Notes under the pieces: generated by a model
Told to the model about the DNA's origin: nothing
Database searches by the model: none
The model's input: the letters and a program-made list of their open reading frames with translations, nothing else
Origin: a virus
Reading direction: 5' to 3' (one strand)
Length of the DNA: 44,061 nucleotides
Virus record (IMG/VR): IMGVR_UViG_3300009641_000005
Coordinates: 1 to 44,061 of that record
Translations under genes and position numbers: made by a program
Shown: one piece after another, positions 1-44,061 of the stretch
How the letters are laid out: every line of letters starts with the position of its first letter
Numbering within the stretch: the first letter of the stretch is position 1

Positions 1-379
1 AGGCATAGGCCGTAAAGGTGCAGTCCTGCTTGGTCCCGATCATGTAGTAGGTATAAACCATGCCCCGAAGATTGTCCCAACCCCTGACCCGAATAATGAA
101 CACGTTGAAGCAGTGTCGAATTACCCGGCGGACCTGTGGGTGGGGAGGACGCTCAGTTTTGGTCGCCCTGACGCCCAAGTTGATTTGTTCGAACTCGGGG
201 ACCTTCTCCTTCTCCCCGGCGTGCTGATCAATCTCATGCTGCTCGATACCATGCTTGGTCATCAGCTCAGAGGCTTTGGCAAAGAATGCCTTCGCCTCGT
301 TCTCGTTGTTCGTGCCCTTGGCCTTGGAGAGAAGTTTGCGCAGCTTCTCCAAGATGGATGTGTGGATGGGTGCGGTCAT
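1..379 (-). CDS. DUF2786-containing protein, 3' part outside window
   Basis: The reading frame opens at an ATG at 379 and runs off the left edge without a stop, so only about 126 residues are visible. Residues about 7-45 (LEKLRKLLSKAKGTNNENEA, then a helix ending ELMTKHGIEQHEI) match the DUF2786 pattern: a Lys/Leu-rich helix followed by an Asn/Glu turn and a second helix. DUF2786 is a small helical domain of unknown function, common in phages, plasmids and bacteria, often followed by a C-terminal domain like the one starting here (RHCFNVFIIRVRG onward). It lies 4 bases downstream of the 81-aa gene and is probably the last gene of the same operon in view. There is no clear Shine-Dalgarno site, so translation may be coupled. 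The family call is from pattern memory; the function is unknown. Confidence 0.72.
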   Translation of the reverse strand, partial: MTAPIHTSILEKLRKLLSKAKGTNNENEAKAFFAKASELMTKHGIEQHEIDQHAGEKEKVPEFEQINLGVRATKTERPPHPQVRRVIRHCFNVFIIRVRGWDNLRGMVYTYYMIGTKQDCTFTAYA

Positions 380-383
380 GGGA

Positions 384-629
384 TTAAAGGAACATCGCGC
401 AATGGTGTTCTTCAACCGTCGGTTCCTTGCCTGCCACCTGCTGCTTGGCAAAGATCCTTTTAACACTCGACCAGCTAGTCAACGGGCTAGTGCTCGTCCT
501 GACCGGCGAGTGGTTGCTGTTGAATCGGACCAACCAATACTGCTCGGCGGAATTGGCCGGGTCGATCTCAGCGACCTGAACCTCAATGCCGTCCTTGACG
601 TAAGAACGGACGAATTTGATCTCTCTCAT
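384..629 (-). CDS. hypothetical protein, 81 aa
   Basis: I do not recognise this protein. It starts at ATG 629 with a strong ribosome binding site (AAGGAG, 5 bases upstream) inside an A/C-rich leader with CCACAACCATAAGGAG that recurs in front of other genes here. The N-terminal half is a plausible small beta-rich domain (REIKFVRSYVKDGIEVQVAE, then EQYWLVRF); the C-terminal half is polar. There is no signal peptide or membrane segment. A 108-base intergenic stretch with an inverted repeat separates it from the upstream nuclease gene, so it probably begins its own transcript with the DUF2786 gene. The coding call rests on the ribosome binding site, spacing and strand agreement. Confidence 0.68.
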   Translation of the reverse strand: MREIKFVRSYVKDGIEVQVAEIDPANSAEQYWLVRFNSNHSPVRTSTSPLTSWSSVKRIFAKQQVAGKEPTVEEHHCAMFL

Positions 630-663
630 AGTGCTCCTTATGGTTGTGGATGTTGAACTGCTA

Positions 664-679
664 TGTTAGAAAGCTAACA
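664..679. promoter_or_regulatory. Inverted repeat TGTTAG-N4-CTAACA (candidate operator)
   Basis: A perfect 6-bp inverted repeat with a 4-base spacer (aaag) lies in the 630-737 gap, about 35 bases upstream of the minus-strand start at 629. A similar site occurs at 24665-24680 and a degenerate one at 22807-22822, each also in an intergenic region before a minus-strand start. The sequence ACAGAGCACC overlaps it at 677-686 and recurs at 24632-24641. It is too short for a convincing terminator and has no T-tract, so an operator or promoter element is more likely. I see no clean sigma-70 -35/-10 pair. The rest of the gap holds nothing else recognisable. Confidence 0.4.
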
Positions 680-737
680 GAGCACCCGCTCAAAAGCAAG
701 TTATTTCAATCCACAGAAGCTACTGCAAGAGCGTGAT

Positions 738-1298
738 TTACACCAACTCTTTCACCTGGGAAGGGGTCACCGTCATGCAGAAATCCCCGAAGCGCATTCC
801 AACGAATGAAACAATTTCATTTGCTAACATGCAGCGCAGGTGAAGGAGCGGACACGTCGGCACCCCACCAAGCTCCTTCCAAAGTGAGTATGGGAAATAG
901 ACCATCGCCTCGCACTTGTCCCGTTGGTGAATGAGCATCCAACCCTTGGATCCGGCGGCTTTGTGCGCATTGATTGCCTGTTGTACAAAACAGGCAAAAG
1001 GCCCCGGCTTGCGACGTGGCTTGTGATCAAATAGCTCGGCGATGTGGGCATGAAAGTAACCACGCTTCGCTTCAATGGTGAAGACCTCGAGAAGCGGGGT
1101 TCCAGCCGGATCCATGGCCGTTACGTCACCATACCCGCCGAAGGTCTTCTTCCCTTTTCTGCCTCGGATCGTAGCCCGACCCCCACTGGTGCTGGCCCGC
1201 CAAAATACATCATCCCGCTCGCCCTTAGTCCACCATTGGGAAAGCAGCTTGCAGATGTATCGTTCGAATCCTGATCCTTTGTGACTTGGATGTTTCAT
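738..1298 (-). CDS. PD-(D/E)xK superfamily nuclease (resolvase/VRR-like)
   Basis: The 186-aa protein has the core of a restriction-endonuclease-like fold: an N-terminal helix with Glu12 (GFERYICKLL), Asp58 after a Gly-rich turn (GGYGDVT), and Glu76-x-Lys78 (FTIEAKRG). Together they form the E...D...ExK catalytic set. Basic residues at 43-52 would suit DNA contact. Such phage enzymes resolve branched replication or recombination intermediates or act as structure-specific nucleases. The start ATG at 1298 overlaps the stop of the upstream glycosyltransferase gene (ATGA at 1295-1298), so translation is coupled. It is the last gene of the recombination/replication operon before an intergenic gap. 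The exact subfamily is not determined. Confidence 0.7.
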   Translation of the reverse strand: MKHPSHKGSGFERYICKLLSQWWTKGERDDVFWRASTSGGRATIRGRKGKKTFGGYGDVTAMDPAGTPLLEVFTIEAKRGYFHAHIAELFDHKPRRKPGPFACFVQQAINAHKAAGSKGWMLIHQRDKCEAMVYFPYSLWKELGGVPTCPLLHLRCMLANEIVSFVGMRFGDFCMTVTPSQVKELV

Positions 1299-2332
1299 GC
1301 AAAGAGCTTGGCCCGTCCATGCACCTGCTTTTGGGGAACCAGCTGGTAGGTATTGTCCACCTGCTCGAGGACCCAGTTAGGGTGATGGTTTTTGATGTGC
1401 CAAATGTGATAGCTAATCGCCTCCCGACTCAGTCCAGTCAGGGCCTCAATTTGATCAAAACTGATTGGACTATTCACGATCAACGCAGTGTCAATCTGCC
1501 CAACCTGTCCTTCCCCTCCTGGATGACCAAGCAGAGACCGTTTGGTGACAGAGCTAATCTCCCCCTCCCCATCCCGATAGAAGAGCAATGGGAAGCGGCG
1601 CAGCAGATGTTCGCGCGTGCGCTGGATAATCAGCTTGCGATGCTCCCGATCCTTAAACCAGGCGGACTGCTCATCCTTGTGTTGGTACGTGGACAGCAGG
1701 ACCCGATTGCAGCGTAGGACCCGCTTGCCCATCTCCATGCACTTGGCGCGCAGGACAGGAGTATCATCTAAAGCCGGTCCAACCTCAGGATTAACCACAT
1801 CCTTCTCCTCAAAGAGTACGCCGAGGTCACTCCGCACCCAGGTGCCCCATCCGGTAACGCCCATCGGGGCAGCCACGTAGTCACCCTTCCCTTGCAGCTT
1901 TTGGAAATAGTATCCCCCGACCACTTCATAGCAGATGAAGTAAAGGCAAGGGGCTGGGCTGATCCCTGGATTGACCAGCAGCTCATAGAGATACTTGGTT
2001 GAGTCTTCCATCCCACCTTCTCGATCAACTGGGACAATATCATCGTCAAGCAGCAGGACTGCTTCATTCCTGCGCCGCGCATAGAGCTCTTTCAAGACCA
2101 GGTTCTGCTTCTTCCACCGCAAGGTTCTCTCGGGCAGAAATATGCAATCCCATCCCTTCATCGCCTGCTCTTCCTCCGGACTGTAATCGGAGCAGATCGA
2201 CAGCACCCGAAGATCGGGGTAGAGTTCATGTAGTTGGGCGCGTGCCTTCAGATGCCACTTCAATCGCTTGACCCGACGTTCCGAATCAGGCCCTAGGTAC
2301 GAGCTGAGGACGATATTTGGGAATGGGTTCAT
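1295..2332 (-). CDS. GT-A-type glycosyltransferase with C-terminal helix-turn-helix
   Basis: The 345-aa protein resembles nucleotide-sugar glycosyltransferases of the GT-A fold. It has a Rossmann-like N-terminus (NIVLSSYLGPDSERR) and a hydrophobic strand ending in a DDD motif at about 96-98 (VLLLDDDIVP), the usual place of the metal-binding DxD. A TGWGTWVRSDLG segment could form the acceptor side. The last 60 residues (SFDQIEALTGLSREAISYHI) look like a winged-helix or HTH domain, which is unusual and suggests a DNA-bound substrate or a regulatory role. The ATG at 2332 is chosen over an upstream GTG because the longer form only extends overlap with the 5' nuclease gene. Substrate unknown; DNA-base glycosylation is an inference from the modification genes nearby. 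Confidence 0.58.
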   Translation of the reverse strand: MNPFPNIVLSSYLGPDSERRVKRLKWHLKARAQLHELYPDLRVLSICSDYSPEEEQAMKGWDCIFLPERTLRWKKQNLVLKELYARRRNEAVLLLDDDIVPVDREGGMEDSTKYLYELLVNPGISPAPCLYFICYEVVGGYYFQKLQGKGDYVAAPMGVTGWGTWVRSDLGVLFEEKDVVNPEVGPALDDTPVLRAKCMEMGKRVLRCNRVLLSTYQHKDEQSAWFKDREHRKLIIQRTREHLLRRFPLLFYRDGEGEISSVTKRSLLGHPGGEGQVGQIDTALIVNSPISFDQIEALTGLSREAISYHIWHIKNHHPNWVLEQVDNTYQLVPQKQVHGRAKLFA

Positions 2333-3188
2333 GAGGGCTTCGGAGACGAGAGAGAAGCGGAATGCTATTTCGCAGGGTTCTAAGCCCCAACTCAGCACAG
2401 ACCTCACCCCAACCCTGCTCAGAGATGTGATCTGGCGCTAGGACGTATTTCGGCGTCTTAGCAAAGGGAAGTAGGACTAGGGGCTTGTTGCGTAGCACTA
2501 CCCCGTCCCAACCCTGCTTGATGAGCGAAAACGCGCTGGAATTGGGCTTTAACCGGTCGGTTAGGTACTTGATTGCGGTTTTCTTCCCAATTCGAGGGAT
2601 TCCGGGCACCTCGTCCGTCTTGCACCCGGCAATCGCTAGCACCTTGGCCCATTGTGGTGGGACCAGCCCTGTCTCCTGCCGAAAAGATTGGAGCGTATTC
2701 ATTTTGCGCTGCTTGGGATCGTACATGCTCACGTTACCGCGCAGGAGTTGGAAAAAGTCCCGATCACTGCTGATGATGACCGCCTCCTCCTCACATGGCA
2801 GCGTTTTAGTGATCGAGGCAATGATATCATCTGACTCATAACCGCGCTCGGCGAAGACGTTGACAAACCCGATCCTGGGCAGATACTCCTCCCGCAGCAA
2901 CCTGATTTGGTGATGAAACGCCCCGATGAGCATAGCCTCCTCTTCCGTCATGGGCTTAGAGTGTCGGTGATGCTTATACCCTGGGAACAGAAGCTTACGC
3001 TTGCTCTCCCCTGCCTCAAAGCAGAAGGCCACCTTGTCGGTCGTGAATTGCAGCTTGAGAGTAATCAACTGCTTGAAGAAGCCGAAGAGGACCCCGGTCT
3101 GAATGTCCCCGTAGGACAAGACGCCGGTGGTGTGATAGGAGCGCCACGCCAAGTAATGACAATCGAGCAAAAGCCAGGGTCCGATCAT
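2286..3188 (-). CDS. 5'-3' exonuclease / flap endonuclease (FEN family)
   Basis: The 300-aa protein has the family layout of phage and PolA-type 5' nucleases. Asp9 sits in LLLDCHYLAWRS. It is followed by FCFEAGESKRKLLFPGYKHH with the helical-arch basic residues, ERGYESDDIIAS, VIISSDRDFFQL (acidic metal ligands), and the DNA-binding helix-hairpin-helix VPGIPRIGKKTAIKYL. It would remove RNA primers and flaps, working with the stand-alone family A polymerase encoded in the same operon. The real start is the ATG at 3188, which overlaps the previous stop as ATGA (3185-3188); a longer frame to 3338 has no support. Its end overlaps the glycosyltransferase start by 47 bases. Confidence 0.87.
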   Translation of the reverse strand: MIGPWLLLDCHYLAWRSYHTTGVLSYGDIQTGVLFGFFKQLITLKLQFTTDKVAFCFEAGESKRKLLFPGYKHHRHSKPMTEEEAMLIGAFHHQIRLLREEYLPRIGFVNVFAERGYESDDIIASITKTLPCEEEAVIISSDRDFFQLLRGNVSMYDPKQRKMNTLQSFRQETGLVPPQWAKVLAIAGCKTDEVPGIPRIGKKTAIKYLTDRLKPNSSAFSLIKQGWDGVVLRNKPLVLLPFAKTPKYVLAPDHISEQGWGEVCAELGLRTLRNSIPLLSRLRSPHEPIPKYRPQLVPRA

Positions 3189-3439
3189 GGAACCAGTAGG
3201 GCTATCATTTCGGGAGAGGCCATCACAATCCTCGTTCCCAATAAATGATTGGTGAAGTTGGTGGGGTTTAGGTTCGCCGCACAAATAAAGGTCAGGTTCG
3301 GAGAACTTATGGCCCTGAACTTGACCAAACCATTCCACTCAGACTCTACAATGAACTGCATCTCTAACCACTTGTTGTTTTTAATATCGAACAGTCGATA
3401 GGAAACGCAGCGTTCTAACGATATTTCAATATCTCTCAT
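3185..3439 (-). CDS. hypothetical protein, 84 aa
   Basis: Unrecognised small protein, placed between RecA and the 5' nuclease with ATGA overlaps at both ends (3436-3439 and 3185-3188). This makes it very probably translated. The start is ATG 3439, giving MRDIEISLERCVSYRL; the upstream in-frame codons belong to the recA 3' end. It is beta-strand-rich with alternating hydrophobics (WLEMQFIVESEWNGLVKFRA) and has no catalytic motif, membrane segment or signal peptide. The setting suggests an accessory replication or recombination factor, but nothing in the residues proves it. Confidence 0.75.
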   Translation of the reverse strand: MRDIEISLERCVSYRLFDIKNNKWLEMQFIVESEWNGLVKFRAISSPNLTFICAANLNPTNFTNHLLGTRIVMASPEMIALLVP

Positions 3440-4533
3440 AGATAACGGGGTTGGCGTTTGATCGCACATGCCTCCTCAATCTCATTCCAGACCTCTTCCA
3501 CTAGGTCGCGCAAGTCCAGTTCAAGGTGCTTCTCCTCGATGTAATGAATGAGTTCCTCTTCAGTGCCGGCGAAGCCAAATCCCTTCGCAGAGACCACCCC
3601 CTTCTCCACGCCCCAATGTTTCTCCTCAATTAGGAAGCTCACGCAAGACCCAATATCATCCAATCCATAACTATCATAGATTGGGACGAGGATTTCGGGA
3701 TCCTTGCCAGTGATTCGATTGCGCTTAATTTTAATCCGAGCGACAATACCAACTTGCCGATCCTTCCCTTTGACCCGCCTCCGAATCTTCTCCTTGATCG
3801 AACTCCAGATCTCCACGGCGGCGTAGAACTTGAGGGCCCGACCACCACTGCGGGTCTTGGTCTCCATCCCAAAGCCAAGGTTGTCACGCGTCTGCCCAAT
3901 AACGATCAGGATGGAGCCAGTCTCACGCAAGCCGATCAGCACCCTCCGGATATTCTCGGAATGAACTTTGGCCTTACCATCCCCATAACTGCCAATCTGC
4001 TCCCGTCCCTTTTCAAATGACTCCTTCTGCTCGGAAAACTTCTCATTAGCAGCATGACTGGTCAGAGAGTCCTGCGAATCAAGGACGTAGATGAAAGGCT
4101 TGCCAGTACGACGCGCCTTGGCCAAGCAATCATCGAGATGGTAATAGAAGCTCTCGACTGTCGTGGAGTAAATTGGATTGCCCTTCCCATCCTTCGCCGG
4201 CGGTCGAAGGCGGGCAGCCAGGGCCTTGCCAAAGAAGTATTCAATGCTCATCAACGCACCATCTTCCACGTTGTCATAAACGAAGACATAGTTCTTGAAG
4301 TCAGGGTTTTGTGACGCCTCAGCCATGCAGGTAAGACAAATCCACGTCTTTCCACTGTCACTATCCCCAACGAAGAAGATGTACTTGCCCTTGGGAAAAC
4401 CACCACACGCCCGGCCAGTGCAAGCCAAATTGAGCAGCGCGGAGCCGGTGCTGAGCAGATCAGATGACTTAAAGGTTAAGGGCGCCGTGCGTGCCCTTAG
4501 CTGCTCCTTGATGCTCTCTGTATCGTTAGCCAT
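3436..4533 (-). CDS. RecA/UvsX-like recombinase
   Basis: The 365-aa protein is a RecA-fold ATPase. It has Walker A at about 56-63 (GDSDSGKT), Walker B ending in Asp (FIYVLDSQDSL, about 146-156), and a RecA-like Gln strand (ILIVIGQTRDN) that senses ATP. GMETKTRSGGRALKFYAAVEIW fits the loop-2/core strand region of phage UvsX-like proteins. It would form filaments on ssDNA and drive strand exchange, together with the ssDNA-binding and UvsY-like proteins just upstream. The start at ATG 4533 has no Shine-Dalgarno; instead a strong hairpin ends a few bases before it. The stop overlaps the next gene as ATGA. The length is typical of phage recombinases. Confidence 0.9.
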   Translation of the reverse strand: MANDTESIKEQLRARTAPLTFKSSDLLSTGSALLNLACTGRACGGFPKGKYIFFVGDSDSGKTWICLTCMAEASQNPDFKNYVFVYDNVEDGALMSIEYFFGKALAARLRPPAKDGKGNPIYSTTVESFYYHLDDCLAKARRTGKPFIYVLDSQDSLTSHAANEKFSEQKESFEKGREQIGSYGDGKAKVHSENIRRVLIGLRETGSILIVIGQTRDNLGFGMETKTRSGGRALKFYAAVEIWSSIKEKIRRRVKGKDRQVGIVARIKIKRNRITGKDPEILVPIYDSYGLDDIGSCVSFLIEEKHWGVEKGVVSAKGFGFAGTEEELIHYIEEKHLELDLRDLVEEVWNEIEEACAIKRQPRYL

Positions 4534-4541
4534 AAAAGGAA

Positions 4542-4573
4542 GGGCTGCTCAGACCCGATGGAGTGAGCAGCCC
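4542..4573 (-). terminator. 10-bp hairpin with T-rich tail between ssb and recA
   Basis: On the minus strand GGGCTGCTCA pairs perfectly with TGAGCAGCCC across a 12-base loop and is followed by TTCCTTTT. This is the look of an intrinsic terminator for the ssb transcript. It is unusual in lying directly before the recA start codon (ATG at 4533), with no Shine-Dalgarno between, so it could act as an attenuator or processing site rather than a full stop. The arrangement is repeated before queD (16015-16046), with the same CCCTTtCCTTTTa-like tail. Confidence 0.6.
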
Positions 4574-4593
4574 AGCATCTGGTACAAGTCCAG

Positions 4594-5688
4594 TTACCAG
4601 TCCTCACCATCGGATGCCGGCGTGTGGCGGCCGGATCCAGGAGAAGGTCGTCGGTCAGATCCGGGGGCGTCTTCCCCACGGCCACCGCGCGGACGCGCCT
4701 CACCCGGAGCATCATCGTTAAAGAAATCCTCCTCCGACTTACCACCGGTCGGACGTTCCTCATCAGTACCCCGTCCCCGACCGGCAGGTGGTTCATCCGT
4801 CCCTCGACCTCGACCGGCTGCTGGACGCCGTTCCTGATCGGCATCACGCCCCCGGCCGGTTGGACGCTCATCATCGGTGCCTCGCCCACGACCTGCTGGG
4901 TGTTGATCCCCATCTGGGCCCCGGCCACGCGCTGGCTGACGTTGATCTTGGTCTCCACTCCCAGATCGCTCTCCTCCCTCCAACGCCGCTTCAATCTCGG
5001 CGGTCGGTAAGAGTTTGATCAATTCATCGAGGCAAACACACTGCTCCAACATGCTGGTGCCGTAGGGTTCACGAGTCTTGAAATCGATGGTCTCAGCCTT
5101 GTACCAGACACGCTTGTTGGCCGACTCCTCGACGAATCCAATCTTGAGGGTGAAGCCCTTCTTCAGATGGTAAAACAAGTGGAAAGCATCCTGCTCATCC
5201 TGGTCGCGAATTCGAGCGTCCAGCAAACGACCAAACAGATGATAGGACATGTCCCAAAGCTGGATGCCAGCGTCGGGATTTTCAACATCGATGATCTGGA
5301 AGATTTGGCGCTCGCGTGGGTAGAGACTCTTGATCAGCTTGTCATCAGCCTGCGGATCCATCTTCAGCGTGCGCTGCATTTCGCAGATCGGGCAAGGGTG
5401 CCTATTCCCCTCCAGATCGGCGGTCTCCCTTGGGCAGACAATGCCAATCTGATCGGGGCCTACCCGACCATGAATGAAGTAGGTGCGTTCATAATGAAGC
5501 ATCCCTTCATCGGCGTGCGGATTGCCTTTGGCCGCAACGTAAGGCATGATATCAAGCCGTATCACGCCTGGTTTCTTGACACGAAAGAGCGGCATGTTTT
5601 TTGGCAGCTTCAAGGCAAAGCTGTCGAACTCGCGCTCATGCTCCGCCGCCCGTTTTCTGGCGTCGGAATAGCTATATTCCTTGCTCAT
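4594..5688 (-). CDS. single-stranded DNA-binding protein (gp32-like) with RGRGTD-repeat tail
   Basis: The 364-aa protein has a globular N-terminal domain of about 240 residues. It contains a likely zinc site Cys85...His97-x-Cys99-x2-Cys102 (IVCPRE...RHPCPICEMQ), the arrangement expected of T4 gp32-type ssDNA-binding proteins, and WDMSYHLFGRLLDARI matches the OB-fold region of such phage proteins. The last 120 residues are low complexity: several copies of GRGRGTDEERPTG-like units, then a very acidic end (SEEDFFNDD, finishing DGEDW). Acidic tails usually recruit replication partners, while the RG repeats could add nucleic-acid contacts. The start ATG 5688 overlaps the stop of the preceding small gene (ATGA) and has an AAAGGAAAG ribosome binding site. 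It sits with recA and the UvsY-like gene. Confidence 0.75.
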   Translation of the reverse strand: MSKEYSYSDARKRAAEHEREFDSFALKLPKNMPLFRVKKPGVIRLDIMPYVAAKGNPHADEGMLHYERTYFIHGRVGPDQIGIVCPRETADLEGNRHPCPICEMQRTLKMDPQADDKLIKSLYPRERQIFQIIDVENPDAGIQLWDMSYHLFGRLLDARIRDQDEQDAFHLFYHLKKGFTLKIGFVEESANKRVWYKAETIDFKTREPYGTSMLEQCVCLDELIKLLPTAEIEAALEGGERSGSGDQDQRQPARGRGPDGDQHPAGRGRGTDDERPTGRGRDADQERRPAAGRGRGTDEPPAGRGRGTDEERPTGGKSEEDFFNDDAPGEARPRGGRGEDAPGSDRRPSPGSGRHTPASDGEDW

Positions 5689-5849
5689 GGTGTTCTTTCC
5701 TTTTCTGGTGTGCGTTTGGTTTTCCTGAGTTGCTGTTCTAAATTGAATTGCTTCCTAGTTGAAAGGATCGCATAGGTGACCAATTTAGTCCCGGCATACA
5801 ATAGGATCAGCCCTCCAGCCACAAGCCCAATTATTTGTGGAACCGTCAT
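5685..5849 (-). CDS. 54-aa single-span membrane protein
   Basis: The gene was read directly: ATG at 5849, TGA at 5687-5685, 54 residues. Both ends overlap neighbours as ATGA (5846-5849 and 5685-5688), which strongly supports translation. Residues about 4-30 form one hydrophobic segment (PQIIGLVAGGLILLYAGTKL), followed by a basic, polar tail ending KRTPEKERTP, consistent with a short membrane anchor with a cytoplasmic C-terminus. It is wedged between a UvsY-like protein and the ssDNA-binding protein. A membrane protein here might tether replication or recombination complexes to the membrane, but that is speculation. I know no family for it. Confidence 0.75.
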   Translation of the reverse strand: MTVPQIIGLVAGGLILLYAGTKLVTYAILSTRKQFNLEQQLRKTKRTPEKERTP

Positions 5850-6349
5850 TCGCCTTCCCCTTCTCCTTCCTTATGATCAGCCCGCCTTTGACCCAGGCGC
5901 CTCACTCTATCCTTGTCCCCCTCTTGCACCGCCCGACGTTGGCCCGGCGAGACCCTCGGCTCAGAATAGTAATCCTGCGTCCGCAGCTCAACCATCAGCG
6001 TCAGGGCCCGCTTGCGATGCTCCAACGCTGTCACCATAGCCTGCTGGACATCCATGGCGTGACGAGCATCCCGCACATCCTTCGCCGCATCCTTAACTTC
6101 ATTCTGCACCAGCCCTGCCTCCTTGACCGACCACTCCGAGGGCTTGTCAGAAAGACCATAGAGCTTAGGCGACTTCCGGATCTTGCGCGCCATCTCTGCC
6201 ACTACTACATCATAGGTCGAGGAAACCTCATCATAGTCACGCCGCAGGTCCGCCAGCCTCCTGGCCTGCTCGGCGTAGAGAATGGGTTGAATCTGGCATT
6301 CCTTCTCCAGTTTCAGATCATCAATCGCTAAAAAACCTCGAGGATCCAT
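5846..6349 (-). CDS. coiled-coil protein, possible UvsY-like recombination mediator
   Basis: The 167-aa protein is almost all helix with heptad-like patterns (LADLRRDYDEVSSTYDVVVA, later KDAAKDVRDARHAMDV) and a strongly charged C-terminal tail rich in Glu and Gly. It begins FLAIDDLKLEKECQIQPILY. Short helical proteins of this shape, starting with an ID.L...E...QP.L pattern and lying beside recA and ssb, are often the recombination mediator in phages (T4 UvsY role: loading recombinase on protein-covered ssDNA). The functional call rests on position and shape and is only moderately sure. The ATG at 6349 follows AAGAGACC as a weak ribosome binding site; the stop is coupled to the small membrane-protein gene. 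Confidence 0.6.
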   Translation of the reverse strand: MDPRGFLAIDDLKLEKECQIQPILYAEQARRLADLRRDYDEVSSTYDVVVAEMARKIRKSPKLYGLSDKPSEWSVKEAGLVQNEVKDAAKDVRDARHAMDVQQAMVTALEHRKRALTLMVELRTQDYYSEPRVSPGQRRAVQEGDKDRVRRLGQRRADHKEGEGEGE

Positions 6350-6371
6350 ATTGGTCTCTTCCTACATATTA

Positions 6372-7292
6372 TCACTTAGATGTGGTCACAGCATAACAAG
6401 CAGCAATCAGCCCTGCCCTCCCGGAGGTAAAGAACGATTCCTTAAACACATCAATGAGAAAGAACGCACGTCCTTCCCCCTTCCCACCTTGAAGTAAGAC
6501 CTTCGTAGTGTAGGACAAGATCATGCGACGCAGCGTCTCTGGATCCTCATCAAGCGTTTGCAGCATTGCGGCCACCTCCTTCCACTGAGGCTGAGAAAAG
6601 ATCAACAACCGGGCCAACTCAATTGCCTTCGTCCGCACGTCCCCTTTGACAATGGTATCTAGCTGATCCTGCTTGTCCGGGAAGTTGATGATGGCATGCA
6701 GAATTGACAAAACCCGACGGGCGCTCCCATCAGCATACTCTACAATCCTGTCCCTCACCTCCTCATCCAACCGCTTGCCCTCAGACGCACAGACACGCCC
6801 CACCAACTCTTCGAGACACGCGACCGACAGCGCCTTGACCCTAACATCTGTGCATCGGTTTCGAATAGTCGGGATGAGCTTCTCTGGCTCAGTGGTCGCA
6901 AGGATGAAGTAAACGTGCCGAGGTGTGTCCTCAAGGATCTTCAACAGGGCATTCTGCGCGTCACTGCTGAGCTTATGGGCTTCATCAAATAAGAACATCC
7001 TGACCCCTCCCCACAAAGGGGCAAGTCCAGCCCGCTGCTTGACCTCCCGGATTGTATCGATACCCCTGGTCTCCGCTGCATTGTATTCGGCAAAGTCTCC
7101 ATCATCACAATTCAGCTTGCTCTTGATGATGCGAGCAAGGGTAGTCTTGCCACAGCCGGAAGGCCCATACAGCAACAGCGCGTGAGGCATCCGCTTCTGC
7201 TTAAGGAAGTCGGACAGCATCCGAACGGCTTCCTCCTGTCCGATCACGTCCTTAAACAGAGCTGGGCGATAAAGGCGATGGAATTCAGTCAT
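6372..7292 (-). CDS. DNA polymerase clamp loader ATPase (DnaX/HolB-like)
   Basis: The 306-aa AAA+ protein starts TEFHRLYRPALFKDVIGQEE, the classic opening of DnaX-type and archaeal or eukaryotic RFC subunits. It has Walker A at 43-50 (GPSGCGKT), Walker B with DEAH at about 103-106 (MFLFDEAHKLS), sensor-1 region YFILATTEPEKL and the IRNRC segment that corresponds to the SRC arginine-finger motif. The C-terminal third is helical and should form the collar. The four-Cys zinc module of bacterial DnaX is absent. It would open and place the sliding clamp encoded a few genes upstream. Only one loader subunit gene is visible, so it may be homo-oligomeric or use host subunits. It overlaps the polymerase stop by 8 bases. 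Confidence 0.9.
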   Translation of the reverse strand: MTEFHRLYRPALFKDVIGQEEAVRMLSDFLKQKRMPHALLLYGPSGCGKTTLARIIKSKLNCDDGDFAEYNAAETRGIDTIREVKQRAGLAPLWGGVRMFLFDEAHKLSSDAQNALLKILEDTPRHVYFILATTEPEKLIPTIRNRCTDVRVKALSVACLEELVGRVCASEGKRLDEEVRDRIVEYADGSARRVLSILHAIINFPDKQDQLDTIVKGDVRTKAIELARLLIFSQPQWKEVAAMLQTLDEDPETLRRMILSYTTKVLLQGGKGEGRAFFLIDVFKESFFTSGRAGLIAACYAVTTSK

Positions 7293-8808
7293 GGCTAGTC
7301 CTATGTTCAGCAGCTAAGTAGGATAGGAAGTCCCACTGATTGGAAAAGATTCTGGAATCCTCTTCTCCTTCTGGACTGATGCGAAATCTCTGACCCTTAA
7401 AATCAAATGGCTTCTTATCATACCACGACCCATTTGGGGGGCAGATCTCATTCTCAATCTCCAGCGGGACAACCAACCAGGTATATTCCTTACGAATGTC
7501 CTCCACTGCGATTCGCTGCAGAATATGAAGATACTCGCTCAACTCATCTTGCCTCACATCTGCGATAATCGAATCATGAATCTGTCCTACCACCTGTGAC
7601 CGCATTTTGCGCCGACGAAGCTCTTTGACTAAGCGAATCAATATCCAGAGCAAGCAGTGAAAGGCCGAACCTTGAATTGGATAATTGATCACCTGGTTCC
7701 TATCCATTGTCCCCGCAATCCGGAAACCAGTAAGCGTCTCGAAATACCCTTTCTCTAAATACAGCCTATACCAATCCAACTTCCATTGGCCATAAACCTT
7801 AAAGCGCCTGTGCCAGAAATCATCCTCCACCTCCTGGATATGCGCCACGAAAGTTCCGTCAATCACTTTAGGAAGTGGATCTTTGCTCGTATCACAATCA
7901 CCTAATCCCCATGGAAACTCCCGATCAAGATGCTGGCGCAGGGTTATCCCTCCCGGCGCTTGCAGCTTCGCCTGATCGGCCCACTCCCACAACTCTGGGG
8001 CACACTGCATGAAGAAGCTGTTGTAGAATTCGGGGAATACGAATTTGTTCTTCGCCCCATATCGATGAAGCTTACCATGCTCTTCCACCCACTCCACCGG
8101 AATCAGATAGAGTTGGGCGGCCATGTCCCGGTGCATGTCCTTAGTTCGATCCTTCAGGTAGGTAATCATGGTCGGGTCTCGATGATAACACGTCGCCATG
8201 ACCACTTCAGCCCCTCGGAGATCACTCTCAACTAGGACGCAATCATCACTCGCAATGAATCCAGTGCGAATGAGCTTTGAGACCTCCGGATCCCGAATAG
8301 GAATGTTTTGGAAATTGGGCGTATCGGAAGAGGAACGATAGGTGACAGGGATATGCAAATTGAACTGAGGATGAATCCTATCTCCAACCAGCTCACGTTG
8401 GATTTGCTTGAGATATGTTCCATGCGCCTTTTGCAATTTACCCAGCTTCAGCAAATCCTCAATGAATGGGTCCTTAATCCGTTCGAGGATAGTAGCATCA
8501 GTAGAGAACCGCTCTCCGGACTCCGTGCGATCCTCTTGCCGCACCGGGTATTTAAGCACCTCAAAGAGCACCACTCCTAGCTGAACATCCGATTGAAGAT
8601 TAGCTCGGTCCCCATATCGCTGTCGCCATGCTGTCCATTGCTTAGTTTCATAGAGGCGATGTTCCAACTTAGCAATTTCCTCCTTGGACTGCTTGCTCAT
8701 CCGATTAAGGTAGTCCACATCGACCCTCATACCAGCCGCTTCAACATAGGTCAGGGCGATCTGGCCCTCATGCAGCAAACGATAACCGGGATGGTCAACT
8801 GGTTCCAT
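7285..8808 (-). CDS. family A DNA polymerase (polymerase domain only)
   Basis: The 507-aa protein has the thumb, palm and fingers of PolA without a nuclease domain. Palm motif A is ESDLRGAEVVMA (Asp196, Glu201; variant of DYSQIELR). The fingers helix is RYGAKNKFVFPEFYNS, with Asn where YG usually has Gly. Motif C is VGQIHDSII with the catalytic His-Asp. It also shows TYRSSSDTPNFQNIP and the INYPIQGSAFHCL segment typical of family A. The proofreading exonuclease lies in the preceding gene fused to a uracil-DNA glycosylase, and the 5' nuclease is a separate gene, so PolA functions are spread over three polypeptides. A stretch around residues 255-345 is longer than usual. Start ATG 8808 directly follows the upstream stop. 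Confidence 0.95.
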   Translation of the reverse strand: MEPVDHPGYRLLHEGQIALTYVEAAGMRVDVDYLNRMSKQSKEEIAKLEHRLYETKQWTAWRQRYGDRANLQSDVQLGVVLFEVLKYPVRQEDRTESGERFSTDATILERIKDPFIEDLLKLGKLQKAHGTYLKQIQRELVGDRIHPQFNLHIPVTYRSSSDTPNFQNIPIRDPEVSKLIRTGFIASDDCVLVESDLRGAEVVMATCYHRDPTMITYLKDRTKDMHRDMAAQLYLIPVEWVEEHGKLHRYGAKNKFVFPEFYNSFFMQCAPELWEWADQAKLQAPGGITLRQHLDREFPWGLGDCDTSKDPLPKVIDGTFVAHIQEVEDDFWHRRFKVYGQWKLDWYRLYLEKGYFETLTGFRIAGTMDRNQVINYPIQGSAFHCLLWILIRLVKELRRRKMRSQVVGQIHDSIIADVRQDELSEYLHILQRIAVEDIRKEYTWLVVPLEIENEICPPNGSWYDKKPFDFKGQRFRISPEGEEDSRIFSNQWDFLSYLAAEHRTSHD

Positions 8809-8810
8809 GA

Positions 8811-10013
8811 TTAGGATTTCCCTAACTGCATTATCTGTTTATCTGCTACCAAGAACTCCATCAGAGTATCTGTCCCGCAATATAGCAGCAGTTGACGCAA
8901 TTCCACTTCTTCTTTCAGCAGGTTTAGCTTGCTCCCTTCCTGACTCTGCATGAACTCCCGAATCACTTCATCATAAGCCGGCATCCCGAGGTAGATGTAG
9001 GCTTGAAATTTGAGCCCGCTAATGTGCCGGCGATTATCAAGTACATGGGCCCCAATCACCGTATCATGCAACCAGTGTCGCACGCCACGACCAAATGCCC
9101 AATTAGTCCAACGATTTTCAAACTTCAACATCGAAGCAATGAAGTAGCAGTTGTCAGCATGGAGCAGTTCCTTAGTAGCCTCAATCGCCTCACCCTGCCA
9201 AGGATAGGCAATGGTCTTCTTCCCTTCCCAACAAGCCGACGCGCACAGGATTTGGGCCCCAGGGTACTCAGGCTTCAAGCAGTTGGCCTCATAATCAAAG
9301 GCGACCCGCCCCCCACGTCTGGCCATTTCCCGAAGGATCCGGGCTGCTTCAACTACATCAAACAGCACCTCGACCTGTTGCTCATAATTAGGAACCTTGT
9401 CCCAGGGCCGCCCCCGCAATTCAAAGGCTTCATGCAAGTGCTGTAAGAAGGTTGCCTCCAGAACTTCATCATGCCGTTTGAGAATGTAGCTCGGGTGGTA
9501 GGTTGGACAAATCCAAGCATTTGGTTTCTGACTAGGAATTCTCCAACCGGCCCAGCGACTAATGGGGCCCGGATTGTCATTCCATACTCCACCAATCAGG
9601 CTCTTGACCGCAGCAAAGCCTAGCAGCAAGATCACGTCCGGCTCTAACTGCTCTACCGTGTCGACCAGATTCGGGCGGCAATGGTCAATCATCATCTCAC
9701 TGGTGATCTTGTTTCCGGGCGGCCGACAGATCAGAGCGTTCGTTGTCCAACAGTCCTGATGGAGTTCAACCCCTGCTACCCGATCTAACATGTCCCGAAG
9801 ATAGCTTCCGACCTTGCCCACGAACTGTATCCCTTCTACATCCTCCGTCTCTCCCGGTGCCTCCCCTACCACAAGCACGCGCCGCTCACCCCTCCCAAAG
9901 GGTTTCATCTTGGGTGAGCGGCAAGAACGATACAATCCACACGCCCCACACGCTGGCAGCCGAGGAGGAGGAGCTTTTTGAATCAAAGTTGAGCGAGCGA
10001 AGAAGCCCTTCAT
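8811..10013 (-). CDS. family 4-type uracil-DNA glycosylase fused to DnaQ-like 3'-5' exonuclease
   Basis: The 400-aa protein has two domains. Residues about 20-215 match UDG families 4/5: Cys22-x2-Cys25 with further Cys for a 4Fe-4S cluster, the uracil pocket GEAPGETEDVEGIQFVG (about 50-66), TNALICRPPGNK, and the late motif YHPSYIL. Residues about 230-400 resemble the PolA-type 3'-5' exonuclease: VAFDYEAN (motif I, Asp/Glu), ASMLKFENRW (motif II) and YCGTDTLMEFL (motif III Asp). It would supply proofreading to the separate polymerase gene just downstream and recognise uracil in DNA. The start at ATG 10013 is chosen because it follows the clamp stop (TGA-g-ATG); an upstream frame to 10088 lies inside the clamp gene. 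Confidence 0.85.
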   Translation of the reverse strand: MKGFFARSTLIQKAPPPRLPACGACGLYRSCRSPKMKPFGRGERRVLVVGEAPGETEDVEGIQFVGKVGSYLRDMLDRVAGVELHQDCWTTNALICRPPGNKITSEMMIDHCRPNLVDTVEQLEPDVILLLGFAAVKSLIGGVWNDNPGPISRWAGWRIPSQKPNAWICPTYHPSYILKRHDEVLEATFLQHLHEAFELRGRPWDKVPNYEQQVEVLFDVVEAARILREMARRGGRVAFDYEANCLKPEYPGAQILCASACWEGKKTIAYPWQGEAIEATKELLHADNCYFIASMLKFENRWTNWAFGRGVRHWLHDTVIGAHVLDNRRHISGLKFQAYIYLGMPAYDEVIREFMQSQEGSKLNLLKEEVELRQLLLYCGTDTLMEFLVADKQIMQLGKS

Positions 10014-10014
10014 C

Positions 10015-11046
10015 TCACTCGTCCTTTTGGGCGGGTTCGGCAGCAACCGGGGCCAGCGCGGTAACAAAGGTCCATTTCGGCCCCTCAACCTTAAGTCGAT
10101 CCACCGCTACCTCAGCCTCAGTCTGCTTCTCCGTTATCTCGACCAGCAACCCAGGGGCGATATAGAACGACATCTCTGGGCCATCATAGACCAGCTTCTT
10201 GACCTCTTGATACCAACCGGACACGCCCGTGCCCTTAACTCGCATCCGACCGGAGCGCAGTTCAACCTTGATCAAATTGTCCTCGCTATTCTCCGCCGAG
10301 AAGATAGAGGCCTTCTCTACTACCTCTCCAAGTCCTTTCGGTAGGGTGATCGGGGAACCTTTGACCGCCAGCACCTTCGACAGGTCTTGGTACTCCAGCA
10401 TGTACCGACGCATACTCAACACCAATCCATCCGCATTGCGGAAATGGAGCCATGCCTCACTCTCCGAGAACTCCGACATACCCAACGCCACAATGTTGCG
10501 CAGCGCGTCCCGGCGTACTAAGGTAGCCTTTTTCAAACCGGTCTTAATCCTGACCCGGATGGCCTGCAGGTCATTACAGGATTCAATATGATCAGGGTGG
10601 AGATGGATGCAAGTCATGTTGAACTGACTCTCATCCTGGCTCGCGTGATGTTGGACAAGCCCAACCGCTTCGACAAATTCCTCTGACAAAGGTCGCCAGT
10701 CCCCCGGCTTCTCGACCTTGTTGAACGGAAGGGTCACTTCTGCCTCCAGTCGAATCCCGCATTTGCGATGCTTGCCAATCAGCACCAATTCCTTGCCTTC
10801 GATTTCATATTCGAGGGTTTCTTCCACGAGCTTGCCCAGGATCGCGACGAGCGGCAACGCTGGAACAGCCCCCTCGATATGCAAGTCACAATCCCGGCGA
10901 CAGGCCACTTCATCATTGTAGGTAAAGAGACGCTGCTTTTGAAAAACAAAGCACGAGCTCTGTTCAATAATCTCCCGGGGAGAAAGCCCCGCCTCAACTG
11001 ATTGCAGCTGAGCAAGCAGAGATTCACGATTGATTTGATTTGGCAT
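10015..11046 (-). CDS. sliding clamp (DnaN/beta-clamp-like)
   Basis: The 343-aa protein has the length and three-repeat beta/alpha pattern of DNA sliding clamps. Each repeat begins with a helix (ESLLAQLQSVEAGLS; RRDALRNIVALGM; LPKGLGEVVEKASIF) and continues with strands. VPALPLVAILGKL is like the beta-clamp helix that follows the first strand block, and DNLIKVELRSGRMRVKGTGVSGWYQEV is like the third-repeat strands. Direct sequence identity to bacterial DnaN looks low, so the call leans on architecture and on its place right before exonuclease, polymerase and clamp-loader genes. The ring would hold the polymerase on DNA. The ATG at 11046 overlaps the preceding small ORF by 23 bases with no strong ribosome binding site. 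Confidence 0.7.
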   Translation of the reverse strand: MPNQINRESLLAQLQSVEAGLSPREIIEQSSCFVFQKQRLFTYNDEVACRRDCDLHIEGAVPALPLVAILGKLVEETLEYEIEGKELVLIGKHRKCGIRLEAEVTLPFNKVEKPGDWRPLSEEFVEAVGLVQHHASQDESQFNMTCIHLHPDHIESCNDLQAIRVRIKTGLKKATLVRRDALRNIVALGMSEFSESEAWLHFRNADGLVLSMRRYMLEYQDLSKVLAVKGSPITLPKGLGEVVEKASIFSAENSEDNLIKVELRSGRMRVKGTGVSGWYQEVKKLVYDGPEMSFYIAPGLLVEITEKQTEAEVAVDRLKVEGPKWTFVTALAPVAAEPAQKDE

Positions 11047-11212
11047 GGGATTTAAGATTGCGCAGATGCTTGCGGAACCGCTTCCCTACTTTCACGCGGT
11101 CCCCTTTGAAAAAGTCACAAAATGAAAACATCACATCCGGCTTGTGCTCCCGAATCAGCAGTTCGGGGGAACCTTCAATGGACTTAGGCAAACCTGAATA
11201 AAAGATGCGCAT
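11024..11212 (-). CDS. hypothetical protein, 62 aa, immediately after dpdA-like gene
   Basis: The frame begins at ATG 11212, one base after the stop of the DpdA-like gene (TAG-g-ATG), and ends inside the sliding clamp gene. The sequence starts RIFYSGLPKSIEGSPELLIR, continues HKPDVMFSFCDFF and ends in a basic tail (KVGKRFRKHLRNLKSHAKS). The N-terminal strand-loop-helix resembles what one might expect at the start of a TIM-barrel enzyme, raising the idea that it is a detached N-terminal piece of the neighbouring transglycosylase, or a partner subunit. That is a guess; no family is recognised. Support is tight spacing and strand. Confidence 0.55.
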   Translation of the reverse strand: MRIFYSGLPKSIEGSPELLIREHKPDVMFSFCDFFKGDRVKVGKRFRKHLRNLKSHAKSNQS

Positions 11213-11213
11213 C

Positions 11214-12275
11214 CTAGGAAGAGGCAAGTCTAAGGGTTGCTATTTTGGGACGAGACTTGAAAGGCCACGGCCATTCTGGCAGCGCCTTCCGAAAGCGTTC
11301 AAACAGCAGCAGGTTGGCTTTGGCTCGCATGGTCCAATCATTGACAACGCCCTTAACTACTATCTTGTCATCCTTCCTATAGCCAAGCGGCACGCCAATT
11401 TCCATAAGCCAATCTCGGACGATCTGCTGCTCCTTCTCTGTCCGGCGATAGAGATGGACGCCGGAATAGTCCTCGAAGTTTGTCTCATCAGAGACCATCA
11501 GCATGTATGGATTCTCGGTCACCACGAATTGCCCCGCTCGATAGTGCGGGACATAGATGCGCCCATACCCGGCGAGCTTCACCCAGCTGGCGCTATCAAC
11601 CGACCACCAAGGGTAGCGGCGCATCAGGCTCCAGGCGGTCATGGCAAACCCATGCGTCCTGACCATCGGCTTGCGCGAGGGCTGATCACAAATCAGATCA
11701 AAGACCTGATCACCCCACGCTAGGTACTCCTCCTTCTTGACCTCCTGACCGAGCCCACCCAACCCGATCAGATCATACTTAGCCTCAAGGTGCTTGGCAA
11801 TCCACTTGAGGGGTGTACCATAATGAATGACTGGAACTGGATGCAGCCCATGCTCATCCTCGAGGTACTTCAGCACCTTCCAAGATAGCTCGGGATTGAA
11901 AATGACATCCACGGTCGCATAGAATTGGATTGCTCCCTGACAGCGTGGGTCCTTGAGGAAGGCAGCATAGGCATCACAATAGGCGTAGAACTCCTTCGAG
12001 GAATAGTAGGCATACTTCAGCTCTTTCTGCCGAGGAGTCAGATCACGCCCATGCACCCCACCGACCACGTGGACGTGCCGATTGTAGAGACCATGCGCCC
12101 CGGAATCAAAGAACACCTGATTGAGCTCTGTCTCAGCGTGTTCAAATAGGTATTGGTTAAGCTGACCATCCGGTGGCAGGCGAGACTCATCATCCAGGCT
12201 GTCCCGCTGCTCCTGCTCTTCAGGAACATAGGAACCAGGACGCAAGGCTCTGCGCTTATTGAATAGGCCGGTCAT
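11214..12275 (-). CDS. dpdA: DpdA-like 7-deazaguanine DNA transglycosylase (TGT family)
   Basis: The 353-aa protein shows marks of the tRNA-guanine-transglycosylase-related DpdA family, which exchanges guanine in DNA for a 7-deazaguanine base. FFDSGAHGLYN (about 55-64) matches the substrate-pocket DSGA motif. PVIHYGTPLKWIAKHL and DLIGLGGLGQEV are mid-barrel TGT-type segments, and MVRTHGFAMTAWSLMRRYP with WWSVDSASWVKLAGYG matches the late barrel region containing Asp-Ser in DpdA. It lies in a translationally coupled run with FolE, QueD and QueE, as expected for phages with 7-deazaguanine DNA. The ATG at 12275 overlaps the upstream stop as ATGA (12272-12275); a TTG 15 bases earlier is rejected. 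The exact base inserted cannot be told from sequence. Confidence 0.8.
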   Translation of the reverse strand: MTGLFNKRRALRPGSYVPEEQEQRDSLDDESRLPPDGQLNQYLFEHAETELNQVFFDSGAHGLYNRHVHVVGGVHGRDLTPRQKELKYAYYSSKEFYAYCDAYAAFLKDPRCQGAIQFYATVDVIFNPELSWKVLKYLEDEHGLHPVPVIHYGTPLKWIAKHLEAKYDLIGLGGLGQEVKKEEYLAWGDQVFDLICDQPSRKPMVRTHGFAMTAWSLMRRYPWWSVDSASWVKLAGYGRIYVPHYRAGQFVVTENPYMLMVSDETNFEDYSGVHLYRRTEKEQQIVRDWLMEIGVPLGYRKDDKIVVKGVVNDWTMRAKANLLLFERFRKALPEWPWPFKSRPKIATLRLASS

Positions 12276-13414
12276 ATACAGCCATGCCAAATGTTGACCT
12301 CCCTATTATCAGCTTTCACCCCGGTGATGATCTCTGCTTCGATGATACGACCAAGATCACACCTTCTGGCAATCCATTCGAGATCAACCAAGGGATGCTC
12401 TTCAGTCAACCGATTCAACAGCAGGCAAGCGTCCTCGACATTGAAAGCTCGATACAAGCGTGAAGCAGGGAGGATTTCGGGAAAACTGCGGAAGTCCGGA
12501 TAGGCCAATTCACATCCTGCAATCACTGCTTCAAGCAGCGTCCAGGAGACATAGTCCTGCAACGAGGAGTTAAACTGAATAGAAGAATTGCAAAGCTCAT
12601 CATAGTATTGCTGTTTGGTCAGACCTGCCTTGAGGATGAAACGAGGCTCATTCCGAGCGTAGGAAAGAATATCAGACAGCAAAAGATGATCATTCGACCG
12701 AAAGTTCTTGCTACTGGTAGTGACCGTCCAAGTCCAATTAGGATGACCGGTTAAGAAACGTTCGGCCACTTGAAGCATGAAGCCCGGATTCTTCTCCCAA
12801 TCAAGTCGGGAGCAAAAGATCACGTTCTTCCTACGTCCAATCGGAACGGACATCTGACAAGCCACCAACCGCGCGTGAATCGGCAGACCGACAACATGGA
12901 TAGGACATTGCACCCCGGCAGCACGCAATTGATCCCGATGGATGGTGCTGGCAACGAAGATGGCCGAATGGAATCGAGTCAGTCCTAGCTCCATTGGTCG
13001 CATCCATTCCCGCATCGGCCAAGTGAAGTCATATTCATCCACGCTCTGCGCATGGAGCATGGAATAAATCTTGGGTTTGAGCCCACACAGGTGCAGCGCA
13101 TAGGGGACCGCTTCAAATCCCGGCGTCCAAAAGTCCTGCAGGAAGATGGCATCCTCGTTGCTAACTGACCCATTCCGAATGAGCTTCAGCAGCAAGGCGA
13201 CCTGCGTGCAAGCATAGATCCCCCGACCAGTTGCATCCAACACCCCCCCGACTTGGATCTGCTCATCAGTCGTTTCCCCGCTGATCGTGGTGAGATTCGT
13301 CCTCGGCGAAGCCTCCCTAACCGCAGCCGGAAACCAATCCTCGCAGAGCTGCTTGGTATAACGGGCAGCTAATGGTTCCAACCCTAGATAAAAAAGCCTC
13401 CGAATTAATTTCAT
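12272..13414 (-). CDS. GT-B-fold glycosyltransferase (family 4-like)
   Basis: The 380-aa protein fits a GT-B glycosyltransferase. The C-terminal Rossmann domain opens with NVIFCSRLDWEKNPGFMLQV (the GT4 start: strand, R-x-x-x-x-KN), then WTWTVTTSSK and KAGLTKQQYYDELCNSSIQF, and ends with SWTLLEAVIAGCELAYPD, the E-x7-E region of sugar-nucleotide transferases in the form LLEAVIAG. The N-terminal domain (GRGIYACTQVALLLKLIRNG) would bind acceptor. It lies between the QueD-like fusion gene and the dpdA-like gene with ATGA overlaps on both sides, so it is almost certainly part of the base-modification operon. Adding sugar to the modified base, or to a precursor, is an inference; cell-surface or capsid sugar transfer is the alternative. 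Confidence 0.75.
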   Translation of the reverse strand: MKLIRRLFYLGLEPLAARYTKQLCEDWFPAAVREASPRTNLTTISGETTDEQIQVGGVLDATGRGIYACTQVALLLKLIRNGSVSNEDAIFLQDFWTPGFEAVPYALHLCGLKPKIYSMLHAQSVDEYDFTWPMREWMRPMELGLTRFHSAIFVASTIHRDQLRAAGVQCPIHVVGLPIHARLVACQMSVPIGRRKNVIFCSRLDWEKNPGFMLQVAERFLTGHPNWTWTVTTSSKNFRSNDHLLLSDILSYARNEPRFILKAGLTKQQYYDELCNSSIQFNSSLQDYVSWTLLEAVIAGCELAYPDFRSFPEILPASRLYRAFNVEDACLLLNRLTEEHPLVDLEWIARRCDLGRIIEAEIITGVKADNREVNIWHGCI

Positions 13415-14271
13415 AATTTGATCTCCACGTCCTGATCAAAGCCGGGATGATATAGCCAGGTGCTCCACAGCTCTGAACTAAAGACCTTGTGCCACACGAT
13501 ATTGTCTTTGAGGATCTGCTTCTGGTAGAGATGCTGTTTGTAGAAGCTCCGTCCAATGATGATTTTCTTAAAGTAATCCGACACCTCATAAAACGGACCG
13601 ACCACAACCACTGCACCGATCTGTTTCTGGTGCGGGAGCATCGACAGGAACTCACAAGTGTTCCTGGCCAGCAGCGGGCTATCAAGCTCAATATCTACCT
13701 GCAGCCTACATCGCTTGGCCTCCTTAAGAATCTGGTCCAGAAAGTAGAGGCCCACCCCATGCCGATTACCAGCCCCGCAGTAAATCCGTTGGACAAAGGA
13801 TCGCCCGGCCAGCTGCTCGACCTTGCGCAATGCGGACAAGGCTTCCGGTACGCTCACCCCACCCGGAATGAAAAGGGTTCGGGCTCCCTTGAAAGGACCC
13901 TCAAGTTCAGTACCAAGGAAGCAGCGGGGCCTCAACATCAATGCCCGATTCGAAGCGGTGACGGACGCCGCATTCTCCCCATCCTCCCCCACTGTCACCA
14001 CCTTCGCTCGGAAGTGAACTAGCAGATCTTCCGCGATCTGTTCGCAGCTCAGATCAAAGCAGCGATCCTCATAGGTCGCCCGAATATATTGATCGAGCTT
14101 CTTCTTGAACATGAAAAACTCAATCTTCCGATCATTGTGGCCGACGTTAAGGGTCACCATGACCGGAAAGATATGCCGATGGAACTGGCGAAGGAAGGCC
14201 ACCTCCTTTGGGGCGTCCTTCCAGCGATGCTGCGCTTGGAACGAGGTGCGGATGTGGAGTTGCGTGCTCAT
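13411..14271 (-). CDS. QueD-like (PTPS-fold) domain without catalytic Cys, fused to unknown C-terminal domain
   Basis: The 286-aa protein begins with a domain that lines up with 6-carboxytetrahydropterin synthase. FQAQHR carries zinc ligand His15, and FHRHIF carries His31-x-His33. These are followed by VTLNVGHNDRKIEFFMFKKK in place of the V.v.v.g.D..GmviDF..lk stretch, and CEQIAEDLLVHF in place of the SEN-IA helix with its Glu. The catalytic Cys that lies four residues before the first His of HxH in QueD is Leu27 here, so the chemistry must differ. Residues about 115-286 (GTELEGPFKGARTLFIPGG, IYCGAGNRHGVGLYF) match nothing I know. ATGA overlaps join it to folE and the glycosyltransferase. It could process CDG, for example by decarboxylation or transfer; that is inference. 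Confidence 0.65.
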   Translation of the reverse strand: MSTQLHIRTSFQAQHRWKDAPKEVAFLRQFHRHIFPVMVTLNVGHNDRKIEFFMFKKKLDQYIRATYEDRCFDLSCEQIAEDLLVHFRAKVVTVGEDGENAASVTASNRALMLRPRCFLGTELEGPFKGARTLFIPGGVSVPEALSALRKVEQLAGRSFVQRIYCGAGNRHGVGLYFLDQILKEAKRCRLQVDIELDSPLLARNTCEFLSMLPHQKQIGAVVVVGPFYEVSDYFKKIIIGRSFYKQHLYQKQILKDNIVWHKVFSSELWSTWLYHPGFDQDVEIKL

Positions 14272-14828
14272 AGAGATCGATGGACAAAGGATATGAATTC
14301 GGCCCGGACTTCTGGTTCAAGAAAAGATCCCCGAAGGACTTGTGTCGTCATCTGCTGGCCCTGCTTGCATATACCCCTGCTCTCCATGCACAGGTGTCGA
14401 GCCGTGAGCGAAACACCCACCCCAATTGGATGTAGATGCTCCATTAGTGCGTCAGCCACCTGCTGAGTAAGCCTCTCCTGGATCTGCAGGCGCCGCGCAT
14501 ATACCTCCAAGACCCGAGAGAGTTTGCTCACCCCAACCACGCGCTTGTCAGGAATATAACCAATGACCGCTGTTCCAAAGAAAGGAGCTAAGTGATGCTC
14601 GCAGAGACTGTAGAAGGGAAGGTCTCGCAGGAGAACCATTTCATTATATTTCTCCCCCCCTTCCTTGAAGCACGTCAGCAGCTTGCCCACGTCCTGATGA
14701 TAACCGACCGTCCACTCCTTCCAAGCTCTTAGCACCCGAGCCGGTGTCTTGAGCAGACCTTCCCGCATTGGGTCCTCCCCGACGAAGCGCAAAATCTCCC
14801 GGATCGTTTCTTCATCGGCTCTCTTCAT
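14268..14828 (-). CDS. folE: GTP cyclohydrolase I
   Basis: The 186-aa enzyme turns GTP into 7,8-dihydroneopterin triphosphate, the first step to folates and to 7-deazaguanines. The family motifs are present: EDPMREGLLKTPARVLRAWK near the start, SLCEHHLAPFFGTAVIGYIP with the zinc Cys-Glu-His-His, VVGVSKLSRVLEVYARRLQI, QERLTQQVADAL, and the late CMESRGICKQGQ stretch with the second zinc Cys. The length is that of a bacterial type IA enzyme. It starts one base after the queE stop (TGA-g-ATG) and ends in an ATGA overlap with the QueD-like fusion gene. Its place here marks it as feeding the deazaguanine pathway rather than folate. Confidence 0.95.
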   Translation of the reverse strand: MKRADEETIREILRFVGEDPMREGLLKTPARVLRAWKEWTVGYHQDVGKLLTCFKEGGEKYNEMVLLRDLPFYSLCEHHLAPFFGTAVIGYIPDKRVVGVSKLSRVLEVYARRLQIQERLTQQVADALMEHLHPIGVGVSLTARHLCMESRGICKQGQQMTTQVLRGSFLEPEVRAEFISFVHRSL

Positions 14829-14829
14829 C

Positions 14830-15519
14830 TCAATATCCTTTCTTCAGGTCACCACCGAGTGGGACCGGCGGCTTAGTCCTATTATCTAGGAAGTCGGCGG
14901 CGTAGAGTTTGTGAAGCTGCCAACCTACGCGCAGAATAGCAGAGCCAGACAAAGCCCAACGTACCATTCCATCGAGCAGAGCTTTGTCATTCCGACGCGA
15001 CCATTCTGGATGCAGCCAAATTGGTACATTAGGATCCAAGTTTCCCCCAAGCTGATCGCGCAACGTATCAAGCCACCATTCAACGTCCGAAGGCTGCTCG
15101 ATGATCAGCTTCAGCTCATCGGCCAAGGCAATGGATTGAGGAGGAGGAATGTTCTGCCGCTTGGGAGAAAGGGTGACCCAATCAAAGATGTCTGGGAACA
15201 TTCGATAGCCGGAGGTCTCCAAATGCACACTCTGATTGGACGCGTGCATCAGATCAACCAGCAGGTGAAGATCGTGGACAATCGGCTCCCCACCGGTGAT
15301 GACGATAAAATCGCAGCAGGTCTCTCCGGCCTCTTTCACGAGCTGCTCCTCCGAGATCCTTTCAATCTTGTCCGGAATATACTTCGGGTGCCAAGTCCCA
15401 GCTGCATCACACCAAGGGCACTTCAATGGGCACCCGAAGGTACGAATGAAAAAGGCTGGTCGGCCAAGATGAACCCCTTCCCCTTGGAAGCTATAGAAAC
15501 GCTCATGAATTGGTAGCAT
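14830..15519 (-). CDS. queE: 7-carboxy-7-deazaguanine synthase (radical SAM)
   Basis: The 229-aa radical-SAM enzyme converts 6-carboxytetrahydropterin to 7-carboxy-7-deazaguanine (CDG). The N-terminus FYSFQGEGVHLGRPAFFIRT is diagnostic for QueE. The cluster-binding Cys30-x3-Cys34-x2-Cys37 (GCPLKCPWCD) has the canonical CxxxCxxC spacing, and the SAM-binding GGEP motif follows (VITGGEPIVHD). KRQNIPPPQSIALADELKLII corresponds to the substrate-binding C-terminal half. It follows queD with a 1-base gap and precedes folE. All parts look intact, so CDG production seems possible if iron-sulfur supply comes from the host. Confidence 0.92.
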   Translation of the reverse strand: MLPIHERFYSFQGEGVHLGRPAFFIRTFGCPLKCPWCDAAGTWHPKYIPDKIERISEEQLVKEAGETCCDFIVITGGEPIVHDLHLLVDLMHASNQSVHLETSGYRMFPDIFDWVTLSPKRQNIPPPQSIALADELKLIIEQPSDVEWWLDTLRDQLGGNLDPNVPIWLHPEWSRRNDKALLDGMVRWALSGSAILRVGWQLHKLYAADFLDNRTKPPVPLGGDLKKGY

Positions 15520-15520
15520 G

Positions 15521-16000
15521 TCAGGAAATGGTCGCGAAGTTCTTCTCGTCCTCCCAAACTGTCACCTTCGAAACCCGCACCTCGCGCTCGGCTAACTCAT
15601 CCCTAGAACGTAACAGGACGTTAACCTCCTCTAAGACCTGCCGAGCTATCCCTTCCGCCCCACAATTATGAACAAGGGTAATCTTGGCCAGAGGCTTAAG
15701 CCCAATCGCCTTCATCGCAGCACCGCAGAGCACACTCTCAAGATATTCCCGACCGGGATCAGTCCGATTCAACACGAGGGTATGATCAAAGCGTTCCTCA
15801 AGCCACTTCTTCAGCCAATCCAACTTGCCGAAGTCAATCACAAATCCGTTGTCATCAAAATCCATGCAGGAGAACTGGATCTCGATCTTCCAGTTATGCC
15901 CGTGGATAAGTGCGCAGTGTCCATCGTGAGAATGCTGCCGATGGGCGAAGGGAAATGGTCCGAAGACCTTGCTGCAAGTGATGCTCATAGTAATATCCAT
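15521..16000 (-). CDS. queD: 6-carboxy-5,6,7,8-tetrahydropterin synthase
   Basis: The 159-aa enzyme converts dihydroneopterin triphosphate to 6-carboxytetrahydropterin. The zinc ligands are His20 (FAHRQ), His33 and His35 (IHGHNW), and Cys29 sits four residues before His33 in the catalytic C-x3-H-x-H pattern. It also has VIDFGKLDWLKKWL, FDHTLVLN with the Asp-His pair, and CGAEGIARQVLEEV with the catalytic Glu. It is thus a complete QueD, in contrast to the Cys-less relative three genes downstream. The ATG at 16000 lacks a good Shine-Dalgarno and is preceded at once by a hairpin with a T-rich tail. It is the first gene of the deazaguanine cluster. Confidence 0.93.
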   Translation of the reverse strand: MDITMSITCSKVFGPFPFAHRQHSHDGHCALIHGHNWKIEIQFSCMDFDDNGFVIDFGKLDWLKKWLEERFDHTLVLNRTDPGREYLESVLCGAAMKAIGLKPLAKITLVHNCGAEGIARQVLEEVNVLLRSRDELAEREVRVSKVTVWEDEKNFATIS

Positions 16001-16014
16001 GTTGGTAAAAGGAA

Positions 16015-16046
16015 AGGGCGTACCAGACCAAAGTCTAATACGCCCT
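16015..16046 (-). terminator. 8-bp hairpin with T-rich tail before queD
   Basis: On the minus strand AGGGCGTA pairs with TACGCCCT across a 16-base loop and is followed by TTCCTTTTA. It lies between the DNA-binding protein gene (ending 16073) and the queD start (16000), like the hairpin before recA at 4542-4573. It may terminate the upstream transcript or set the ratio between the two transcripts. No promoter with clear boxes can be seen between hairpin and queD, so partial read-through would be needed unless the promoter lies further upstream. Confidence 0.55.
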
Positions 16047-16072
16047 ATTATCTGTTGGGGGCCGCTGCGCGG

Positions 16073-16606
16073 TTACTTGACCTTGAAGCCCTTGTCGGAC
16101 TCGGTGGCCAGCTTGCGCACGTCCACCAGCCAGCGGACGTGGGACCGGACGCGAGCTGCGGACAGGCCCGAAGCCTTGGCGATCTCCTCGACCGTCAGGA
16201 CTTTCTTCGCGTTCCACAGCACCTCGTTGACCTTGTGGCCACCCGAGTTCAGCCGGTTGTGGAACTTGTCGAACTTGTCCTCGGCCTTCGGCGCGGCCTT
16301 GCCCTTGCCCTTCCCGGCGGGCGCAGCAGCCGGAGCCGGAGTGGGGGAGGCCTTCTTCCCCTTGCCCTTCGGAGCGGCCACCGGGGGATCTTCGACGCAT
16401 TCGACCTGATCCTTCCGGGCGGTCTTGACGACATTGGTGGCCAACTCGCGCACACCCTTGTCGGCGATAGCGGCCAAGCGCTCATCGGTAACGTTGTCAC
16501 CGATCTTGGCCAGCTTCGTGTTGAAGCGGGCGATGTCCCATCGGTCCGCCGTTTGAAAGCCGATGGCTGTGAAAATGGCCACGGCCTGTGTTCGTGTGAT
16601 CTGCAT
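16073..16606 (-). CDS. DNA-binding protein with Lys/Ala/Pro linker and C-terminal HTH
   Basis: The 177-aa protein has three parts: an N-terminal helical domain (ITRTQAVAIFTAIGFQTADR to about residue 85), a linker of Lys, Gly, Ala and Pro repeats (about 85-120, KGKGKKASPTPAPAAAPAGK), and a C-terminal winged-helix or HTH (VLWNAKKVLTVEEIAKASGL, then SAARVRSHVRWLVD). The linker resembles tails of histone-like and other basic DNA-coating proteins. It could coat DNA or regulate transcription. The start at ATG 16606 is fixed by a strong AGGAG 8 bases upstream in an A/C-rich leader; a longer frame to 16783 would swallow the preceding small gene. A hairpin follows it. Confidence 0.7.
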   Translation of the reverse strand: MQITRTQAVAIFTAIGFQTADRWDIARFNTKLAKIGDNVTDERLAAIADKGVRELATNVVKTARKDQVECVEDPPVAAPKGKGKKASPTPAPAAAPAGKGKGKAAPKAEDKFDKFHNRLNSGGHKVNEVLWNAKKVLTVEEIAKASGLSAARVRSHVRWLVDVRKLATESDKGFKVK

Positions 16607-16661
16607 ATCAGTTTCTCCTGTTTGTGTGGTTGTGTGTTGGATCTGGTTACTCTGACCTACG

Positions 16662-16841
16662 TCAGCAAAGGTGACTCCGAGTAATGGCATTGGCAATCCA
16701 CGCTGCCGCATCCTGCGCAGTAACGCCGACATCGTACAAGTAGAAAAGCTGCGGCAAGAGATCCGCCTCCAGCGCGGCATCAATTTCCGTGCTGTCGAGC
16801 CATTCCCTCAAACTGACGATCCACTGTTGAAACGTCTGCAA
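16662..16841 (-). CDS. 59-aa hypothetical protein (TTG start)
   Basis: The gene was read by eye: TTG at 16841, stop TGA at 16664-16662. The product runs QTFQQWIVSLREWLDSTEID, then a Leu/Ala-rich amphipathic helix, then YLYDVGVTAQDAAAWIANAI. The pattern of charged and hydrophobic residues is that of a real helical protein rather than a chance frame, and it fills the otherwise empty 16607-16896 gap. No ATG is available and no ribosome binding site is obvious, so the start could also be the TTG at residue 10. No family is recognised. It lies between the helicase and the DNA-binding protein. Confidence 0.52.
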   Translation of the reverse strand: MQTFQQWIVSLREWLDSTEIDAALEADLLPQLFYLYDVGVTAQDAAAWIANAITRSHLC

Positions 16842-16896
16842 GCAACCACAAGAATGTTGGGTAGCGTATCATCGTCAACGAAAAAATGCAATCAAG

Positions 16897-18315
16897 CTAC
16901 TCGCAAGACTTTACCGCCGGGTTCGAAAATCCCAAAGCTGCGGCCACGCCAACGGTATAACGCTCGCTGAACGCACCCTCCCGAAGCTCCACCCAATTGA
17001 GTCGATAGAGCTCTTTTTCTTTCTCGGAGGCGATCTGATTTATCCCAACCATGCCCGTCACATGCGCCAGCTTAGTTTTGGACTCAGAGAAGTTGGACCG
17101 ACCGAGGATCTCTCTGGTATAGCTGTCGGTGTCCGACTGCGTGGCCGTCAAGTACAGGCAATGATACTTCTCACTCAGCGCCCGCTGCAAACGCCAAGAG
17201 GCATCAATCTTGTGCCGGCGGTCATAGCCCTTGGGCATGCCAGACTCTTCATCCAAGATGTCCGCATAATCCGTGATCACCACGTCCGGTACCCACCCCT
17301 CCTTGGCCCACCGCTCTAAGTGAGCTTCGATCCCTTTGACCGATAGGGAAGAGTTTGGATAAGTGAGCAGCCGCAGGTATGGGATCTTCCCACGGATTCG
17401 GTACTGCAAAATCTCCTGCATCGCCCGCCAAGCCTCTCCCCAGACCAAAGGCCGTTCAAAGCGCCGCATCTCCTTCCGCACCTGCAAGCGAGCCGGCTCC
17501 TGTGGGTTCCGACGCACCGCCAATGGATAACCAATCTCACAAGGCCAGTCCTTCGACCGCAGTGGGTGCATAGCTGCCCGAATGGCAAAACGCTGCATCA
17601 TTTGGCGCTCAGTCATGTCCCCGGCCGCAAACCAGGCGACCTTGCGCCGCTGCAGAGCTGCTCGCCAGCCTGCATCCATTAGCCAGAAGGTCTTGCCTAC
17701 CTTCTCTGGACCTAGGAAGGCCACAAAGGACTCGCGCCCTAGCTGATTGGAAAAGAAGTGGCCGAGAGCCCCAGGGTAAATCACAAGGTCCCGAGCTAGA
17801 TCATCAAAGACCTGCTGCAGGACTGTCGGGCTGTTCAGCACATCAATCGACTCCCCTGCCCCTAACTCGACCGGCCGGAAGCCATTGACGCCTTGCACCG
17901 CCTCCTCTAGTCGCCCTTGCTCCATGTCCTCTTCCGCCCGATCGACCATCTGTTTGAGCCGAATTTGAGTGAAGTGCTTCGCGGCCAGATCGATCACGTA
18001 GGCGCTGTTGATCTCCCGCGCCAGCGTCTCATATTCCCCGCTCAGCCCATCCAAGAACCGCTCGATCAGCGCGACCGTCTCCTTGTCTGTGACCTTCTCA
18101 ACCCACGCTTCAAAGAGTCCTTGCAGGTGAGCCTTCGGAGCCTTCCCATAGCGATTGCAATAGCGCACGCTCCATCCACCGACAATGTTCGCCCAAGTCG
18201 ACCGGAACATTTCCCCTTCCCACTTGGCCGCAATCCGGAGGCAGACCGCGTCATCCACTATCATCCCGATCAGGACCTGCCGTTCGACGTTACCGGAGAT
18301 GCGTTCAACTTTCAT
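16897..18315 (-). CDS. DnaB-like replicative helicase
   Basis: The 472-aa protein has an N-terminal helical domain (about 1-150, beginning ERQVLIGMIVD, as in DnaB N-domains) and a RecA-like ATPase domain. It has Walker A at about 202-209 (GPEKVGKT), GDMTERQMMQRFAIRAAM after the first strand, and Walker B WVPDVVITDYADIL. A Gln-containing strand follows (LYLTATQSDTD), then the Arg-rich end. It would unwind DNA at the phage fork as a hexamer, with the DnaG-like primase encoded two genes upstream. It overlaps the winged-helix replication protein by 11 bases. The ATPase core is longer than usual at residues 260-310. Confidence 0.85.
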   Translation of the reverse strand: MKVERISGNVERQVLIGMIVDDAVCLRIAAKWEGEMFRSTWANIVGGWSVRYCNRYGKAPKAHLQGLFEAWVEKVTDKETVALIERFLDGLSGEYETLAREINSAYVIDLAAKHFTQIRLKQMVDRAEEDMEQGRLEEAVQGVNGFRPVELGAGESIDVLNSPTVLQQVFDDLARDLVIYPGALGHFFSNQLGRESFVAFLGPEKVGKTFWLMDAGWRAALQRRKVAWFAAGDMTERQMMQRFAIRAAMHPLRSKDWPCEIGYPLAVRRNPQEPARLQVRKEMRRFERPLVWGEAWRAMQEILQYRIRGKIPYLRLLTYPNSSLSVKGIEAHLERWAKEGWVPDVVITDYADILDEESGMPKGYDRRHKIDASWRLQRALSEKYHCLYLTATQSDTDSYTREILGRSNFSESKTKLAHVTGMVGINQIASEKEKELYRLNWVELREGAFSERYTVGVAAALGFSNPAVKSCE

Positions 18316-19501
18316 CGAACCTAGCGTAGAGCTTGGCGAACGCGTCCGAGCGTGCGCACCATTCCATCGAGACTTGTTCCATTTGTTTTATGTTCAGCGG
18401 ATGCTTCGGATCCCAGACAAACCTACTCAGATCACCATTCCAATTCTCCCAATCCCGGACTGACCGGTGGACGTTCATAAACCAAAGGTGCAGAATCGCT
18501 CTCACCCCACCGGTGTAGTAGTAGCTCGTCACCGTCTCAGCTAAAGCCAGATCATCCCCGCGCAGCGTTCGCTGAAACGCGATCCACTTGTGATACCAGG
18601 GCAGCAACCGGACGTAGCTCCGATGGAGGCAAGTCGCCAGCAACTGATCACTCCCTTTGGGCCAGCTCAGATTGGTGAGGTGCTCGTACAGCCATTGTTC
18701 ATCTTCATTAAGCTCCTCCACCGGCACCAGGGTCGGATTGTCCTTTTCCCAACGCGCCTTGCAGGCCAGCAAAGCCGGAAACTTGGAGGCAAAGCTGCTG
18801 GCCGAGAAGAAGTGCGGGGTGTACTGGTCCCGGATTGCCCCGCTTTTCTCCAACCAGATGATGACCGCTTTAATCTCTGCCTTGGGCTGACTCTTCATCA
18901 ACCAGAGGATATCTTTCTCCCACTTCTTGATCTTGACCGGCCCAGTCACTTGCCGATGGAGCCGCAGCAGGGCTTCTAATCGACTGGCCGCGATCTGCTC
19001 AAAGCTCTTCTTTGGCGGATACTCAAGCTTCGCCTCAGTGGGTGATTCAGAATTGGCGACTGTGTGCTTACTATTCTCATTTGTCTTATCGCGCCCGCGT
19101 GCATTATGCGCACGCACGCGAGGGTTGGTTGCGGTCCGCATCCTACTAGGTTGCGTTTCGTCTGCTCCTTCACCAGATGGCCCTTTCCTCCTACATTCCC
19201 ATTGAACATTGAGCTTTTCTTCGTCCACCTGATAGAAGATTTGATGCGTTTCAAAGTTCCGTCTCTCATAGAGCAGCCCTTCTTCAATCAGGTTCTTTCT
19301 CACCCTCTCTTGTACCCGTTTGCTCAAGGAGGTAACAGCTTCAATCTCTTGGATAGTGCGATATGCCCAACTATCGGGCCCGGTCATCCAATAGAGAACG
19401 TGATTGAGGAAAATGGATTCCTCAAGCCCAAGCCATCGAGCCAGGCCTCCATACACAACGATCGGACTTCCAAGGTCTCTGAGAATTTCAGTGAGTTTCA
19501 T
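18305..19501 (-). CDS. winged-helix replication protein (initiator / helicase-loader type)
   Basis: The 398-aa protein starts with a domain like phage replication proteins that bind origins: WLGLEESIFLNHVLYWMTGP followed by YRTIQEIEAVTSLSKRVQERVRKNLIEEGLL, a clear winged-helix pattern also seen in DnaD/RepA-like proteins. A polar linker (about 105-165) with many Thr, Asn and Arg follows, then a helical C-terminal region. It lies between primase and DnaB-like helicase with overlaps on both sides (ATGA at 19498-19501). A role in origin recognition or helicase loading is therefore likely, but inferred. No ATPase motif is present, so it would be a non-ATPase loader or initiator. Confidence 0.72.
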   Translation of the reverse strand: MKLTEILRDLGSPIVVYGGLARWLGLEESIFLNHVLYWMTGPDSWAYRTIQEIEAVTSLSKRVQERVRKNLIEEGLLYERRNFETHQIFYQVDEEKLNVQWECRRKGPSGEGADETQPSRMRTATNPRVRAHNARGRDKTNENSKHTVANSESPTEAKLEYPPKKSFEQIAASRLEALLRLHRQVTGPVKIKKWEKDILWLMKSQPKAEIKAVIIWLEKSGAIRDQYTPHFFSASSFASKFPALLACKARWEKDNPTLVPVEELNEDEQWLYEHLTNLSWPKGSDQLLATCLHRSYVRLLPWYHKWIAFQRTLRGDDLALAETVTSYYYTGGVRAILHLWFMNVHRSVRDWENWNGDLSRFVWDPKHPLNIKQMEQVSMEWCARSDAFAKLYARFDES

Positions 19502-20373
19502 GGGTGGATCAGCTGTCCTATTTGTCTGCGGTCAGCCTCGGAGGTTGCAGCCAGGTCCTTCCCATCCGGACACACTCGGATCGTTTCACCCTCAAAGGCG
19601 CTGAGGCTGTTGCACAGCTCAAGAGCCCGGCGCTGGGCTGCGGGTTCATTGTCAAAGCACACCACCCGCTTGAGGTACCGACTAAGGCGCAGTACCTGGG
19701 CTCTAGTGTAAGCTGTTCCGCCAGTCGCTACCCACCCCGGTCCTCCGGCCCAGACATCAAGTTGCCCTTCCACCACCCCAATGCTCAGCCCATGCACCAA
19801 GTCCTCCCCATAGAGCAGCTCCTTGTGATTGAGACTTTCCGAAAGGGCGCTGGCGCTGATGTAACGCATGGCCGGTTGATCTGAGATGGCCCGCGTAGTC
19901 CAACTCACGACCCGACCTTGATACTCCCAAGGGATCAACAGGCGCCAAGCCAAATCCACCGCTAACCCAATGCCTTGAATGTGCCACAGTTTGACAATCT
20001 GCTCGGGATCAAAGCCCCTCTCTTGCAGATACTGCTTGTGCTGTTTCAGCAGAGGTCCTGCACCCGGCGGCAGTTGCAACGTTCCAATTGGACGTGGGGG
20101 GCGATCGGCTGCCCGAATCAAATCTACCCCTCGGAGCAGTTGATAGGCCTGCCCGGTCGAAATGCGCAGGATCCGGGCCAGGGTTTCATCCCCACGGTGT
20201 GCACCACACTTCCAGCAAGAGCAATGGCCGTGGGCCTCGTTAAAGCCCAGGTGAAAGCTGCGTGATTGACACCAAGGGCAGCGCAGCTGGAGCCAACCCG
20301 ATCGTGCATGATGATCTTGGCCTGCTTCCCGGAATTCAACCCCTTCCTGCGAAAGTAGGTCGCGTAGCTTCAT
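19498..20373 (-). CDS. DnaG-like DNA primase
   Basis: The 291-aa protein combines a zinc-binding domain with a Toprim domain. Cys32-x2-Cys35 and Cys51/53...Cys56 (RCPWCQ; CSCWKCG) form the zinc site, and GHCSCWKCGAHRGDETLA matches the CHC2 motif. Toprim has the Glu in GVVEGQLDVWAGG and the acidic pair in VVCFDNEPAAQRRA (variant of DxD). WRLLIPWEYQGRVVSWTTRA is the usual RNA-polymerase-domain start of DnaG-type enzymes. It is short compared with bacterial DnaG and lacks a helicase domain, fitting its pairing with a separate DnaB-like protein. The ATG at 20373 follows GGGGGT; an upstream TTG is rejected. Confidence 0.85.
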   Translation of the reverse strand: MKLRDLLSQEGVEFREAGQDHHARSGWLQLRCPWCQSRSFHLGFNEAHGHCSCWKCGAHRGDETLARILRISTGQAYQLLRGVDLIRAADRPPRPIGTLQLPPGAGPLLKQHKQYLQERGFDPEQIVKLWHIQGIGLAVDLAWRLLIPWEYQGRVVSWTTRAISDQPAMRYISASALSESLNHKELLYGEDLVHGLSIGVVEGQLDVWAGGPGWVATGGTAYTRAQVLRLSRYLKRVVCFDNEPAAQRRALELCNSLSAFEGETIRVCPDGKDLAATSEADRRQIGQLIHP

Positions 20374-20498
20374 TAGACCCCCGTTTTCGCCCAAGATAAT
20401 GCCCCTACCACGTCTGGAAAGCCCTTTCCGTGCTGCAAGAGTGCGGGTAGGAGGCTCAAAGCGCGTGTGAAGGGGCGTTGGGCCCTTTTACAAGGTTT
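20374..20498. other. 125-base gap before primase; small hairpins only
   Basis: No coding frame of note. On the minus strand there are two weak inverted repeats: AAGGG...CCCTT around 20471-20493 and GGAAAG-gg-CTTTCC near 20420-20433. Neither is followed by a proper T-tract in the minus direction, so I do not call a terminator. A promoter for primase could lie here but no convincing boxes are seen. Confidence 0.3.
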
Positions 20499-20717
20499 TT
20501 ACGCTCCCCTTCTGTGATCGACAATTCGGCGCAATTTGATTGCCTCGGCCAGGGGCGGCAGATGGATTTTGCAGCCTCGCATGAATTCGATTTGCACGTC
20601 CAGCATGGTGACGCCCAGCTTGGCGCACTCAGCTTTGAAAGAGTTCTTCACTCCCGATGGTACTGGCCGCAGGTATAAGGTCCCTGTCGTATCTTTTGAT
20701 CTGGCTGCTCCACTCAT
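20499..20717 (-). CDS. small ribbon-helix-helix-like protein, 72 aa
   Basis: The start is ATG 20717, which overlaps the helicase stop as ATGA (20714-20717) and has AAGGA upstream; longer frames in the same phase run into the helicase gene. The layout TLYLRPVPSGVKNSFKAECA-KLG-VTMLDVQIEFMRG is strand, helix, turn, helix, as in Arc/MetJ-type DNA-binding proteins, and the C-terminus is basic (KLRRIVDHRRGA). It could be a transcription repressor or copy-control protein for the replication block and is a candidate reader of the inverted repeats found in this window. The family is inferred from the pattern only. Confidence 0.6.
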   Translation of the reverse strand: MSGAARSKDTTGTLYLRPVPSGVKNSFKAECAKLGVTMLDVQIEFMRGCKIHLPPLAEAIKLRRIVDHRRGA

Positions 20718-22090
20718 GGTGATTTGTCCTTTTGGGTTGAATAAACTGACCGAAGAAGTTCGTTGAAGATGTTGAGATTGTCCCCCCGGCCTTGGCCATC
20801 GAGGACCTCTTCTAATATGCTCTGCTTTCGCTGCAGGAGCTTGCACAGCTTCTCCTCAATCGTATCATAGGCCACGAGGTAGTAAATGAACGCGGTCTCC
20901 TTCTGCCCAATCCGATGGATCCGGTCCTCCGCTTGCACCAGGTCTCCTGGCGTCCAGGGCAGATCGGTAAAAACGCAGGTGTCGGCCGCGGTCAAGGTGA
21001 TGCCAATTCCAGCGGCCCGGATATTGCCTAGGAACAGACGCACGTTGTCCTTGTGCTGGAAGGCGTCCACGGCCCGTTGGCGCTGCCGACCTTTTACTCC
21101 CCCATCCACGACCACACTTTGCCGATGGTAGCGAGCATGGAGCAACTCAACCATCCGGCGGTGCATGGAAAAGACGACCAACTTCCCATCACTACCCTCG
21201 AGGAAATTGTCCACCCACTCATACACCAACTTCAACTTGAGCTTGGCACACAAGCGCAGTAGATAGCCAATGCGGGTCAGAGCTTCAGCCCGAGCCGCTC
21301 GCCTTGCTCGTTCGATCGAGATCGTTCTCAACCACCCTAGGAAGTCAGCCTGGGCGGTATCATACTCAGTCCGGTCAGGCAAGCGCAGCATCAGCACCTC
21401 GCGCACCTTTGGGGGTAAGTCTTGCAGGACATCCCGCTTGAGGCGCCTGACCATGCACAATTCTTTAAGATGGGCGTGGAGGACATCGAGGTCCCGGGCC
21501 CCGCTGAAATCCCAACCCCAAGGAAAGTGGCGAGGCTTAGTCCAGCGGAAGACGAACTTGTAGAAGCTCCTAAAAATGTCGGGACGAATGACGGAGAGTG
21601 GGGCCCACAGCTCTGATGGTCGATTGGTCAGGGGCGTACCACTTAGCCCAATGACTCTAGGCACGCGCTCACATAGCTTGCGCGCTGCCCGATACCTTTG
21701 GGAGGCACGGTTCTTGATGTAGTGAATCTCATCGAGGATGATCAGCCCGGGCCCCAACGCCTTCAGATATGGCAGCCAAGGTCCAAGGATGTCATAATTG
21801 ATAATGACCAAAGGTGCGCGAGTAGCCGGTTTGAAACGTCGGACTTTGCGCCCTTCTAAGACTTCGCTCGGCAAGCCCAGATGGTGAGCGGCTTCTCTCT
21901 CCCAATTCAGCTTCACGTTAGCTGGGCAGACCACAACCACCGGCCGCGATGCTGGGGTTTTGTAGACATAGAACAAGGCCTGCAGGGTCTTGCCTAGTCC
22001 CATCTCATCGGCCAATAGGATTCGACCGCCCCAGTCTCGAATCTGTCGGGCACCAATGAGCTGGTAATCCCGTAGTTTGGTAATCTGCAT
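20714..22090 (-). CDS. SNF2-family DNA helicase/translocase
   Basis: The 458-aa protein contains the complete SNF2 motif set: LRDYQLIGARQ (Q-type motif), Walker A ILLADEMGLGKT, motif Ia VVVVCPANVKLNWEREA, motif II LIILDEIHYIKNR (DEIH instead of DEAH), motif III VIGLSGTPLTNRPSELW, motif IV KLVVFSMHRRMVELL, motif V RLFLGNIRAAGIGITLTAAD, and motif VI QAEDRIHRIGQ. It belongs to the small single-protein SNF2 helicases of phages, close in layout to SMARCAL1/HARP-like annealing helicases. It would remodel forks or strip proteins from DNA. The start ATG 22090 has GGAGG 8 bases upstream. The end overlaps the small RHH-like gene. Confidence 0.93.
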   Translation of the reverse strand: MQITKLRDYQLIGARQIRDWGGRILLADEMGLGKTLQALFYVYKTPASRPVVVVCPANVKLNWEREAAHHLGLPSEVLEGRKVRRFKPATRAPLVIINYDILGPWLPYLKALGPGLIILDEIHYIKNRASQRYRAARKLCERVPRVIGLSGTPLTNRPSELWAPLSVIRPDIFRSFYKFVFRWTKPRHFPWGWDFSGARDLDVLHAHLKELCMVRRLKRDVLQDLPPKVREVLMLRLPDRTEYDTAQADFLGWLRTISIERARRAARAEALTRIGYLLRLCAKLKLKLVYEWVDNFLEGSDGKLVVFSMHRRMVELLHARYHRQSVVVDGGVKGRQRQRAVDAFQHKDNVRLFLGNIRAAGIGITLTAADTCVFTDLPWTPGDLVQAEDRIHRIGQKETAFIYYLVAYDTIEEKLCKLLQRKQSILEEVLDGQGRGDNLNIFNELLRSVYSTQKDKSP

Positions 22091-22095
22091 GAGTC

Positions 22096-22791
22096 TTACC
22101 TCCGAGCCAAGCAGGACCGGACTTGCTGGGCCGAGAGACCAATGCGGGTAAGCAGCCAGACTTCATCTTCTGATAGTCCGGCTCGAGCTAACATGCGCTC
22201 GACCCCAGTGCAGGGCAACCGCCTTTGGGTAACACTAAGCTGGGAAATCGCGTGTTTGATCTCCTCCATTACCTCCCGCACTTGACGCTTACTCCAGCCA
22301 AGGATGGCCAAATACTCACGCACGCTGCGCAGGTAAGCCTTTGGGCTTCGGACTTGATCCCAACGCATCAGATGCTCCAGTTCCTGGGGGGTGTTAAGAA
22401 AAAGCCGGAGCACCCCACGGGCCTCTTGCTTCAGCTCGCTTTCAAGGAGCAGCACAAAGCGACTCGGCAACTCCTTCCCAACCATCTCCTCCTTGACCTC
22501 TGGCAAATTGCGGTGCTTCTGCTGCTTCATCGTGAAATTGTACAGCTCGCAGTTGAGGGCAAAGTAAAGGAAGGTCGGGAAGCGGCACCGCTTGGCGAAC
22601 CGATCAGGCTGGTAACCCCGATAGGAGCGAACGAACGTGAGGTGTGCTTCACCGAGCACCTCCTCGAATGATAATCCACTCCGGGCGACGAAGTAGTGAA
22701 CTACCTTATAGATGAGCAAACGGACATCATTGTAGGTGTCCGTGAGAGCTTCTTGTTCAATCGCAGTCAGTGGCAGGGTGGTCGTGGACAT
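22096..22791 (-). CDS. sigma-70 region-2-like protein
   Basis: The 231-aa protein has an N-terminal part resembling sigma factor region 2: YNDVRLLIYKVVHYFVARSGLSFEEVLGEAHLTFVRSYRGYQPDRFAKRCRFPTF. The spacing of FEEVLGEAHL (region 2.1-2.2 like DLIQEGNLGL), the YQPDR...C-F-FPTFLYFALNCEL segment (region 2.3-2.4) and the LYNFTMKQQKHR tail are what sigma proteins show. The C-terminal third contains two HTH-like stretches (LAILGWSKRQVREVMEEI and LLTRIGLSAQQVRSCLA) that could stand for region 4. A phage-coded sigma factor could direct late genes. Homology is weak and a non-sigma DNA-binding protein is possible. ATG 22791 is preferred over TTG 22806. Confidence 0.58.
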   Translation of the reverse strand: MSTTTLPLTAIEQEALTDTYNDVRLLIYKVVHYFVARSGLSFEEVLGEAHLTFVRSYRGYQPDRFAKRCRFPTFLYFALNCELYNFTMKQQKHRNLPEVKEEMVGKELPSRFVLLLESELKQEARGVLRLFLNTPQELEHLMRWDQVRSPKAYLRSVREYLAILGWSKRQVREVMEEIKHAISQLSVTQRRLPCTGVERMLARAGLSEDEVWLLTRIGLSAQQVRSCLARR

Positions 22792-22806
22792 AGGATGCCT
22801 TTGCAA

Positions 22807-22822
22807 TGTTAGATCCCTATGC
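22807..22822. promoter_or_regulatory. Half-conserved TGTTAG-N4-CTA site upstream of sigma-like gene
   Basis: TGTTAGATCCCTATGC repeats the left arm and spacer length of the inverted repeats at 664-679 and 24665-24680, while the right arm keeps only CTA. It lies between the terminator at 22832-22875 and the start of the sigma-like gene. On the minus strand TTGACC and TAACAT are nearby but with only 14 bases between them, so a sigma-70 promoter is doubtful. It is likely part of the promoter or operator of this transcript. Confidence 0.32.
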
Positions 22823-22831
22823 TGTGGTCAA

Positions 22832-22875
22832 GAAAAATCCTCCTCGGCCTTATGAGGGCACAGGGAGGATTTTCT
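22832..22875 (-). terminator. intrinsic terminator after DUF932-like gene
   Basis: GAAAAATCCTCC pairs with GGAGGATTTTC through an imperfect loop. Read on the minus strand the hairpin ends in GGAGGATTTTTCTTG, a GC-rich stem with a T-run, just 20 bases beyond the DUF932-like gene. The T-run also exists in the other direction (ATTTTCTT), so the element may work both ways. It separates the 22.9-24.6 kb genes from the replication operon. Confidence 0.75.
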
Positions 22876-22896
22876 TGGACTGCGCTGTGTGCCGTT

Positions 22897-23619
22897 TTAA
22901 TTGCGGCCGACCGGCAGCAGCTGGCGAAACTCGTTGATCTGGTCCATCTGGCGCAGGGGCGGCTCCTTCTTCACCACCTGGGTGAAGGCGTTGAGTAGGC
23001 TCCAACTCGTCCTCGGCTTGAAATCAGTGAACGCCGGGTTTCGATAAGCCCAATCAACTTGCCCGATCAACGACCAAGGCATGACGCCCTGCCGACCGGT
23101 CTCGACTAGGACCTCATAAACCTCAGCCTCGATCAGCGTGTGGTCTTTCATCTTCTTGACCATCATCGGAATGCGCCCGACCTTCTCCAAGTACTCATCC
23201 ATCGCCACATGCAGCGCCTCCGGTAGGTCGAACCCGGTGGTGTGCTTCTTGCACAGCACCACGTCCCCGGTGACCATGCCGTTCATGCAAACGAAGACCC
23301 GAGTGCCTACGACCAGCTTCAGCGTCCGGCGCATGGCGTTGGATGTGAGGAGGCCTAACTCGAGACGCTGATCATCCGGCATCTCGACCGACGGAATTTC
23401 GATCCTGAAGGTTCCGGCCATATCAGCCCGATCCTTGCTGAGGGAAAAGACCGCCTCCTTGGTGGCCCAGCCCCTCTGCTCGCACTCGCTGCGGATAGCC
23501 GTCACGAGGTCGAGGTGTTTGATGCCCTGCCAAAAGCTGCGGGCCCATTTCGGACGAATGAGCGGAACCCGCTTGAGGGCTTGCTCGGTAACTGCGTTGG
23601 TTGCATTGGTATGAATCAT
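22897..23619 (-). CDS. DUF932-like protein
   Basis: The 240-aa protein resembles DUF932 (YfjQ-type) proteins of phages and plasmids. Its fold signature includes GLLTSNAMRRTLKLVVGTRVFVCMNGMVTG, in which F-V-C-x-N-G-M is the family hallmark (strand ending in CxNG), and a C-terminal WSLLNAFTQVVKK helix like the N..T..l end of DUF932. Function is unknown; proteins of this family lie near defence or anti-restriction genes in plasmids. A strong AAGGAG leads the ATG at 23619. It ends next to a terminator. The call is by motif memory; the catalytic role is unproven. Confidence 0.72.
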   Translation of the reverse strand: MIHTNATNAVTEQALKRVPLIRPKWARSFWQGIKHLDLVTAIRSECEQRGWATKEAVFSLSKDRADMAGTFRIEIPSVEMPDDQRLELGLLTSNAMRRTLKLVVGTRVFVCMNGMVTGDVVLCKKHTTGFDLPEALHVAMDEYLEKVGRIPMMVKKMKDHTLIEAEVYEVLVETGRQGVMPWSLIGQVDWAYRNPAFTDFKPRTSWSLLNAFTQVVKKEPPLRQMDQINEFRQLLPVGRN

Positions 23620-23639
23620 GATTTGATCTCCTTATGCGG

Positions 23640-23879
23640 TTAGCGGACGTTGTGTTTACCAAGCTGAAGGGCCTTCGTACGGGAGACCAATCTGGCCTCC
23701 GGATAGAACTTCTGCACCACCTGCAAGCGCATCACCATCAGCTCAGACACATCATAGAACGCGGAGCGAGGATTGGTCGTGAACTCAATCTCTCCTCTAG
23801 TCGATCCGTAACAGTCCAAGAATCGGTGACAGACCTGCGGGGTTGAAACTGAAACTGCGATTGTCATTTTTTCATCCAT
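23640..23879 (-). CDS. hypothetical protein, 79 aa
   Basis: Unrecognised. The ATG at 23879 is preceded by CCACAACCACACAAGGAG, so the start is well set, and a longer frame to 23981 lies in the previous gene. The product begins MDEKMTIAVSVSTPQVCHRF, has a central GEIEFTTNPRSAFYD segment and ends in a basic helix (ARLVSRTKALQLGKHNVR). There is no membrane segment, signal peptide or known motif. It is transcribed with the DUF932-like gene 20 bases downstream. Confidence 0.68.
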   Translation of the reverse strand: MDEKMTIAVSVSTPQVCHRFLDCYGSTRGEIEFTTNPRSAFYDVSELMVMRLQVVQKFYPEARLVSRTKALQLGKHNVR

Positions 23880-23904
23880 AGGACTCCTTGTGTGGTTGTG
23901 GTTT

Positions 23905-24420
23905 CTATTCGTACCAAAAGTCAGCTTCACGCAGGTTGCGGTACAGTAGGTCCAGCTGCGCTTCAGTGGCGCGCTTGACAAAGGTCTTCTTGACCCGGGC
24001 GTGCATCGCCTTGACCATCCAAAAGACCACCTTGCGCTTTCCGTTCACGCCACCGTGGCCATAATACTCCGGATGGATCCTCGGAAGTGGGGCCCGGATT
24101 TTGATCGCCGGCCCGCGCAGCACGCGCTTCCGATGCAGTGGGACCGCGCAGACCGACAGCGCAAGGTAATCCGGCACCACGCGCTTACCATGCGCGTTAA
24201 CGGGGAAGTCCTCCGGATTGTTCCATCGGGTGGCCACCAGCTTGTGCGTCGCCTGCCTGGGCCACTCGACCGGGACGTAGGTCCCATCGGGCAGTCGCTT
24301 AACAAAGTCAACGCAGTGGGTATTGAACAGTTTGAGGAATTCGGTTCCAAATTCCTCGCGGACGAGACGCTCGGACATCAGCCTCTGCATCTCAGATTCG
24401 GATTCGGATTTGATGCTCAT
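23905..24420 (-). CDS. hypothetical protein, 171 aa
   Basis: Unrecognised. The start ATG 24420 overlaps the upstream stop as ATGA (24417-24420); longer readings to 24657 are the antisense shadow of the small zinc-ribbon gene. The protein starts with a Ser/Glu-rich helix (SIKSESESEMQRLMSERLVR), then a mixed region with a basic patch (LHRKRVLRGPAIKIRAPLPR) and a Lys-rich helix near the end (KAMHARVKKTFVKRATEAQL). Overall it is basic, which could suit nucleic-acid contact. No catalytic motif is seen. It lies with other small genes probably expressed early. Confidence 0.7.
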   Translation of the reverse strand: MSIKSESESEMQRLMSERLVREEFGTEFLKLFNTHCVDFVKRLPDGTYVPVEWPRQATHKLVATRWNNPEDFPVNAHGKRVVPDYLALSVCAVPLHRKRVLRGPAIKIRAPLPRIHPEYYGHGGVNGKRKVVFWMVKAMHARVKKTFVKRATEAQLDLLYRNLREADFWYE

Positions 24421-24626
24421 TGTGGATGTGGATTTGAGCTTGTGGTTTCGATCTCGGTTAACATTCGGGCCTGGCACTCTGGACAAATGCTGTGACTGAT
24501 CTTCCCGGCCACCGGATCGTTCGCTGCCACGACCACGTCCCCCATATCCTTCTTGCACCACGCGCAAATGCGATGTGCAACTGCTTGAGGGGCGTTTCTG
24601 GATTCGGTGCTGTCTGCCATGCTCAT
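24417..24626 (-). CDS. small zinc-ribbon protein, 69 aa
   Basis: Two Cys pairs, CAWCKKDMG and SICPECQARM, sit 28 residues apart and would bind one zinc in a ribbon or knuckle fold; no other motif is present. Start candidates are ATG 24626 and ATG 24620, with no clear ribosome binding site for either. The stop overlaps the next gene's ATG. It is the first minus-strand gene left of the divergent intergenic region, so it heads the transcript of small genes. Proteins like this often bind host RNA polymerase or DNA, but nothing shows it here. Confidence 0.65.
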   Translation of the reverse strand: MSMADSTESRNAPQAVAHRICAWCKKDMGDVVVAANDPVAGKISHSICPECQARMLTEIETTSSNPHPQ

Positions 24627-24759
24627 AGCGTACAGAGCACCAACAAGACCGCAACACTTAGTCCTGTTGGGTATCTAACAGTAGAACAGCTTATGCACAG
24701 GATAAGTGTCGCATAAGTCACTAGCAGCAGGTTGGAACGCTGCTGATAATAGCTGCGCA
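24627..24759. promoter_or_regulatory. divergent intergenic region with inverted repeats
   Basis: This is the only point where transcription diverges, so it must hold promoters for both directions. Visible elements are ACAGAGCACC at 24632-24641, TGTTGG-N4-CTAACA at 24665-24680 (repeats of the site at 664-679), and CTTAT-gcacagg-ATAAG at about 24690-24706. A GATAAT box lies about 9 bases before the plus-strand ATG at 24760, which, with no Shine-Dalgarno there, would suit a leaderless mRNA. I cannot place matching -35 boxes with confidence. Confidence 0.5.
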
Positions 24760-25104
24760 ATGGACACGAAAGACTTCCCCGACTGGCGCGCCCCGCATAC
24801 GCTGCGTGATTTCCCACCCTCTCGACATCGAGGCCTGCAGAAGTGCCTGTTGAGGGACTATGGAGACAAAATTGAGCTGGTCTCCCTCGTGGTGAAGGAA
24901 AACTGGCGAGACAAGGGGGTGGGCAGTCGCATAGTCAAAAAGATCCAGGAATTGCAGAAGCCCATCTTCTTGCACCTCCGCTCTGACGGCCCCCCCGGCG
25001 ACAGGTTCGAGAACATCGGGAGGCTGATCCACTTCTACCAAAACCTGGGATTTGAATTCCTTGGTCAGTCCAATTATCAAATGGTCTGGGTTCCACGCTT
25101 TTGA
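24760..25104 (+). CDS. GNAT-family N-acetyltransferase
   Basis: The 114-aa protein shows the acetyl-CoA-binding motif A of GNAT enzymes (VVKENWRDKGVGSRIVKKIQEL, with the R/Q-x-x-G-x-G/A core DKGVGS) and the later IHFYQNLGFEFLG, the typical C-terminal Y/F-x-x-x-GF signature. Substrate is unknown; phage acetyltransferases may modify host proteins or small molecules. The ATG 24760 has no Shine-Dalgarno; a GTG at 24706 in frame with AGGA four bases upstream is the alternative and would add 18 residues. Its stop shares bases with the next ATG (TGATG), so it is coupled to the SbcC-like gene and heads the plus-strand operon. Confidence 0.78.
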   Translation: MDTKDFPDWRAPHTLRDFPPSRHRGLQKCLLRDYGDKIELVSLVVKENWRDKGVGSRIVKKIQELQKPIFLHLRSDGPPGDRFENIGRLIHFYQNLGFEFLGQSNYQMVWVPRF

Positions 25105-26141
25105 TGCCACTTAAAAAGCTAGTCCTCGAGAACTTCCAGGTTCATCCCAAGCTGTCCCTTGATTTGGACCCGCATATCACCTGCATCATTGGACCATCCG
25201 ACGTTGGCAAGAGTGCAGTCATTCGGGCCCTGCGCTGGTTGTGTCAAAACGTGCCTGATGGAGCAGAGTTCATCCGCGATGGGACCAAGCAGGCCATCGT
25301 GACTCTGCAAGCCGACGGTAAGACCATAATTCGCACCCGAGGCACAGAAAACAGTTACCAACTTGGTCGGGAGGAATTCAAGGCCTTCGGGAAAAGCGTA
25401 CCAGAAGAGATCATCAAATTGGTCCGAGTCGATGACATCAACTTCCAAGGCCAGCATGATTCCCCTTTCTGGTTTGCTGAGTCAGCCGGGGAGGTCGCGC
25501 GGCATCTGAACCGGATTGTCAATCTCGATGTCATTGACCGGGTGCTGGCTGACATTGCGGCCAAGAAGCGCGAGGCTGACCAGGCCTGCAAGCTGCTCGA
25601 GGAAAGGCTGAAAGCGGCCAAGCAGCAGAAGGACTCACTCCAATTTGTCGTGGGACTGAACAAGGAATTGAAAATCCTCGAGGATCGGGCCCAACGACTA
25701 TCCCAATCGCAGGCCAAACGGAAGGCGCTGTCGGTTCTAGTCGAAAAGCTCCAAAACCTGCGGACCGCGCGCGATACAGCCCAAAAGGTCGCGAACCGGG
25801 GCGTTTCCGCCCTCGATATAGCCCTAAAAGCCCTGGAAACGTCCCAACTACTGTCTAAACTGCAGAGCCTGGTAGGGAGAGCGAAAACGCTGTCTCGTGC
25901 CCGGAAGTTATCCCGGCCGGATTTCGACCCGATTGAAAAGCTGCGAGCAAGCTATGACTCGGTTTATGAGCGTTGGGACAACTTGACCAATCAGCTTGAT
26001 TCCTTGCGGACTCTTTGGCGCCGACGGAAGGAGACTAAGGAACGAGCTGATACCTTAGCTAAGGACTTAGATCAGAAGACTGAAGGCCGATGCCCGCTGT
26101 GTGGAGGACTCCTTGATGAAACCCATCGCTGTGCTGTGTAG
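25104..26141 (+). CDS. SbcC/Rad50-like ATPase, N-terminal half ending at a CxxC hook
   Basis: The 345-aa protein starts LKKLVLENFQVHPKLSLDLD, the standard opening of SMC/Rad50 proteins, with Walker A at 30-37 (GPSDVGKS) and the Q-loop strand (INFQGQHDSPFWF). From about residue 130 it is coiled coil. It ends with CPLCGGLLDETHRC at residues 330-343, a CxxC like the zinc hook that normally sits in the middle of Rad50/SbcC, and then simply stops. No signature motif or Walker B is present in this chain; these are on a separate gene (27246-27815). The start ATG 25104 overlaps the previous stop. It would pair with the SbcD-like nuclease encoded next. Confidence 0.85.
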   Translation: MPLKKLVLENFQVHPKLSLDLDPHITCIIGPSDVGKSAVIRALRWLCQNVPDGAEFIRDGTKQAIVTLQADGKTIIRTRGTENSYQLGREEFKAFGKSVPEEIIKLVRVDDINFQGQHDSPFWFAESAGEVARHLNRIVNLDVIDRVLADIAAKKREADQACKLLEERLKAAKQQKDSLQFVVGLNKELKILEDRAQRLSQSQAKRKALSVLVEKLQNLRTARDTAQKVANRGVSALDIALKALETSQLLSKLQSLVGRAKTLSRARKLSRPDFDPIEKLRASYDSVYERWDNLTNQLDSLRTLWRRRKETKERADTLAKDLDQKTEGRCPLCGGLLDETHRCAV

Positions 26142-27021
26142 TGACATTCACTTGCAAGAGCGCCCGCCCGTGGTGCGCAGTAATGAGCCGAGCTGGTGGG
26201 CAGCTATGCAACGGCCCTTTGATGAAATTGGTAGCTTTGGCGTCCCGATCTTCTACGCTGGTGATATCTTCAATCATTGGCGCAGCCCACCGGAGCTAAT
26301 CAATTGGGCCATTCAACACCTCCCTCCCGGCTTTGCGGTGCCGGGACAGCACGACCTACCTCTCCATAACCTGCTAGACCTGCACAAGAGCGCGTTCTTC
26401 ACCTTGCTAGAAACAGGGACGTTGTCACTGCTCATGCCCGATAAGCCTACACTCATCGGGAAGAAGATTAGAGCGTGGGGCTTCGCTTGGGGACAACCTC
26501 TACGATCCTGCTCGATTAAGAAGGAACCAGACCGGATCAACCTCGCGATCGTCCACGCCTACGTCTGGCGCCAAGGATACAACTTCCCTGGCGCGACCGA
26601 GGAGACGCGGGTTTCAGCCTACGCTAAGGCCCTGCATGGCTATGACGCAGCGGTCTTCGGGGACAACCACAAAGGGTTCACCACTTACAAGAGTGGATGC
26701 AATGTCATCAACGCTGGGACGCTCATGCGTCGGACGATCGACGAGATCAACTACTGCCCCCAGGTCGGACTGCTGATGGAAGACGGAACTATCGAGCCCT
26801 ATCAACTGGATTGCAGCGAGGACAAGCTTCTCCCGCGCACTGAGGCCAAGCTGATTGAAGAAGAGACCTTCAAGATGGAGTCCTTCCTGCAGGAATTGGA
26901 AAAGCTCGGGCATACCAATCTCGACTTCCGGCAAGCGGTCCTTGATTACCTGATCACCTACAAGGTTTCCAAAGCCGCGCAGACTATATTGAAGTATGCC
27001 TTAGACCACGCCCATGATTAG
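26116..27021 (+). CDS. SbcD/Mre11-like nuclease (metallophosphoesterase)
   Basis: The 301-aa protein has the five phosphoesterase motifs in order: VLCSDIHL (Asp9, His11), FYAGDIFNH (Asp), PGQHDLPLH (GQHD in place of GNHD, a notable change), AIVHAYVW (His), and VFGDNHKGF (GDNH in place of the usual G-H-x-H). It is shorter than Mre11 but similar in size to phage SbcD-like proteins (T4 gp47 type). With the split SbcC-like ATPase it would process DNA ends. The ATG at 26116 is set by GGAGG 8 bases upstream, which lies inside the coding end of the hook-bearing gene (26-base overlap). Confidence 0.85.
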   Translation: MKPIAVLCSDIHLQERPPVVRSNEPSWWAAMQRPFDEIGSFGVPIFYAGDIFNHWRSPPELINWAIQHLPPGFAVPGQHDLPLHNLLDLHKSAFFTLLETGTLSLLMPDKPTLIGKKIRAWGFAWGQPLRSCSIKKEPDRINLAIVHAYVWRQGYNFPGATEETRVSAYAKALHGYDAAVFGDNHKGFTTYKSGCNVINAGTLMRRTIDEINYCPQVGLLMEDGTIEPYQLDCSEDKLLPRTEAKLIEEETFKMESFLQELEKLGHTNLDFRQAVLDYLITYKVSKAAQTILKYALDHAHD

Positions 27022-27280
27022 CCTCGACAAATATCAGAAGCTCAAAGCCCAAGTCGATGAGGCCAAAACCTCGGCCGCTGAAGCGGAAGGGGCCTACCAG
27101 CAAGCCATGCAAGAGCTGAAGCGTGAGTTTGGCTGTGAGACCCCCGAGCAAGCCAAGCGGATGCTATCTGACCTGACCGCCGAGCTTGAACGGACTGAAC
27201 GCAAGTTGGAAGAAGCTCTGGCGAACTTTGAAAAGGAATGGTCCCATGCAGTCGCTCACGCCGCTGAGACAGGAAGTTGA
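27014..27280 (+). CDS. 88-aa coiled-coil protein between SbcD-like and SbcC-like genes
   Basis: Nearly the whole product is a charged heptad-like helix (LKAQVDEAKTSAAEAEGAYQ, later ELERTERKLEEALANFEKEW), typical of the descending arm of an SbcC/Rad50 coiled coil. It has one Cys (FGCETPEQ), not a CxxC. It overlaps sbcD-like by 8 bases and the next gene by 35 bases, so it is translated with them. I infer it is a detached coiled-coil segment of the same ATPase complex. Alternatively it is an independent regulator of the complex. Confidence 0.75.
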   Translation: MISLDKYQKLKAQVDEAKTSAAEAEGAYQQAMQELKREFGCETPEQAKRMLSDLTAELERTERKLEEALANFEKEWSHAVAHAAETGS

Positions 27281-27815
27281 CGCGAGATTGGCCGACTACC
27301 GCGCCGCCGAACGAATCCTCGGGCAAGAGCAGGATGCCCTGATTGCAGCCGAGGACTTGGTCGTGGACTGTGAGGAAGCGCAGAAGATCGCGCAGCTAGT
27401 CGCCCAGACCGTTCAACAGCAAGCCCACGCCCGATTGGCCAAGGTCGTATCCCAATGCCTTAGCACCGTCTTCGATGAGCCCTATGAGTTCAAAATGATC
27501 TTCGAGCAGAAGCGAGGGCGCACGGAATGCCGACTGGTATTTGTGCGCAATGGGCTGGAAGTGGACCCAATGTCAGCGGCCGGAGGAGGAGTCGTCGACG
27601 TTGCTTCCTTCGCGCTGCGCCTAAGCTGCATTCTTCTCGCCAAGCCTCCGGTGCGTCGGCTGCTAGTGATGGATGAACCCTTCAAGTTCCTAAGCGAGGA
27701 ATATCGCGGGCGCATTAGGACGATGCTGGAGCAGTTGAGCGAGGAGCTAGGCGTCCAATTCCTGATGGTGACGCACATCGACCAACTCAAGACCGGCACG
27801 GTCGTAGAGCTGTAA
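27246..27815 (+). CDS. SbcC/Rad50-like ATPase, C-terminal half (signature and Walker B)
   Basis: The 189-aa protein starts with coiled coil and ends in the C-terminal ATPase lobe. The ABC signature region is MSAAGGGVVDVASFALRLS (about 109-127), Walker B is RLLVMDEPFKFLS (Asp143-Glu144 pair), followed by the H-loop VTHID. It lacks Walker A, which is on the gene at 25104-26141, so an active nucleotide site would need both chains. The ATG 27246 has AAGGAA 9 bases upstream; the longer TTG frame is not needed. The FxLR/GGG signature type is seen in phage SbcC-like and gp46-like proteins. The plus-strand operon ends 12 bases later near a hairpin. Confidence 0.82.
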   Translation: MQSLTPLRQEVDARLADYRAAERILGQEQDALIAAEDLVVDCEEAQKIAQLVAQTVQQQAHARLAKVVSQCLSTVFDEPYEFKMIFEQKRGRTECRLVFVRNGLEVDPMSAAGGGVVDVASFALRLSCILLAKPPVRRLLVMDEPFKFLSEEYRGRIRTMLEQLSEELGVQFLMVTHIDQLKTGTVVEL

Positions 27816-27821
27816 AAGAAA

Positions 27822-27851
27822 CGGGACAGGCCGCGCTAGCAGCCTGCCCCG
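27822..27851 (+). terminator. weak hairpin between converging genes
   Basis: CGGGACAGGC and GCCTGCCCCG pair with one mismatch across a 10-base loop just after the plus-strand operon. No T-run follows on either strand, so it would be a poor intrinsic terminator. The rest of the 27816-27921 gap is C-rich (CCACACATCCACACGC) and shows nothing else. Confidence 0.35.
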
Positions 27852-27921
27852 CCCCTATCCCGACCACACATCCACACGCATCCCTCCTCAGGGTTGCCTA
27901 TGACCTCGGGTAGGGAAGTGA

Positions 27922-28422
27922 TTAGCCCTCCATACCCGCTCGACGGCTAAGATGGAAGGTTTTTAGAATACGGTGGATTAGCTCCTCCGCCAAGGCTACT
28001 TCGGCTGGCACCGGCATGATACATTCATCAGCCACCGAACGGATGGCTTCGCCCACGTTACCATTGAGATCCTTGTCATAAGCGATGACCGGGATTGCGG
28101 GTTGCAAGGATTTCAGTTCTCTGATTAGGGTAGCCCCGTCCGACGGAAGAGGAATTCGCATGTGGACGAATACGATGTCCAACTCATGGGCCGTGGCCTG
28201 GGTCACCGCCTCACCTATGTCCTTGGCCTCATACACGGTCACGTTGAACTGACTGAGGAACTTGTTGGCAACCCCCCGGACCTCATCTCGGGCGTCCGCG
28301 ATGAGAATCTTTACAGGTTCGGTGAATGCCTGAACCATCTGGGTGCGGCGGTCAGCATCCTCTGCAAGCTGCCTGCCGTTGCGACGGTGCATGAAGAATG
28401 AAAATGGAGATTTGCTATTCAT
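27922..28422 (-). CDS. degenerate response-regulator receiver (CheY-like) protein
   Basis: Residues about 36-160 of this 166-aa protein follow the CheY fold: VKILIADARDEVRGVANKFL, then VTVYEAKDIGEAVTQATAHE, ELDIVFVHMRIPLPSDGATLIRELKSL, IPVIAYDKD and an end helix. The phosphoacceptor Asp that should follow the third strand is His87 (FVHMRIP). The conserved Lys at the fifth strand (usually KP) is replaced (CIMPVP). It therefore probably cannot be phosphorylated in the usual way and may be a binding module or decoy. No output domain follows. The ATG 28422 overlaps the upstream stop as ATGA (28419-28422). It is the last minus-strand gene before the convergent gap. Confidence 0.72.
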   Translation of the reverse strand: MNSKSPFSFFMHRRNGRQLAEDADRRTQMVQAFTEPVKILIADARDEVRGVANKFLSQFNVTVYEAKDIGEAVTQATAHELDIVFVHMRIPLPSDGATLIRELKSLQPAIPVIAYDKDLNGNVGEAIRSVADECIMPVPAEVALAEELIHRILKTFHLSRRAGMEG

Positions 28423-28694
28423 TGGAGCCACTGAAAAGAAGACAACCAACCGAGAAACTTACCCACGAGGTTTGCCATCTCGATGGCGTGGGTGAGGAGG
28501 AATACGAGGATCAGAGTTACAGTGAGATTCCGATTCACCACCGCCTTCCCCATCAGCCAGTCCATCTTTTGATCGTTGATCGAGTAATTGTCGATGATGA
28601 ACTGGTCCGCCTTGGAGAGTTTGGCGTAGTTGGGAGGTCGGTGAGGCTGGAACTCATCCGGCGGCGGCTGGCTGAGCCAAAGCGGGATTTTCAT
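28419..28694 (-). CDS. 91-aa membrane protein
   Basis: The N-terminal 50 residues are polar and Pro-rich (PLWLSQPPPDEFQPHRPPNY). Then comes one hydrophobic segment (RNLTVTLILVFLLTHAIEMA) followed by a short amphipathic end (VGKFLGWLSSFQWL). It could be a single-span membrane protein with N-terminus in the cytoplasm. It might be part of a lysis or host-takeover set, but no lysis partner is identified. No strong ribosome binding site lies before ATG 28694; the stop is coupled to the receiver gene. Confidence 0.65.
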   Translation of the reverse strand: MKIPLWLSQPPPDEFQPHRPPNYAKLSKADQFIIDNYSINDQKMDWLMGKAVVNRNLTVTLILVFLLTHAIEMANLVGKFLGWLSSFQWLQ

Positions 28695-28720
28695 GGTGGG
28701 GGAGGTGGAGGTATGAAGGG

Positions 28721-29227
28721 TTAGTACTGGGCCTTCTGCTTGCCGCCTTGCGGATAGACGATGTAGAACTGGTTGACGTACTCAGCCACCGAAGCGGCGT
28801 CTTGGGCGGCGGCACCCCGGTCGCTTTCAGCGGCGGTGGCATACTGGTCGGCTTGACCGGCGTTCGTACTGACAAACTCGGTGTCCGCCGTGGTCTGGTA
28901 GAAGGCGTTCAACTGGTCCTGCGTCGGGTTGGGGCCGAGGGCGGCCAGCGCAGCGTTGAAGATGTCCTGCTGGTTGGAGTTAATGGTGGCGGCGGTGCTG
29001 GCAGCGGACCGTGAGGCGGCAGCGGCGTCCGAAGCCTGCTGGGAGGCGGTGTTGACCGTCGTCTGGCAGCTGAGCAGCGCGTTCTCTTGATAGGGCTGCG
29101 GATTGGCCATGATCTGGCCGGCTTGGGCGTTCCCGGTATTGGTCACGCCTCGTGCGGTCTGGGCAGTCTGGACGGTGTTCCAGGCAGTCGTGCAAACGGC
29201 AACGACACTATCGCGGTTGGTAGGCAT
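28721..29227 (-). CDS. Ala/Gln/Asn-rich protein, 168 aa, probably structural
   Basis: The composition is very rich in Ala, Gln, Asn and Thr with a long helical stretch (AASRSAASTAATINSNQQDI, then FNAALAALGPNPTQDQLNAF). No catalytic motif, signal or membrane segment. Two Cys only. Such sequences occur in phage tail-associated and virion helper proteins. The ATG at 29227 is chosen (a TTG 36 bases upstream also reads in frame); it has no Shine-Dalgarno and lies in an A/C-rich leader (CAACCATCATATATTACT). The gene overlaps the upstream membrane-protein gene by 20 bases. Function unknown. Confidence 0.6.
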   Translation of the reverse strand: MPTNRDSVVAVCTTAWNTVQTAQTARGVTNTGNAQAGQIMANPQPYQENALLSCQTTVNTASQQASDAAAASRSAASTAATINSNQQDIFNAALAALGPNPTQDQLNAFYQTTADTEFVSTNAGQADQYATAAESDRGAAAQDAASVAEYVNQFYIVYPQGGKQKAQY

Positions 29228-29462
29228 AGTAATATATGATGGTTGACTGACTTGTGGTTGCAAAGGTTATATCTTCAAGATCAGGAGGTCTCGGTGGGTC
29301 GACCTTGGCTACTTCCCGTTTGATCCACGGAGTCACGTGCTGCCACAGCCAAACTGCACCAGTACGGATGTGGCCTTTGAAGAACCAAACAGCAGCGCCA
29401 CCAACCAGGTAGCCCGCGAGGGTATGGTAGTTAATGAAGAACAGTAACGTTTTTGTTATCAT
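29208..29462 (-). CDS. 84-aa membrane protein, holin candidate
   Basis: The N-terminus has one or two hydrophobic stretches (TKTLLFFINYHTLAGYLVGG and AAVWFFKGHIRTGAVWLWQH), then a Pro-rich hydrophilic end. Small size and position between tail and other small membrane genes suit a holin or other membrane-active protein, but this is only a guess. The ATG at 29462 follows the leader CAACCATAAACCAAC with no Shine-Dalgarno. The C-terminus overlaps the next gene. Confidence 0.62.
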   Translation of the reverse strand: MITKTLLFFINYHTLAGYLVGGAAVWFFKGHIRTGAVWLWQHVTPWIKREVAKVDPPRPPDLEDITFATTSQSTIIYYYAYQPR

Positions 29463-29487
29463 GTTGGTTTATGGTTGAGTTTACCGA

Positions 29488-30408
29488 TCAAATAAGCCTG
29501 AGTTTCGATAGGACTGCCTCATGAGCAGCTTTTGCCTTGTTATCTCCACCCCACCACTTATCCCACTCCTCCTTCACGGCAACACCTGCCTTCTCAGCCA
29601 ATGAAAAGCCGTGATGGGCCAAGGCTACCGCGTCGTCACGTGTCTTGGTCACTCCACGTAGTTTGATGGAGATATATCCTGCTACAAGCACTAGAATTGC
29701 CGACAGACCACCCAACGCCTTGATTCTGTCTCCCAAGGTCTCAGCGTTGTCAGCCCACTTAGCATTAGCACTGGTATACTTAGTAGCCACCTGGGATGTG
29801 ACCACCAGTGCCGTCGTCTGCTTGTCCAACTGCTTGACGGCAGCTACGGCCGTTGCATCAGAAGCGTTGGCGTGAGCGGTGACGGCCACCAGGGTAGCGT
29901 GCACGGCAACGGCATCAGTAGTCATCTGGGCAATCTTGGCGTCACGGTTGGCAATGGCTACCTTGTCATCTTCATGAGCGGCGAGCAGGCTGTCCCAGAT
30001 GGCTTTCTGTTCCGGCGACAAACTTTCACCCAGAGCCTTGTAGGACGATTCAGTTAACGTAGTGGCCAGTTTCACCACTGGTGATGGGTTTGGTTCCTTG
30101 AGCAGAGTTGCGTGCGCCGCGTAGCTGAACCCGGAAGCGTTAGCCTCGATGGTCTGATGCGTAGAGTCCAATTCCTGGTGGGCCTTAATAACTGCTGCTA
30201 CGGCTTGTTGGACGGCTTTCGTCTCATGTTGAACATCAACAGCCTGCTGTTCGGTCTTGGCTGCTGCAATCGCCGCCTTGTCTGCCACTGCCGTGTTGCG
30301 ACCGGGGGCAAACACTTTGAGGTACAGATATCCACAGAGAAGAAAGACGCCAACCCCTACTGGAACTATGAGGGGTATGGCACCTCGGTTTGAGTGTATG
30401 TTTTTCAT
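29488..30408 (-). CDS. 306-aa protein with two membrane segments and a long Ala-rich helix
   Basis: The ATG at 30408 is fixed by AAAGGAG 6 bases upstream; the larger frame to 30876 is the shadow of the neighbouring gene. Residues about 9-30 (GAIPLIVPVGVGVFLLCGYL) form a signal-anchor. Residues about 35-240 are mostly helical with many Ala, Lys, Thr and Glu (KAAIAAAKTEQQAVDVQHET). A second hydrophobic segment (LSAILVLVAGYISIKL) lies about 50 residues before the end, and the tail is basic. An inner-membrane protein with a long periplasm-facing or cytoplasmic coiled coil is suggested, for example a virion or lysis-related factor. No family is recognised. Confidence 0.65.
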   Translation of the reverse strand: MKNIHSNRGAIPLIVPVGVGVFLLCGYLYLKVFAPGRNTAVADKAAIAAAKTEQQAVDVQHETKAVQQAVAAVIKAHQELDSTHQTIEANASGFSYAAHATLLKEPNPSPVVKLATTLTESSYKALGESLSPEQKAIWDSLLAAHEDDKVAIANRDAKIAQMTTDAVAVHATLVAVTAHANASDATAVAAVKQLDKQTTALVVTSQVATKYTSANAKWADNAETLGDRIKALGGLSAILVLVAGYISIKLRGVTKTRDDAVALAHHGFSLAEKAGVAVKEEWDKWWGGDNKAKAAHEAVLSKLRLI

Positions 30409-30425
30409 GGGTCTCCTTTGTTGGT

Positions 30426-31142
30426 TTACGAAACTTTGAAAATCTCGACATTGTGGATGCGCAGCCGGTTGGACACCAAGGGAAGGCGGACCCAGAACCA
30501 ATCGGGTAGGGTTAGGGCAGCACTGGCGGCGTTCCAAGTCAGAGTGGCGGTGGCGGTGTAGGCCACGGTGAACAGCAGGTTGCGAAGGTTGGTACTGGTC
30601 TGGTCGGTAATTGCCGTGTTTGCCACGTAGTAGCTCATGGTAACCGTCTGATTGGATGCTCCGGGGTTGACCACAACGTACTTCTGGGCGTAGAAGGCGC
30701 AGTTGCCGGTAGCAAAGGACGGGGTGGCAATGCTGGTCGCGTCGTTCTTGGTCAGGTTGGTAGCTCCGTTCCATGATGAATGGTAACGGTAGGACGAACA
30801 ATCCAGCAAGCCCTGTCCGGCTCCATTCGCGGTCAGCGAGATGGCATTGGCTCCGCCAAAGCCTCCGTGGAAGCACGCCCCGATGAATTGTGATCCCGCC
30901 TTACCCGGAGGGATCACGGACGAGTCCTTCAAACCCATGGTGAACCAGTCAAGATAGCTGGCCGGGACTAGGGATTCGGCGGTGCAGGCAGCATCGTTGT
31001 TGTTGTAGGGAACGAACTGGTAGAGCATCCCCACCCGCACCTCATTCCAACTGGAACCGATGGTGGTTTGCCGCAGAAGACCACTACGACAGTCCAAAAT
31101 GCCATCTTGACGGGAGTTGACTGTAGCGATGACGATAGACAT
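30426..31142 (-). CDS. 238-aa beta-rich virion-type protein, paralogue of next gene
   Basis: This protein and that encoded at 31144-31887 are clear relatives. Both have GMLY-FVP, CTAES, GLKDSS-I-PG-AGSQF, V-N-G-SNQTVT-SY and LTWNAxSxALTLPDW-W-RLP..NRLRI in the same order. The product is Ser/Thr/Asn-rich with many beta strands, like exposed tail fibre or decoration proteins. No catalytic residues are seen. The ATG at 31142 lies directly behind the previous stop. Its divergence from the paralogue in the central region suggests selection on surface-exposed loops. Confidence 0.75.
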   Translation of the reverse strand: MSIVIATVNSRQDGILDCRSGLLRQTTIGSSWNEVRVGMLYQFVPYNNNDAACTAESLVPASYLDWFTMGLKDSSVIPPGKAGSQFIGACFHGGFGGANAISLTANGAGQGLLDCSSYRYHSSWNGATNLTKNDATSIATPSFATGNCAFYAQKYVVVNPGASNQTVTMSYYVANTAITDQTSTNLRNLLFTVAYTATATLTWNAASAALTLPDWFWVRLPLVSNRLRIHNVEIFKVS

Positions 31143-31143
31143 A

Positions 31144-31887
31144 TTAAGAAATCTTGTAAGCTGACAAACAAGTAATACGCAACCGGTTGGCGGTAGAAGG
31201 CAGTCGCATCCAAACCCAGTCGGGCAAGGTCAGGGCAACACTTGAGGCGTTCCAAGTAAGGGTGGGTCCGGTGGTCCAGTAGTTTCCAAAGATGTAGGTA
31301 TGGAGAGTGTAAGAAGACCCGTCAACGGCTGCTCCCGCGTTCATCATGTAAGAAACCGTCACCGTCTGGTTAGACAACCCAGCGTTGTTTACCACAAACT
31401 TCAGTCCGGCGATGGCGTTGACAGTCGTGGCTGACCACTTAGCAAAGCTGAGGCTGGTGCTGTCTGCTGACCCAGCCAACAAGGTCGCGCCGTTGTACGC
31501 AGCGATGTACCGCTTTGTCCCGCCTCCGGTCCCGCCTTGCTCCATCAGACCAGCGGCGCTTTGGTTGGAGGTGAGGGTGATTGTGGAACCTGAAGTAGTA
31601 CCCGGCCAACACCACCCCATGAATTGACTACCCGCCCGTCCAGGTAGAATGATGCTGCTATCCTTCAACCCGAAGTTGAACCACTGCAACGGCCCGGAGG
31701 GAGTCACCATCGGACTCTCCGCCGTGCAGTAGGTGTCGTCGTTGCCAGCAGGAACGAACGTGTAAAGCATCCCAATTCTCATCTCGATCCAACTGGCTCC
31801 AAACGAGGTCTGCCGATGGTAGTAATTCTGGGTGTCCAGAATCCCCACTATATCGGTGGTATTAACGGTTTGGATTTTGCAGCCCAT
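31144..31887 (-). CDS. 247-aa beta-rich virion-type protein, paralogue of preceding gene product
   Basis: Paralogue of the 238-aa protein encoded at 30426-31142, probably from tandem duplication. Shared blocks are GMLYTFVPAGNDD, CTAES, FGLKDSSIILPGRAGSQF, SNQTVTVSYMMN and TLTWNASSVALTLPDW. The central part (GTTSGSTITLTSNQSAAGLM) differs from its partner. It likely belongs to the tail-tip or receptor-binding set that follows gene J. No signal peptide or membrane segment. ATG 31887; upstream leader AACTCTTAACTCCA has no Shine-Dalgarno, so translation may depend on the upstream gene 5 bases away. Confidence 0.75.
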   Translation of the reverse strand: MGCKIQTVNTTDIVGILDTQNYYHRQTSFGASWIEMRIGMLYTFVPAGNDDTYCTAESPMVTPSGPLQWFNFGLKDSSIILPGRAGSQFMGWCWPGTTSGSTITLTSNQSAAGLMEQGGTGGGTKRYIAAYNGATLLAGSADSTSLSFAKWSATTVNAIAGLKFVVNNAGLSNQTVTVSYMMNAGAAVDGSSYTLHTYIFGNYWTTGPTLTWNASSVALTLPDWVWMRLPSTANRLRITCLSAYKIS

Positions 31888-31892
31888 TGGAG

Positions 31893-32411
31893 TTAAGAGT
31901 TGATCAAGTTAATGTCGGCGTTTCCACCCCACGCGTTTCCCAATCCTCCAGCATAGGGAGCAGTGTAGGGAGTTCCACCGGTCAAAGAGTTAACAGTAGT
32001 TCCAGACAAACCCGAATAGCCTTGGAAATCATCCCCATTCCAGGTATACTGAAAGTCCGTAATGGAAGCAGCACCAGCCCATGCGTTGCCCACCAGAGCG
32101 GGGTTGGTAGAAGAGTATGGTGAACCCCCGCTCAACGAAGAGTAGGTTCCGTTAGAGTACGACTGCATGTCATCCCCGTTCCAAGTGTAGTCGAAGTAAA
32201 GAATCTGACCGCTGTTCTTCCATAGCAGGTTCCCAAACGTGTCCGTGTTGATGTCCAGCCGGTCATAGGTAGCTGAGGGATATTGTTGGAAGTTTTCGTT
32301 CGACTCACGGAAGAAGAAATCAGGTGAGGAACCAGTAATGACAGATTCCCTCCAGCCGGAGTAGTTTCCTCCGGTCTTGGTCGAGTAATTACCGTTTTGG
32401 CTCCTGAACAT
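31893..32411 (-). CDS. 172-aa Tyr/Gly/Asn/Ser-rich protein with internal repeat
   Basis: The second half holds an imperfect duplication of about 40 residues: YTWNGDDMQSYSNGTYSSLS followed by GGSPYSSTNPALVGNAWAG, then YTWNGDDFQGYSGLSGTTVN followed by GGTPYTAPYAGGLGNAWGG. High Tyr, Asn, Gly and Ser content and repeats are usual for fibre-type or adhesive virion proteins. It starts at ATG 32411, three bases after the stop of the gene at 32414-32782. No enzyme motif, signal or membrane segment. Likely a surface protein of the tail region. Confidence 0.7.
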   Translation of the reverse strand: MFRSQNGNYSTKTGGNYSGWRESVITGSSPDFFFRESNENFQQYPSATYDRLDINTDTFGNLLWKNSGQILYFDYTWNGDDMQSYSNGTYSSLSGGSPYSSTNPALVGNAWAGAASITDFQYTWNGDDFQGYSGLSGTTVNSLTGGTPYTAPYAGGLGNAWGGNADINLINS

Positions 32412-32413
32412 GG

Positions 32414-32782
32414 TTATTGGGCATAATCACCAAACAGAACAAGGTTGACCTTGTTGGCAACATCAGCAGACATGAAAACAGCATCGTGGAGAGAGGTGAG
32501 AACAATTCCCATCGCCGGAAACTCTTCCTCGATCCATTCTCCCGGACCCATAGTGTATTGCATAACTTGATTGGCAGCGGAAGGTGTCCCCAAAGCCCCT
32601 CCGCTGGCCTGCACTAAGTAAGCCTTAACCACCCGAGCCGCAGTATCCGAGTTGAACAGCCGCCATCCCTTTATGTAGGTCGTGGTGGCCGGGGTGCCGG
32701 GATTGTCATATACGGCAGCCGCAGCAGCAGCCAGTTGTTGAACTAACGCGGCGTTTAGAGTTTGATGTGTTAAGGTAGCCAT
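32414..32782 (-). CDS. 122-aa small tail-region protein
   Basis: The product has an Ala-rich N-terminal helix (LVQQLAAAAAAVYDNPGTPA) and a beta-rich remainder (TTYIKGWRLFNSDTAARVVK, later GEWIEEEFPAMGIVLTSLHD). This resembles small phage head/tail decoration-type proteins that trimerise by strands, but no family is certain. Gene order between fibre-like proteins suggests a virion part. ATG 32782 is preceded by TTTCTCTACC with no Shine-Dalgarno. Confidence 0.62.
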   Translation of the reverse strand: MATLTHQTLNAALVQQLAAAAAAVYDNPGTPATTTYIKGWRLFNSDTAARVVKAYLVQASGGALGTPSAANQVMQYTMGPGEWIEEEFPAMGIVLTSLHDAVFMSADVANKVNLVLFGDYAQ

Positions 32783-32794
32783 GGTAGAGAAAGG

Positions 32795-33718
32795 TTATTC
32801 AAAGAGCCAAATATCACGGGCGTCCAAGGTTGCAGAGGCTCCAGCGGCTGACAAGATGCCCCCGGATAGGCTTAGATTAGTTCCAACCTGGATTTCCTCA
32901 ATCGCTCCGGCTGCCGCAGTTGAACGGCCAAGCATTCGGTTTGAGTTCATGGTCAGACCGGAGCCGGTGATCAGACCAGTCGCCACCAGAGCTGCAAGCA
33001 GTACCCCACTATCCTTAACCAGCCTCCCCGTGGTCCCGTTGAAAAGAGCTATCCTTGAGTCCACCGATGAGGCAGGACCGATCACTGCCCCATCTATGTT
33101 CGTTTGGAGACAAACCCAGTCGGCCCCGACCGTTGCCTGATCGCCACCGGAGTTGGCGATGATACAGATCAGGGTATCTCCAACCTCCACAGCAATACCG
33201 GAAGCCCCTCCGATCTTGCCCGCCACTGACACCTTGTAAACCCAGCCAATGCTTGCCGCAGGATAGTTAGGATTACCAGAGCAGTTAATCACCCCCTTGA
33301 AAATCATAGCCTCGCTCGCAGCCAACAGGGCATCACAGTAAGCCTTGACCGCCTTCTGGGATGGAACTTTGCTGTCAGAGGGACTGCCCCCACCCAGAGA
33401 AACATCTGTCGCAAGAGTTAGCAGCGCAAACCAGTCAGCAATGTCCAGCCCCACCCTGGCAATGCAACGGTAGAGAGTATTATTGTCTGAGCACCAGCAC
33501 ATGTCGCCGGGGAAGCACCCCTGCTCCTCAGTATTAAACAGGTTAAGCATCTCATCCATCGTCACCGTACCATGCCAGATCGGGGAAATTAGGTAATCAC
33601 CGACGAAGAACCGGTGCTGGTCCGTGGTGGCATTCAATTCGTCCGGGTCAATGAAACGCAGGGCAGCCTGACGCTGTTCCTCCGTTCCATTCAAGGGTAT
33701 CAGTGGGGTGCGTGCCAT
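32795..33718 (-). CDS. fibre-type tail protein, 307 aa
   Basis: The N-terminus (ARTPLIPLNGTEEQRQAALR) and the long Ala/Gly/Ser/Val-rich rest (LGGGSPSDSKVPSQKAVKAY, later GTNLSLSGGILSAAGASATL) are typical of phage tail fibres. SKVPSQKAVKAYCDALLAAS is the common phage-fibre repeat pattern (VPSQKAVKAYVD) found in structural fibre genes. It would form a trimeric fibre attached to the tail tip. The ATG at 33718 is chosen (GAAGGG 8 bases upstream) over an upstream GTG. The protein ends TLDARDIWLFE. It sits immediately after gene J and the 47-aa gene. Confidence 0.78.
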   Translation of the reverse strand: MARTPLIPLNGTEEQRQAALRFIDPDELNATTDQHRFFVGDYLISPIWHGTVTMDEMLNLFNTEEQGCFPGDMCWCSDNNTLYRCIARVGLDIADWFALLTLATDVSLGGGSPSDSKVPSQKAVKAYCDALLAASEAMIFKGVINCSGNPNYPAASIGWVYKVSVAGKIGGASGIAVEVGDTLICIIANSGGDQATVGADWVCLQTNIDGAVIGPASSVDSRIALFNGTTGRLVKDSGVLLAALVATGLITGSGLTMNSNRMLGRSTAAAGAIEEIQVGTNLSLSGGILSAAGASATLDARDIWLFE

Positions 33719-33720
33719 GT

Positions 33721-33864
33721 TCAGCCCTTCTTTTTCCCACAACACCCGTTAACCAGGACCGCCTGCACAAAGTCCGGTTTATATACCACCTTTTTCTGGG
33801 GATGGGTGCGCCGCCATTCGGATGTCAGCGTTGGATTCACCACGGTGTATCGAGAATCGCTCAT
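33721..33864 (-). CDS. 47-aa protein coupled to tail tip gene
   Basis: Read by eye: ATG at 33864 overlaps the stop of the J-like gene (ATGA, 33861-33864) and TGA ends at 33721, two bases before the fibre start. The product starts MSDSRYTVVNPTLTSEWRRT, is basic and ends NGCCGKKKG. The tight overlaps at both sides support translation; no family is known. A Cys-Cys and Lys-rich tail might bind metal or another virion protein. Confidence 0.65.
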   Translation of the reverse strand: MSDSRYTVVNPTLTSEWRRTHPQKKVVYKPDFVQAVLVNGCCGKKKG

Positions 33865-36698
33865 GAGGTAGTGTCCACCAATTCTACCCTATCCACGATG
33901 GTTTCGTATCCGTCATCATTGGGTATCCGATACCAGAGAGGAGACGCATAGCCCTTGACGCAGTCATCTGCTGAGGCAGTAAAATCCTTCGCCTGATTGG
34001 AGAAGTAAACGAAGTCCCCCGTACCATAGTTGCGCCGGTAAAAATAAGCAGTCAATGTATAGGAATGGCCTTCGATCAGGTCCTCTGGCTTGGCATGGAG
34101 CTTGACCTTTCCCTCCCGGATGAATACATCCTTTTTCTCCGTCCCCGTCCGTAATGAAACATAGGCATGGCAGCAACCATGATTGGAGGCAGGCTGGCAG
34201 TCCACTACTGGGTCCAACTCACTATCTGGCACGCTCAGGATGTCATCATAAGTGGCGTATGGTGGGGAAGTCTCTGCCAGGGCCCGCTTAATCACATCGT
34301 CAATCGTATCCTCCTGACTTAGGGTCTCCGTCATCTCACCAGATGCCTTCTGATACCGGAGTGGACTGGGGCTTTTCTGGATACAGGATTCCGTACCCGC
34401 AATCGTCCTCAACGTTGCAGTAAGTGAGGTTACCTCGGTCGTACCGGCGGGGAAGTCACTTTCACTGGGGCCTCCTCCCTGCGGCACCCCATCAATCGTC
34501 TTGGTGGAGGTATCAGTCTCCGTAATGGCACAGGTCGGAGGAGTAGTCGCTAGATGTGGCCGATAGTCATCCTCCAGATTCCAGGTATCCTCGGTGTCGT
34601 GCATCTGGCAATTCAGAGAGTAGCAGACAACTGTTGTGCCAGGGGCCGCACTCGATGGGGCACCCCACTGGTCTCCATAGTTGTACCGACCGACAAAGGA
34701 CCAGATAGTCACAGGCATCTCATTGGAAAAGTAGCCCAAATCCCGGTCCCAGGTGTCCCCGTCAAAGAAGGTATATTGAATCGGGTCACCACCGTTATTG
34801 ATTGAACCCCCAATATGAATCTTGGGGGTACCTAGAGTGGAGGAGCAGTGTCCAGTGAATCGGAGGGTAGTATTGTCAAGGCGGTACCAGGTGACATATC
34901 CGGTGGCCGTGTCCCCTCCCCCACCATCATAGTCTGGAGGATTCAGCTGGCCAGAAGAGGAGCCCCCGCCATCTGAGCAGCCGCTGTTGTTGTATTCCTT
35001 CAGCGAAATAGTGCCAACCTTGGTGCGGTCCTTGTAGAAACGGGGAGGGTCGCTCTCCTGTCCATCCTCCTCCTTGAATCCGCAGAATGAACCCTGACAG
35101 GTCTTCATCCGGCACTCAGCATAGCCATAGACAGCAGGACTTGGCAACAGGTCTGGATACCTCCCGGGATTGCCTCCACCTCCTCCACCACCAGGGATGG
35201 GCACCGGTCCTCGCGGGATCACTCCAATTGGTGGGGAAGTAGCATTATCACACTTGTCATCATCCAACTCAGGGTCCCAATCCCAAATCGATGGATCAAC
35301 CTGCTGGAGGTCCATGCTAATCTCAATTGCCCCATCGCTCCCGACCGACCACTGCCAAGTCACCACCAGCATAGGCATACCCTTGGCTGAGTTGTCGGGA
35401 TCGACGTACCCCAATTCAGGAATGTAGAGAAGTATAGGTAATCCCGCCTCGCAGCGCAGCCCATTGACGTCAGTTTTAATTGAGCAAGTTCCAGAGAAGC
35501 GAGACCGCATCAAATTAATCTTAGCCAACCGCCGAGCCAGAGGGATGGTGTTCGCCCAATCAAAGTCGACTTGATTAGGTAGCGGACCCCCATCATCGGT
35601 CACGAAATCGCTCTTTTCATAAGCCGGGTAATCAGTTGCCTGCCAGTTGTTTGATTCCAACGTGAAGGTCCCAAAAACCTGATTCACCCGATTAATCTTC
35701 GAAGTGCGAGTTGAAGCAGTGACGTTAGCAATTAGAATTGATTTATCGACGGTAAAGGTAGGCTCCACCCACGCCCCGGCATAGACGCGCCACTTCCCAC
35801 CTGAGTAGACACGAGTCCCGGCCATTGAGGCAATGAAGTTGTTGATAATATCTTCCGCCGAGTCATCCATCGAAATGACCCCATCAAAGGTATATCTCTT
35901 CTGCGGAACGTAACCAGAGCGAGAGGCACAGGAAGGTTTCGTTGGAACAATCTCATCGCAAATGTTCGCCGCAGCAATTAGCTCATCCACGCCAATCTCA
36001 TTCACCGACAGCCCCGGACCTAAGTCGGGCAACATGACATAGTGGTTCTGACAGAGCGCCGGATTATCCGTGTAAGCGGTAGGATAAGGATCACCAGAGG
36101 TCGTCGGTAGCCGTGGGTCCCAAATGTCATTCCTACCTTTGCACACAAAGCTGATATTAGGCACCCCATTCGCAAAGACCGTCGTATCATACTTCATCTG
36201 GACCCAGGCACACGCCACGCCAACCATCTTGTCAGTTTCGCCCCAATGCCCAGATGGATCCACTCCAATTGCTAACGCGGTTTGGTCGAGTGTTCCTAAG
36301 CGATACTCAACATAGACATGACCAATCCAGGGATTAGCTGAATAGGTCCCATCGGAATTAAGGACTGTACCAGTCGGCACCCAGCCTGCCCCGCTTGCAG
36401 CCAATGGACACTTCACATTATCAAACCACAGCTCTTCAACCTGCTGAATCGGCCCATCACACAGAGCCAGGATGAAATTGAGGTACTCATTATTGGTTCC
36501 GTTGGTGAAGATAAAGACTTCAATCCCTCCGATCCTGCGCCTCCCATAAATGATCTGGCGGGCTTGAGTGGCGCTCTGAATCATCGTGGTCGTGCCAGAG
36601 CCGGTCTTCTTCAGCCGCTTGGCCTCCATGTAGGCACTAACGGCGACGATTGCGGTCAGCGCGTACAGCCCATAGATGACGATTGTTTCGATGCCCAT
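33861..36698 (-). CDS. tail tip / host specificity protein J-like, 945 aa
   Basis: The largest virion gene downstream of the tape measure, in the place of phage lambda J. The N-terminus has a hydrophobic stretch (TIVIYGLYALTAIVAVSAYM) followed by TQARQIIYGRRRIGGIEVFI, LNFILALCDGPIQQVEELWF and SFVCKGRNDIWDPRLP, the usual N-terminal tip domain order (hub domain with repeated strands). The middle contains a Gly run (IPGGGGGGGNPGRYPD), and the C-terminal third is Cys- and Tyr-rich, probably host-binding. It would close the tail and contact the receptor. The ATG at 36698 is chosen; the longer frame starting TTG overlaps the previous gene. Confidence 0.8.
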   Translation of the reverse strand: MGIETIVIYGLYALTAIVAVSAYMEAKRLKKTGSGTTTMIQSATQARQIIYGRRRIGGIEVFIFTNGTNNEYLNFILALCDGPIQQVEELWFDNVKCPLAASGAGWVPTGTVLNSDGTYSANPWIGHVYVEYRLGTLDQTALAIGVDPSGHWGETDKMVGVACAWVQMKYDTTVFANGVPNISFVCKGRNDIWDPRLPTTSGDPYPTAYTDNPALCQNHYVMLPDLGPGLSVNEIGVDELIAAANICDEIVPTKPSCASRSGYVPQKRYTFDGVISMDDSAEDIINNFIASMAGTRVYSGGKWRVYAGAWVEPTFTVDKSILIANVTASTRTSKINRVNQVFGTFTLESNNWQATDYPAYEKSDFVTDDGGPLPNQVDFDWANTIPLARRLAKINLMRSRFSGTCSIKTDVNGLRCEAGLPILLYIPELGYVDPDNSAKGMPMLVVTWQWSVGSDGAIEISMDLQQVDPSIWDWDPELDDDKCDNATSPPIGVIPRGPVPIPGGGGGGGNPGRYPDLLPSPAVYGYAECRMKTCQGSFCGFKEEDGQESDPPRFYKDRTKVGTISLKEYNNSGCSDGGGSSSGQLNPPDYDGGGGDTATGYVTWYRLDNTTLRFTGHCSSTLGTPKIHIGGSINNGGDPIQYTFFDGDTWDRDLGYFSNEMPVTIWSFVGRYNYGDQWGAPSSAAPGTTVVCYSLNCQMHDTEDTWNLEDDYRPHLATTPPTCAITETDTSTKTIDGVPQGGGPSESDFPAGTTEVTSLTATLRTIAGTESCIQKSPSPLRYQKASGEMTETLSQEDTIDDVIKRALAETSPPYATYDDILSVPDSELDPVVDCQPASNHGCCHAYVSLRTGTEKKDVFIREGKVKLHAKPEDLIEGHSYTLTAYFYRRNYGTGDFVYFSNQAKDFTASADDCVKGYASPLWYRIPNDDGYETIVDRVELVDTTS

Positions 36699-36700
36699 GA

Positions 36701-37153
36701 TCAGAAGGGTATGTGCCAAGCGGCCTTGGCCCGATTCATCGGGATCTTAATGAGCCCCTTTAGACCCGGGCTCATCGCATACTGCCCGACGCAAATGCCT
36801 AATCCCTGCTCCAATTCATTCTTGCCCACGTCTCCGGAGAAGAAGACAGGATCCCCACGCTGGGCCATTCTCCAGTCGCATGGTTGAATTCCAACTTGGG
36901 TGAGGACCTTATCAGCAGCGTGGAGGAAACCATCCTTCCCGAGCTTAGAAAGCAGCCTACTCGCCCCTAAGTCGGAGCGGTACTGCTTAGTGAACTCCTC
37001 GCCCAGCTTGACCCCGGTAATCTCAAAGATCATTAGGGCAGTGAAGCGAACGCAATCATTAAGCCGACGGTGGAAGGGCTTCCACTCCCGACGGGCAATG
37101 ACGGAATGATAATGTTTCTCCCAATTAGGCAGACGATGTGTAATCTGGATCAT
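36701..37153 (-). CDS. 150-aa probable NlpC/P60-like (DUF6950-type) protein of the tail tip
   Basis: The position between a distal tail gene and gene J is the lambda gpK/NlpC slot. Residues about 25-50 (WKPFHRRLNDCVRFTALMIF) include the Asp-Cys pair expected for the catalytic Cys of a cysteine peptidase, and AQRGDPVFFSGDVG with the later LGICVGQYAM is the strand pair that follows in such folds. The catalytic His is not certain (GQYAM where H is common). It may cleave peptidoglycan during entry. ATG 37153 overlaps the upstream stop (ATGA). The longer frame from 37195 is unneeded. Confidence 0.6.
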   Translation of the reverse strand: MIQITHRLPNWEKHYHSVIARREWKPFHRRLNDCVRFTALMIFEITGVKLGEEFTKQYRSDLGASRLLSKLGKDGFLHAADKVLTQVGIQPCDWRMAQRGDPVFFSGDVGKNELEQGLGICVGQYAMSPGLKGLIKIPMNRAKAAWHIPF

Positions 37154-37779
37154 CCCGGTGTGCCCGCGAGGACTGGTGAACCGGCCTTCCCCCACGGAAT
37201 GTTCATATCGATGATTTGAGTGATCTTCGAAAGGGCAGTGTCCCCTAGCCCTGGATGCAAGACTTGCTGATCAGCGTCGGTGTACTTCCAGGACCGCTTG
37301 CGCAGGATGTCAGCCATCCGACTCTCACAGTTGATCGTGAGCGAGATGGTATCAGGACCCATGTCCGAAGCATCACTGTCGAGTGTCCCTTTCCAGGTCG
37401 GCTCCGGTGGCATCTCAATAGTCTTAGTCTCTGAATTCCAGAACGCCAAAGTGATCTCCACGGTGTGGTCCTGGTAAGCATCGCTCACAATCTGCGCCCG
37501 GATCGTAGGATCAAGTCCATTCACTTTCACCTGGATGCCGGTCGAACCACTATCAAGGGACTCGGTCAGATTTTGAATGCCTACCACGGACCCTATTCCT
37601 ACCCAGGTCTGTCCGCTCCCATCGGTATAATTGTATCTTCCCGTCCATAGATAACGGGGCAGGCTAGGGAAATCAGCGAAGATAAAGATTACCGGCTGGA
37701 TAACGCCTTTGGCAATTAGTGCCAGAGTCTCAACGGTAAGAGTGCGTTCGACCGGGGGAAGTGAAGTGCCCGAGCTCAT
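37150..37779 (-). CDS. 209-aa distal tail protein (DUF2163-like)
   Basis: ATG 37779 overlaps the previous stop as ATGA. The product runs PPVERTLTVETLALIAKGVI, then FPSLPRYLWTGRYNYTDGSG, QTWVGIGSVVGIQNLTESL and EITLAFWNSE. The order TMP, distal protein, DUF2163-type protein, NlpC/P60-type protein, J is common in siphophages with long tails. The phrase R-W-T/S-G-x-Y..Y.G..W.G is typical of such distal tail components. It would help form the adaptor between tail tube and tip. The domain call is by pattern and order, so moderate. Confidence 0.65.
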   Translation of the reverse strand: MSSGTSLPPVERTLTVETLALIAKGVIQPVIFIFADFPSLPRYLWTGRYNYTDGSGQTWVGIGSVVGIQNLTESLDSGSTGIQVKVNGLDPTIRAQIVSDAYQDHTVEITLAFWNSETKTIEMPPEPTWKGTLDSDASDMGPDTISLTINCESRMADILRKRSWKYTDADQQVLHPGLGDTALSKITQIIDMNIPWGKAGSPVLAGTPG

Positions 37780-38405
37780 GGATAGGGAATAGCCTCCTCT
37801 GCACCAAAAGCAAAGCCGGTCATAAACCAATCCTCGCTCCAGGGAAACTTCGGCCAGTCAGTAAGGCGAAAAATTCCATAGGCGTCGGAACCGACATCAA
37901 TAGCCGTGTTAGCAGCTATCCCCCCAACGTTCGGCCAAACCGTCAAAGTAGCTGCCCCTCCCCCACCGGAGTTCACGTCATCGAGCAATTGGTAAAGCCG
38001 ATTGTTAATTGCAATCCAGTCTCCGGCCAGAAGCATCTTCGTAATGCTAGGGGGCCAACCCTTGGTGACCAGATCGCAGCCAGTCTGATTTGCTCCATCC
38101 ACCTCCGGGTGGTAGGAGCCACTTGGAACATAGGACCCCCGCACCGCTGCGGCGACCTCGTCCTGCATATAGAAAGTCCCTTGGATGCCATTGAGCTTGT
38201 GAATGAATGCCATCCACTTTTTGGCCGCCGCCAGTGGCATTGCTTGCACCTTCACACTAGCGAGCCGGATCTGCCCTTCCCAGACGTAGATCTTCCGCGT
38301 CAAGTCGAAAGGATTAATTTGGCGCGCTACGGCCGAGGTCGGGTCCCATTCAAACTCAATGAACCCCGGCGTGTCCGGCAGGTCTAAAGGATAGGTGATA
38401 GGCAT
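37776..38405 (-). CDS. 209-aa distal tail protein downstream of tape measure
   Basis: Starts PITYPLDLPDTPGFIEFEWD, then SAVARQINPFDLTRKIYVWE and MPLAAAKKWMAFIHKLNGIQGTFYM. This opening (Y/L-x-P-x-P...W-x-P-x-S) and the position right after the tape measure fit a Dit-like or other distal tail adaptor of siphophages. It has no membrane segment. A Gly-Gly-Gly-Gly-Ala loop lies near position 150 (DDVNSGGGGAATLTVWPN). The start ATG 38405 is 6 bases beyond the tape measure stop, and its stop is coupled to the next gene. Function is from order and shape. Confidence 0.65.
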   Translation of the reverse strand: MPITYPLDLPDTPGFIEFEWDPTSAVARQINPFDLTRKIYVWEGQIRLASVKVQAMPLAAAKKWMAFIHKLNGIQGTFYMQDEVAAAVRGSYVPSGSYHPEVDGANQTGCDLVTKGWPPSITKMLLAGDWIAINNRLYQLLDDVNSGGGGAATLTVWPNVGGIAANTAIDVGSDAYGIFRLTDWPKFPWSEDWFMTGFAFGAEEAIPYP

Positions 38406-38411
38406 GTGAAA

Positions 38412-41357
38412 TTACCGTTGGACGTTCTTGCGGAAGGTTCCCCCTCGGGCAATTCCATCAAGAACTGCTCGCATGGTCTCCCGTTTGATCTGTTCGGCCT
38501 TGGCATTCAGCTCAGCATGGGACACTCCGCTGGCGAAGTTCTGATTAACGGTGACGGAATGACTTTGCCCCTCGCGGGTCTTGGTCAAGTCAATAACTTG
38601 TTCATCCGGGTGGAGAATAGCGTACATTCCTCCCCGATTGTCCACCCCACCCGATCGGGAGCCGCTAGCAGTAAACCCTCCACCTTCGAAATTGGCAATG
38701 TCGGTTGCTACCATGACCGCCACGTTGGCGTAGCCTAATGCTTCCATCATCGCGGCCATTTCGGGACCCAGGATCGGTCCCCCTTCGGCCAAGGCCTTAG
38801 TCGCGGCCAGCTGAGTCTGGACAATGGCCTGCGCAATCGCGATAGCCTTCTCCATGACGTAGGCAGCCTTGTAAGCAGTGGTACCCTTGGTAGCCAAATT
38901 CTCAAGCCCCGTGGCCAGCGTGGAAGCAGAACTGAGAACGGTCTGATCCATAGTCAGATAGAACTCCTTCTGCTTGTTGGCCAGATCCTGAGTCAGGGTT
39001 AAGATCCTGGAATTGGCGGCCTCGGTAATGCGAACCTTATCTTGAGCAGTGAGGGTGGCCCAGTGAGTGGAATCAGCCTGCTCCTGTCTCCAGAGGGCCT
39101 GTTCATCGGTCAATTGGTTTTTGAGCGCGGTGATGGCGTCCAGCTGTGAACTACCAGTCTTGACTTGGGTATAGGTCCGGAGGAGTTTCTCTCGCGCGGC
39201 AGTGTAGGCATCTGTGCTCATCACCCCGGCTGCGACCTGGGCATCATATTGAGCCTGGGAAATGGTTCCATTCCGAAGCTGCTGGTTATACCGGATTAGG
39301 GTTTCCTGTCCATTGACGTAGGCATCGTCCAGCTGCGTCAAGCTCACCATCGTCTTAGCAAAGGGATCTTCCACCCCGAGGACGTTCAGCTTCTCCATGG
39401 CCATCAGGTACTGAGAAACAGAGACTTGACCCGATCCCAAGGCCTTGTTGAAGTCCAAGACTTTTTGGGCGTTGGTCTCCCAAGCATTGGCAATGGTCTT
39501 GAGCAGTTCCACTGTTTGTGGTAGCTGGCTGGCCCGATGAGTATAGTCCTCGAGAGATCCTCCCGTCAGCCGGATTTGGGTGTTGACCGTCCCCCACGCA
39601 TGGGCCACCCCCGCTGTTCCTGTCACCATGTCATTGACGCTCTTCTCAAAGGCACTGCCCGTGAACTTCCAATTCTGGACCGACTCGATTTGCTTGTCCA
39701 CCTGGTCGAGGGCCATGGTGTACTCGTCCGTCCCGGCCACGAGGTCCTTCTGAAAGTTGAGCCAGTCCTTGGCATAGGTGTCCATGTTCGTCTTGGACTG
39801 GGTGAGCTGATTGTTCAGCGCATCATAATCACTGACCACGCTCGCAATCGCTGCATGAAATTGGGTAGTATCGATTTGAAGCTTCTTAGGCAGAATCTTG
39901 TTGGCCAGCTCGGCCATGTCTGTCAGCCCTTCCAAGAACCCCGCGACTAGGACATCAAGTCCTTCCCGGGCCCCGACGTAGAAGGCGTCAACGATATAGG
40001 TCAGAGCCCCAAAGACCATCTTGGCAGTGAGCCATAGTTCGTTGAATGCCCCCATCAGGGCGATGATGACCTGCTCGCCCATCAAGAAGCCTTCGGTCAG
40101 ATAGCGAACGAGATCGATGACAAGTGAAATTCCTTCGACAAAGGTTTTCTGGGTTTCAGTGAGCTGCTTAGTATGTGCCTGGTTAGAAATAATCGCCGCA
40201 TCGTTATCTGTCCAAGTCTTCAACATTGGGATCAGCAACTTGTTCAACGCTTCCAGAATAGGAACCAATTCCGAACCAAGGGTGATGAATAGGTTGTGGA
40301 CGTTGTTCCACATTTCCTTGGCCTGAGCGTTGAAGGTACCCATCTGGACGTTGGCCACGCTGTCCATTGTCCCGCCGGCATTCTCAAAGTCGGACTGCAT
40401 CTGCCGGATCGCCCCGCTCATTCCAAACAAGGTTTGCATGGCCATGAGTGAACGAGCCTGGAGCCCGAGCATCTGCTCCATTTGTCTTGTCTCCTGTGGA
40501 CTCAGTCCGGCCATCTGTGATTCCAGCATCCCAATGATATCGGCCATGGGCTTCAACCTGCCGGAGGCGTCATAGATGCTCATCCCAAACTGCTTCCAGA
40601 CCTCCGCGTGAGTCGAGGCAGATTGGGTCAGCGACCGAATCATCATGTTCAAGTTGGATGCAGCCGTCCCAGCATCCTTGCCTTGCTGGGTGTATGCCGC
40701 CATGATGGCCAGACCTTCTGTCATCCCTCCGCTCAACATCCGAATCTGCGTTCCAGAGGAAGCCAGGGCCGAAGCAAAGGCCATTTGCGAGCTGTTTCCT
40801 TCCCGAGCAGCTAAGGTGACCGCGTCCGCCACCTCGACCAAATGCTGAGCATCAGTCGCCGCATCTCGACTGGCCATTCCCACCGCTACCTCTGCCCGGG
40901 CCAGCGTCTGGGCAGCGGTCGCAGAGTCGGTGTGCGCGGAGATCGCAAACTGATCTGCGACCGCAATGTCCCGGATGGCCTGAGCGGCATCTTTCCCATT
41001 CTCCTTCAACGCGCCATAGGCCTTGGCCAAATCATCGGCGCTGTTGACCCCATTGTTCGACAGCTCAACGGCCGTGGCTGCCATCTGAATCCTCATTTCC
41101 TCAGTGGCCCCGCTCATGTTAGCGGTTGCGGCCACGAGGTCCTCTTCGAAGTCAGCGTAGGACTTGATTGCGGCCGCTAGCGTCGCCGCTACGATGGCGC
41201 TGATCGCGGTAAACCCATACTCAAATGTTCCGACGATGGTTTCGACTGCTCCAGAGGTAGCGTTCTGGACATCAGTCAGGCCCTGCATGTACTGCCGCCC
41301 ATCGGCGGTCAGAGTCAGGACCAGTGTGCCTAGCGAATCAGCGCCGGCGACAGCCAT
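38412..41357 (-). CDS. tail tape measure protein, 981 aa
   Basis: The longest gene in the window. The N-terminus (LGTLVLTLTADGRQYMQGL) and the SGATEEMRIQMAATAVELSN to MSGGMTEGLAIMAAYTQQGK region match the TP901-1-type core of phage tape-measure proteins: repeated amphipathic helices with AKAYGALKENGKDAAQAI. Long helical stretches follow, with several hydrophobic segments (FEYGFTAISAIVAATLAAAI, AYVMEKAIAIAQAIVQTQLA). In siphophages the length of this protein sets tail length and its ends help DNA entry. It lies directly after the tail chaperone pair. The ATG at 41357 is a few bases before the chaperone stop in the next frame, so translation is probably coupled. Confidence 0.92.
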   Translation of the reverse strand: MAVAGADSLGTLVLTLTADGRQYMQGLTDVQNATSGAVETIVGTFEYGFTAISAIVAATLAAAIKSYADFEEDLVAATANMSGATEEMRIQMAATAVELSNNGVNSADDLAKAYGALKENGKDAAQAIRDIAVADQFAISAHTDSATAAQTLARAEVAVGMASRDAATDAQHLVEVADAVTLAAREGNSSQMAFASALASSGTQIRMLSGGMTEGLAIMAAYTQQGKDAGTAASNLNMMIRSLTQSASTHAEVWKQFGMSIYDASGRLKPMADIIGMLESQMAGLSPQETRQMEQMLGLQARSLMAMQTLFGMSGAIRQMQSDFENAGGTMDSVANVQMGTFNAQAKEMWNNVHNLFITLGSELVPILEALNKLLIPMLKTWTDNDAAIISNQAHTKQLTETQKTFVEGISLVIDLVRYLTEGFLMGEQVIIALMGAFNELWLTAKMVFGALTYIVDAFYVGAREGLDVLVAGFLEGLTDMAELANKILPKKLQIDTTQFHAAIASVVSDYDALNNQLTQSKTNMDTYAKDWLNFQKDLVAGTDEYTMALDQVDKQIESVQNWKFTGSAFEKSVNDMVTGTAGVAHAWGTVNTQIRLTGGSLEDYTHRASQLPQTVELLKTIANAWETNAQKVLDFNKALGSGQVSVSQYLMAMEKLNVLGVEDPFAKTMVSLTQLDDAYVNGQETLIRYNQQLRNGTISQAQYDAQVAAGVMSTDAYTAAREKLLRTYTQVKTGSSQLDAITALKNQLTDEQALWRQEQADSTHWATLTAQDKVRITEAANSRILTLTQDLANKQKEFYLTMDQTVLSSASTLATGLENLATKGTTAYKAAYVMEKAIAIAQAIVQTQLAATKALAEGGPILGPEMAAMMEALGYANVAVMVATDIANFEGGGFTASGSRSGGVDNRGGMYAILHPDEQVIDLTKTREGQSHSVTVNQNFASGVSHAELNAKAEQIKRETMRAVLDGIARGGTFRKNVQR

Positions 41358-41708
41358 TTACTTCCTTTTCTTAGGGGGAGGTTTCTTGGGGGGTTGTCCG
41401 ACGATGGCAGCCCAATTGGCCTTTGAGCGCTGAATATGACGCTGGCGCTTTTCCTCATCGTCTATGTTTTCCTCGCTCGGCTGGGGACCAGGAGCGAAGT
41501 CGAATATGAAGTCCTTCAATGGTGTAGCTTTGTGAGTCGCGGCAGCATAGATCAGCGCAGCAATGCGAGCCAGGTAAAACTCCTGACGCTGCACCACCTT
41601 CAAATCTTCCTGCATGTACTCGCACCATTCGAGGAACTCCGTGCTAGAGGTTTCTTGCTGTAGGCGTTGGAGCGGCATCCCTAGGCGGTCCGCTAACCGA
41701 AACCACAT
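41358..41708 (-). CDS. tail assembly chaperone, frameshift (T) part
   Basis: In frame -1 relative to the gene at 41732-42109, this frame is open from the slippery site (41738-41744) to 41358, so the natural product is a fusion of about 250 aa made by -1 frameshifting. The 116 residues after the first ATG are MWFRLADRLGMPLQRLQQET, then a helix with EFLEWCEYMQEDLKVVQRQE, and end in a Lys/Pro-rich tail (GQPPKKPPPKKRK). RLGMPLxxLQxETSSTEFLEW is the typical T-domain opening of lambda gpT-like proteins. It would bind the tape measure and load tail-tube subunits. It ends directly before the tape measure start. Confidence 0.8.
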   Translation of the reverse strand: MWFRLADRLGMPLQRLQQETSSTEFLEWCEYMQEDLKVVQRQEFYLARIAALIYAAATHKATPLKDFIFDFAPGPQPSEENIDDEEKRQRHIQRSKANWAAIVGQPPKKPPPKKRK

Positions 41709-41731
41709 GCGGCGCTCGCCTCGGTTGCCGT

Positions 41732-42109
41732 TTAGACGTTTTTTGTGGCCGCCTCGATCCGAGCCTGTTCATCCTCCGTGAGGGACAGTCCGCTCAGTTC
41801 CCGGGCCTTGCGGAAGAGAGCGGCCTGCACGCTGGCGGGCCAACCGGCAATGATGTCCTCGGGCACATGATTGCCAGCTGCGTCTACTAACGCCATGGTG
41901 ATCAGCTCAGTCTGATAACCATCGAAGTTGCGAACGATCGGGGTTGCCCGACCCTTCGCATCGAGCTCCATCTTGAGACGTTTGGCGCTTTCGGTGTTGT
42001 AGGCGTCACGCTCCTTGCCAGTCAGTTCGGTGAGCGTGTAATCCTTGCCATCGATCTTGACGGGGACCGACTTGAGGGTCGTGGTGAATTCAAGGTTCTC
42101 GTTTTTCAT
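41732..42109 (-). CDS. tail assembly chaperone (G part), 125 aa
   Basis: The gene has the position and properties of lambda gpG: a small acidic protein right after the tail-tube protein and before the tape measure, ending with a slippery heptamer. The product starts FTTTLKSVPVKIDGKDYTLT, contains LTGKERDAYNTESAKRLKME and FRKARELSGLSLTEDEQARI, and stops after a few residues beyond AATKNV. Without frameshift it ends there; with -1 shift at A AAA AAC it is joined to the T part. No Shine-Dalgarno lies before ATG 42109; the leader is A/C-rich (AACCATAACCACACACAACC). Confidence 0.82.
   Translation of the reverse strand: MKNENLEFTTTLKSVPVKIDGKDYTLTELTGKERDAYNTESAKRLKMELDAKGRATPIVRNFDGYQTELITMALVDAAGNHVPEDIIAGWPASVQAALFRKARELSGLSLTEDEQARIEAATKNV
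41738..41744 (-). promoter_or_regulatory. -1 ribosomal frameshift slippery site A AAA AAC
   Basis: On the minus strand the zero frame reads ACA AAA AAC GTC TAA, so the heptamer A AAA AAC lies in exactly the X XXY YYZ register three codons before the G stop. After a -1 slip the frame continues CGT CTA AAC GGC and stays open through the T part (ATG at 41708 is in that frame). The predicted fusion is about 124 + 10 + 116 residues. Downstream structure is not obvious, but the next bases are GC-rich. This is the tail-chaperone frameshift layout known from many long-tailed phages. Confidence 0.88.
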
Positions 42110-42150
42110 GGGTGTGGTTGTGTGTGGTTATGGTTGCAGGCAGGAATGAA

Positions 42151-42576
42151 TCAGGAACCGGCGACGTAGGCGGGCTTGACCTCAGCCCCGGAGAGGTTGA
42201 GATTGGAGGGAGTCAGCGCCACTTCAGCCGTGGGCAGCTTTCCTTCCTCCAAGGCGCCGAGGGTGAAGCTGTCCAGCCAGCCCCAGAAGGACCAGGTGCT
42301 GTTGTCAGGAAACGTCACCGTGATCAGCTGGTTCTGTCCCACCATTGATAGGCAGGTCTGCAGGACTGCTGGATCATATTGGACGGAGATCTTGCCGTTG
42401 GTGATTGACTTCAACCGCGCAGCCGCCGCCGTCCGGACATCCTTGTTGCGCATCGTGGTTTGGTCGATCATTTTTCCCACGCTCACTCCGGGTGGGGTGA
42501 CGTTGATCTCCTTTAACTTGACAGTGGGTTCGTCGGAGAACCCGATTAGGGTACTGAAGCCATCTTGTAGGAACAT
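42151..42576 (-). CDS. major tail (tube) protein, 141 aa
   Basis: Located between tail terminator and tail chaperones, the usual place of the tube protein. The product begins MFLQDGFSTLIGFSDEPTVK and is rich in beta strands (EINVTPPGVSVGKMIDQTTM, later TVTFPDNSTWSFWGWLDSFT and KLPTAEVALTPSNLNLSGAE). GWLDSFTLGALEEGKLPTAE resembles the F-G-x-V-x-S...G-E-x-A-E end of lambda-type tube proteins. It is small compared with many tube proteins. ATG 42576 has AAGGAG 11 bases upstream; the longer frame to 42630 starts in the previous gene and is rejected. Confidence 0.75.
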   Translation of the reverse strand: MFLQDGFSTLIGFSDEPTVKLKEINVTPPGVSVGKMIDQTTMRNKDVRTAAAARLKSITNGKISVQYDPAVLQTCLSMVGQNQLITVTFPDNSTWSFWGWLDSFTLGALEEGKLPTAEVALTPSNLNLSGAEVKPAYVAGS

Positions 42577-42605
42577 GATACTAGATCTCCTTATTTTGGG
42601 TTTGG

Positions 42606-43058
42606 TTATTCGCTGCTCGTCTCCGTGCAAACGAAAGTGACGTTGACGGTAAATAGGAAGCGCCGCTTAGTCCCGGGTTCAGGCCCTAAGGCCAGCGGCA
42701 CCCCCCGTGAAATAGAAGGAACAGAATAAAGGTAGCTGCCTAGCGTCGTGGTCGCTCCTTTGAGCTTGTCAATAAAGGCGATCACTGCTCCGAGCTTGGC
42801 CCAACCCACGGTATAATCTCGCGCCCTGGTCTTGACCTGAACGGCATAGCGTTCGATTACCTTGCCATCATCCATGAGGCGAGCTTCCTTAATCCCCATC
42901 ACCGCATACACTGCGGCCGCCTCATGCGGGATATCATCCCCATCCGGCATGGCCGAGACGTAGCAAGGCCAGACCGTCGTGTTGTCATTAGGAACGTTGA
43001 CCAGGTCTGGCACAGTCAGGAACAAAGACCGAAGGATAGTGGCGGGAGTATTATTCAT
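42606..43058 (-). CDS. tail terminator / tail completion protein, 150 aa
   Basis: The product starts with a helix (NNTPATILRSLFLTVPDLVN), then WPCYVSAMPDGDDIPHEAAA and YAVMGIKEARLMDDGKVIER, with RYAVQVKTRARDYTVGWAKL GAVIAFIDKL. This is the helix-strand-strand-helix layout of lambda gpU and similar terminators (Q-V-x-x-R-x-x-Y..a...a..i...l). It would end tail-tube growth and join tail to head. ATG 43058 overlaps the upstream stop (ATGA). Order supports it: connector, HK97 gp10-like, terminator, tube. Confidence 0.72.
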   Translation of the reverse strand: MNNTPATILRSLFLTVPDLVNVPNDNTTVWPCYVSAMPDGDDIPHEAAAVYAVMGIKEARLMDDGKVIERYAVQVKTRARDYTVGWAKLGAVIAFIDKLKGATTTLGSYLYSVPSISRGVPLALGPEPGTKRRFLFTVNVTFVCTETSSE

Positions 43059-43504
43059 ACCACAATCTCCTTCTTAATGACATCCCTCAGTTCCTCTGCG
43101 TGATCCAAAGCCGGATCCGAAAGGAACTTAGCTTTCTGCCCTTGACCGCGACTATGGCGGAAGGGTCCGGTCTTAGGCTTCTTGGCCAGCTCCTCGGCAT
43201 AGTTGATATTGAAGAGCTCTCCATGCAGAGCGTCCATATTCTCATGGACAAAAATGGCATACTCGGCGGTGTAGCCAACCTGAACCATGGTTCCCCAACC
43301 CGCTCCAAGCACCCGCACAAAGCCGGAGCCCTTCAGAATGCCATAGTCAACTGGAACCTCTAGCTGGCTGTACCGATACAGCAACAGACCGGCTGCTCGC
43401 AGTCCCCGGTTCAACCCAGCTTGGTGGGCTACCCGCTTCGCTGCCAACTTGGCTAAGGCAGCGTTGAGACTGGAGCGAATGCCAGCGATGTCGGCAATCA
43501 TCAT
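43055..43504 (-). CDS. HK97 gp10-like neck protein, 149 aa
   Basis: The N-terminal helix (AALAKLAAKRVAHQAGLNRG) and the following segment LRAAGLLLYRYSQLEVPVDYGILKGSG fit the HK97 gp10-like family: a long helix, then V-P-V-D-x-G-x-L-x-x-S/G. The end TAEYAIFVHENMDALHGELF with PFRHSRGQGQKAKFL also belongs to the type (Y-A-x-F-V-H-E, later K-F-L). These proteins form the neck between connector and tail. Start: ATG 43504 overlaps the previous stop as ATGA (43501-43504); the next Met is an alternative. Confidence 0.8.
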   Translation of the reverse strand: MMIADIAGIRSSLNAALAKLAAKRVAHQAGLNRGLRAAGLLLYRYSQLEVPVDYGILKGSGFVRVLGAGWGTMVQVGYTAEYAIFVHENMDALHGELFNINYAEELAKKPKTGPFRHSRGQGQKAKFLSDPALDHAEELRDVIKKEIVV

Positions 43505-43854
43505 AGGAAGATCGTGTAAAGGGTCTGAGTATTGCGCAGGTTAGTGACTCGGGCGTGCTGGCGAACTTCAAAGACGCTTGGATTGTTCTTCGGCACAAGC
43601 GGATCAACTAGAGAAGCAAGCGTGCCGAGCATAATCAGGCTCCCGATGACAACGTCTCGATCGATGTAGACAACGGCCGCGCTCACTTGGCGAGTTCCAG
43701 TGTGATCAATAAACTCCTTTGCTTCATCCTGCCAACGACAAGGGATCTGCACCGGTGTCATCACGACCGGCTGACCGTAATCATCGCTAGCCCCATTGGC
43801 GGCTCTCGCCCAAAGCACCGCCTTGTCCTTCAGGAGTTTAGAAATGAAGCTCAT
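43501..43854 (-). CDS. head-tail joining / head closure protein, 117 aa
   Basis: Position between the truncated gene at the right edge and the gp10-like gene suits a head closure (stopper) protein. The product starts SFISKLLKDKAVLWARAANG, then PVQIPCRWQDEAKEFIDHTG and SAAVVYIDRDVVIGSLIMLG, matching the beta-barrel style of small head-completion proteins (x-I-P-C-R-W-x-D; V-Y-I-D-R-D-V). No enzyme motif. ATG 43854 lies 3 bases after the previous stop; its end overlaps the next gene's ATG. Confidence 0.68.
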   Translation of the reverse strand: MSFISKLLKDKAVLWARAANGASDDYGQPVVMTPVQIPCRWQDEAKEFIDHTGTRQVSAAVVYIDRDVVIGSLIMLGTLASLVDPLVPKNNPSVFEVRQHARVTNLRNTQTLYTIFL

Positions 43855-43857
43855 CAG

Positions 43858-44061
43858 TTACACCCCTCCTCCGGGCTGACCTACGTCGGTGGGGTTGTAG
43901 GTAGCTCGACGCGGCGTTCCCAGATGAAAGATGCCGAGGTGAAAGTCGCGCATCCGTCCGGCCTTGTTGTTCTTTGCGGCCAGTCCACCATAGGTATCGA
44001 TCCGCATGGCTGTCTGCCCCCATTGGGTAGCGTCCAACCCGATGTCCACGACCTTTTGCAG
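43858..44061 (-). CDS. C-terminal end of a structural gene, 5' part outside window
   Basis: The open frame enters from the right edge and stops with TAA at 43858-43860; about 67 residues are visible (KVVDIGLDATQWGQTAMRID, then FHLGIFHLGTPRRATYNPTD). No start is in the window, so the first Met seen is not necessarily the start. Located upstream of head-closure genes, it is likely a head or connector protein. No family can be assigned from this fragment. Confidence 0.6.
   Translation of the reverse strand: MQKVVDIGLDATQWGQTAMRIDTYGGLAAKNNKAGRMRDFHLGIFHLGTPRRATYNPTDVGQPGGGV

Follow-up and report, generated by a model that had tools for sequence, protein, structure and literature searches.

A QueC-less deazaguanine operon with an embedded glycosyltransferase: a candidate route to glycosylated 7-deazaguanine in phage DNA

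Which base would a phage place in its DNA when its deazaguanine operon has no QueC, and what would a glycosyltransferase gene be doing inside that operon? The question is raised by six linked genes in the window, as we call the whole 44,061-nt stretch of viral DNA analysed here (IMG/VR virus record IMGVR_UViG_3300009641_000005). The genes run from position 16000 to 11214 on the minus strand, co-directional and coupled, in the order QueD, QueE, FolE, a fusion of a QueD paralogue to a further domain (X), a GT-B glycosyltransferase (GT) and DpdA:

15521..16000, minus strand: QueD, 6-carboxytetrahydropterin synthase, 159 aa, the operon's first gene
14830..15519, minus strand: QueE, 7-carboxy-7-deazaguanine (CDG) synthase, radical SAM, 229 aa
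14268..14828, minus strand: FolE, GTP cyclohydrolase I, 186 aa (PF01227, E=1.6e-66)
13936..14271, minus strand: QueD paralogue ("DpdL-like"), N-terminal part of the fusion gene
13411..13935, minus strand: domain X, alpha/beta, C-terminal part of the fusion gene
12272..13414, minus strand: glycosyltransferase, predicted GT-B fold, GT4-like retaining type, 380 aa
11214..12275, minus strand: DpdA, DNA guanine transglycosylase of the phage 9g type, 353 aa from the ATG at 12275

Gaps of 1 nt separate QueD from QueE and QueE from FolE, and ATGA overlaps join FolE to the fusion gene, the fusion gene to the GT, and the GT to DpdA; the last of these junctions makes the ATG at 12275, not the TTG at 12290, the most likely DpdA start. 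A sequence-only reading of the window had placed QueD, QueE, FolE and DpdA in one coupled run, with a GT-B gene lying between the fusion gene and dpdA and overlapping both by ATGA. All six genes lie where it put them, and both the junctions and the fold match of the GT agree with its account.

CDG enzymes, DpdA and the absence of QueC

Functionally, the conversion of GTP to CDG by FolE, QueD and QueE is an established pathway, and all three enzymes are identified in the operon from their sequences. QueD matches PF01242 (E=6.8e-25) and phrog_2389 (E=7e-31) and has its catalytic Cys, four residues ahead of the HGH motif (alignment A2), while QueE matches phrog_2076 (E=2e-32) and Radical_SAM (E=2.7e-9), and reaches E-values down to 4e-23 against NCBIfam QueE models, below their cut-off. 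In one relative (L020), a stretch matching FolE2 takes the place of FolE (NF010200, E=1.8e-63; its score of 214.6 bits falls just short of the cut-off, 215). DpdA matches phrog_887, "queuine tRNA-ribosyltransferase" (E=2e-31), its tblastn search matched 187 phage records with phage 9g among them, and it keeps both TGT-like catalytic aspartates, D62 and D232 in 358-aa numbering, with the DSGA and S(V/I)D motifs (alignment A3). Among more distant DpdA relatives, QueC was present in eight of the nine records checked in detail, and the loci retrieved from them gave no match to the GT or the QueD paralogue.

QueC itself (PF06508, a model that found its target in 12 of 14 control genomes) was absent from the window, as the sequence-only reading had claimed. 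At 99.8% identity or more, the window matches a stretch of a 70,185-base contig that carries a 69-nt terminal repeat, and QueC was found neither there nor in a 73,187-base contig from a divergent relative. Direct repeats close off the two longer contigs, which are thus probably complete, and on these grounds we rejected a QueC just beyond the window; the search of the rest of the genome that the earlier reading had proposed therefore came back empty in a near-identical genome. Likewise, the virus genomes tested that bear the gene module described below, several of them large or probably complete, contained no convincing QueC. Weak PF06508 matches were considered as hidden QueC candidates and rejected, since those inspected resemble NAD-synthase-type or other PP-loop proteins.

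The QueD paralogue, domain X and the glycosyltransferase

The fourth gene had been called a QueD-like fusion, a description that holds for its N-terminal part and is otherwise incomplete, as a second conserved domain, X, is joined on and is a separate gene elsewhere. The N-terminal part (phrog_17812, E=6e-21) keeps the zinc ligands H15, H31 and H33 together with Glu96, but has Leu27 where the catalytic Cys is expected, a replacement nearly invariant across the QueD-paralogue family (alignment A2), and a Foldseek comparison of its AF2 model finds E. coli QueD (4ntn; E=1.6e-6, TM 0.67 by target length), pointing to a QueD/PTPS fold. Relatives occur in the Cellulophaga phages phiST, phi13:1 and phi19:2. 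In 2023, Cui et al. are said to have published DpdL, a CDG decarboxylase, along with QueC-less Cellulophaga phages; the tie of our paralogue to DpdL through these phage relatives is only suggestive. Domain X matches an ORF of phage ACP17 (hmmsearch E=0.002; alignment A5, 20 members) and is a free-standing gene beside the QueD paralogue in most of 58 loci. Its assignment to a known family was rejected, as a PDB sequence search gave no match and ribokinase-like Foldseek matches were weak.

The GT has a weak Pfam match (PF13439, E=0.004). Its AlphaFold model (pLDDT 88) matches retaining GT4/GT-B enzymes in Foldseek at E ~1e-12 (PglA, BshA, MshA, SenB), and residues R203, E207, K208 and E295 are invariant (alignment A7). 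The modelled two-domain GT-B fold, with its donor-site R, EK and C-terminal E, is GT4-like, and sugar transfer is the predicted activity. Deazaguanine genes accompany this GT family in all six distinct phage contexts inspected, NAD-epimerase genes lie near the GT in 44 loci, and an FkbM methyltransferase gene lies near it in L020. The genome of the window phage also carries further sugar genes near its capsid genes, and some of its sugar enzymes may therefore have a role other than DNA modification.

Recurrence among phages and comparison with known systems

DpdA, X, the QueD paralogue, the GT and FolE form a recurrent module. We ranked viral loci by their similarity to a single QueD paralogue, that of a GT-bearing phage, kept the best 80, and examined 58 loci chosen via the QueD paralogue and having at least 3.5 kb on each side; this choice biases the co-occurrence figures upwards, and with that bias the 58 flanked loci include a GT in 56, always on the same strand, DpdA in 50, FolE in 48 and X in 38, with the GT no more than 3.5 kb from the QueD paralogue in 53. 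Isolated phages with the module are BUCT-ZZ01, X1, ACP17, Phosso and PA5oct-type Pseudomonas phages, as well as PAC2, whereas phiST, MA9V-3, RHph_I1_18 and D479 are relatives without a GT or a detected DpdA. Two divergent transglycosylase groups pair with the module, the phage 9g type (window, L020) and a second group whose PDB matches are all TGTs. By gene content, then, the set is not peculiar to the window contig and is widespread, in dozens of unrelated phages.

With the phage 9g and CAjan systems (FolE-QueD-QueE-QueC-DpdA), the operon has in common the block of FolE, QueD, QueE and 9g-type DpdA, but it lacks QueC and has a Cys-less QueD paralogue, domain X and a glycosyltransferase. QueC is likewise absent from Mycobacterium phage Bipper, which was proposed in 2019 to carry CDG (PMC6884629), so the QueC-less CDG half of the earlier reading is not new. 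The Cellulophaga phages of Cui et al. reportedly lack QueC too. Unlike the window operon, the locus of Cellulophaga phage phiST yielded no GT, X or DpdA-like gene in our searches. In Xanthomonas phage PhiXhv-12, a distant member of the window GT's family adjoins a deazaguanine gene, but that locus differs in having Gat-QueC (PF06508, E=2e-49) and a Pfam-supported PIG-L deacetylase, and no QueD paralogue was found in it. A PIG-L deacetylase label in phage X1, given from sequence reading, was dropped, as Pfam gave it no support.

A proposed pathway and its alternatives

The best explanation, to which we assign a probability of about 0.7, is that these genes form an operon for hypermodifying DNA after replication. 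FolE, QueD and QueE would convert GTP to CDG, and the zinc-binding, Cys-less QueD paralogue, fused to X, would handle CDG in place of QueC, through decarboxylation or some other alteration at position 7. DpdA, judging from its family, would swap the resulting base for guanine in phage DNA, the GT4-like enzyme would put a sugar on the deazaguanine, most likely after insertion, and by analogy the modified base may shield phage DNA from host nucleases. Because the Cys-less QueD paralogue, usually with X, accompanies DpdA and the GT, the base that ends up in DNA is probably something other than CDG itself; the suggestion of CDG or a direct derivative thus survives as a QueC-less deazaguanine operon and gives way on CDG as its probable end product. 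The sugar-bearing deazaguanine also suggested there is likely, as a prediction, given a GT-B gene embedded in the operon and a module that recurs in other phages. CDG and 7-deazaguanine are without an ordinary hydroxyl for sugar attachment, which counts against this explanation. The window GT would resemble in its action the T4 alpha- and beta-glucosyltransferases on hydroxymethylcytosine, phage enzymes that decorate a modified base post-replication, but the window system differs in its base, its precursor pathway and its GT4-like retaining GT-B enzyme, whose modelled fold is close to PglA, BshA and MshA.

Glycosylation of the base would fall away if CDG or 7-deazaguanine were inserted sugar-free and the GT, merely an operon-mate, acted elsewhere, on host envelope sugars or virion proteins. 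Cellulophaga phages described by Cui et al. in 2023 reportedly have unglycosylated deoxy-7-deazaguanine or dCDG, some relatives have FolE, QueD, QueE and the QueD paralogue but no GT, and the glycosyltransferase and epimerase genes elsewhere in the window phage's genome are unrelated ones. Yet such a detached role seems unlikely for a gene that is ATGA-coupled to both neighbours, lies at most 3.5 kb away from the QueD paralogue in nearly all flanked loci, accompanies the module across two transglycosylase groups and belongs to a family found with deazaguanine genes in every context inspected.

A host QueC might otherwise turn phage CDG into preQ0, giving DNA with ordinary dPreQ0 or dADG, possibly glycosylated; QueC is common in bacteria, as in our control genomes, and phage 9g-type DpdA inserts preQ0-type bases (PMC6884629). 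This is quite improbable in view of the lack of a convincing QueC in the module-bearing virus genomes tested, the distant DpdA relatives whose records usually have their own, and the dedicated QueD paralogue and X that fill its place. It would be more surprising still if the genes boosted host tRNA queuosine, or glycosylated queuosine, and left DNA unmodified: DpdA is distantly related to TGT, but the tRNA role suggested by Hutinet et al. in 2019 was for DpdA-less phages having the pathway (PMC6884629), the window enzyme falls in the phage DpdA family, for which DNA modification has been demonstrated (PMC6884629), and queuosine requires preQ0 and hence QueC.

Returning to the hypermodification pathway, we found no report of glycosylated deazaguanine in DNA in the literature searched. 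The known glycosylated phage bases are, to our knowledge, all built on pyrimidines. On balance we lean towards the wider view that phages share a widespread and so far undescribed type of DNA hypermodification, glycosylated 7-deazaguanine. In it, the QueD paralogue and X would replace QueC in making the sugar acceptor from CDG, DpdA would insert it and a dedicated GT4-like enzyme would glycosylate it. Epimerases, methyltransferases and further tailoring enzymes, interchangeable among the phages, would diversify the sugar, and the phages concerned would be many and might number in the hundreds. If so, a sugar on deazaguanine would extend DNA hypermodification by a new chemical class, CDG would be used independently of QueC, and the QueD paralogue and domain X would be two enzyme families with functions to assign. 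The module's presence in cultivable phages makes the identity of base and sugar directly testable, and the modification may affect phage resistance to restriction and CRISPR nucleases as well as DNA sequencing quality.

A six-gene operon amid replication genes

Six genes run head to tail on the minus strand from 16000 to 11214, in the order QueD, QueE, FolE, a fusion gene, a GT-B, GT4-like glycosyltransferase (GT) and DpdA, with 1-base gaps at QueD/QueE and QueE/FolE and ATGA overlaps at FolE/fusion, fusion/GT and GT/DpdA. This bears out the sequence-only reading, which had placed QueD, QueE, FolE and a DpdA/TGT-like gene in one coupled run, with the GT between the fusion gene and dpdA and ATGA on both of its sides. 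The less familiar genes, and the DpdA start indicated by its overlap with the GT, are as follows:

Fusion protein, 286 aa, minus strand, between FolE and GT
GT, 380 aa, minus strand, between fusion gene and DpdA
DpdA, start ATG 12275, 353 aa, minus strand, start based on the ATGA overlap with GT

Replication genes surround the operon: one flank has a sliding clamp, a UDG-exonuclease and a family A polymerase, and the other a DnaB-like helicase and a replication initiator. The family A DNA polymerase is divided between two genes (window 7285-10088), one combining a uracil-DNA glycosylase domain with the upstream portion of the polymerase profile and the other a separate polymerase gene, an arrangement also found in L020, a relative with the same module. 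We conclude that the operon is real and probably functional.

The fusion gene, glycosyltransferase and recurring module

The N-terminal 112 residues of the fusion belong to a QueD-paralogue family (phrog_17812), and their AlphaFold model (pLDDT 86) matches E. coli QueD (4ntn, E=1.6e-6). By alignment, the three zinc-binding histidines (H15, H31, H33) are retained in this paralogue, as is the late Glu96, with the QueD catalytic Cys position occupied by Leu27, a Leu nearly invariant across the family; the operon's own QueD retains the Cys. What the sequence-only reading called a QueD-like fusion is this paralogue joined to a second conserved domain, X, with a consistent pattern (FxGxEVE, TLFV, YFGAN, TxWxxYxxD; alignment of 20 members). 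In phage ACP17, a small ORF is matched by a profile built from the two fusion copies (E=0.002), and since the X cluster occurs in 58 loci, mostly as its own gene, the window gene is two proteins joined that are usually encoded apart.

A QueD-paralogue alignment scan of IMG/VR confirmed at least 593 relatives, of which the best 80 were fetched; 13 more came from contigs of bacterial genomes and MAGs. The recurring order was DpdA, X, QueD paralogue, GT, often an NAD-epimerase, then FolE and QueD or QueE. In 58 viral and MAG loci, the sequence extends at least 3.5 kb to each side of the QueD paralogue. The GT was present in 56 of them (within 3.5 kb of the paralogue in 53, and on the same strand in all 56), and the counts were 50 for DpdA, 48 for FolE, 38 for X and 34 for an epimerase. 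This is no unbiased census, because these loci were picked by similarity to the ACP17 protein. Isolated phages with the QueD paralogue, GT and deazaguanine genes include Synechococcus BUCT-ZZ01, Xanthomonas X1, Sinorhizobium Phosso, Acidovorax ACP17 and Pseudomonas PAC2/PA5oct-type phages.

The transglycosylases of these loci diverge. DpdA of the window and of L020 is of the phage 9g type (phrog_887), and most other module loci encode a different, longer transglycosylase-like protein with conserved DSGG and a later Asp, whose profile matched TGTs and nothing else in the PDB (all 37 matches, E 0.1 to 1). With hhalign, the two subtypes of the longer protein were linked at 95%, and neither was linked to the window-type DpdA. 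Two divergent transglycosylase groups are thus accompanied by one and the same set of QueD paralogue, X and GT, which links the set to the modified base and not to a single phage lineage.

The GT model (pLDDT 88) is GT-B, nearest to the retaining enzymes glycogen synthase, PglA, BshA, MshA and SenB, with invariant residues including R203, E207-K208 and E295 (36 members). PF01370-type epimerases (44 loci), a partial DegT/DnrJ-like protein (28 loci) and, in L020, an FkbM methyltransferase between the fusion gene and GT all lie near the GT, and these neighbors point to sugar chemistry.

Several further genes were observed. In loci without a GT or detected DpdA, the QueD paralogue is followed by a family of about 260-300 aa, which may be an unrecognised transglycosylase or a replacement enzyme:

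phrog_20335 family, L037:8726-9505, L038:8812-9606, L129:3464-4300 and seven other loci

In L066, L068, L070, L072, L077, L089, L093, L099, L125 and L126, the module includes a gene of the IMP dehydrogenase/GMP reductase family (PF00478, E=4e-67 for the single gene tested), which probably supplies the pathway with GTP; 29 fetched loci have gpt-type phosphoribosyltransferases. Four bacterial Magnetospirillum contigs (L130-L133) carry GT and QueD-paralogue genes, with an adjoining DpdA-like gene detected in two. Outside the window, a near-identical 70-kb genome (L143:6485-10800) holds a second sugar cluster near portal and capsid genes, comprising a GT9-type glycosyltransferase (PF01075), an NAD-epimerase (PF01370), a methyltransferase and a Gly_transf_sug protein that also has a methyltransferase domain, which may serve virion glycosylation or sugar nucleotide supply; only the methyltransferase was matched in a 73-kb relative.

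Absence of QueC

No QueC (PF06508) was matched in the window. The window shares at least 99.8% identity with a section of a longer contig (70,185 bases) that terminates in a 69-nt direct repeat, and a divergent relative, 73,187 bases long, has a 123-nt terminal repeat; these repeats suggest that both contigs are complete. Profile search found QueC in neither, so the sequence-only suggestion to look for it elsewhere in the genome returned none. The search itself works, since it detected QueC in the records of eight of nine distant DpdA relatives, in whose fetched loci phmmer matched neither the GT nor the QueD paralogue. PF06508 was likewise unmatched in BUCT-ZZ01, Phosso, ACP17 and the PAC2/PA5oct-type phages, gave no more than a sub-threshold match in X1, and had no match spanning the whole QueC profile in 22 further IMG/VR records. 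The partial matches inspected resemble NAD-synthase-type or other PP-loop proteins and were rejected as QueC.

Proposed pathway and relation to known systems

By the established pathway, FolE, QueD and QueE together produce 7-carboxy-7-deazaguanine (CDG). The QueD paralogue and X would then process CDG, DpdA would put their product into DNA, and the GT would attach a sugar. In L020, FolE2 replaces FolE, as expected if the H2NTP-forming activity matters. Cui and colleagues are said to have proposed, in 2023, a CDG decarboxylase, DpdL, for phages with deoxy-7-deazaguanine, and it is plausible that the QueD paralogue is DpdL, because it has relatives in phiST and other Cellulophaga phages. A 7-deazaguanine base would leave no obvious oxygen acceptor for the sugar, which makes it necessary to consider either a C-glycoside at position 7 or some other outcome of the reactions of the QueD paralogue and X. 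In Xanthomonas phage PhiXhv-12, a separate locus (L036:7648-10882) combines Gat-QueC, a PIG-L deacetylase and a distant relative within this GT family, which suggests that sugar decoration of deazaguanines is possible in a QueC-dependent pathway too.

Through FolE-QueD-QueE-DpdA, the operon belongs to the phage 7-deazaguanine family; it lacks the QueC of the preQ0/archaeosine branch. Hutinet et al. 2019 (PMC6884629) described DpdA and DpdA2 systems and proposed CDG as a possible base in the DNA of Bipper, a phage without QueC, so the QueC-less CDG part is not new. No report of a glycosylated deazaguanine in DNA was found in the literature covered, most subscription papers and bioRxiv preprints lying outside it. 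What is new, relative to the known family, is the QueD paralogue, domain X and glycosyltransferase, a variant that, more widely, is a common module.

What the first reader, a model, noticed from the sequence alone, without database searches (positions are those of the whole stretch)
13411..14271. QueD-like domain that kept the zinc His triad but lost the catalytic Cys, fused to an unknown domain
The first 110 residues align by eye with QueD: FQAQHR (His15) and FHRHIF (His31, His33) give the zinc triad, but the Cys expected four residues before His31 is Leu27. The bona fide QueD three genes upstream has Cys29 in the right place, so the two are not redundant. The C-terminal 170 residues (GTELEGPFKGARTLF; GAGNRHG) match nothing I know. 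Coupling with FolE, glycosyltransferase and DpdA genes suggests a changed chemistry on CDG, for example decarboxylation, or on the inserted base. Some phages are known to tailor CDG after QueE; whether this is the same family I cannot tell.
Basis: partly seen in the sequence, partly recalled or inferred. Interest (0 to 1): 0.85.

Follow-up and report, generated by a model that had tools for sequence, protein, structure and literature searches.

The report
Cys-less QueD-like phage DNA-modification fusion enzyme
A virus gene encodes a relative of the base-making enzyme QueD that has lost QueD's catalytic residues, fused to a second, previously undescribed protein; both belong to a widespread viral gene set that probably makes a modified guanine for viral DNA by a route that skips the usual enzyme QueC and often includes a sugar-transfer enzyme.

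Summary
Residues 1-107 are a QueD fold (AlphaFold pLDDT 93; best match E. coli QueD, Z 13.4, rmsd 1.9 A over 104 residues). His15/31/33 and Leu27 are invariant in 45 homologues; QueD's Asp70-His71 pair is also missing, while the two ligand-side glutamates are kept. So this is a distinct family, not a decayed QueD. It has at least 591 IMG/VR matches, mostly standalone ~115-150 aa genes beside folE, queD and queE. Full-length QueC is absent from all 25 carrier records searched. This fits DpdL, the predicted CDG decarboxylase (from memory; paper not held). The C-terminal ~180 aa are not a one-off: they are a divergent fused copy of a family (CTD) that is elsewhere a separate ~175 aa gene near the QueD-like gene (76 of 80 CTD loci), found only in modules with a GT4-like glycosyltransferase and/or DpdA. 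CTD has no Pfam, PHROG or confident PDB match. Best reading: a CDG-tailoring zinc enzyme, probably a decarboxylase, fused to an accessory protein, in a QueC-free DpdA module that may glycosylate the product. The chemistry is untested.

The parts
13411..14271 (-). QueD-like / CTD fusion protein, 286 aa
13954..14271 (-). N-terminal QueD-fold domain (residues 1-106), DpdL-like; zinc His15, His31, His33; Leu27 in place of the catalytic Cys; invariant H45, R48, E51, S75-C76-E77, E96-D97
13414..13953 (-). C-terminal domain (residues 107-286), divergent fused copy of the CTD family (F-x-G-x-E-x-E ... TLF ... G ... Y-x-GA)
15521..16000 (-). QueD (CPH4 synthase), Cys29/Asp72/His73 and HGH zinc motif intact
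14830..15519 (-). QueE, radical SAM CDG synthase, CX3CX2C intact (CPLKCPWC)
14268..14828 (-). FolE, GTP cyclohydrolase I
12272..13414 (-). GT4-like glycosyltransferase (R203, K208, E295 invariant in 14 homologues); overlaps the end of the fusion gene by 4 nt
11214..12290 (-). DpdA, DNA guanine transglycosylase homologue (start codon uncertain)

Best explanation
The protein is a CDG-tailoring enzyme of a QueC-free phage DNA-modification module. Shown: FolE, QueD and QueE genes with intact signature motifs lie just upstream, so CDG (7-carboxy-7-deazaguanine) should be made; no full-length QueC is encoded, so CDG is not turned into preQ0 by the virus itself; the N-domain is a QueD fold that keeps the zinc His triad and the two ligand-side glutamates but lacks Cys27 and Asp70-His71, and has family-specific invariant His45, Arg48 and Glu51. 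Inferred: CDG binds through its guanine-like edge where QueD binds its pterin, which places the C7 carboxylate at the zinc; His45, Arg48 and Glu51 take over from the lost Cys/Asp/His, and C7 is protonated with loss of CO2, giving 7-deazaguanine (the DpdL reaction). DpdA then exchanges the base into DNA. The fused C-terminal domain is an accessory protein of the glycosyltransferase-type module, tethered here to the QueD-like enzyme; its role is unknown and may be to hand over the product, or to help DpdA or the GT4-like enzyme, which may add a sugar.
For: Fold: pLDDT 93.4; all 28 Foldseek hits with E<=0.001 are QueD/PTPS or uncharacterised relatives of it; Z 13.4 to E. coli QueD. Residues. Module: of 89 QueD-like loci, 66 have the GT and none has QueC; QueC absent at full length in 25 of 25 carrier records with phage 9g as positive control; PTPS/QueD present in 22 of 25. 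QueC phages 9g and CAjan lack the QueD-like gene. CTD linkage: 76 of 80 CTD loci hold the QueD-like gene, median gap about 320 bp; 21 of 21 full-length loci hold both it and the GT.
Against: No activity data; decarboxylation is inferred from context and from memory of a paper not held. A decarboxylated base leaves no obvious handle for the glycosyltransferase linked to it in 66 of 89 loci, so another reaction on CDG is possible. Bipper, a phage without QueC, also lacks the QueD-like gene, so such a phage can do without it. A host QueC could in principle supply preQ0. The register of the zinc histidines was not measured in 3D; hhalign places it two residues off. The fused C-domain lacks the K-x-D-D motif of its standalone relatives.
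Confidence: 0.55

Rival explanations
1. The QueD-like domain does not decarboxylate but activates or otherwise converts CDG so that the GT4-like enzyme can attach a sugar (for example through the carboxylate, N2 or C7), giving a glycosylated 7-deazaguanine in phage DNA; the CTD is a subunit or extra enzyme of that branch.
For: GT in 66 of 89 QueD-like loci and 21 of 21 full-length CTD loci; the GT keeps GT4-type Arg, Lys and Glu; CTD never occurs with the GT-less TGTsm type. Precedent: the huimycin cluster pairs FolE/QueD/QueE homologues with a glycosyltransferase proposed to glycosylate the 2-amino group of a 7-deazaguanine (PMC7439116).
Against: TGTsm-type phages have the same QueD-like gene and no GT (18 loci), so its reaction must make sense without a sugar step. 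No modified base has been measured in this window's virus.
Confidence: 0.25
2. The QueD-like protein is a non-catalytic partner, for example a subunit that completes or regulates QueD, whose zinc ligands are altered in many of these phages.
For: QueD's three catalytic residues are missing; many QueDs of these modules lack one or two zinc His (HGY for HGH).
Against: Zinc triad plus H45/R48/E51/E77/E96 are invariant in 45 sequences, which suggests an active centre; the window's own QueD is complete.
Confidence: 0.1
3. A QueD paralogue that still makes CPH4 or another pterin by a Cys-independent route.
For: Same fold; zinc site kept.
Against: A separate PTPS/QueD is encoded in 22 of 25 carrier records; Cys, Asp and His lost throughout the family alignment.
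Confidence: 0.05

Closest known systems
DpdL, predicted 7-carboxy-7-deazaguanine decarboxylase (Cui et al. 2023, NAR gkad657; from memory, paper not held)
   Same: Phage 7-deazaguanine pathway gene acting after QueE; this family sits with folE/queD/queE without queC, as a CDG decarboxylase would.
   Different: Sequence identity to DpdL could not be tested; here the domain is fused to a second family and linked to a glycosyltransferase.
QueD (6-carboxytetrahydropterin synthase), E. coli, PDB 4ntk
   Same: Fold (Z 13.4, rmsd 1.9), zinc His triad by sequence, equivalents of Glu86 and Glu110.
   Different: No Cys27, no Asp70-His71; new invariant H45 and R48; no Pfam PF01242 hit.
phrog_17812 (unknown function)
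   Same: The N-domain hits it at 6e-21; Cellulophaga phi13:1 gp034 at 4e-69.
   Different: The PHROG is a 115-residue standalone protein without annotated function.
Acidovorax phage ACP17 83137-83535 (132 aa, annotated hypothetical protein)
   Same: Standalone CTD family member beside folE; ACP17's A0A218M2X8 is the only confident BFVD fold match of the family.
   Different: Separate gene; the window copy is fused and more divergent.

Membership tests
QueD / PTPS (CPH4 synthase) | T-fold of the PTPS type | tested here: met
QueD / PTPS (CPH4 synthase) | Catalytic Cys27 | tested here: not met
   Leu27, invariant in 45 homologues
QueD / PTPS (CPH4 synthase) | Catalytic Asp70-His71 | tested here: not met
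   No Asp-His at the equivalent place in the family alignment; invariant in 23 QueDs
QueD / PTPS (CPH4 synthase) | Zinc His triad | tested here: met
   H15, H31, H33 invariant in 45 sequences; metal binding and 3D geometry not tested
QueD / PTPS (CPH4 synthase) | Pfam PF01242 match | tested here: not met
   no family at E<=1
DpdL (CDG decarboxylase) | Sequence similarity to the published DpdL | not testable with these tools
   paper and sequences not held
DpdL (CDG decarboxylase) | Conversion of CDG to 7-deazaguanine | not testable with these tools
   needs an enzyme assay
DpdL (CDG decarboxylase) | Setting: FolE, QueD, QueE and a DpdA present, QueC absent (criterion inferred here) | tested here: met
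CTD family (defined here) | Homology of residues 107-286 to the standalone proteins | tested here: met
   profile-profile E 4e-9 and 1e-6; HMM hits from 1e-5; similarity mainly in the N-terminal ~95 residues
CTD family (defined here) | K-x-D-D-x-D-F motif of the standalone members | tested here: not met
   lost in the window copy; only the VW and C-terminal W/Y/D positions align
GT4 glycosyltransferase (gene 12272-13414) | Glycosyl transferase group 1 domain | tested here: inconclusive
   window protein below cut-off; 7 of 14 members of its family alignment match PF00534, best 7e-12
DpdA (gene 11214-12290) | TGT/DpdA family match | tested here: met
   phrog_887 E 2e-31; similar to phage 9g DpdA

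The most novel reading that the evidence does not exclude
A QueC-independent phage pathway in which a QueD-derived zinc enzyme, a GT4-like glycosyltransferase, DpdA and the undescribed CTD protein together place a sugar-bearing 7-deazaguanine in DNA; in this virus two of its parts are fused.
Probability: 0.3. Interest if true: 0.85.

Novelty: new variant of a known kind. Interest (0 to 1): 0.6.

Why it matters
It turns a one-gene oddity into a defined, widespread module: more than 590 QueD-like and more than 560 CTD matches in IMG/VR, and members in cultured phages such as ACP17, PA5oct, Paride and BUCT-ZZ01 (BUCT-ZZ01 without CTD). It links two parts that had no assigned role (the GT4-like gene and the CTD family) to 7-deazaguanine DNA modification and predicts a QueC-free, possibly glycosylated base in these phages. 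That can be tested directly by mass spectrometry on phages already in hand.

Tried and rejected
CTD as a degenerate QueE: two QueE chains appear in the structural second look (Z 6.0 and 5.7), but unrelated folds score as high (best Z 7.1) and hhalign of CTD against QueE gives E 0.19; rejected. Foldseek of CTD against PDB gives nothing at E<=0.001 and against BFVD only ACP17's relative; absence of a match does not prove a new fold, and the model is of L080, not of the window copy. tblastn of the window CTD against phage records found nothing credible; the link only appeared through intermediate sequences. A mixed alignment of both domains failed because MAFFT forced the two families onto each other. 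A profile search of PDB sequences with the first small alignment missed QueD; the larger one reached QueD/PTPS only at E 0.02-0.65. PADLOC found nothing. DpdL text searches found only unrelated uses of the letters.

Full report
What is there. The finding's ORF is real but lies on the minus strand: 14271..13411, 286 aa. It is the fourth gene of a co-directional run: QueD (16000-15521), QueE (15519-14830), FolE (14828-14268), the fusion, a GT4-like gene (13414-12272) and DpdA (12290-11214). FolE, QueE and QueD match their families strongly, and DpdA matches phrog_887 at 2e-31. The fusion overlaps its neighbours by 4 nt on both sides. The window is an IMG/VR virus record, and copies 93-100% identical occur in three other IMG/VR contigs.

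N-terminal domain. The first 106 residues have no Pfam hit but match phrog_17812 at 6e-21. In 26 sequenced phage records the domain has relatives, mostly standalone genes of 115-127 aa beside folE, queD or queE. A profile search of IMG/VR gave at least 591 relatives, of which the best 80 were kept. In 45 diverse sequences H15, L27, H31, H33, F35, H45, R48, E51, F52, S75, C76, E77, E96 and D97 are invariant. The replacement of QueD's Cys by Leu is therefore a fixed family trait. QueD's Asp70-His71, invariant in 23 QueDs, has no equivalent.

Is it a QueD fold? Profile-profile comparison with QueD gives E 1.2e-6 and, with larger alignments, 4e-9 to 6e-9, against 0.014 for FolE and 0.23 for QueE. 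AlphaFold2 of the window domain has mean pLDDT 93.4. All 28 Foldseek hits at E<=0.001 are QueD/PTPS proteins or uncharacterised relatives of them, and VIA-align gives Z 13.4, rmsd 1.9 over 104 residues with E. coli QueD.

Setting. In 89 loci with the domain, none contains QueC; 59 contain FolE, 46 QueE, 37 QueD and 66 the GT4-like gene. Flanks are limited to 6-8 kb, so counts of present genes are minima. Over whole records, a full-length QueC is absent from 25 of 25 carriers, with phage 9g as positive control; D479 has a partial hit and two other records have weak ones. A PTPS/QueD is present in 22 of 25. By contrast, the two QueC phages tested (9g, CAjan) lack the domain. Bipper, noted as QueC-less in PMC6884629, lacks it too, so lack of QueC does not always come with the domain.

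Two module types. 18 loci carry a small TGT-like gene ('TGTsm', phrog_20335 in Cellulophaga) and neither GT, CTD nor DpdA; 61 carry GT and DpdA, 45 of them also CTD. CTD never occurs with TGTsm. Gene order is regular and all scored genes are co-directional: the next scored gene after the QueD-like gene is the GT in 58 loci and TGTsm in 18.

C-terminal domain. The window's C-terminal 180 residues alone hit L021 (2.7e-5, another fusion) and L035 (2.8e-4, standalone). A three-sequence model of these finds about 40 standalone ~175-aa proteins from 1e-5 on; hhalign gives 4e-9 and 1e-6 against controls of 0.01 or worse. The similarity is concentrated in the first ~95 residues (F-x-G-x-E-x-E, TLF, Y-x-GA); the K-x-D-D motif of the standalone family is missing in the window copy. 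Searching IMG/VR with the standalone family gave at least 563 relatives; of the 80 loci kept, 76 hold the QueD-like gene (the other four are short contigs that end soon after), 21 of 21 full-length loci hold both it and the GT, and none holds QueC. Cultured phages with it are ACP17 and the PA5oct/MIJ3/Paride group. It has no Pfam or PHROG family and no confident PDB match although the model of a standalone member is good (pLDDT 91, pTM 0.86).

Glycosyltransferase. The window gene is only weakly GT4-like, but 7 of 14 members of its family alignment match Glycos_transf_1, the profile reaches the glycosyltransferase WlaC at 7e-4, and Arg, Lys and Glu of the kind that bind the nucleotide sugar in GT4 enzymes are invariant (the role of these residues is from general knowledge). 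A precedent for a GT clustered with FolE/QueD/QueE homologues and proposed to glycosylate a 7-deazaguanine is huimycin (PMC7439116).

How it most likely works. Shown: intact FolE-QueD-QueE motifs, no QueC, a QueD fold with zinc ligands and ligand-side glutamates but without QueD's catalytic residues, DpdA next door. Inferred: the substrate is CDG, whose guanine edge resembles the pterin edge; its carboxylate reaches the zinc; the reaction is most likely decarboxylation to 7-deazaguanine. I recall from the abstract of Cui et al. 2023 that a CDG decarboxylase 'DpdL' was predicted for phage dDG synthesis, but that paper is not held and membership is untested. The strong link with a glycosyltransferase keeps open a glycosylated product. 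The fused CTD is probably an accessory protein of the GT-type module; its role is unknown.

Verdict. Observation confirmed with strand and residue corrections; interpretation partly supported. New over the finding: family-wide fixation of the Cys loss, QueC exclusion, the GT link, and the CTD family. I class it as a new variant of a known kind (phage 7-deazaguanine modification), interest 0.6.

Noticed in passing
L004 1706-2179, L002 4241-4705 and other phage QueDs in these modules: Many bona fide QueDs of these modules have HGY instead of the zinc HGH motif, and several lack the first zinc His, while keeping Cys, Asp-His and Glu.
   Followed up: partly
L115 7932-10075 (Streptomyces sp. NEAU-Y11): A QueD-like gene next to QueD, FolE, a deaminase-like and an FAD-oxidase-like gene in a bacterial genome, with no DpdA seen: possibly a 7-deazapurine natural product cluster.
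   Followed up: partly
L003 5458-6339 and L013 5131-6282: QueD-like genes of Chryseobacterium phage MA9V-3 and Vibrio phage Bakedbeans carry long N-terminal extensions; the MA9V-3 one looks like an HNH endonuclease by eye.
   Followed up: no
IMGVR_UViG_3300023175_000005 (L039) and IMGVR_UViG_3300028392_000030 (L056): These two virus contigs give 19 and 12 radical SAM domain matches, unusually many.
   Followed up: no
L101 2047-2472 (Mycobacterium phage Bipper gene 4): Unknown protein between DpdA and QueD in a phage that lacks both QueC and the QueD-like gene; a candidate for another CDG step.
   Followed up: no
L010 1977-2878: In this near-identical contig the fusion gene is split by a frame change inside the QueD-like domain; assembly error or a broken copy.
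   Followed up: no
L001 6726-7505 and L003 6812-7606: The small TGT-like protein (phrog_20335) of GT-less modules is only a marginal match to DpdA (hhalign E about 0.004); it may be a distinct DpdA subfamily.
   Followed up: partly
L104-L107 (Magnetospirillum genomes): GT, QueD-like, DpdA and QueD genes occur together in several Magnetospirillum contigs, possibly proviruses.
   Followed up: no
window 8811-10088, minus strand: By eye, a uracil-DNA-glycosylase-like N-terminal part followed by a 3'-5' exonuclease-like part, next to a DNA polymerase I-like gene.
   Followed up: no

Follow-up and report, generated by a model that had tools for sequence, protein, structure and literature searches.

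A probable Mre11-Rad50-type complex with its Rad50 subunit encoded in three pieces in phages and Clostridia

Rad50 is normally one long chain, and its classical signature reads LSGGE. To our knowledge, it is regarded as an SMC-like motor that is one chain everywhere and in which a continuous arm couples hook and head. Phage T4 provides one of the closest described systems, a phage-encoded, hook-bearing SbcC-like ATPase with an SbcD-like nuclease (gp46/gp47), but there the ATPase gp46 (560 aa) is unbroken, and its CPTC hook lies near the middle of the chain. That two chains can build a Rad50 head is shown by crystals of the P. furiosus Rad50 ATPase domain (1f2t/1f2u, 1ii8, 3qkr), in which the N and C lobes are separate chains; these heads were truncated by design from a protein that is naturally one chain, and they differ from the protein described here in having no hook or distal arm. 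The archaeal ASRP proteins (coalescin, Sph) resemble it in their zinc hook, short arm and N-half similarity, but they are single chains, and Mre11 is not mentioned in their description (PMC9389158). Mre11/Rad50 fusion proteins, such as Mimivirus R555 (PMC3175470), likewise depart from the usual gene layout of this complex, but as the opposite of a split. A search of the open-access full-text literature found no account of a Rad50/SbcC that is split in nature.

The locus analyzed here shares with Rad50/SbcC a two-lobe ABC head in which Walker A lies far from the signature and Walker B, a coil arm, a CxxC hook and an Mre11-like neighbor. It differs in its three chains, in a break just past the hook, in an xxGGG signature, in an outgoing arm that exceeds the returning pieces in length and, in the phage branch, in a nuclease gene placed between the pieces. 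It was found in a 44,061-base virus record (IMGVR_UViG_3300009641_000005), the whole of which is referred to below as the window. Four plus-strand genes, designated N, D, S and C, occupy positions 25104-27815 (Table 1), while the replication and structural genes inspected around this region lie on the minus strand. A sequence-only reading had placed Walker A in a gene that ends just past a CxxC hook, the signature and Walker B in a separate gene, and an SbcD-like nuclease and a short coiled-coil gene between the two; all these elements were located, the intervening two genes in translations. The overlap of all four genes, which had also been claimed, was measured from the ATG starts as 26 bases for N/D, 8 for D/S and 35 for S/C. 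Such overlaps are not general, and many relatives have gaps or extra ORFs between the genes. The GNAT-like gene upstream of N is probably transcriptional context only. The same phage also encodes a RecA-like protein, a 5'-3' exonuclease and a family-A polymerase.

Table 1. Coordinates of the split locus and its neighbor in the window
Feature	Position	Strand	Basis and remarks
GNAT acetyltransferase-like gene	24706..25104	+	sequence, Pfam; immediately 5' of N, one base in common (TGATG)
N, Rad50 N-half, 345 aa	25104..26141	+	translation, Pfam, family profile, model; ATG 25104 or TTG 25101
Walker A GPSDVGKS, N residues 30-37	25191..25214	+	sequence; G30, G35 and K36 invariant in 28 relatives
Zinc-hook motif CPLC, N residues 330-333	26091..26102	+	both Cys invariant in 28 relatives
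D, SbcD/Mre11-like, 301 aa	26116..27021	+	alignment, family profile; ATG 26116, GTG possible at 26101
S, coiled-coil protein, 88 aa	27014..27280	+	family alignment, covariation with N arm; proposed distal returning arm
C, Rad50 C-half, 189 aa	27246..27815	+	translation from ATG 27246, family profile, covariation with N arm
ABC signature-like SAAGGG (within SAAGGGVVD)	27573..27590	+	profile-aligned to Rad50 signature
Walker B, LLVMDEP region	27657..27680	+	sequence; D143 and E144 invariant

N has the N-terminal lobe of a Rad50-type ABC head. It runs from ATPase lobe I, with Walker A, through an outgoing coil to a C-terminal CxxC zinc hook, and its stop codon lies 12 residues past CPLC. The hook is present in all complete relatives, yet at the chain end rather than in mid-chain. 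Pfam assigns N to AAA_23 (3.7e-13) with a weak match to Rad50_zn_hook, and the family profile retrieves the Rad50 N-halves 1f2t_A and 1ii8_A at about 1e-13. An AlphaFold2 model of N (pLDDT 84) comprises lobe I, helices 141-178, 180-268 and 275-326, and then the hook; among PDB structures it most closely resembles the N-half of Rad50 from the P. furiosus Mre11-Rad50 complex. The complementary lobe with Walker B, D- and H-loops, as in Rad50/SbcC, is supplied by C, in which a proximal returning coil leads into ATPase lobe II with the signature, Walker B and an H-loop (VTH). The C family profile retrieves the Rad50 C-halves 3qkr_B (5e-10) and 1ii8_B, and the Pfam ABC match of the window C is below threshold. 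The aligned signature position reads xxGGG as against LSGG[EQ], with SAAGGG in the window and DARGGGVVD-type sequences in Clostridia. S consists of two helices separated by a conserved break, and its comparison with curated families returned only scattered coiled-coil matches, two members matching ASRP.

D is a calcineurin-type phosphoesterase with the motifs SDIH, AGD, GQHD, H147 and GDNH. Its family profile reaches Mre11 (9e-7), and the Pfam phosphoesterase match of the window protein is below threshold. Most phage D proteins keep DxH, GD and H but have GQHD and GDNH in place of GNHD and GHxH, which changes two of the usual metal ligands (Q for N and D for H). The chromosomal D sequences inspected retain motifs of the GNHD/GHYH type. 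Given the xxGGG signature and the altered metal ligands of the phage D, catalysis could differ from that of the classical complex.

The window N and C score under every curated cut-off for Rad50/SbcC (NCBIfam TIGR00618 and the Rad50 equivalog models). The top NCBIfam match of N is to ASRP (5e-17), followed by Rad50 models, and ASRPs likewise bear a zinc hook (PMC9389158), which would fit an ATPase nearer to an SMC-related family of this kind than to Rad50, with D as a loosely associated nuclease. We regard this as improbable: the ASRP match (NF045487) reaches 61.7 bits with a cut-off of 300; Rad50_Sulf, PRK03918 and ASRP match 25, 24 and 24 of 28 family members, respectively; matches to solved structures favor Rad50; and an Mre11-like gene adjoins nearly all untruncated loci, a linkage shared with Rad50/SbcC. 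By such tests of membership, the split protein is a homolog of Rad50 and is predicted to work like it, but it falls outside the one-chain definition and below the curated cut-offs.

The sequence-only reading had proposed a search for this four-gene order in other phages. IMG/VR, scanned twice with proteins and once with a profile, yielded 114 viral loci (the window being counted, and some contigs twice), 92 of which have the order N-D-S-C; most of the others are without one member, in several cases through truncation of the contig or flank. The 67 distinct complete viral N proteins all stop just past the hook (median 6 residues). In GenBank, the order is N-D-(S)-C in Microcystis phage Mvi-JY20 and N-HNH-(S)-C-D in Bacillus phage vB_BboS-125, the genome paper of which makes no mention of SbcC or Rad50. 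A genome scan added 80 chromosomal loci, mostly from Bacillota (Caloramator, Tissierella, Finegoldia, Thermosediminibacter, Carboxydocella and others), with D-N-S-C as the order in 66. A strong C match was obtained in about 50 of 299 genomes drawn from the phylum. The chromosomal locus usually lies between recA/recX and rny: RNase Y was within the fetched flank in 52 of the 80 loci, and the isolates inspected have recA, often with recX, just 5' of the split genes. Thus the earlier picture of a nuclease gene inserted inside the ATPase holds for the phage branch but not for chromosomes, where D comes first, nor for vB_BboS-125, where it comes last. A tree built from both lobes by a quick method separates the viral set from the chromosomal set at a single branch (SH-aLRT 87).

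On chromosomes, 73 of 75 N ORFs end shortly past CxxC (median 18 residues), and the two exceptions (L058 and L068) are front fragments with interrupted frames. No ORF joining any two of N, S and C was found in the viral and chromosomal sets, so that both lobes and both coil strands are spread over three ORFs rather than contained in one polypeptide. The only relative within the family in which N and D or C share a chain is an armless D-N-C fusion (L206), and we found no other single-chain member. We also considered the Shine-Dalgarno site of D, lying in the hook codons, as a general cause of the break, but this arrangement is limited to the window and a few relatives, the best site being within the hook stretch in 9 of 34 overlapping N/D pairs.

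Frame breaks are common in metagenomic contigs, and N is interrupted in the two chromosomal relatives named above, which would fit an ordinary sbcC whose one long frame was broken in this contig by sequencing or assembly error, or by decay. A restored single SbcC frame, which had been named as a refutation of the split, was looked for and not found; the break is common to viruses and chromosomes. The same breaks, with open frames and kept motifs, recur in the 67 distinct viral N proteins and in dozens of isolate chromosomes, D or other ORFs are inserted at the break point, and the invariant catalytic residues together with the covariation described below point to working proteins. The recurrence of one break in independent viral contigs, two GenBank phages and about 80 bacterial loci excludes chance or sequencing error, and we assign error or decay a negligible probability.

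To ask whether the split locus replaces SbcCD, we searched 12 split-locus genomes with the SbcC model. Since its cut-off was passed by only one of 14 control genomes, the presence of both lobes in one chain was used as the criterion. Such a chain was detected in a single genome, that of Desulfotomaculum copahuensis; the remaining 11 had no detectable one-chain SbcC, divergent SbcC-like proteins being possible. Other matches to the model in the 12 genomes were partial, and many were of SMC, RecN or RecF length. The SbcD model matched a phosphoesterase in all 12, in some of them the D of the split locus together with further ones. The split Rad50 thus appears mostly to stand in for the ordinary protein in Clostridia.

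Two lines of evidence bear on whether the pieces assemble. In Caloramator sp. SKW144 (L062), N, S and C share a reading frame, and the stops were read through as glycine to give a composite chain, which models at pLDDT 76. In the model, the composite has a full Rad50/SMC head with both chain ends matched (Z 28.1 to Rad50 3av0_B over 353 residues, and Z 31.2 to an SMC head); the chains being joined artificially, intramolecular packing is favored in this model. The second line is covariation in 62 viral N/S/C triples (a small set, Neff 60) compared with 300 row shuffles. The N arm and the C arm show an antiparallel band at N + C = 216-217 (z 5.1, 0 of 300 shuffles, C counted from an upstream TTG), and the N arm and S show one at N + S = 263 (z 5.1, 0 of 300 shuffles); parallel bands were null in both pairings. 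In the ATG numbering of the window, C residue c lies opposite N residue ~195-c, and S residue s opposite ~262-s. The N x C band returns in every split half, and the N x S band holds up less well; the latter signal comes from S residues 45-88, the first third of S lying opposite gapped N columns. The analysis was explored in several steps (all columns, then with gaps masked, then without columns that couple with everything), and the significance of the bands should be read accordingly. The 69 chromosomal triples gave no significant band and did not reproduce the viral ones. A self-hairpin between the two long helices of N received no support from N x N covariation.

The two antiparallel bands suggest that S and C follow one another along the returning arm, in gene order. 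With the returning arm made of S and the N-terminal coil of C, Rad50 comes in three pieces. The proposal that a break at the hook could make each arm a separate subunit is supported, with the refinement that the returning arm consists of two proteins rather than one. As to the other refutation that had been named, a lack of interaction among the chains, covariation and the composite head argue for assembly in trans but are no proof of it. It is very improbable that N and C never form one head and instead act as separate regulatory or decoy proteins that interfere with host SbcCD. Phages do counter host SbcCD, TelN being an example (PMC12624138), but both halves of the split protein retain complementary catalytic motifs, their arms covary, and the locus is standard on chromosomes.

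The place of S is less firm. N and C could form a hook-tethered ATPase in trans, with S as an accessory factor near the hook or DNA, outside the returning arm. The conserved break between its two helices, the absence of S x C covariation in the phage set, the weaker N x S signal in split halves, and a combined S and C length that does not track the N arm would all fit such a role. S is, however, always immediately 5' of C and after N, and its antiparallel band with the viral N was matched by none of the shuffles, and we consider an accessory S unlikely. The lengths remain a poor fit to any simple three-piece arm with matching strands. Measured roughly, from motif positions, N arms span about 186 residues in phages and 301 on chromosomes, against about 145 for S plus the C arm, and the two lengths are uncorrelated (r = -0.19). 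An 88-aa S therefore leaves the matching arm short of full length, and part of the N arm must be unpaired or folded otherwise. The distal N arm (275-326 in the window) has no partner among the known strands and may pair near the hook with the other protomer or fold on itself.

Taken together, the locus very probably encodes an Mre11-Rad50 (SbcDC)-type complex in which three polypeptides make up the Rad50 subunit and assemble in trans with the Mre11-like D. Lobe I of N and lobe II of C would build a whole ABC head, and ATP would be sandwiched between two such heads. C would contribute the head-proximal returning coil and S a returning-coil strand farther out, and two N hooks would hold one zinc ion in common, linking both arms. 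D would dock close to the heads and cut DNA ends, and D2 with two N-S-C units would most likely act like Mre11-Rad50, through ATP-driven engagement of the heads over DNA ends. The overlapping genes of the window would favor balanced translation. We infer zinc binding, this stoichiometry, nuclease activity and a part in phage recombination, repair or replication; by analogy with T4 gp46/47, the role in the phage is probably recombination or repair alongside its own RecA-like protein, exonuclease and polymerase.

The conservation in phages and Clostridia of a lineage with one cut at the hook and a second in the returning arm suggests that Rad50 can do without an unbroken chain through the hook. 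In this natural system, every lobe and every arm strand is open to separate expression, mutation and exchange, which makes communication between hook and head directly testable. It is possible, though we lean against it, that the arm is built from exchangeable strands and represents a widespread natural class, in which release of S or C would open or re-register the coil while the hook stays on N. If so, the split would offer a route to admit DNA or to signal the ATP state along the arm that is absent in one-chain Rad50, and it would do so in the sole Mre11-Rad50 complex of many Clostridia. In many Clostridia, genes next to recA that are now annotated as hypothetical, ATPase, exonuclease or DNA repair exonuclease probably encode the Mre11-Rad50 complex of the cell.

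In the window, the codons of the zinc hook that ends the Rad50 N-half (26091-26108) contain a GGAGG (TGT GGA GGA) a short distance 5' of the ATG of the SbcD/Mre11-like nuclease gene, and therefore, judging by sequence, the hook stretch can also act as the Shine-Dalgarno site of that gene. A GGAGG in the hook codons before the nuclease gene was also found in a few relatives (loci L033, L157, L176 and L177).

Several relatives have irregular loci. In L206, a single chain comprises an SbcD-like domain and both ATPase lobes (I and II) of the split-Rad50 family, with the arm almost absent and the hook absent; this ORF is adjoined by addA/addB-like genes, as assigned by eye. The GenBank record of Bacillus phage vB_BboS-125 has a gap where the nuclease gene stands, leaving it without annotation. 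The N-half gene is broken into two ORFs in Caloramator sp. mosi_1 (L058) and Tissierella sp. P1 (L068), either through an error in sequencing or because the gene has truly decayed. In two genomes the split locus occurs a second time, in a divergent copy at a distance from the main one (L208 and L209) that may be mobile or carried by a prophage.

Features of the relatives and of the window
Feature	Position	Strand	Detail
Fusion ORF	L206:5652-7754 (G056:C6)	minus	700 aa
Nuclease gene	L002:6977-7957 (vB_BboS-125 record about 22423-23403)		326 aa
Repeat-tailed protein	window 4594-5688	minus	364 aa
Uracil-DNA-glycosylase-superfamily protein	window 8811-10088	minus	domain at residues 65-208
GTP cyclohydrolase I (FolE), radical SAM protein (QueE-like), 6-pyruvoyl tetrahydropterin synthase (QueD-like)	within window 14268-16000	minus	

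Elsewhere in the window, the uracil-DNA-glycosylase-superfamily gene adjoins a family-A polymerase that is just 507 aa long, and the roughly 200 residues following the glycosylase-superfamily domain had no Pfam match. The repeat-tailed protein likewise had no Pfam match; its long tail is made up of degenerate PAGRGRGTD-like repeats. The FolE, QueE-like and QueD-like genes are a 7-deazaguanine (queuosine-type) set; a Pfam search of their neighbours at 11214-14271 gave no match. The presence of this set suggests that the phage DNA is modified.
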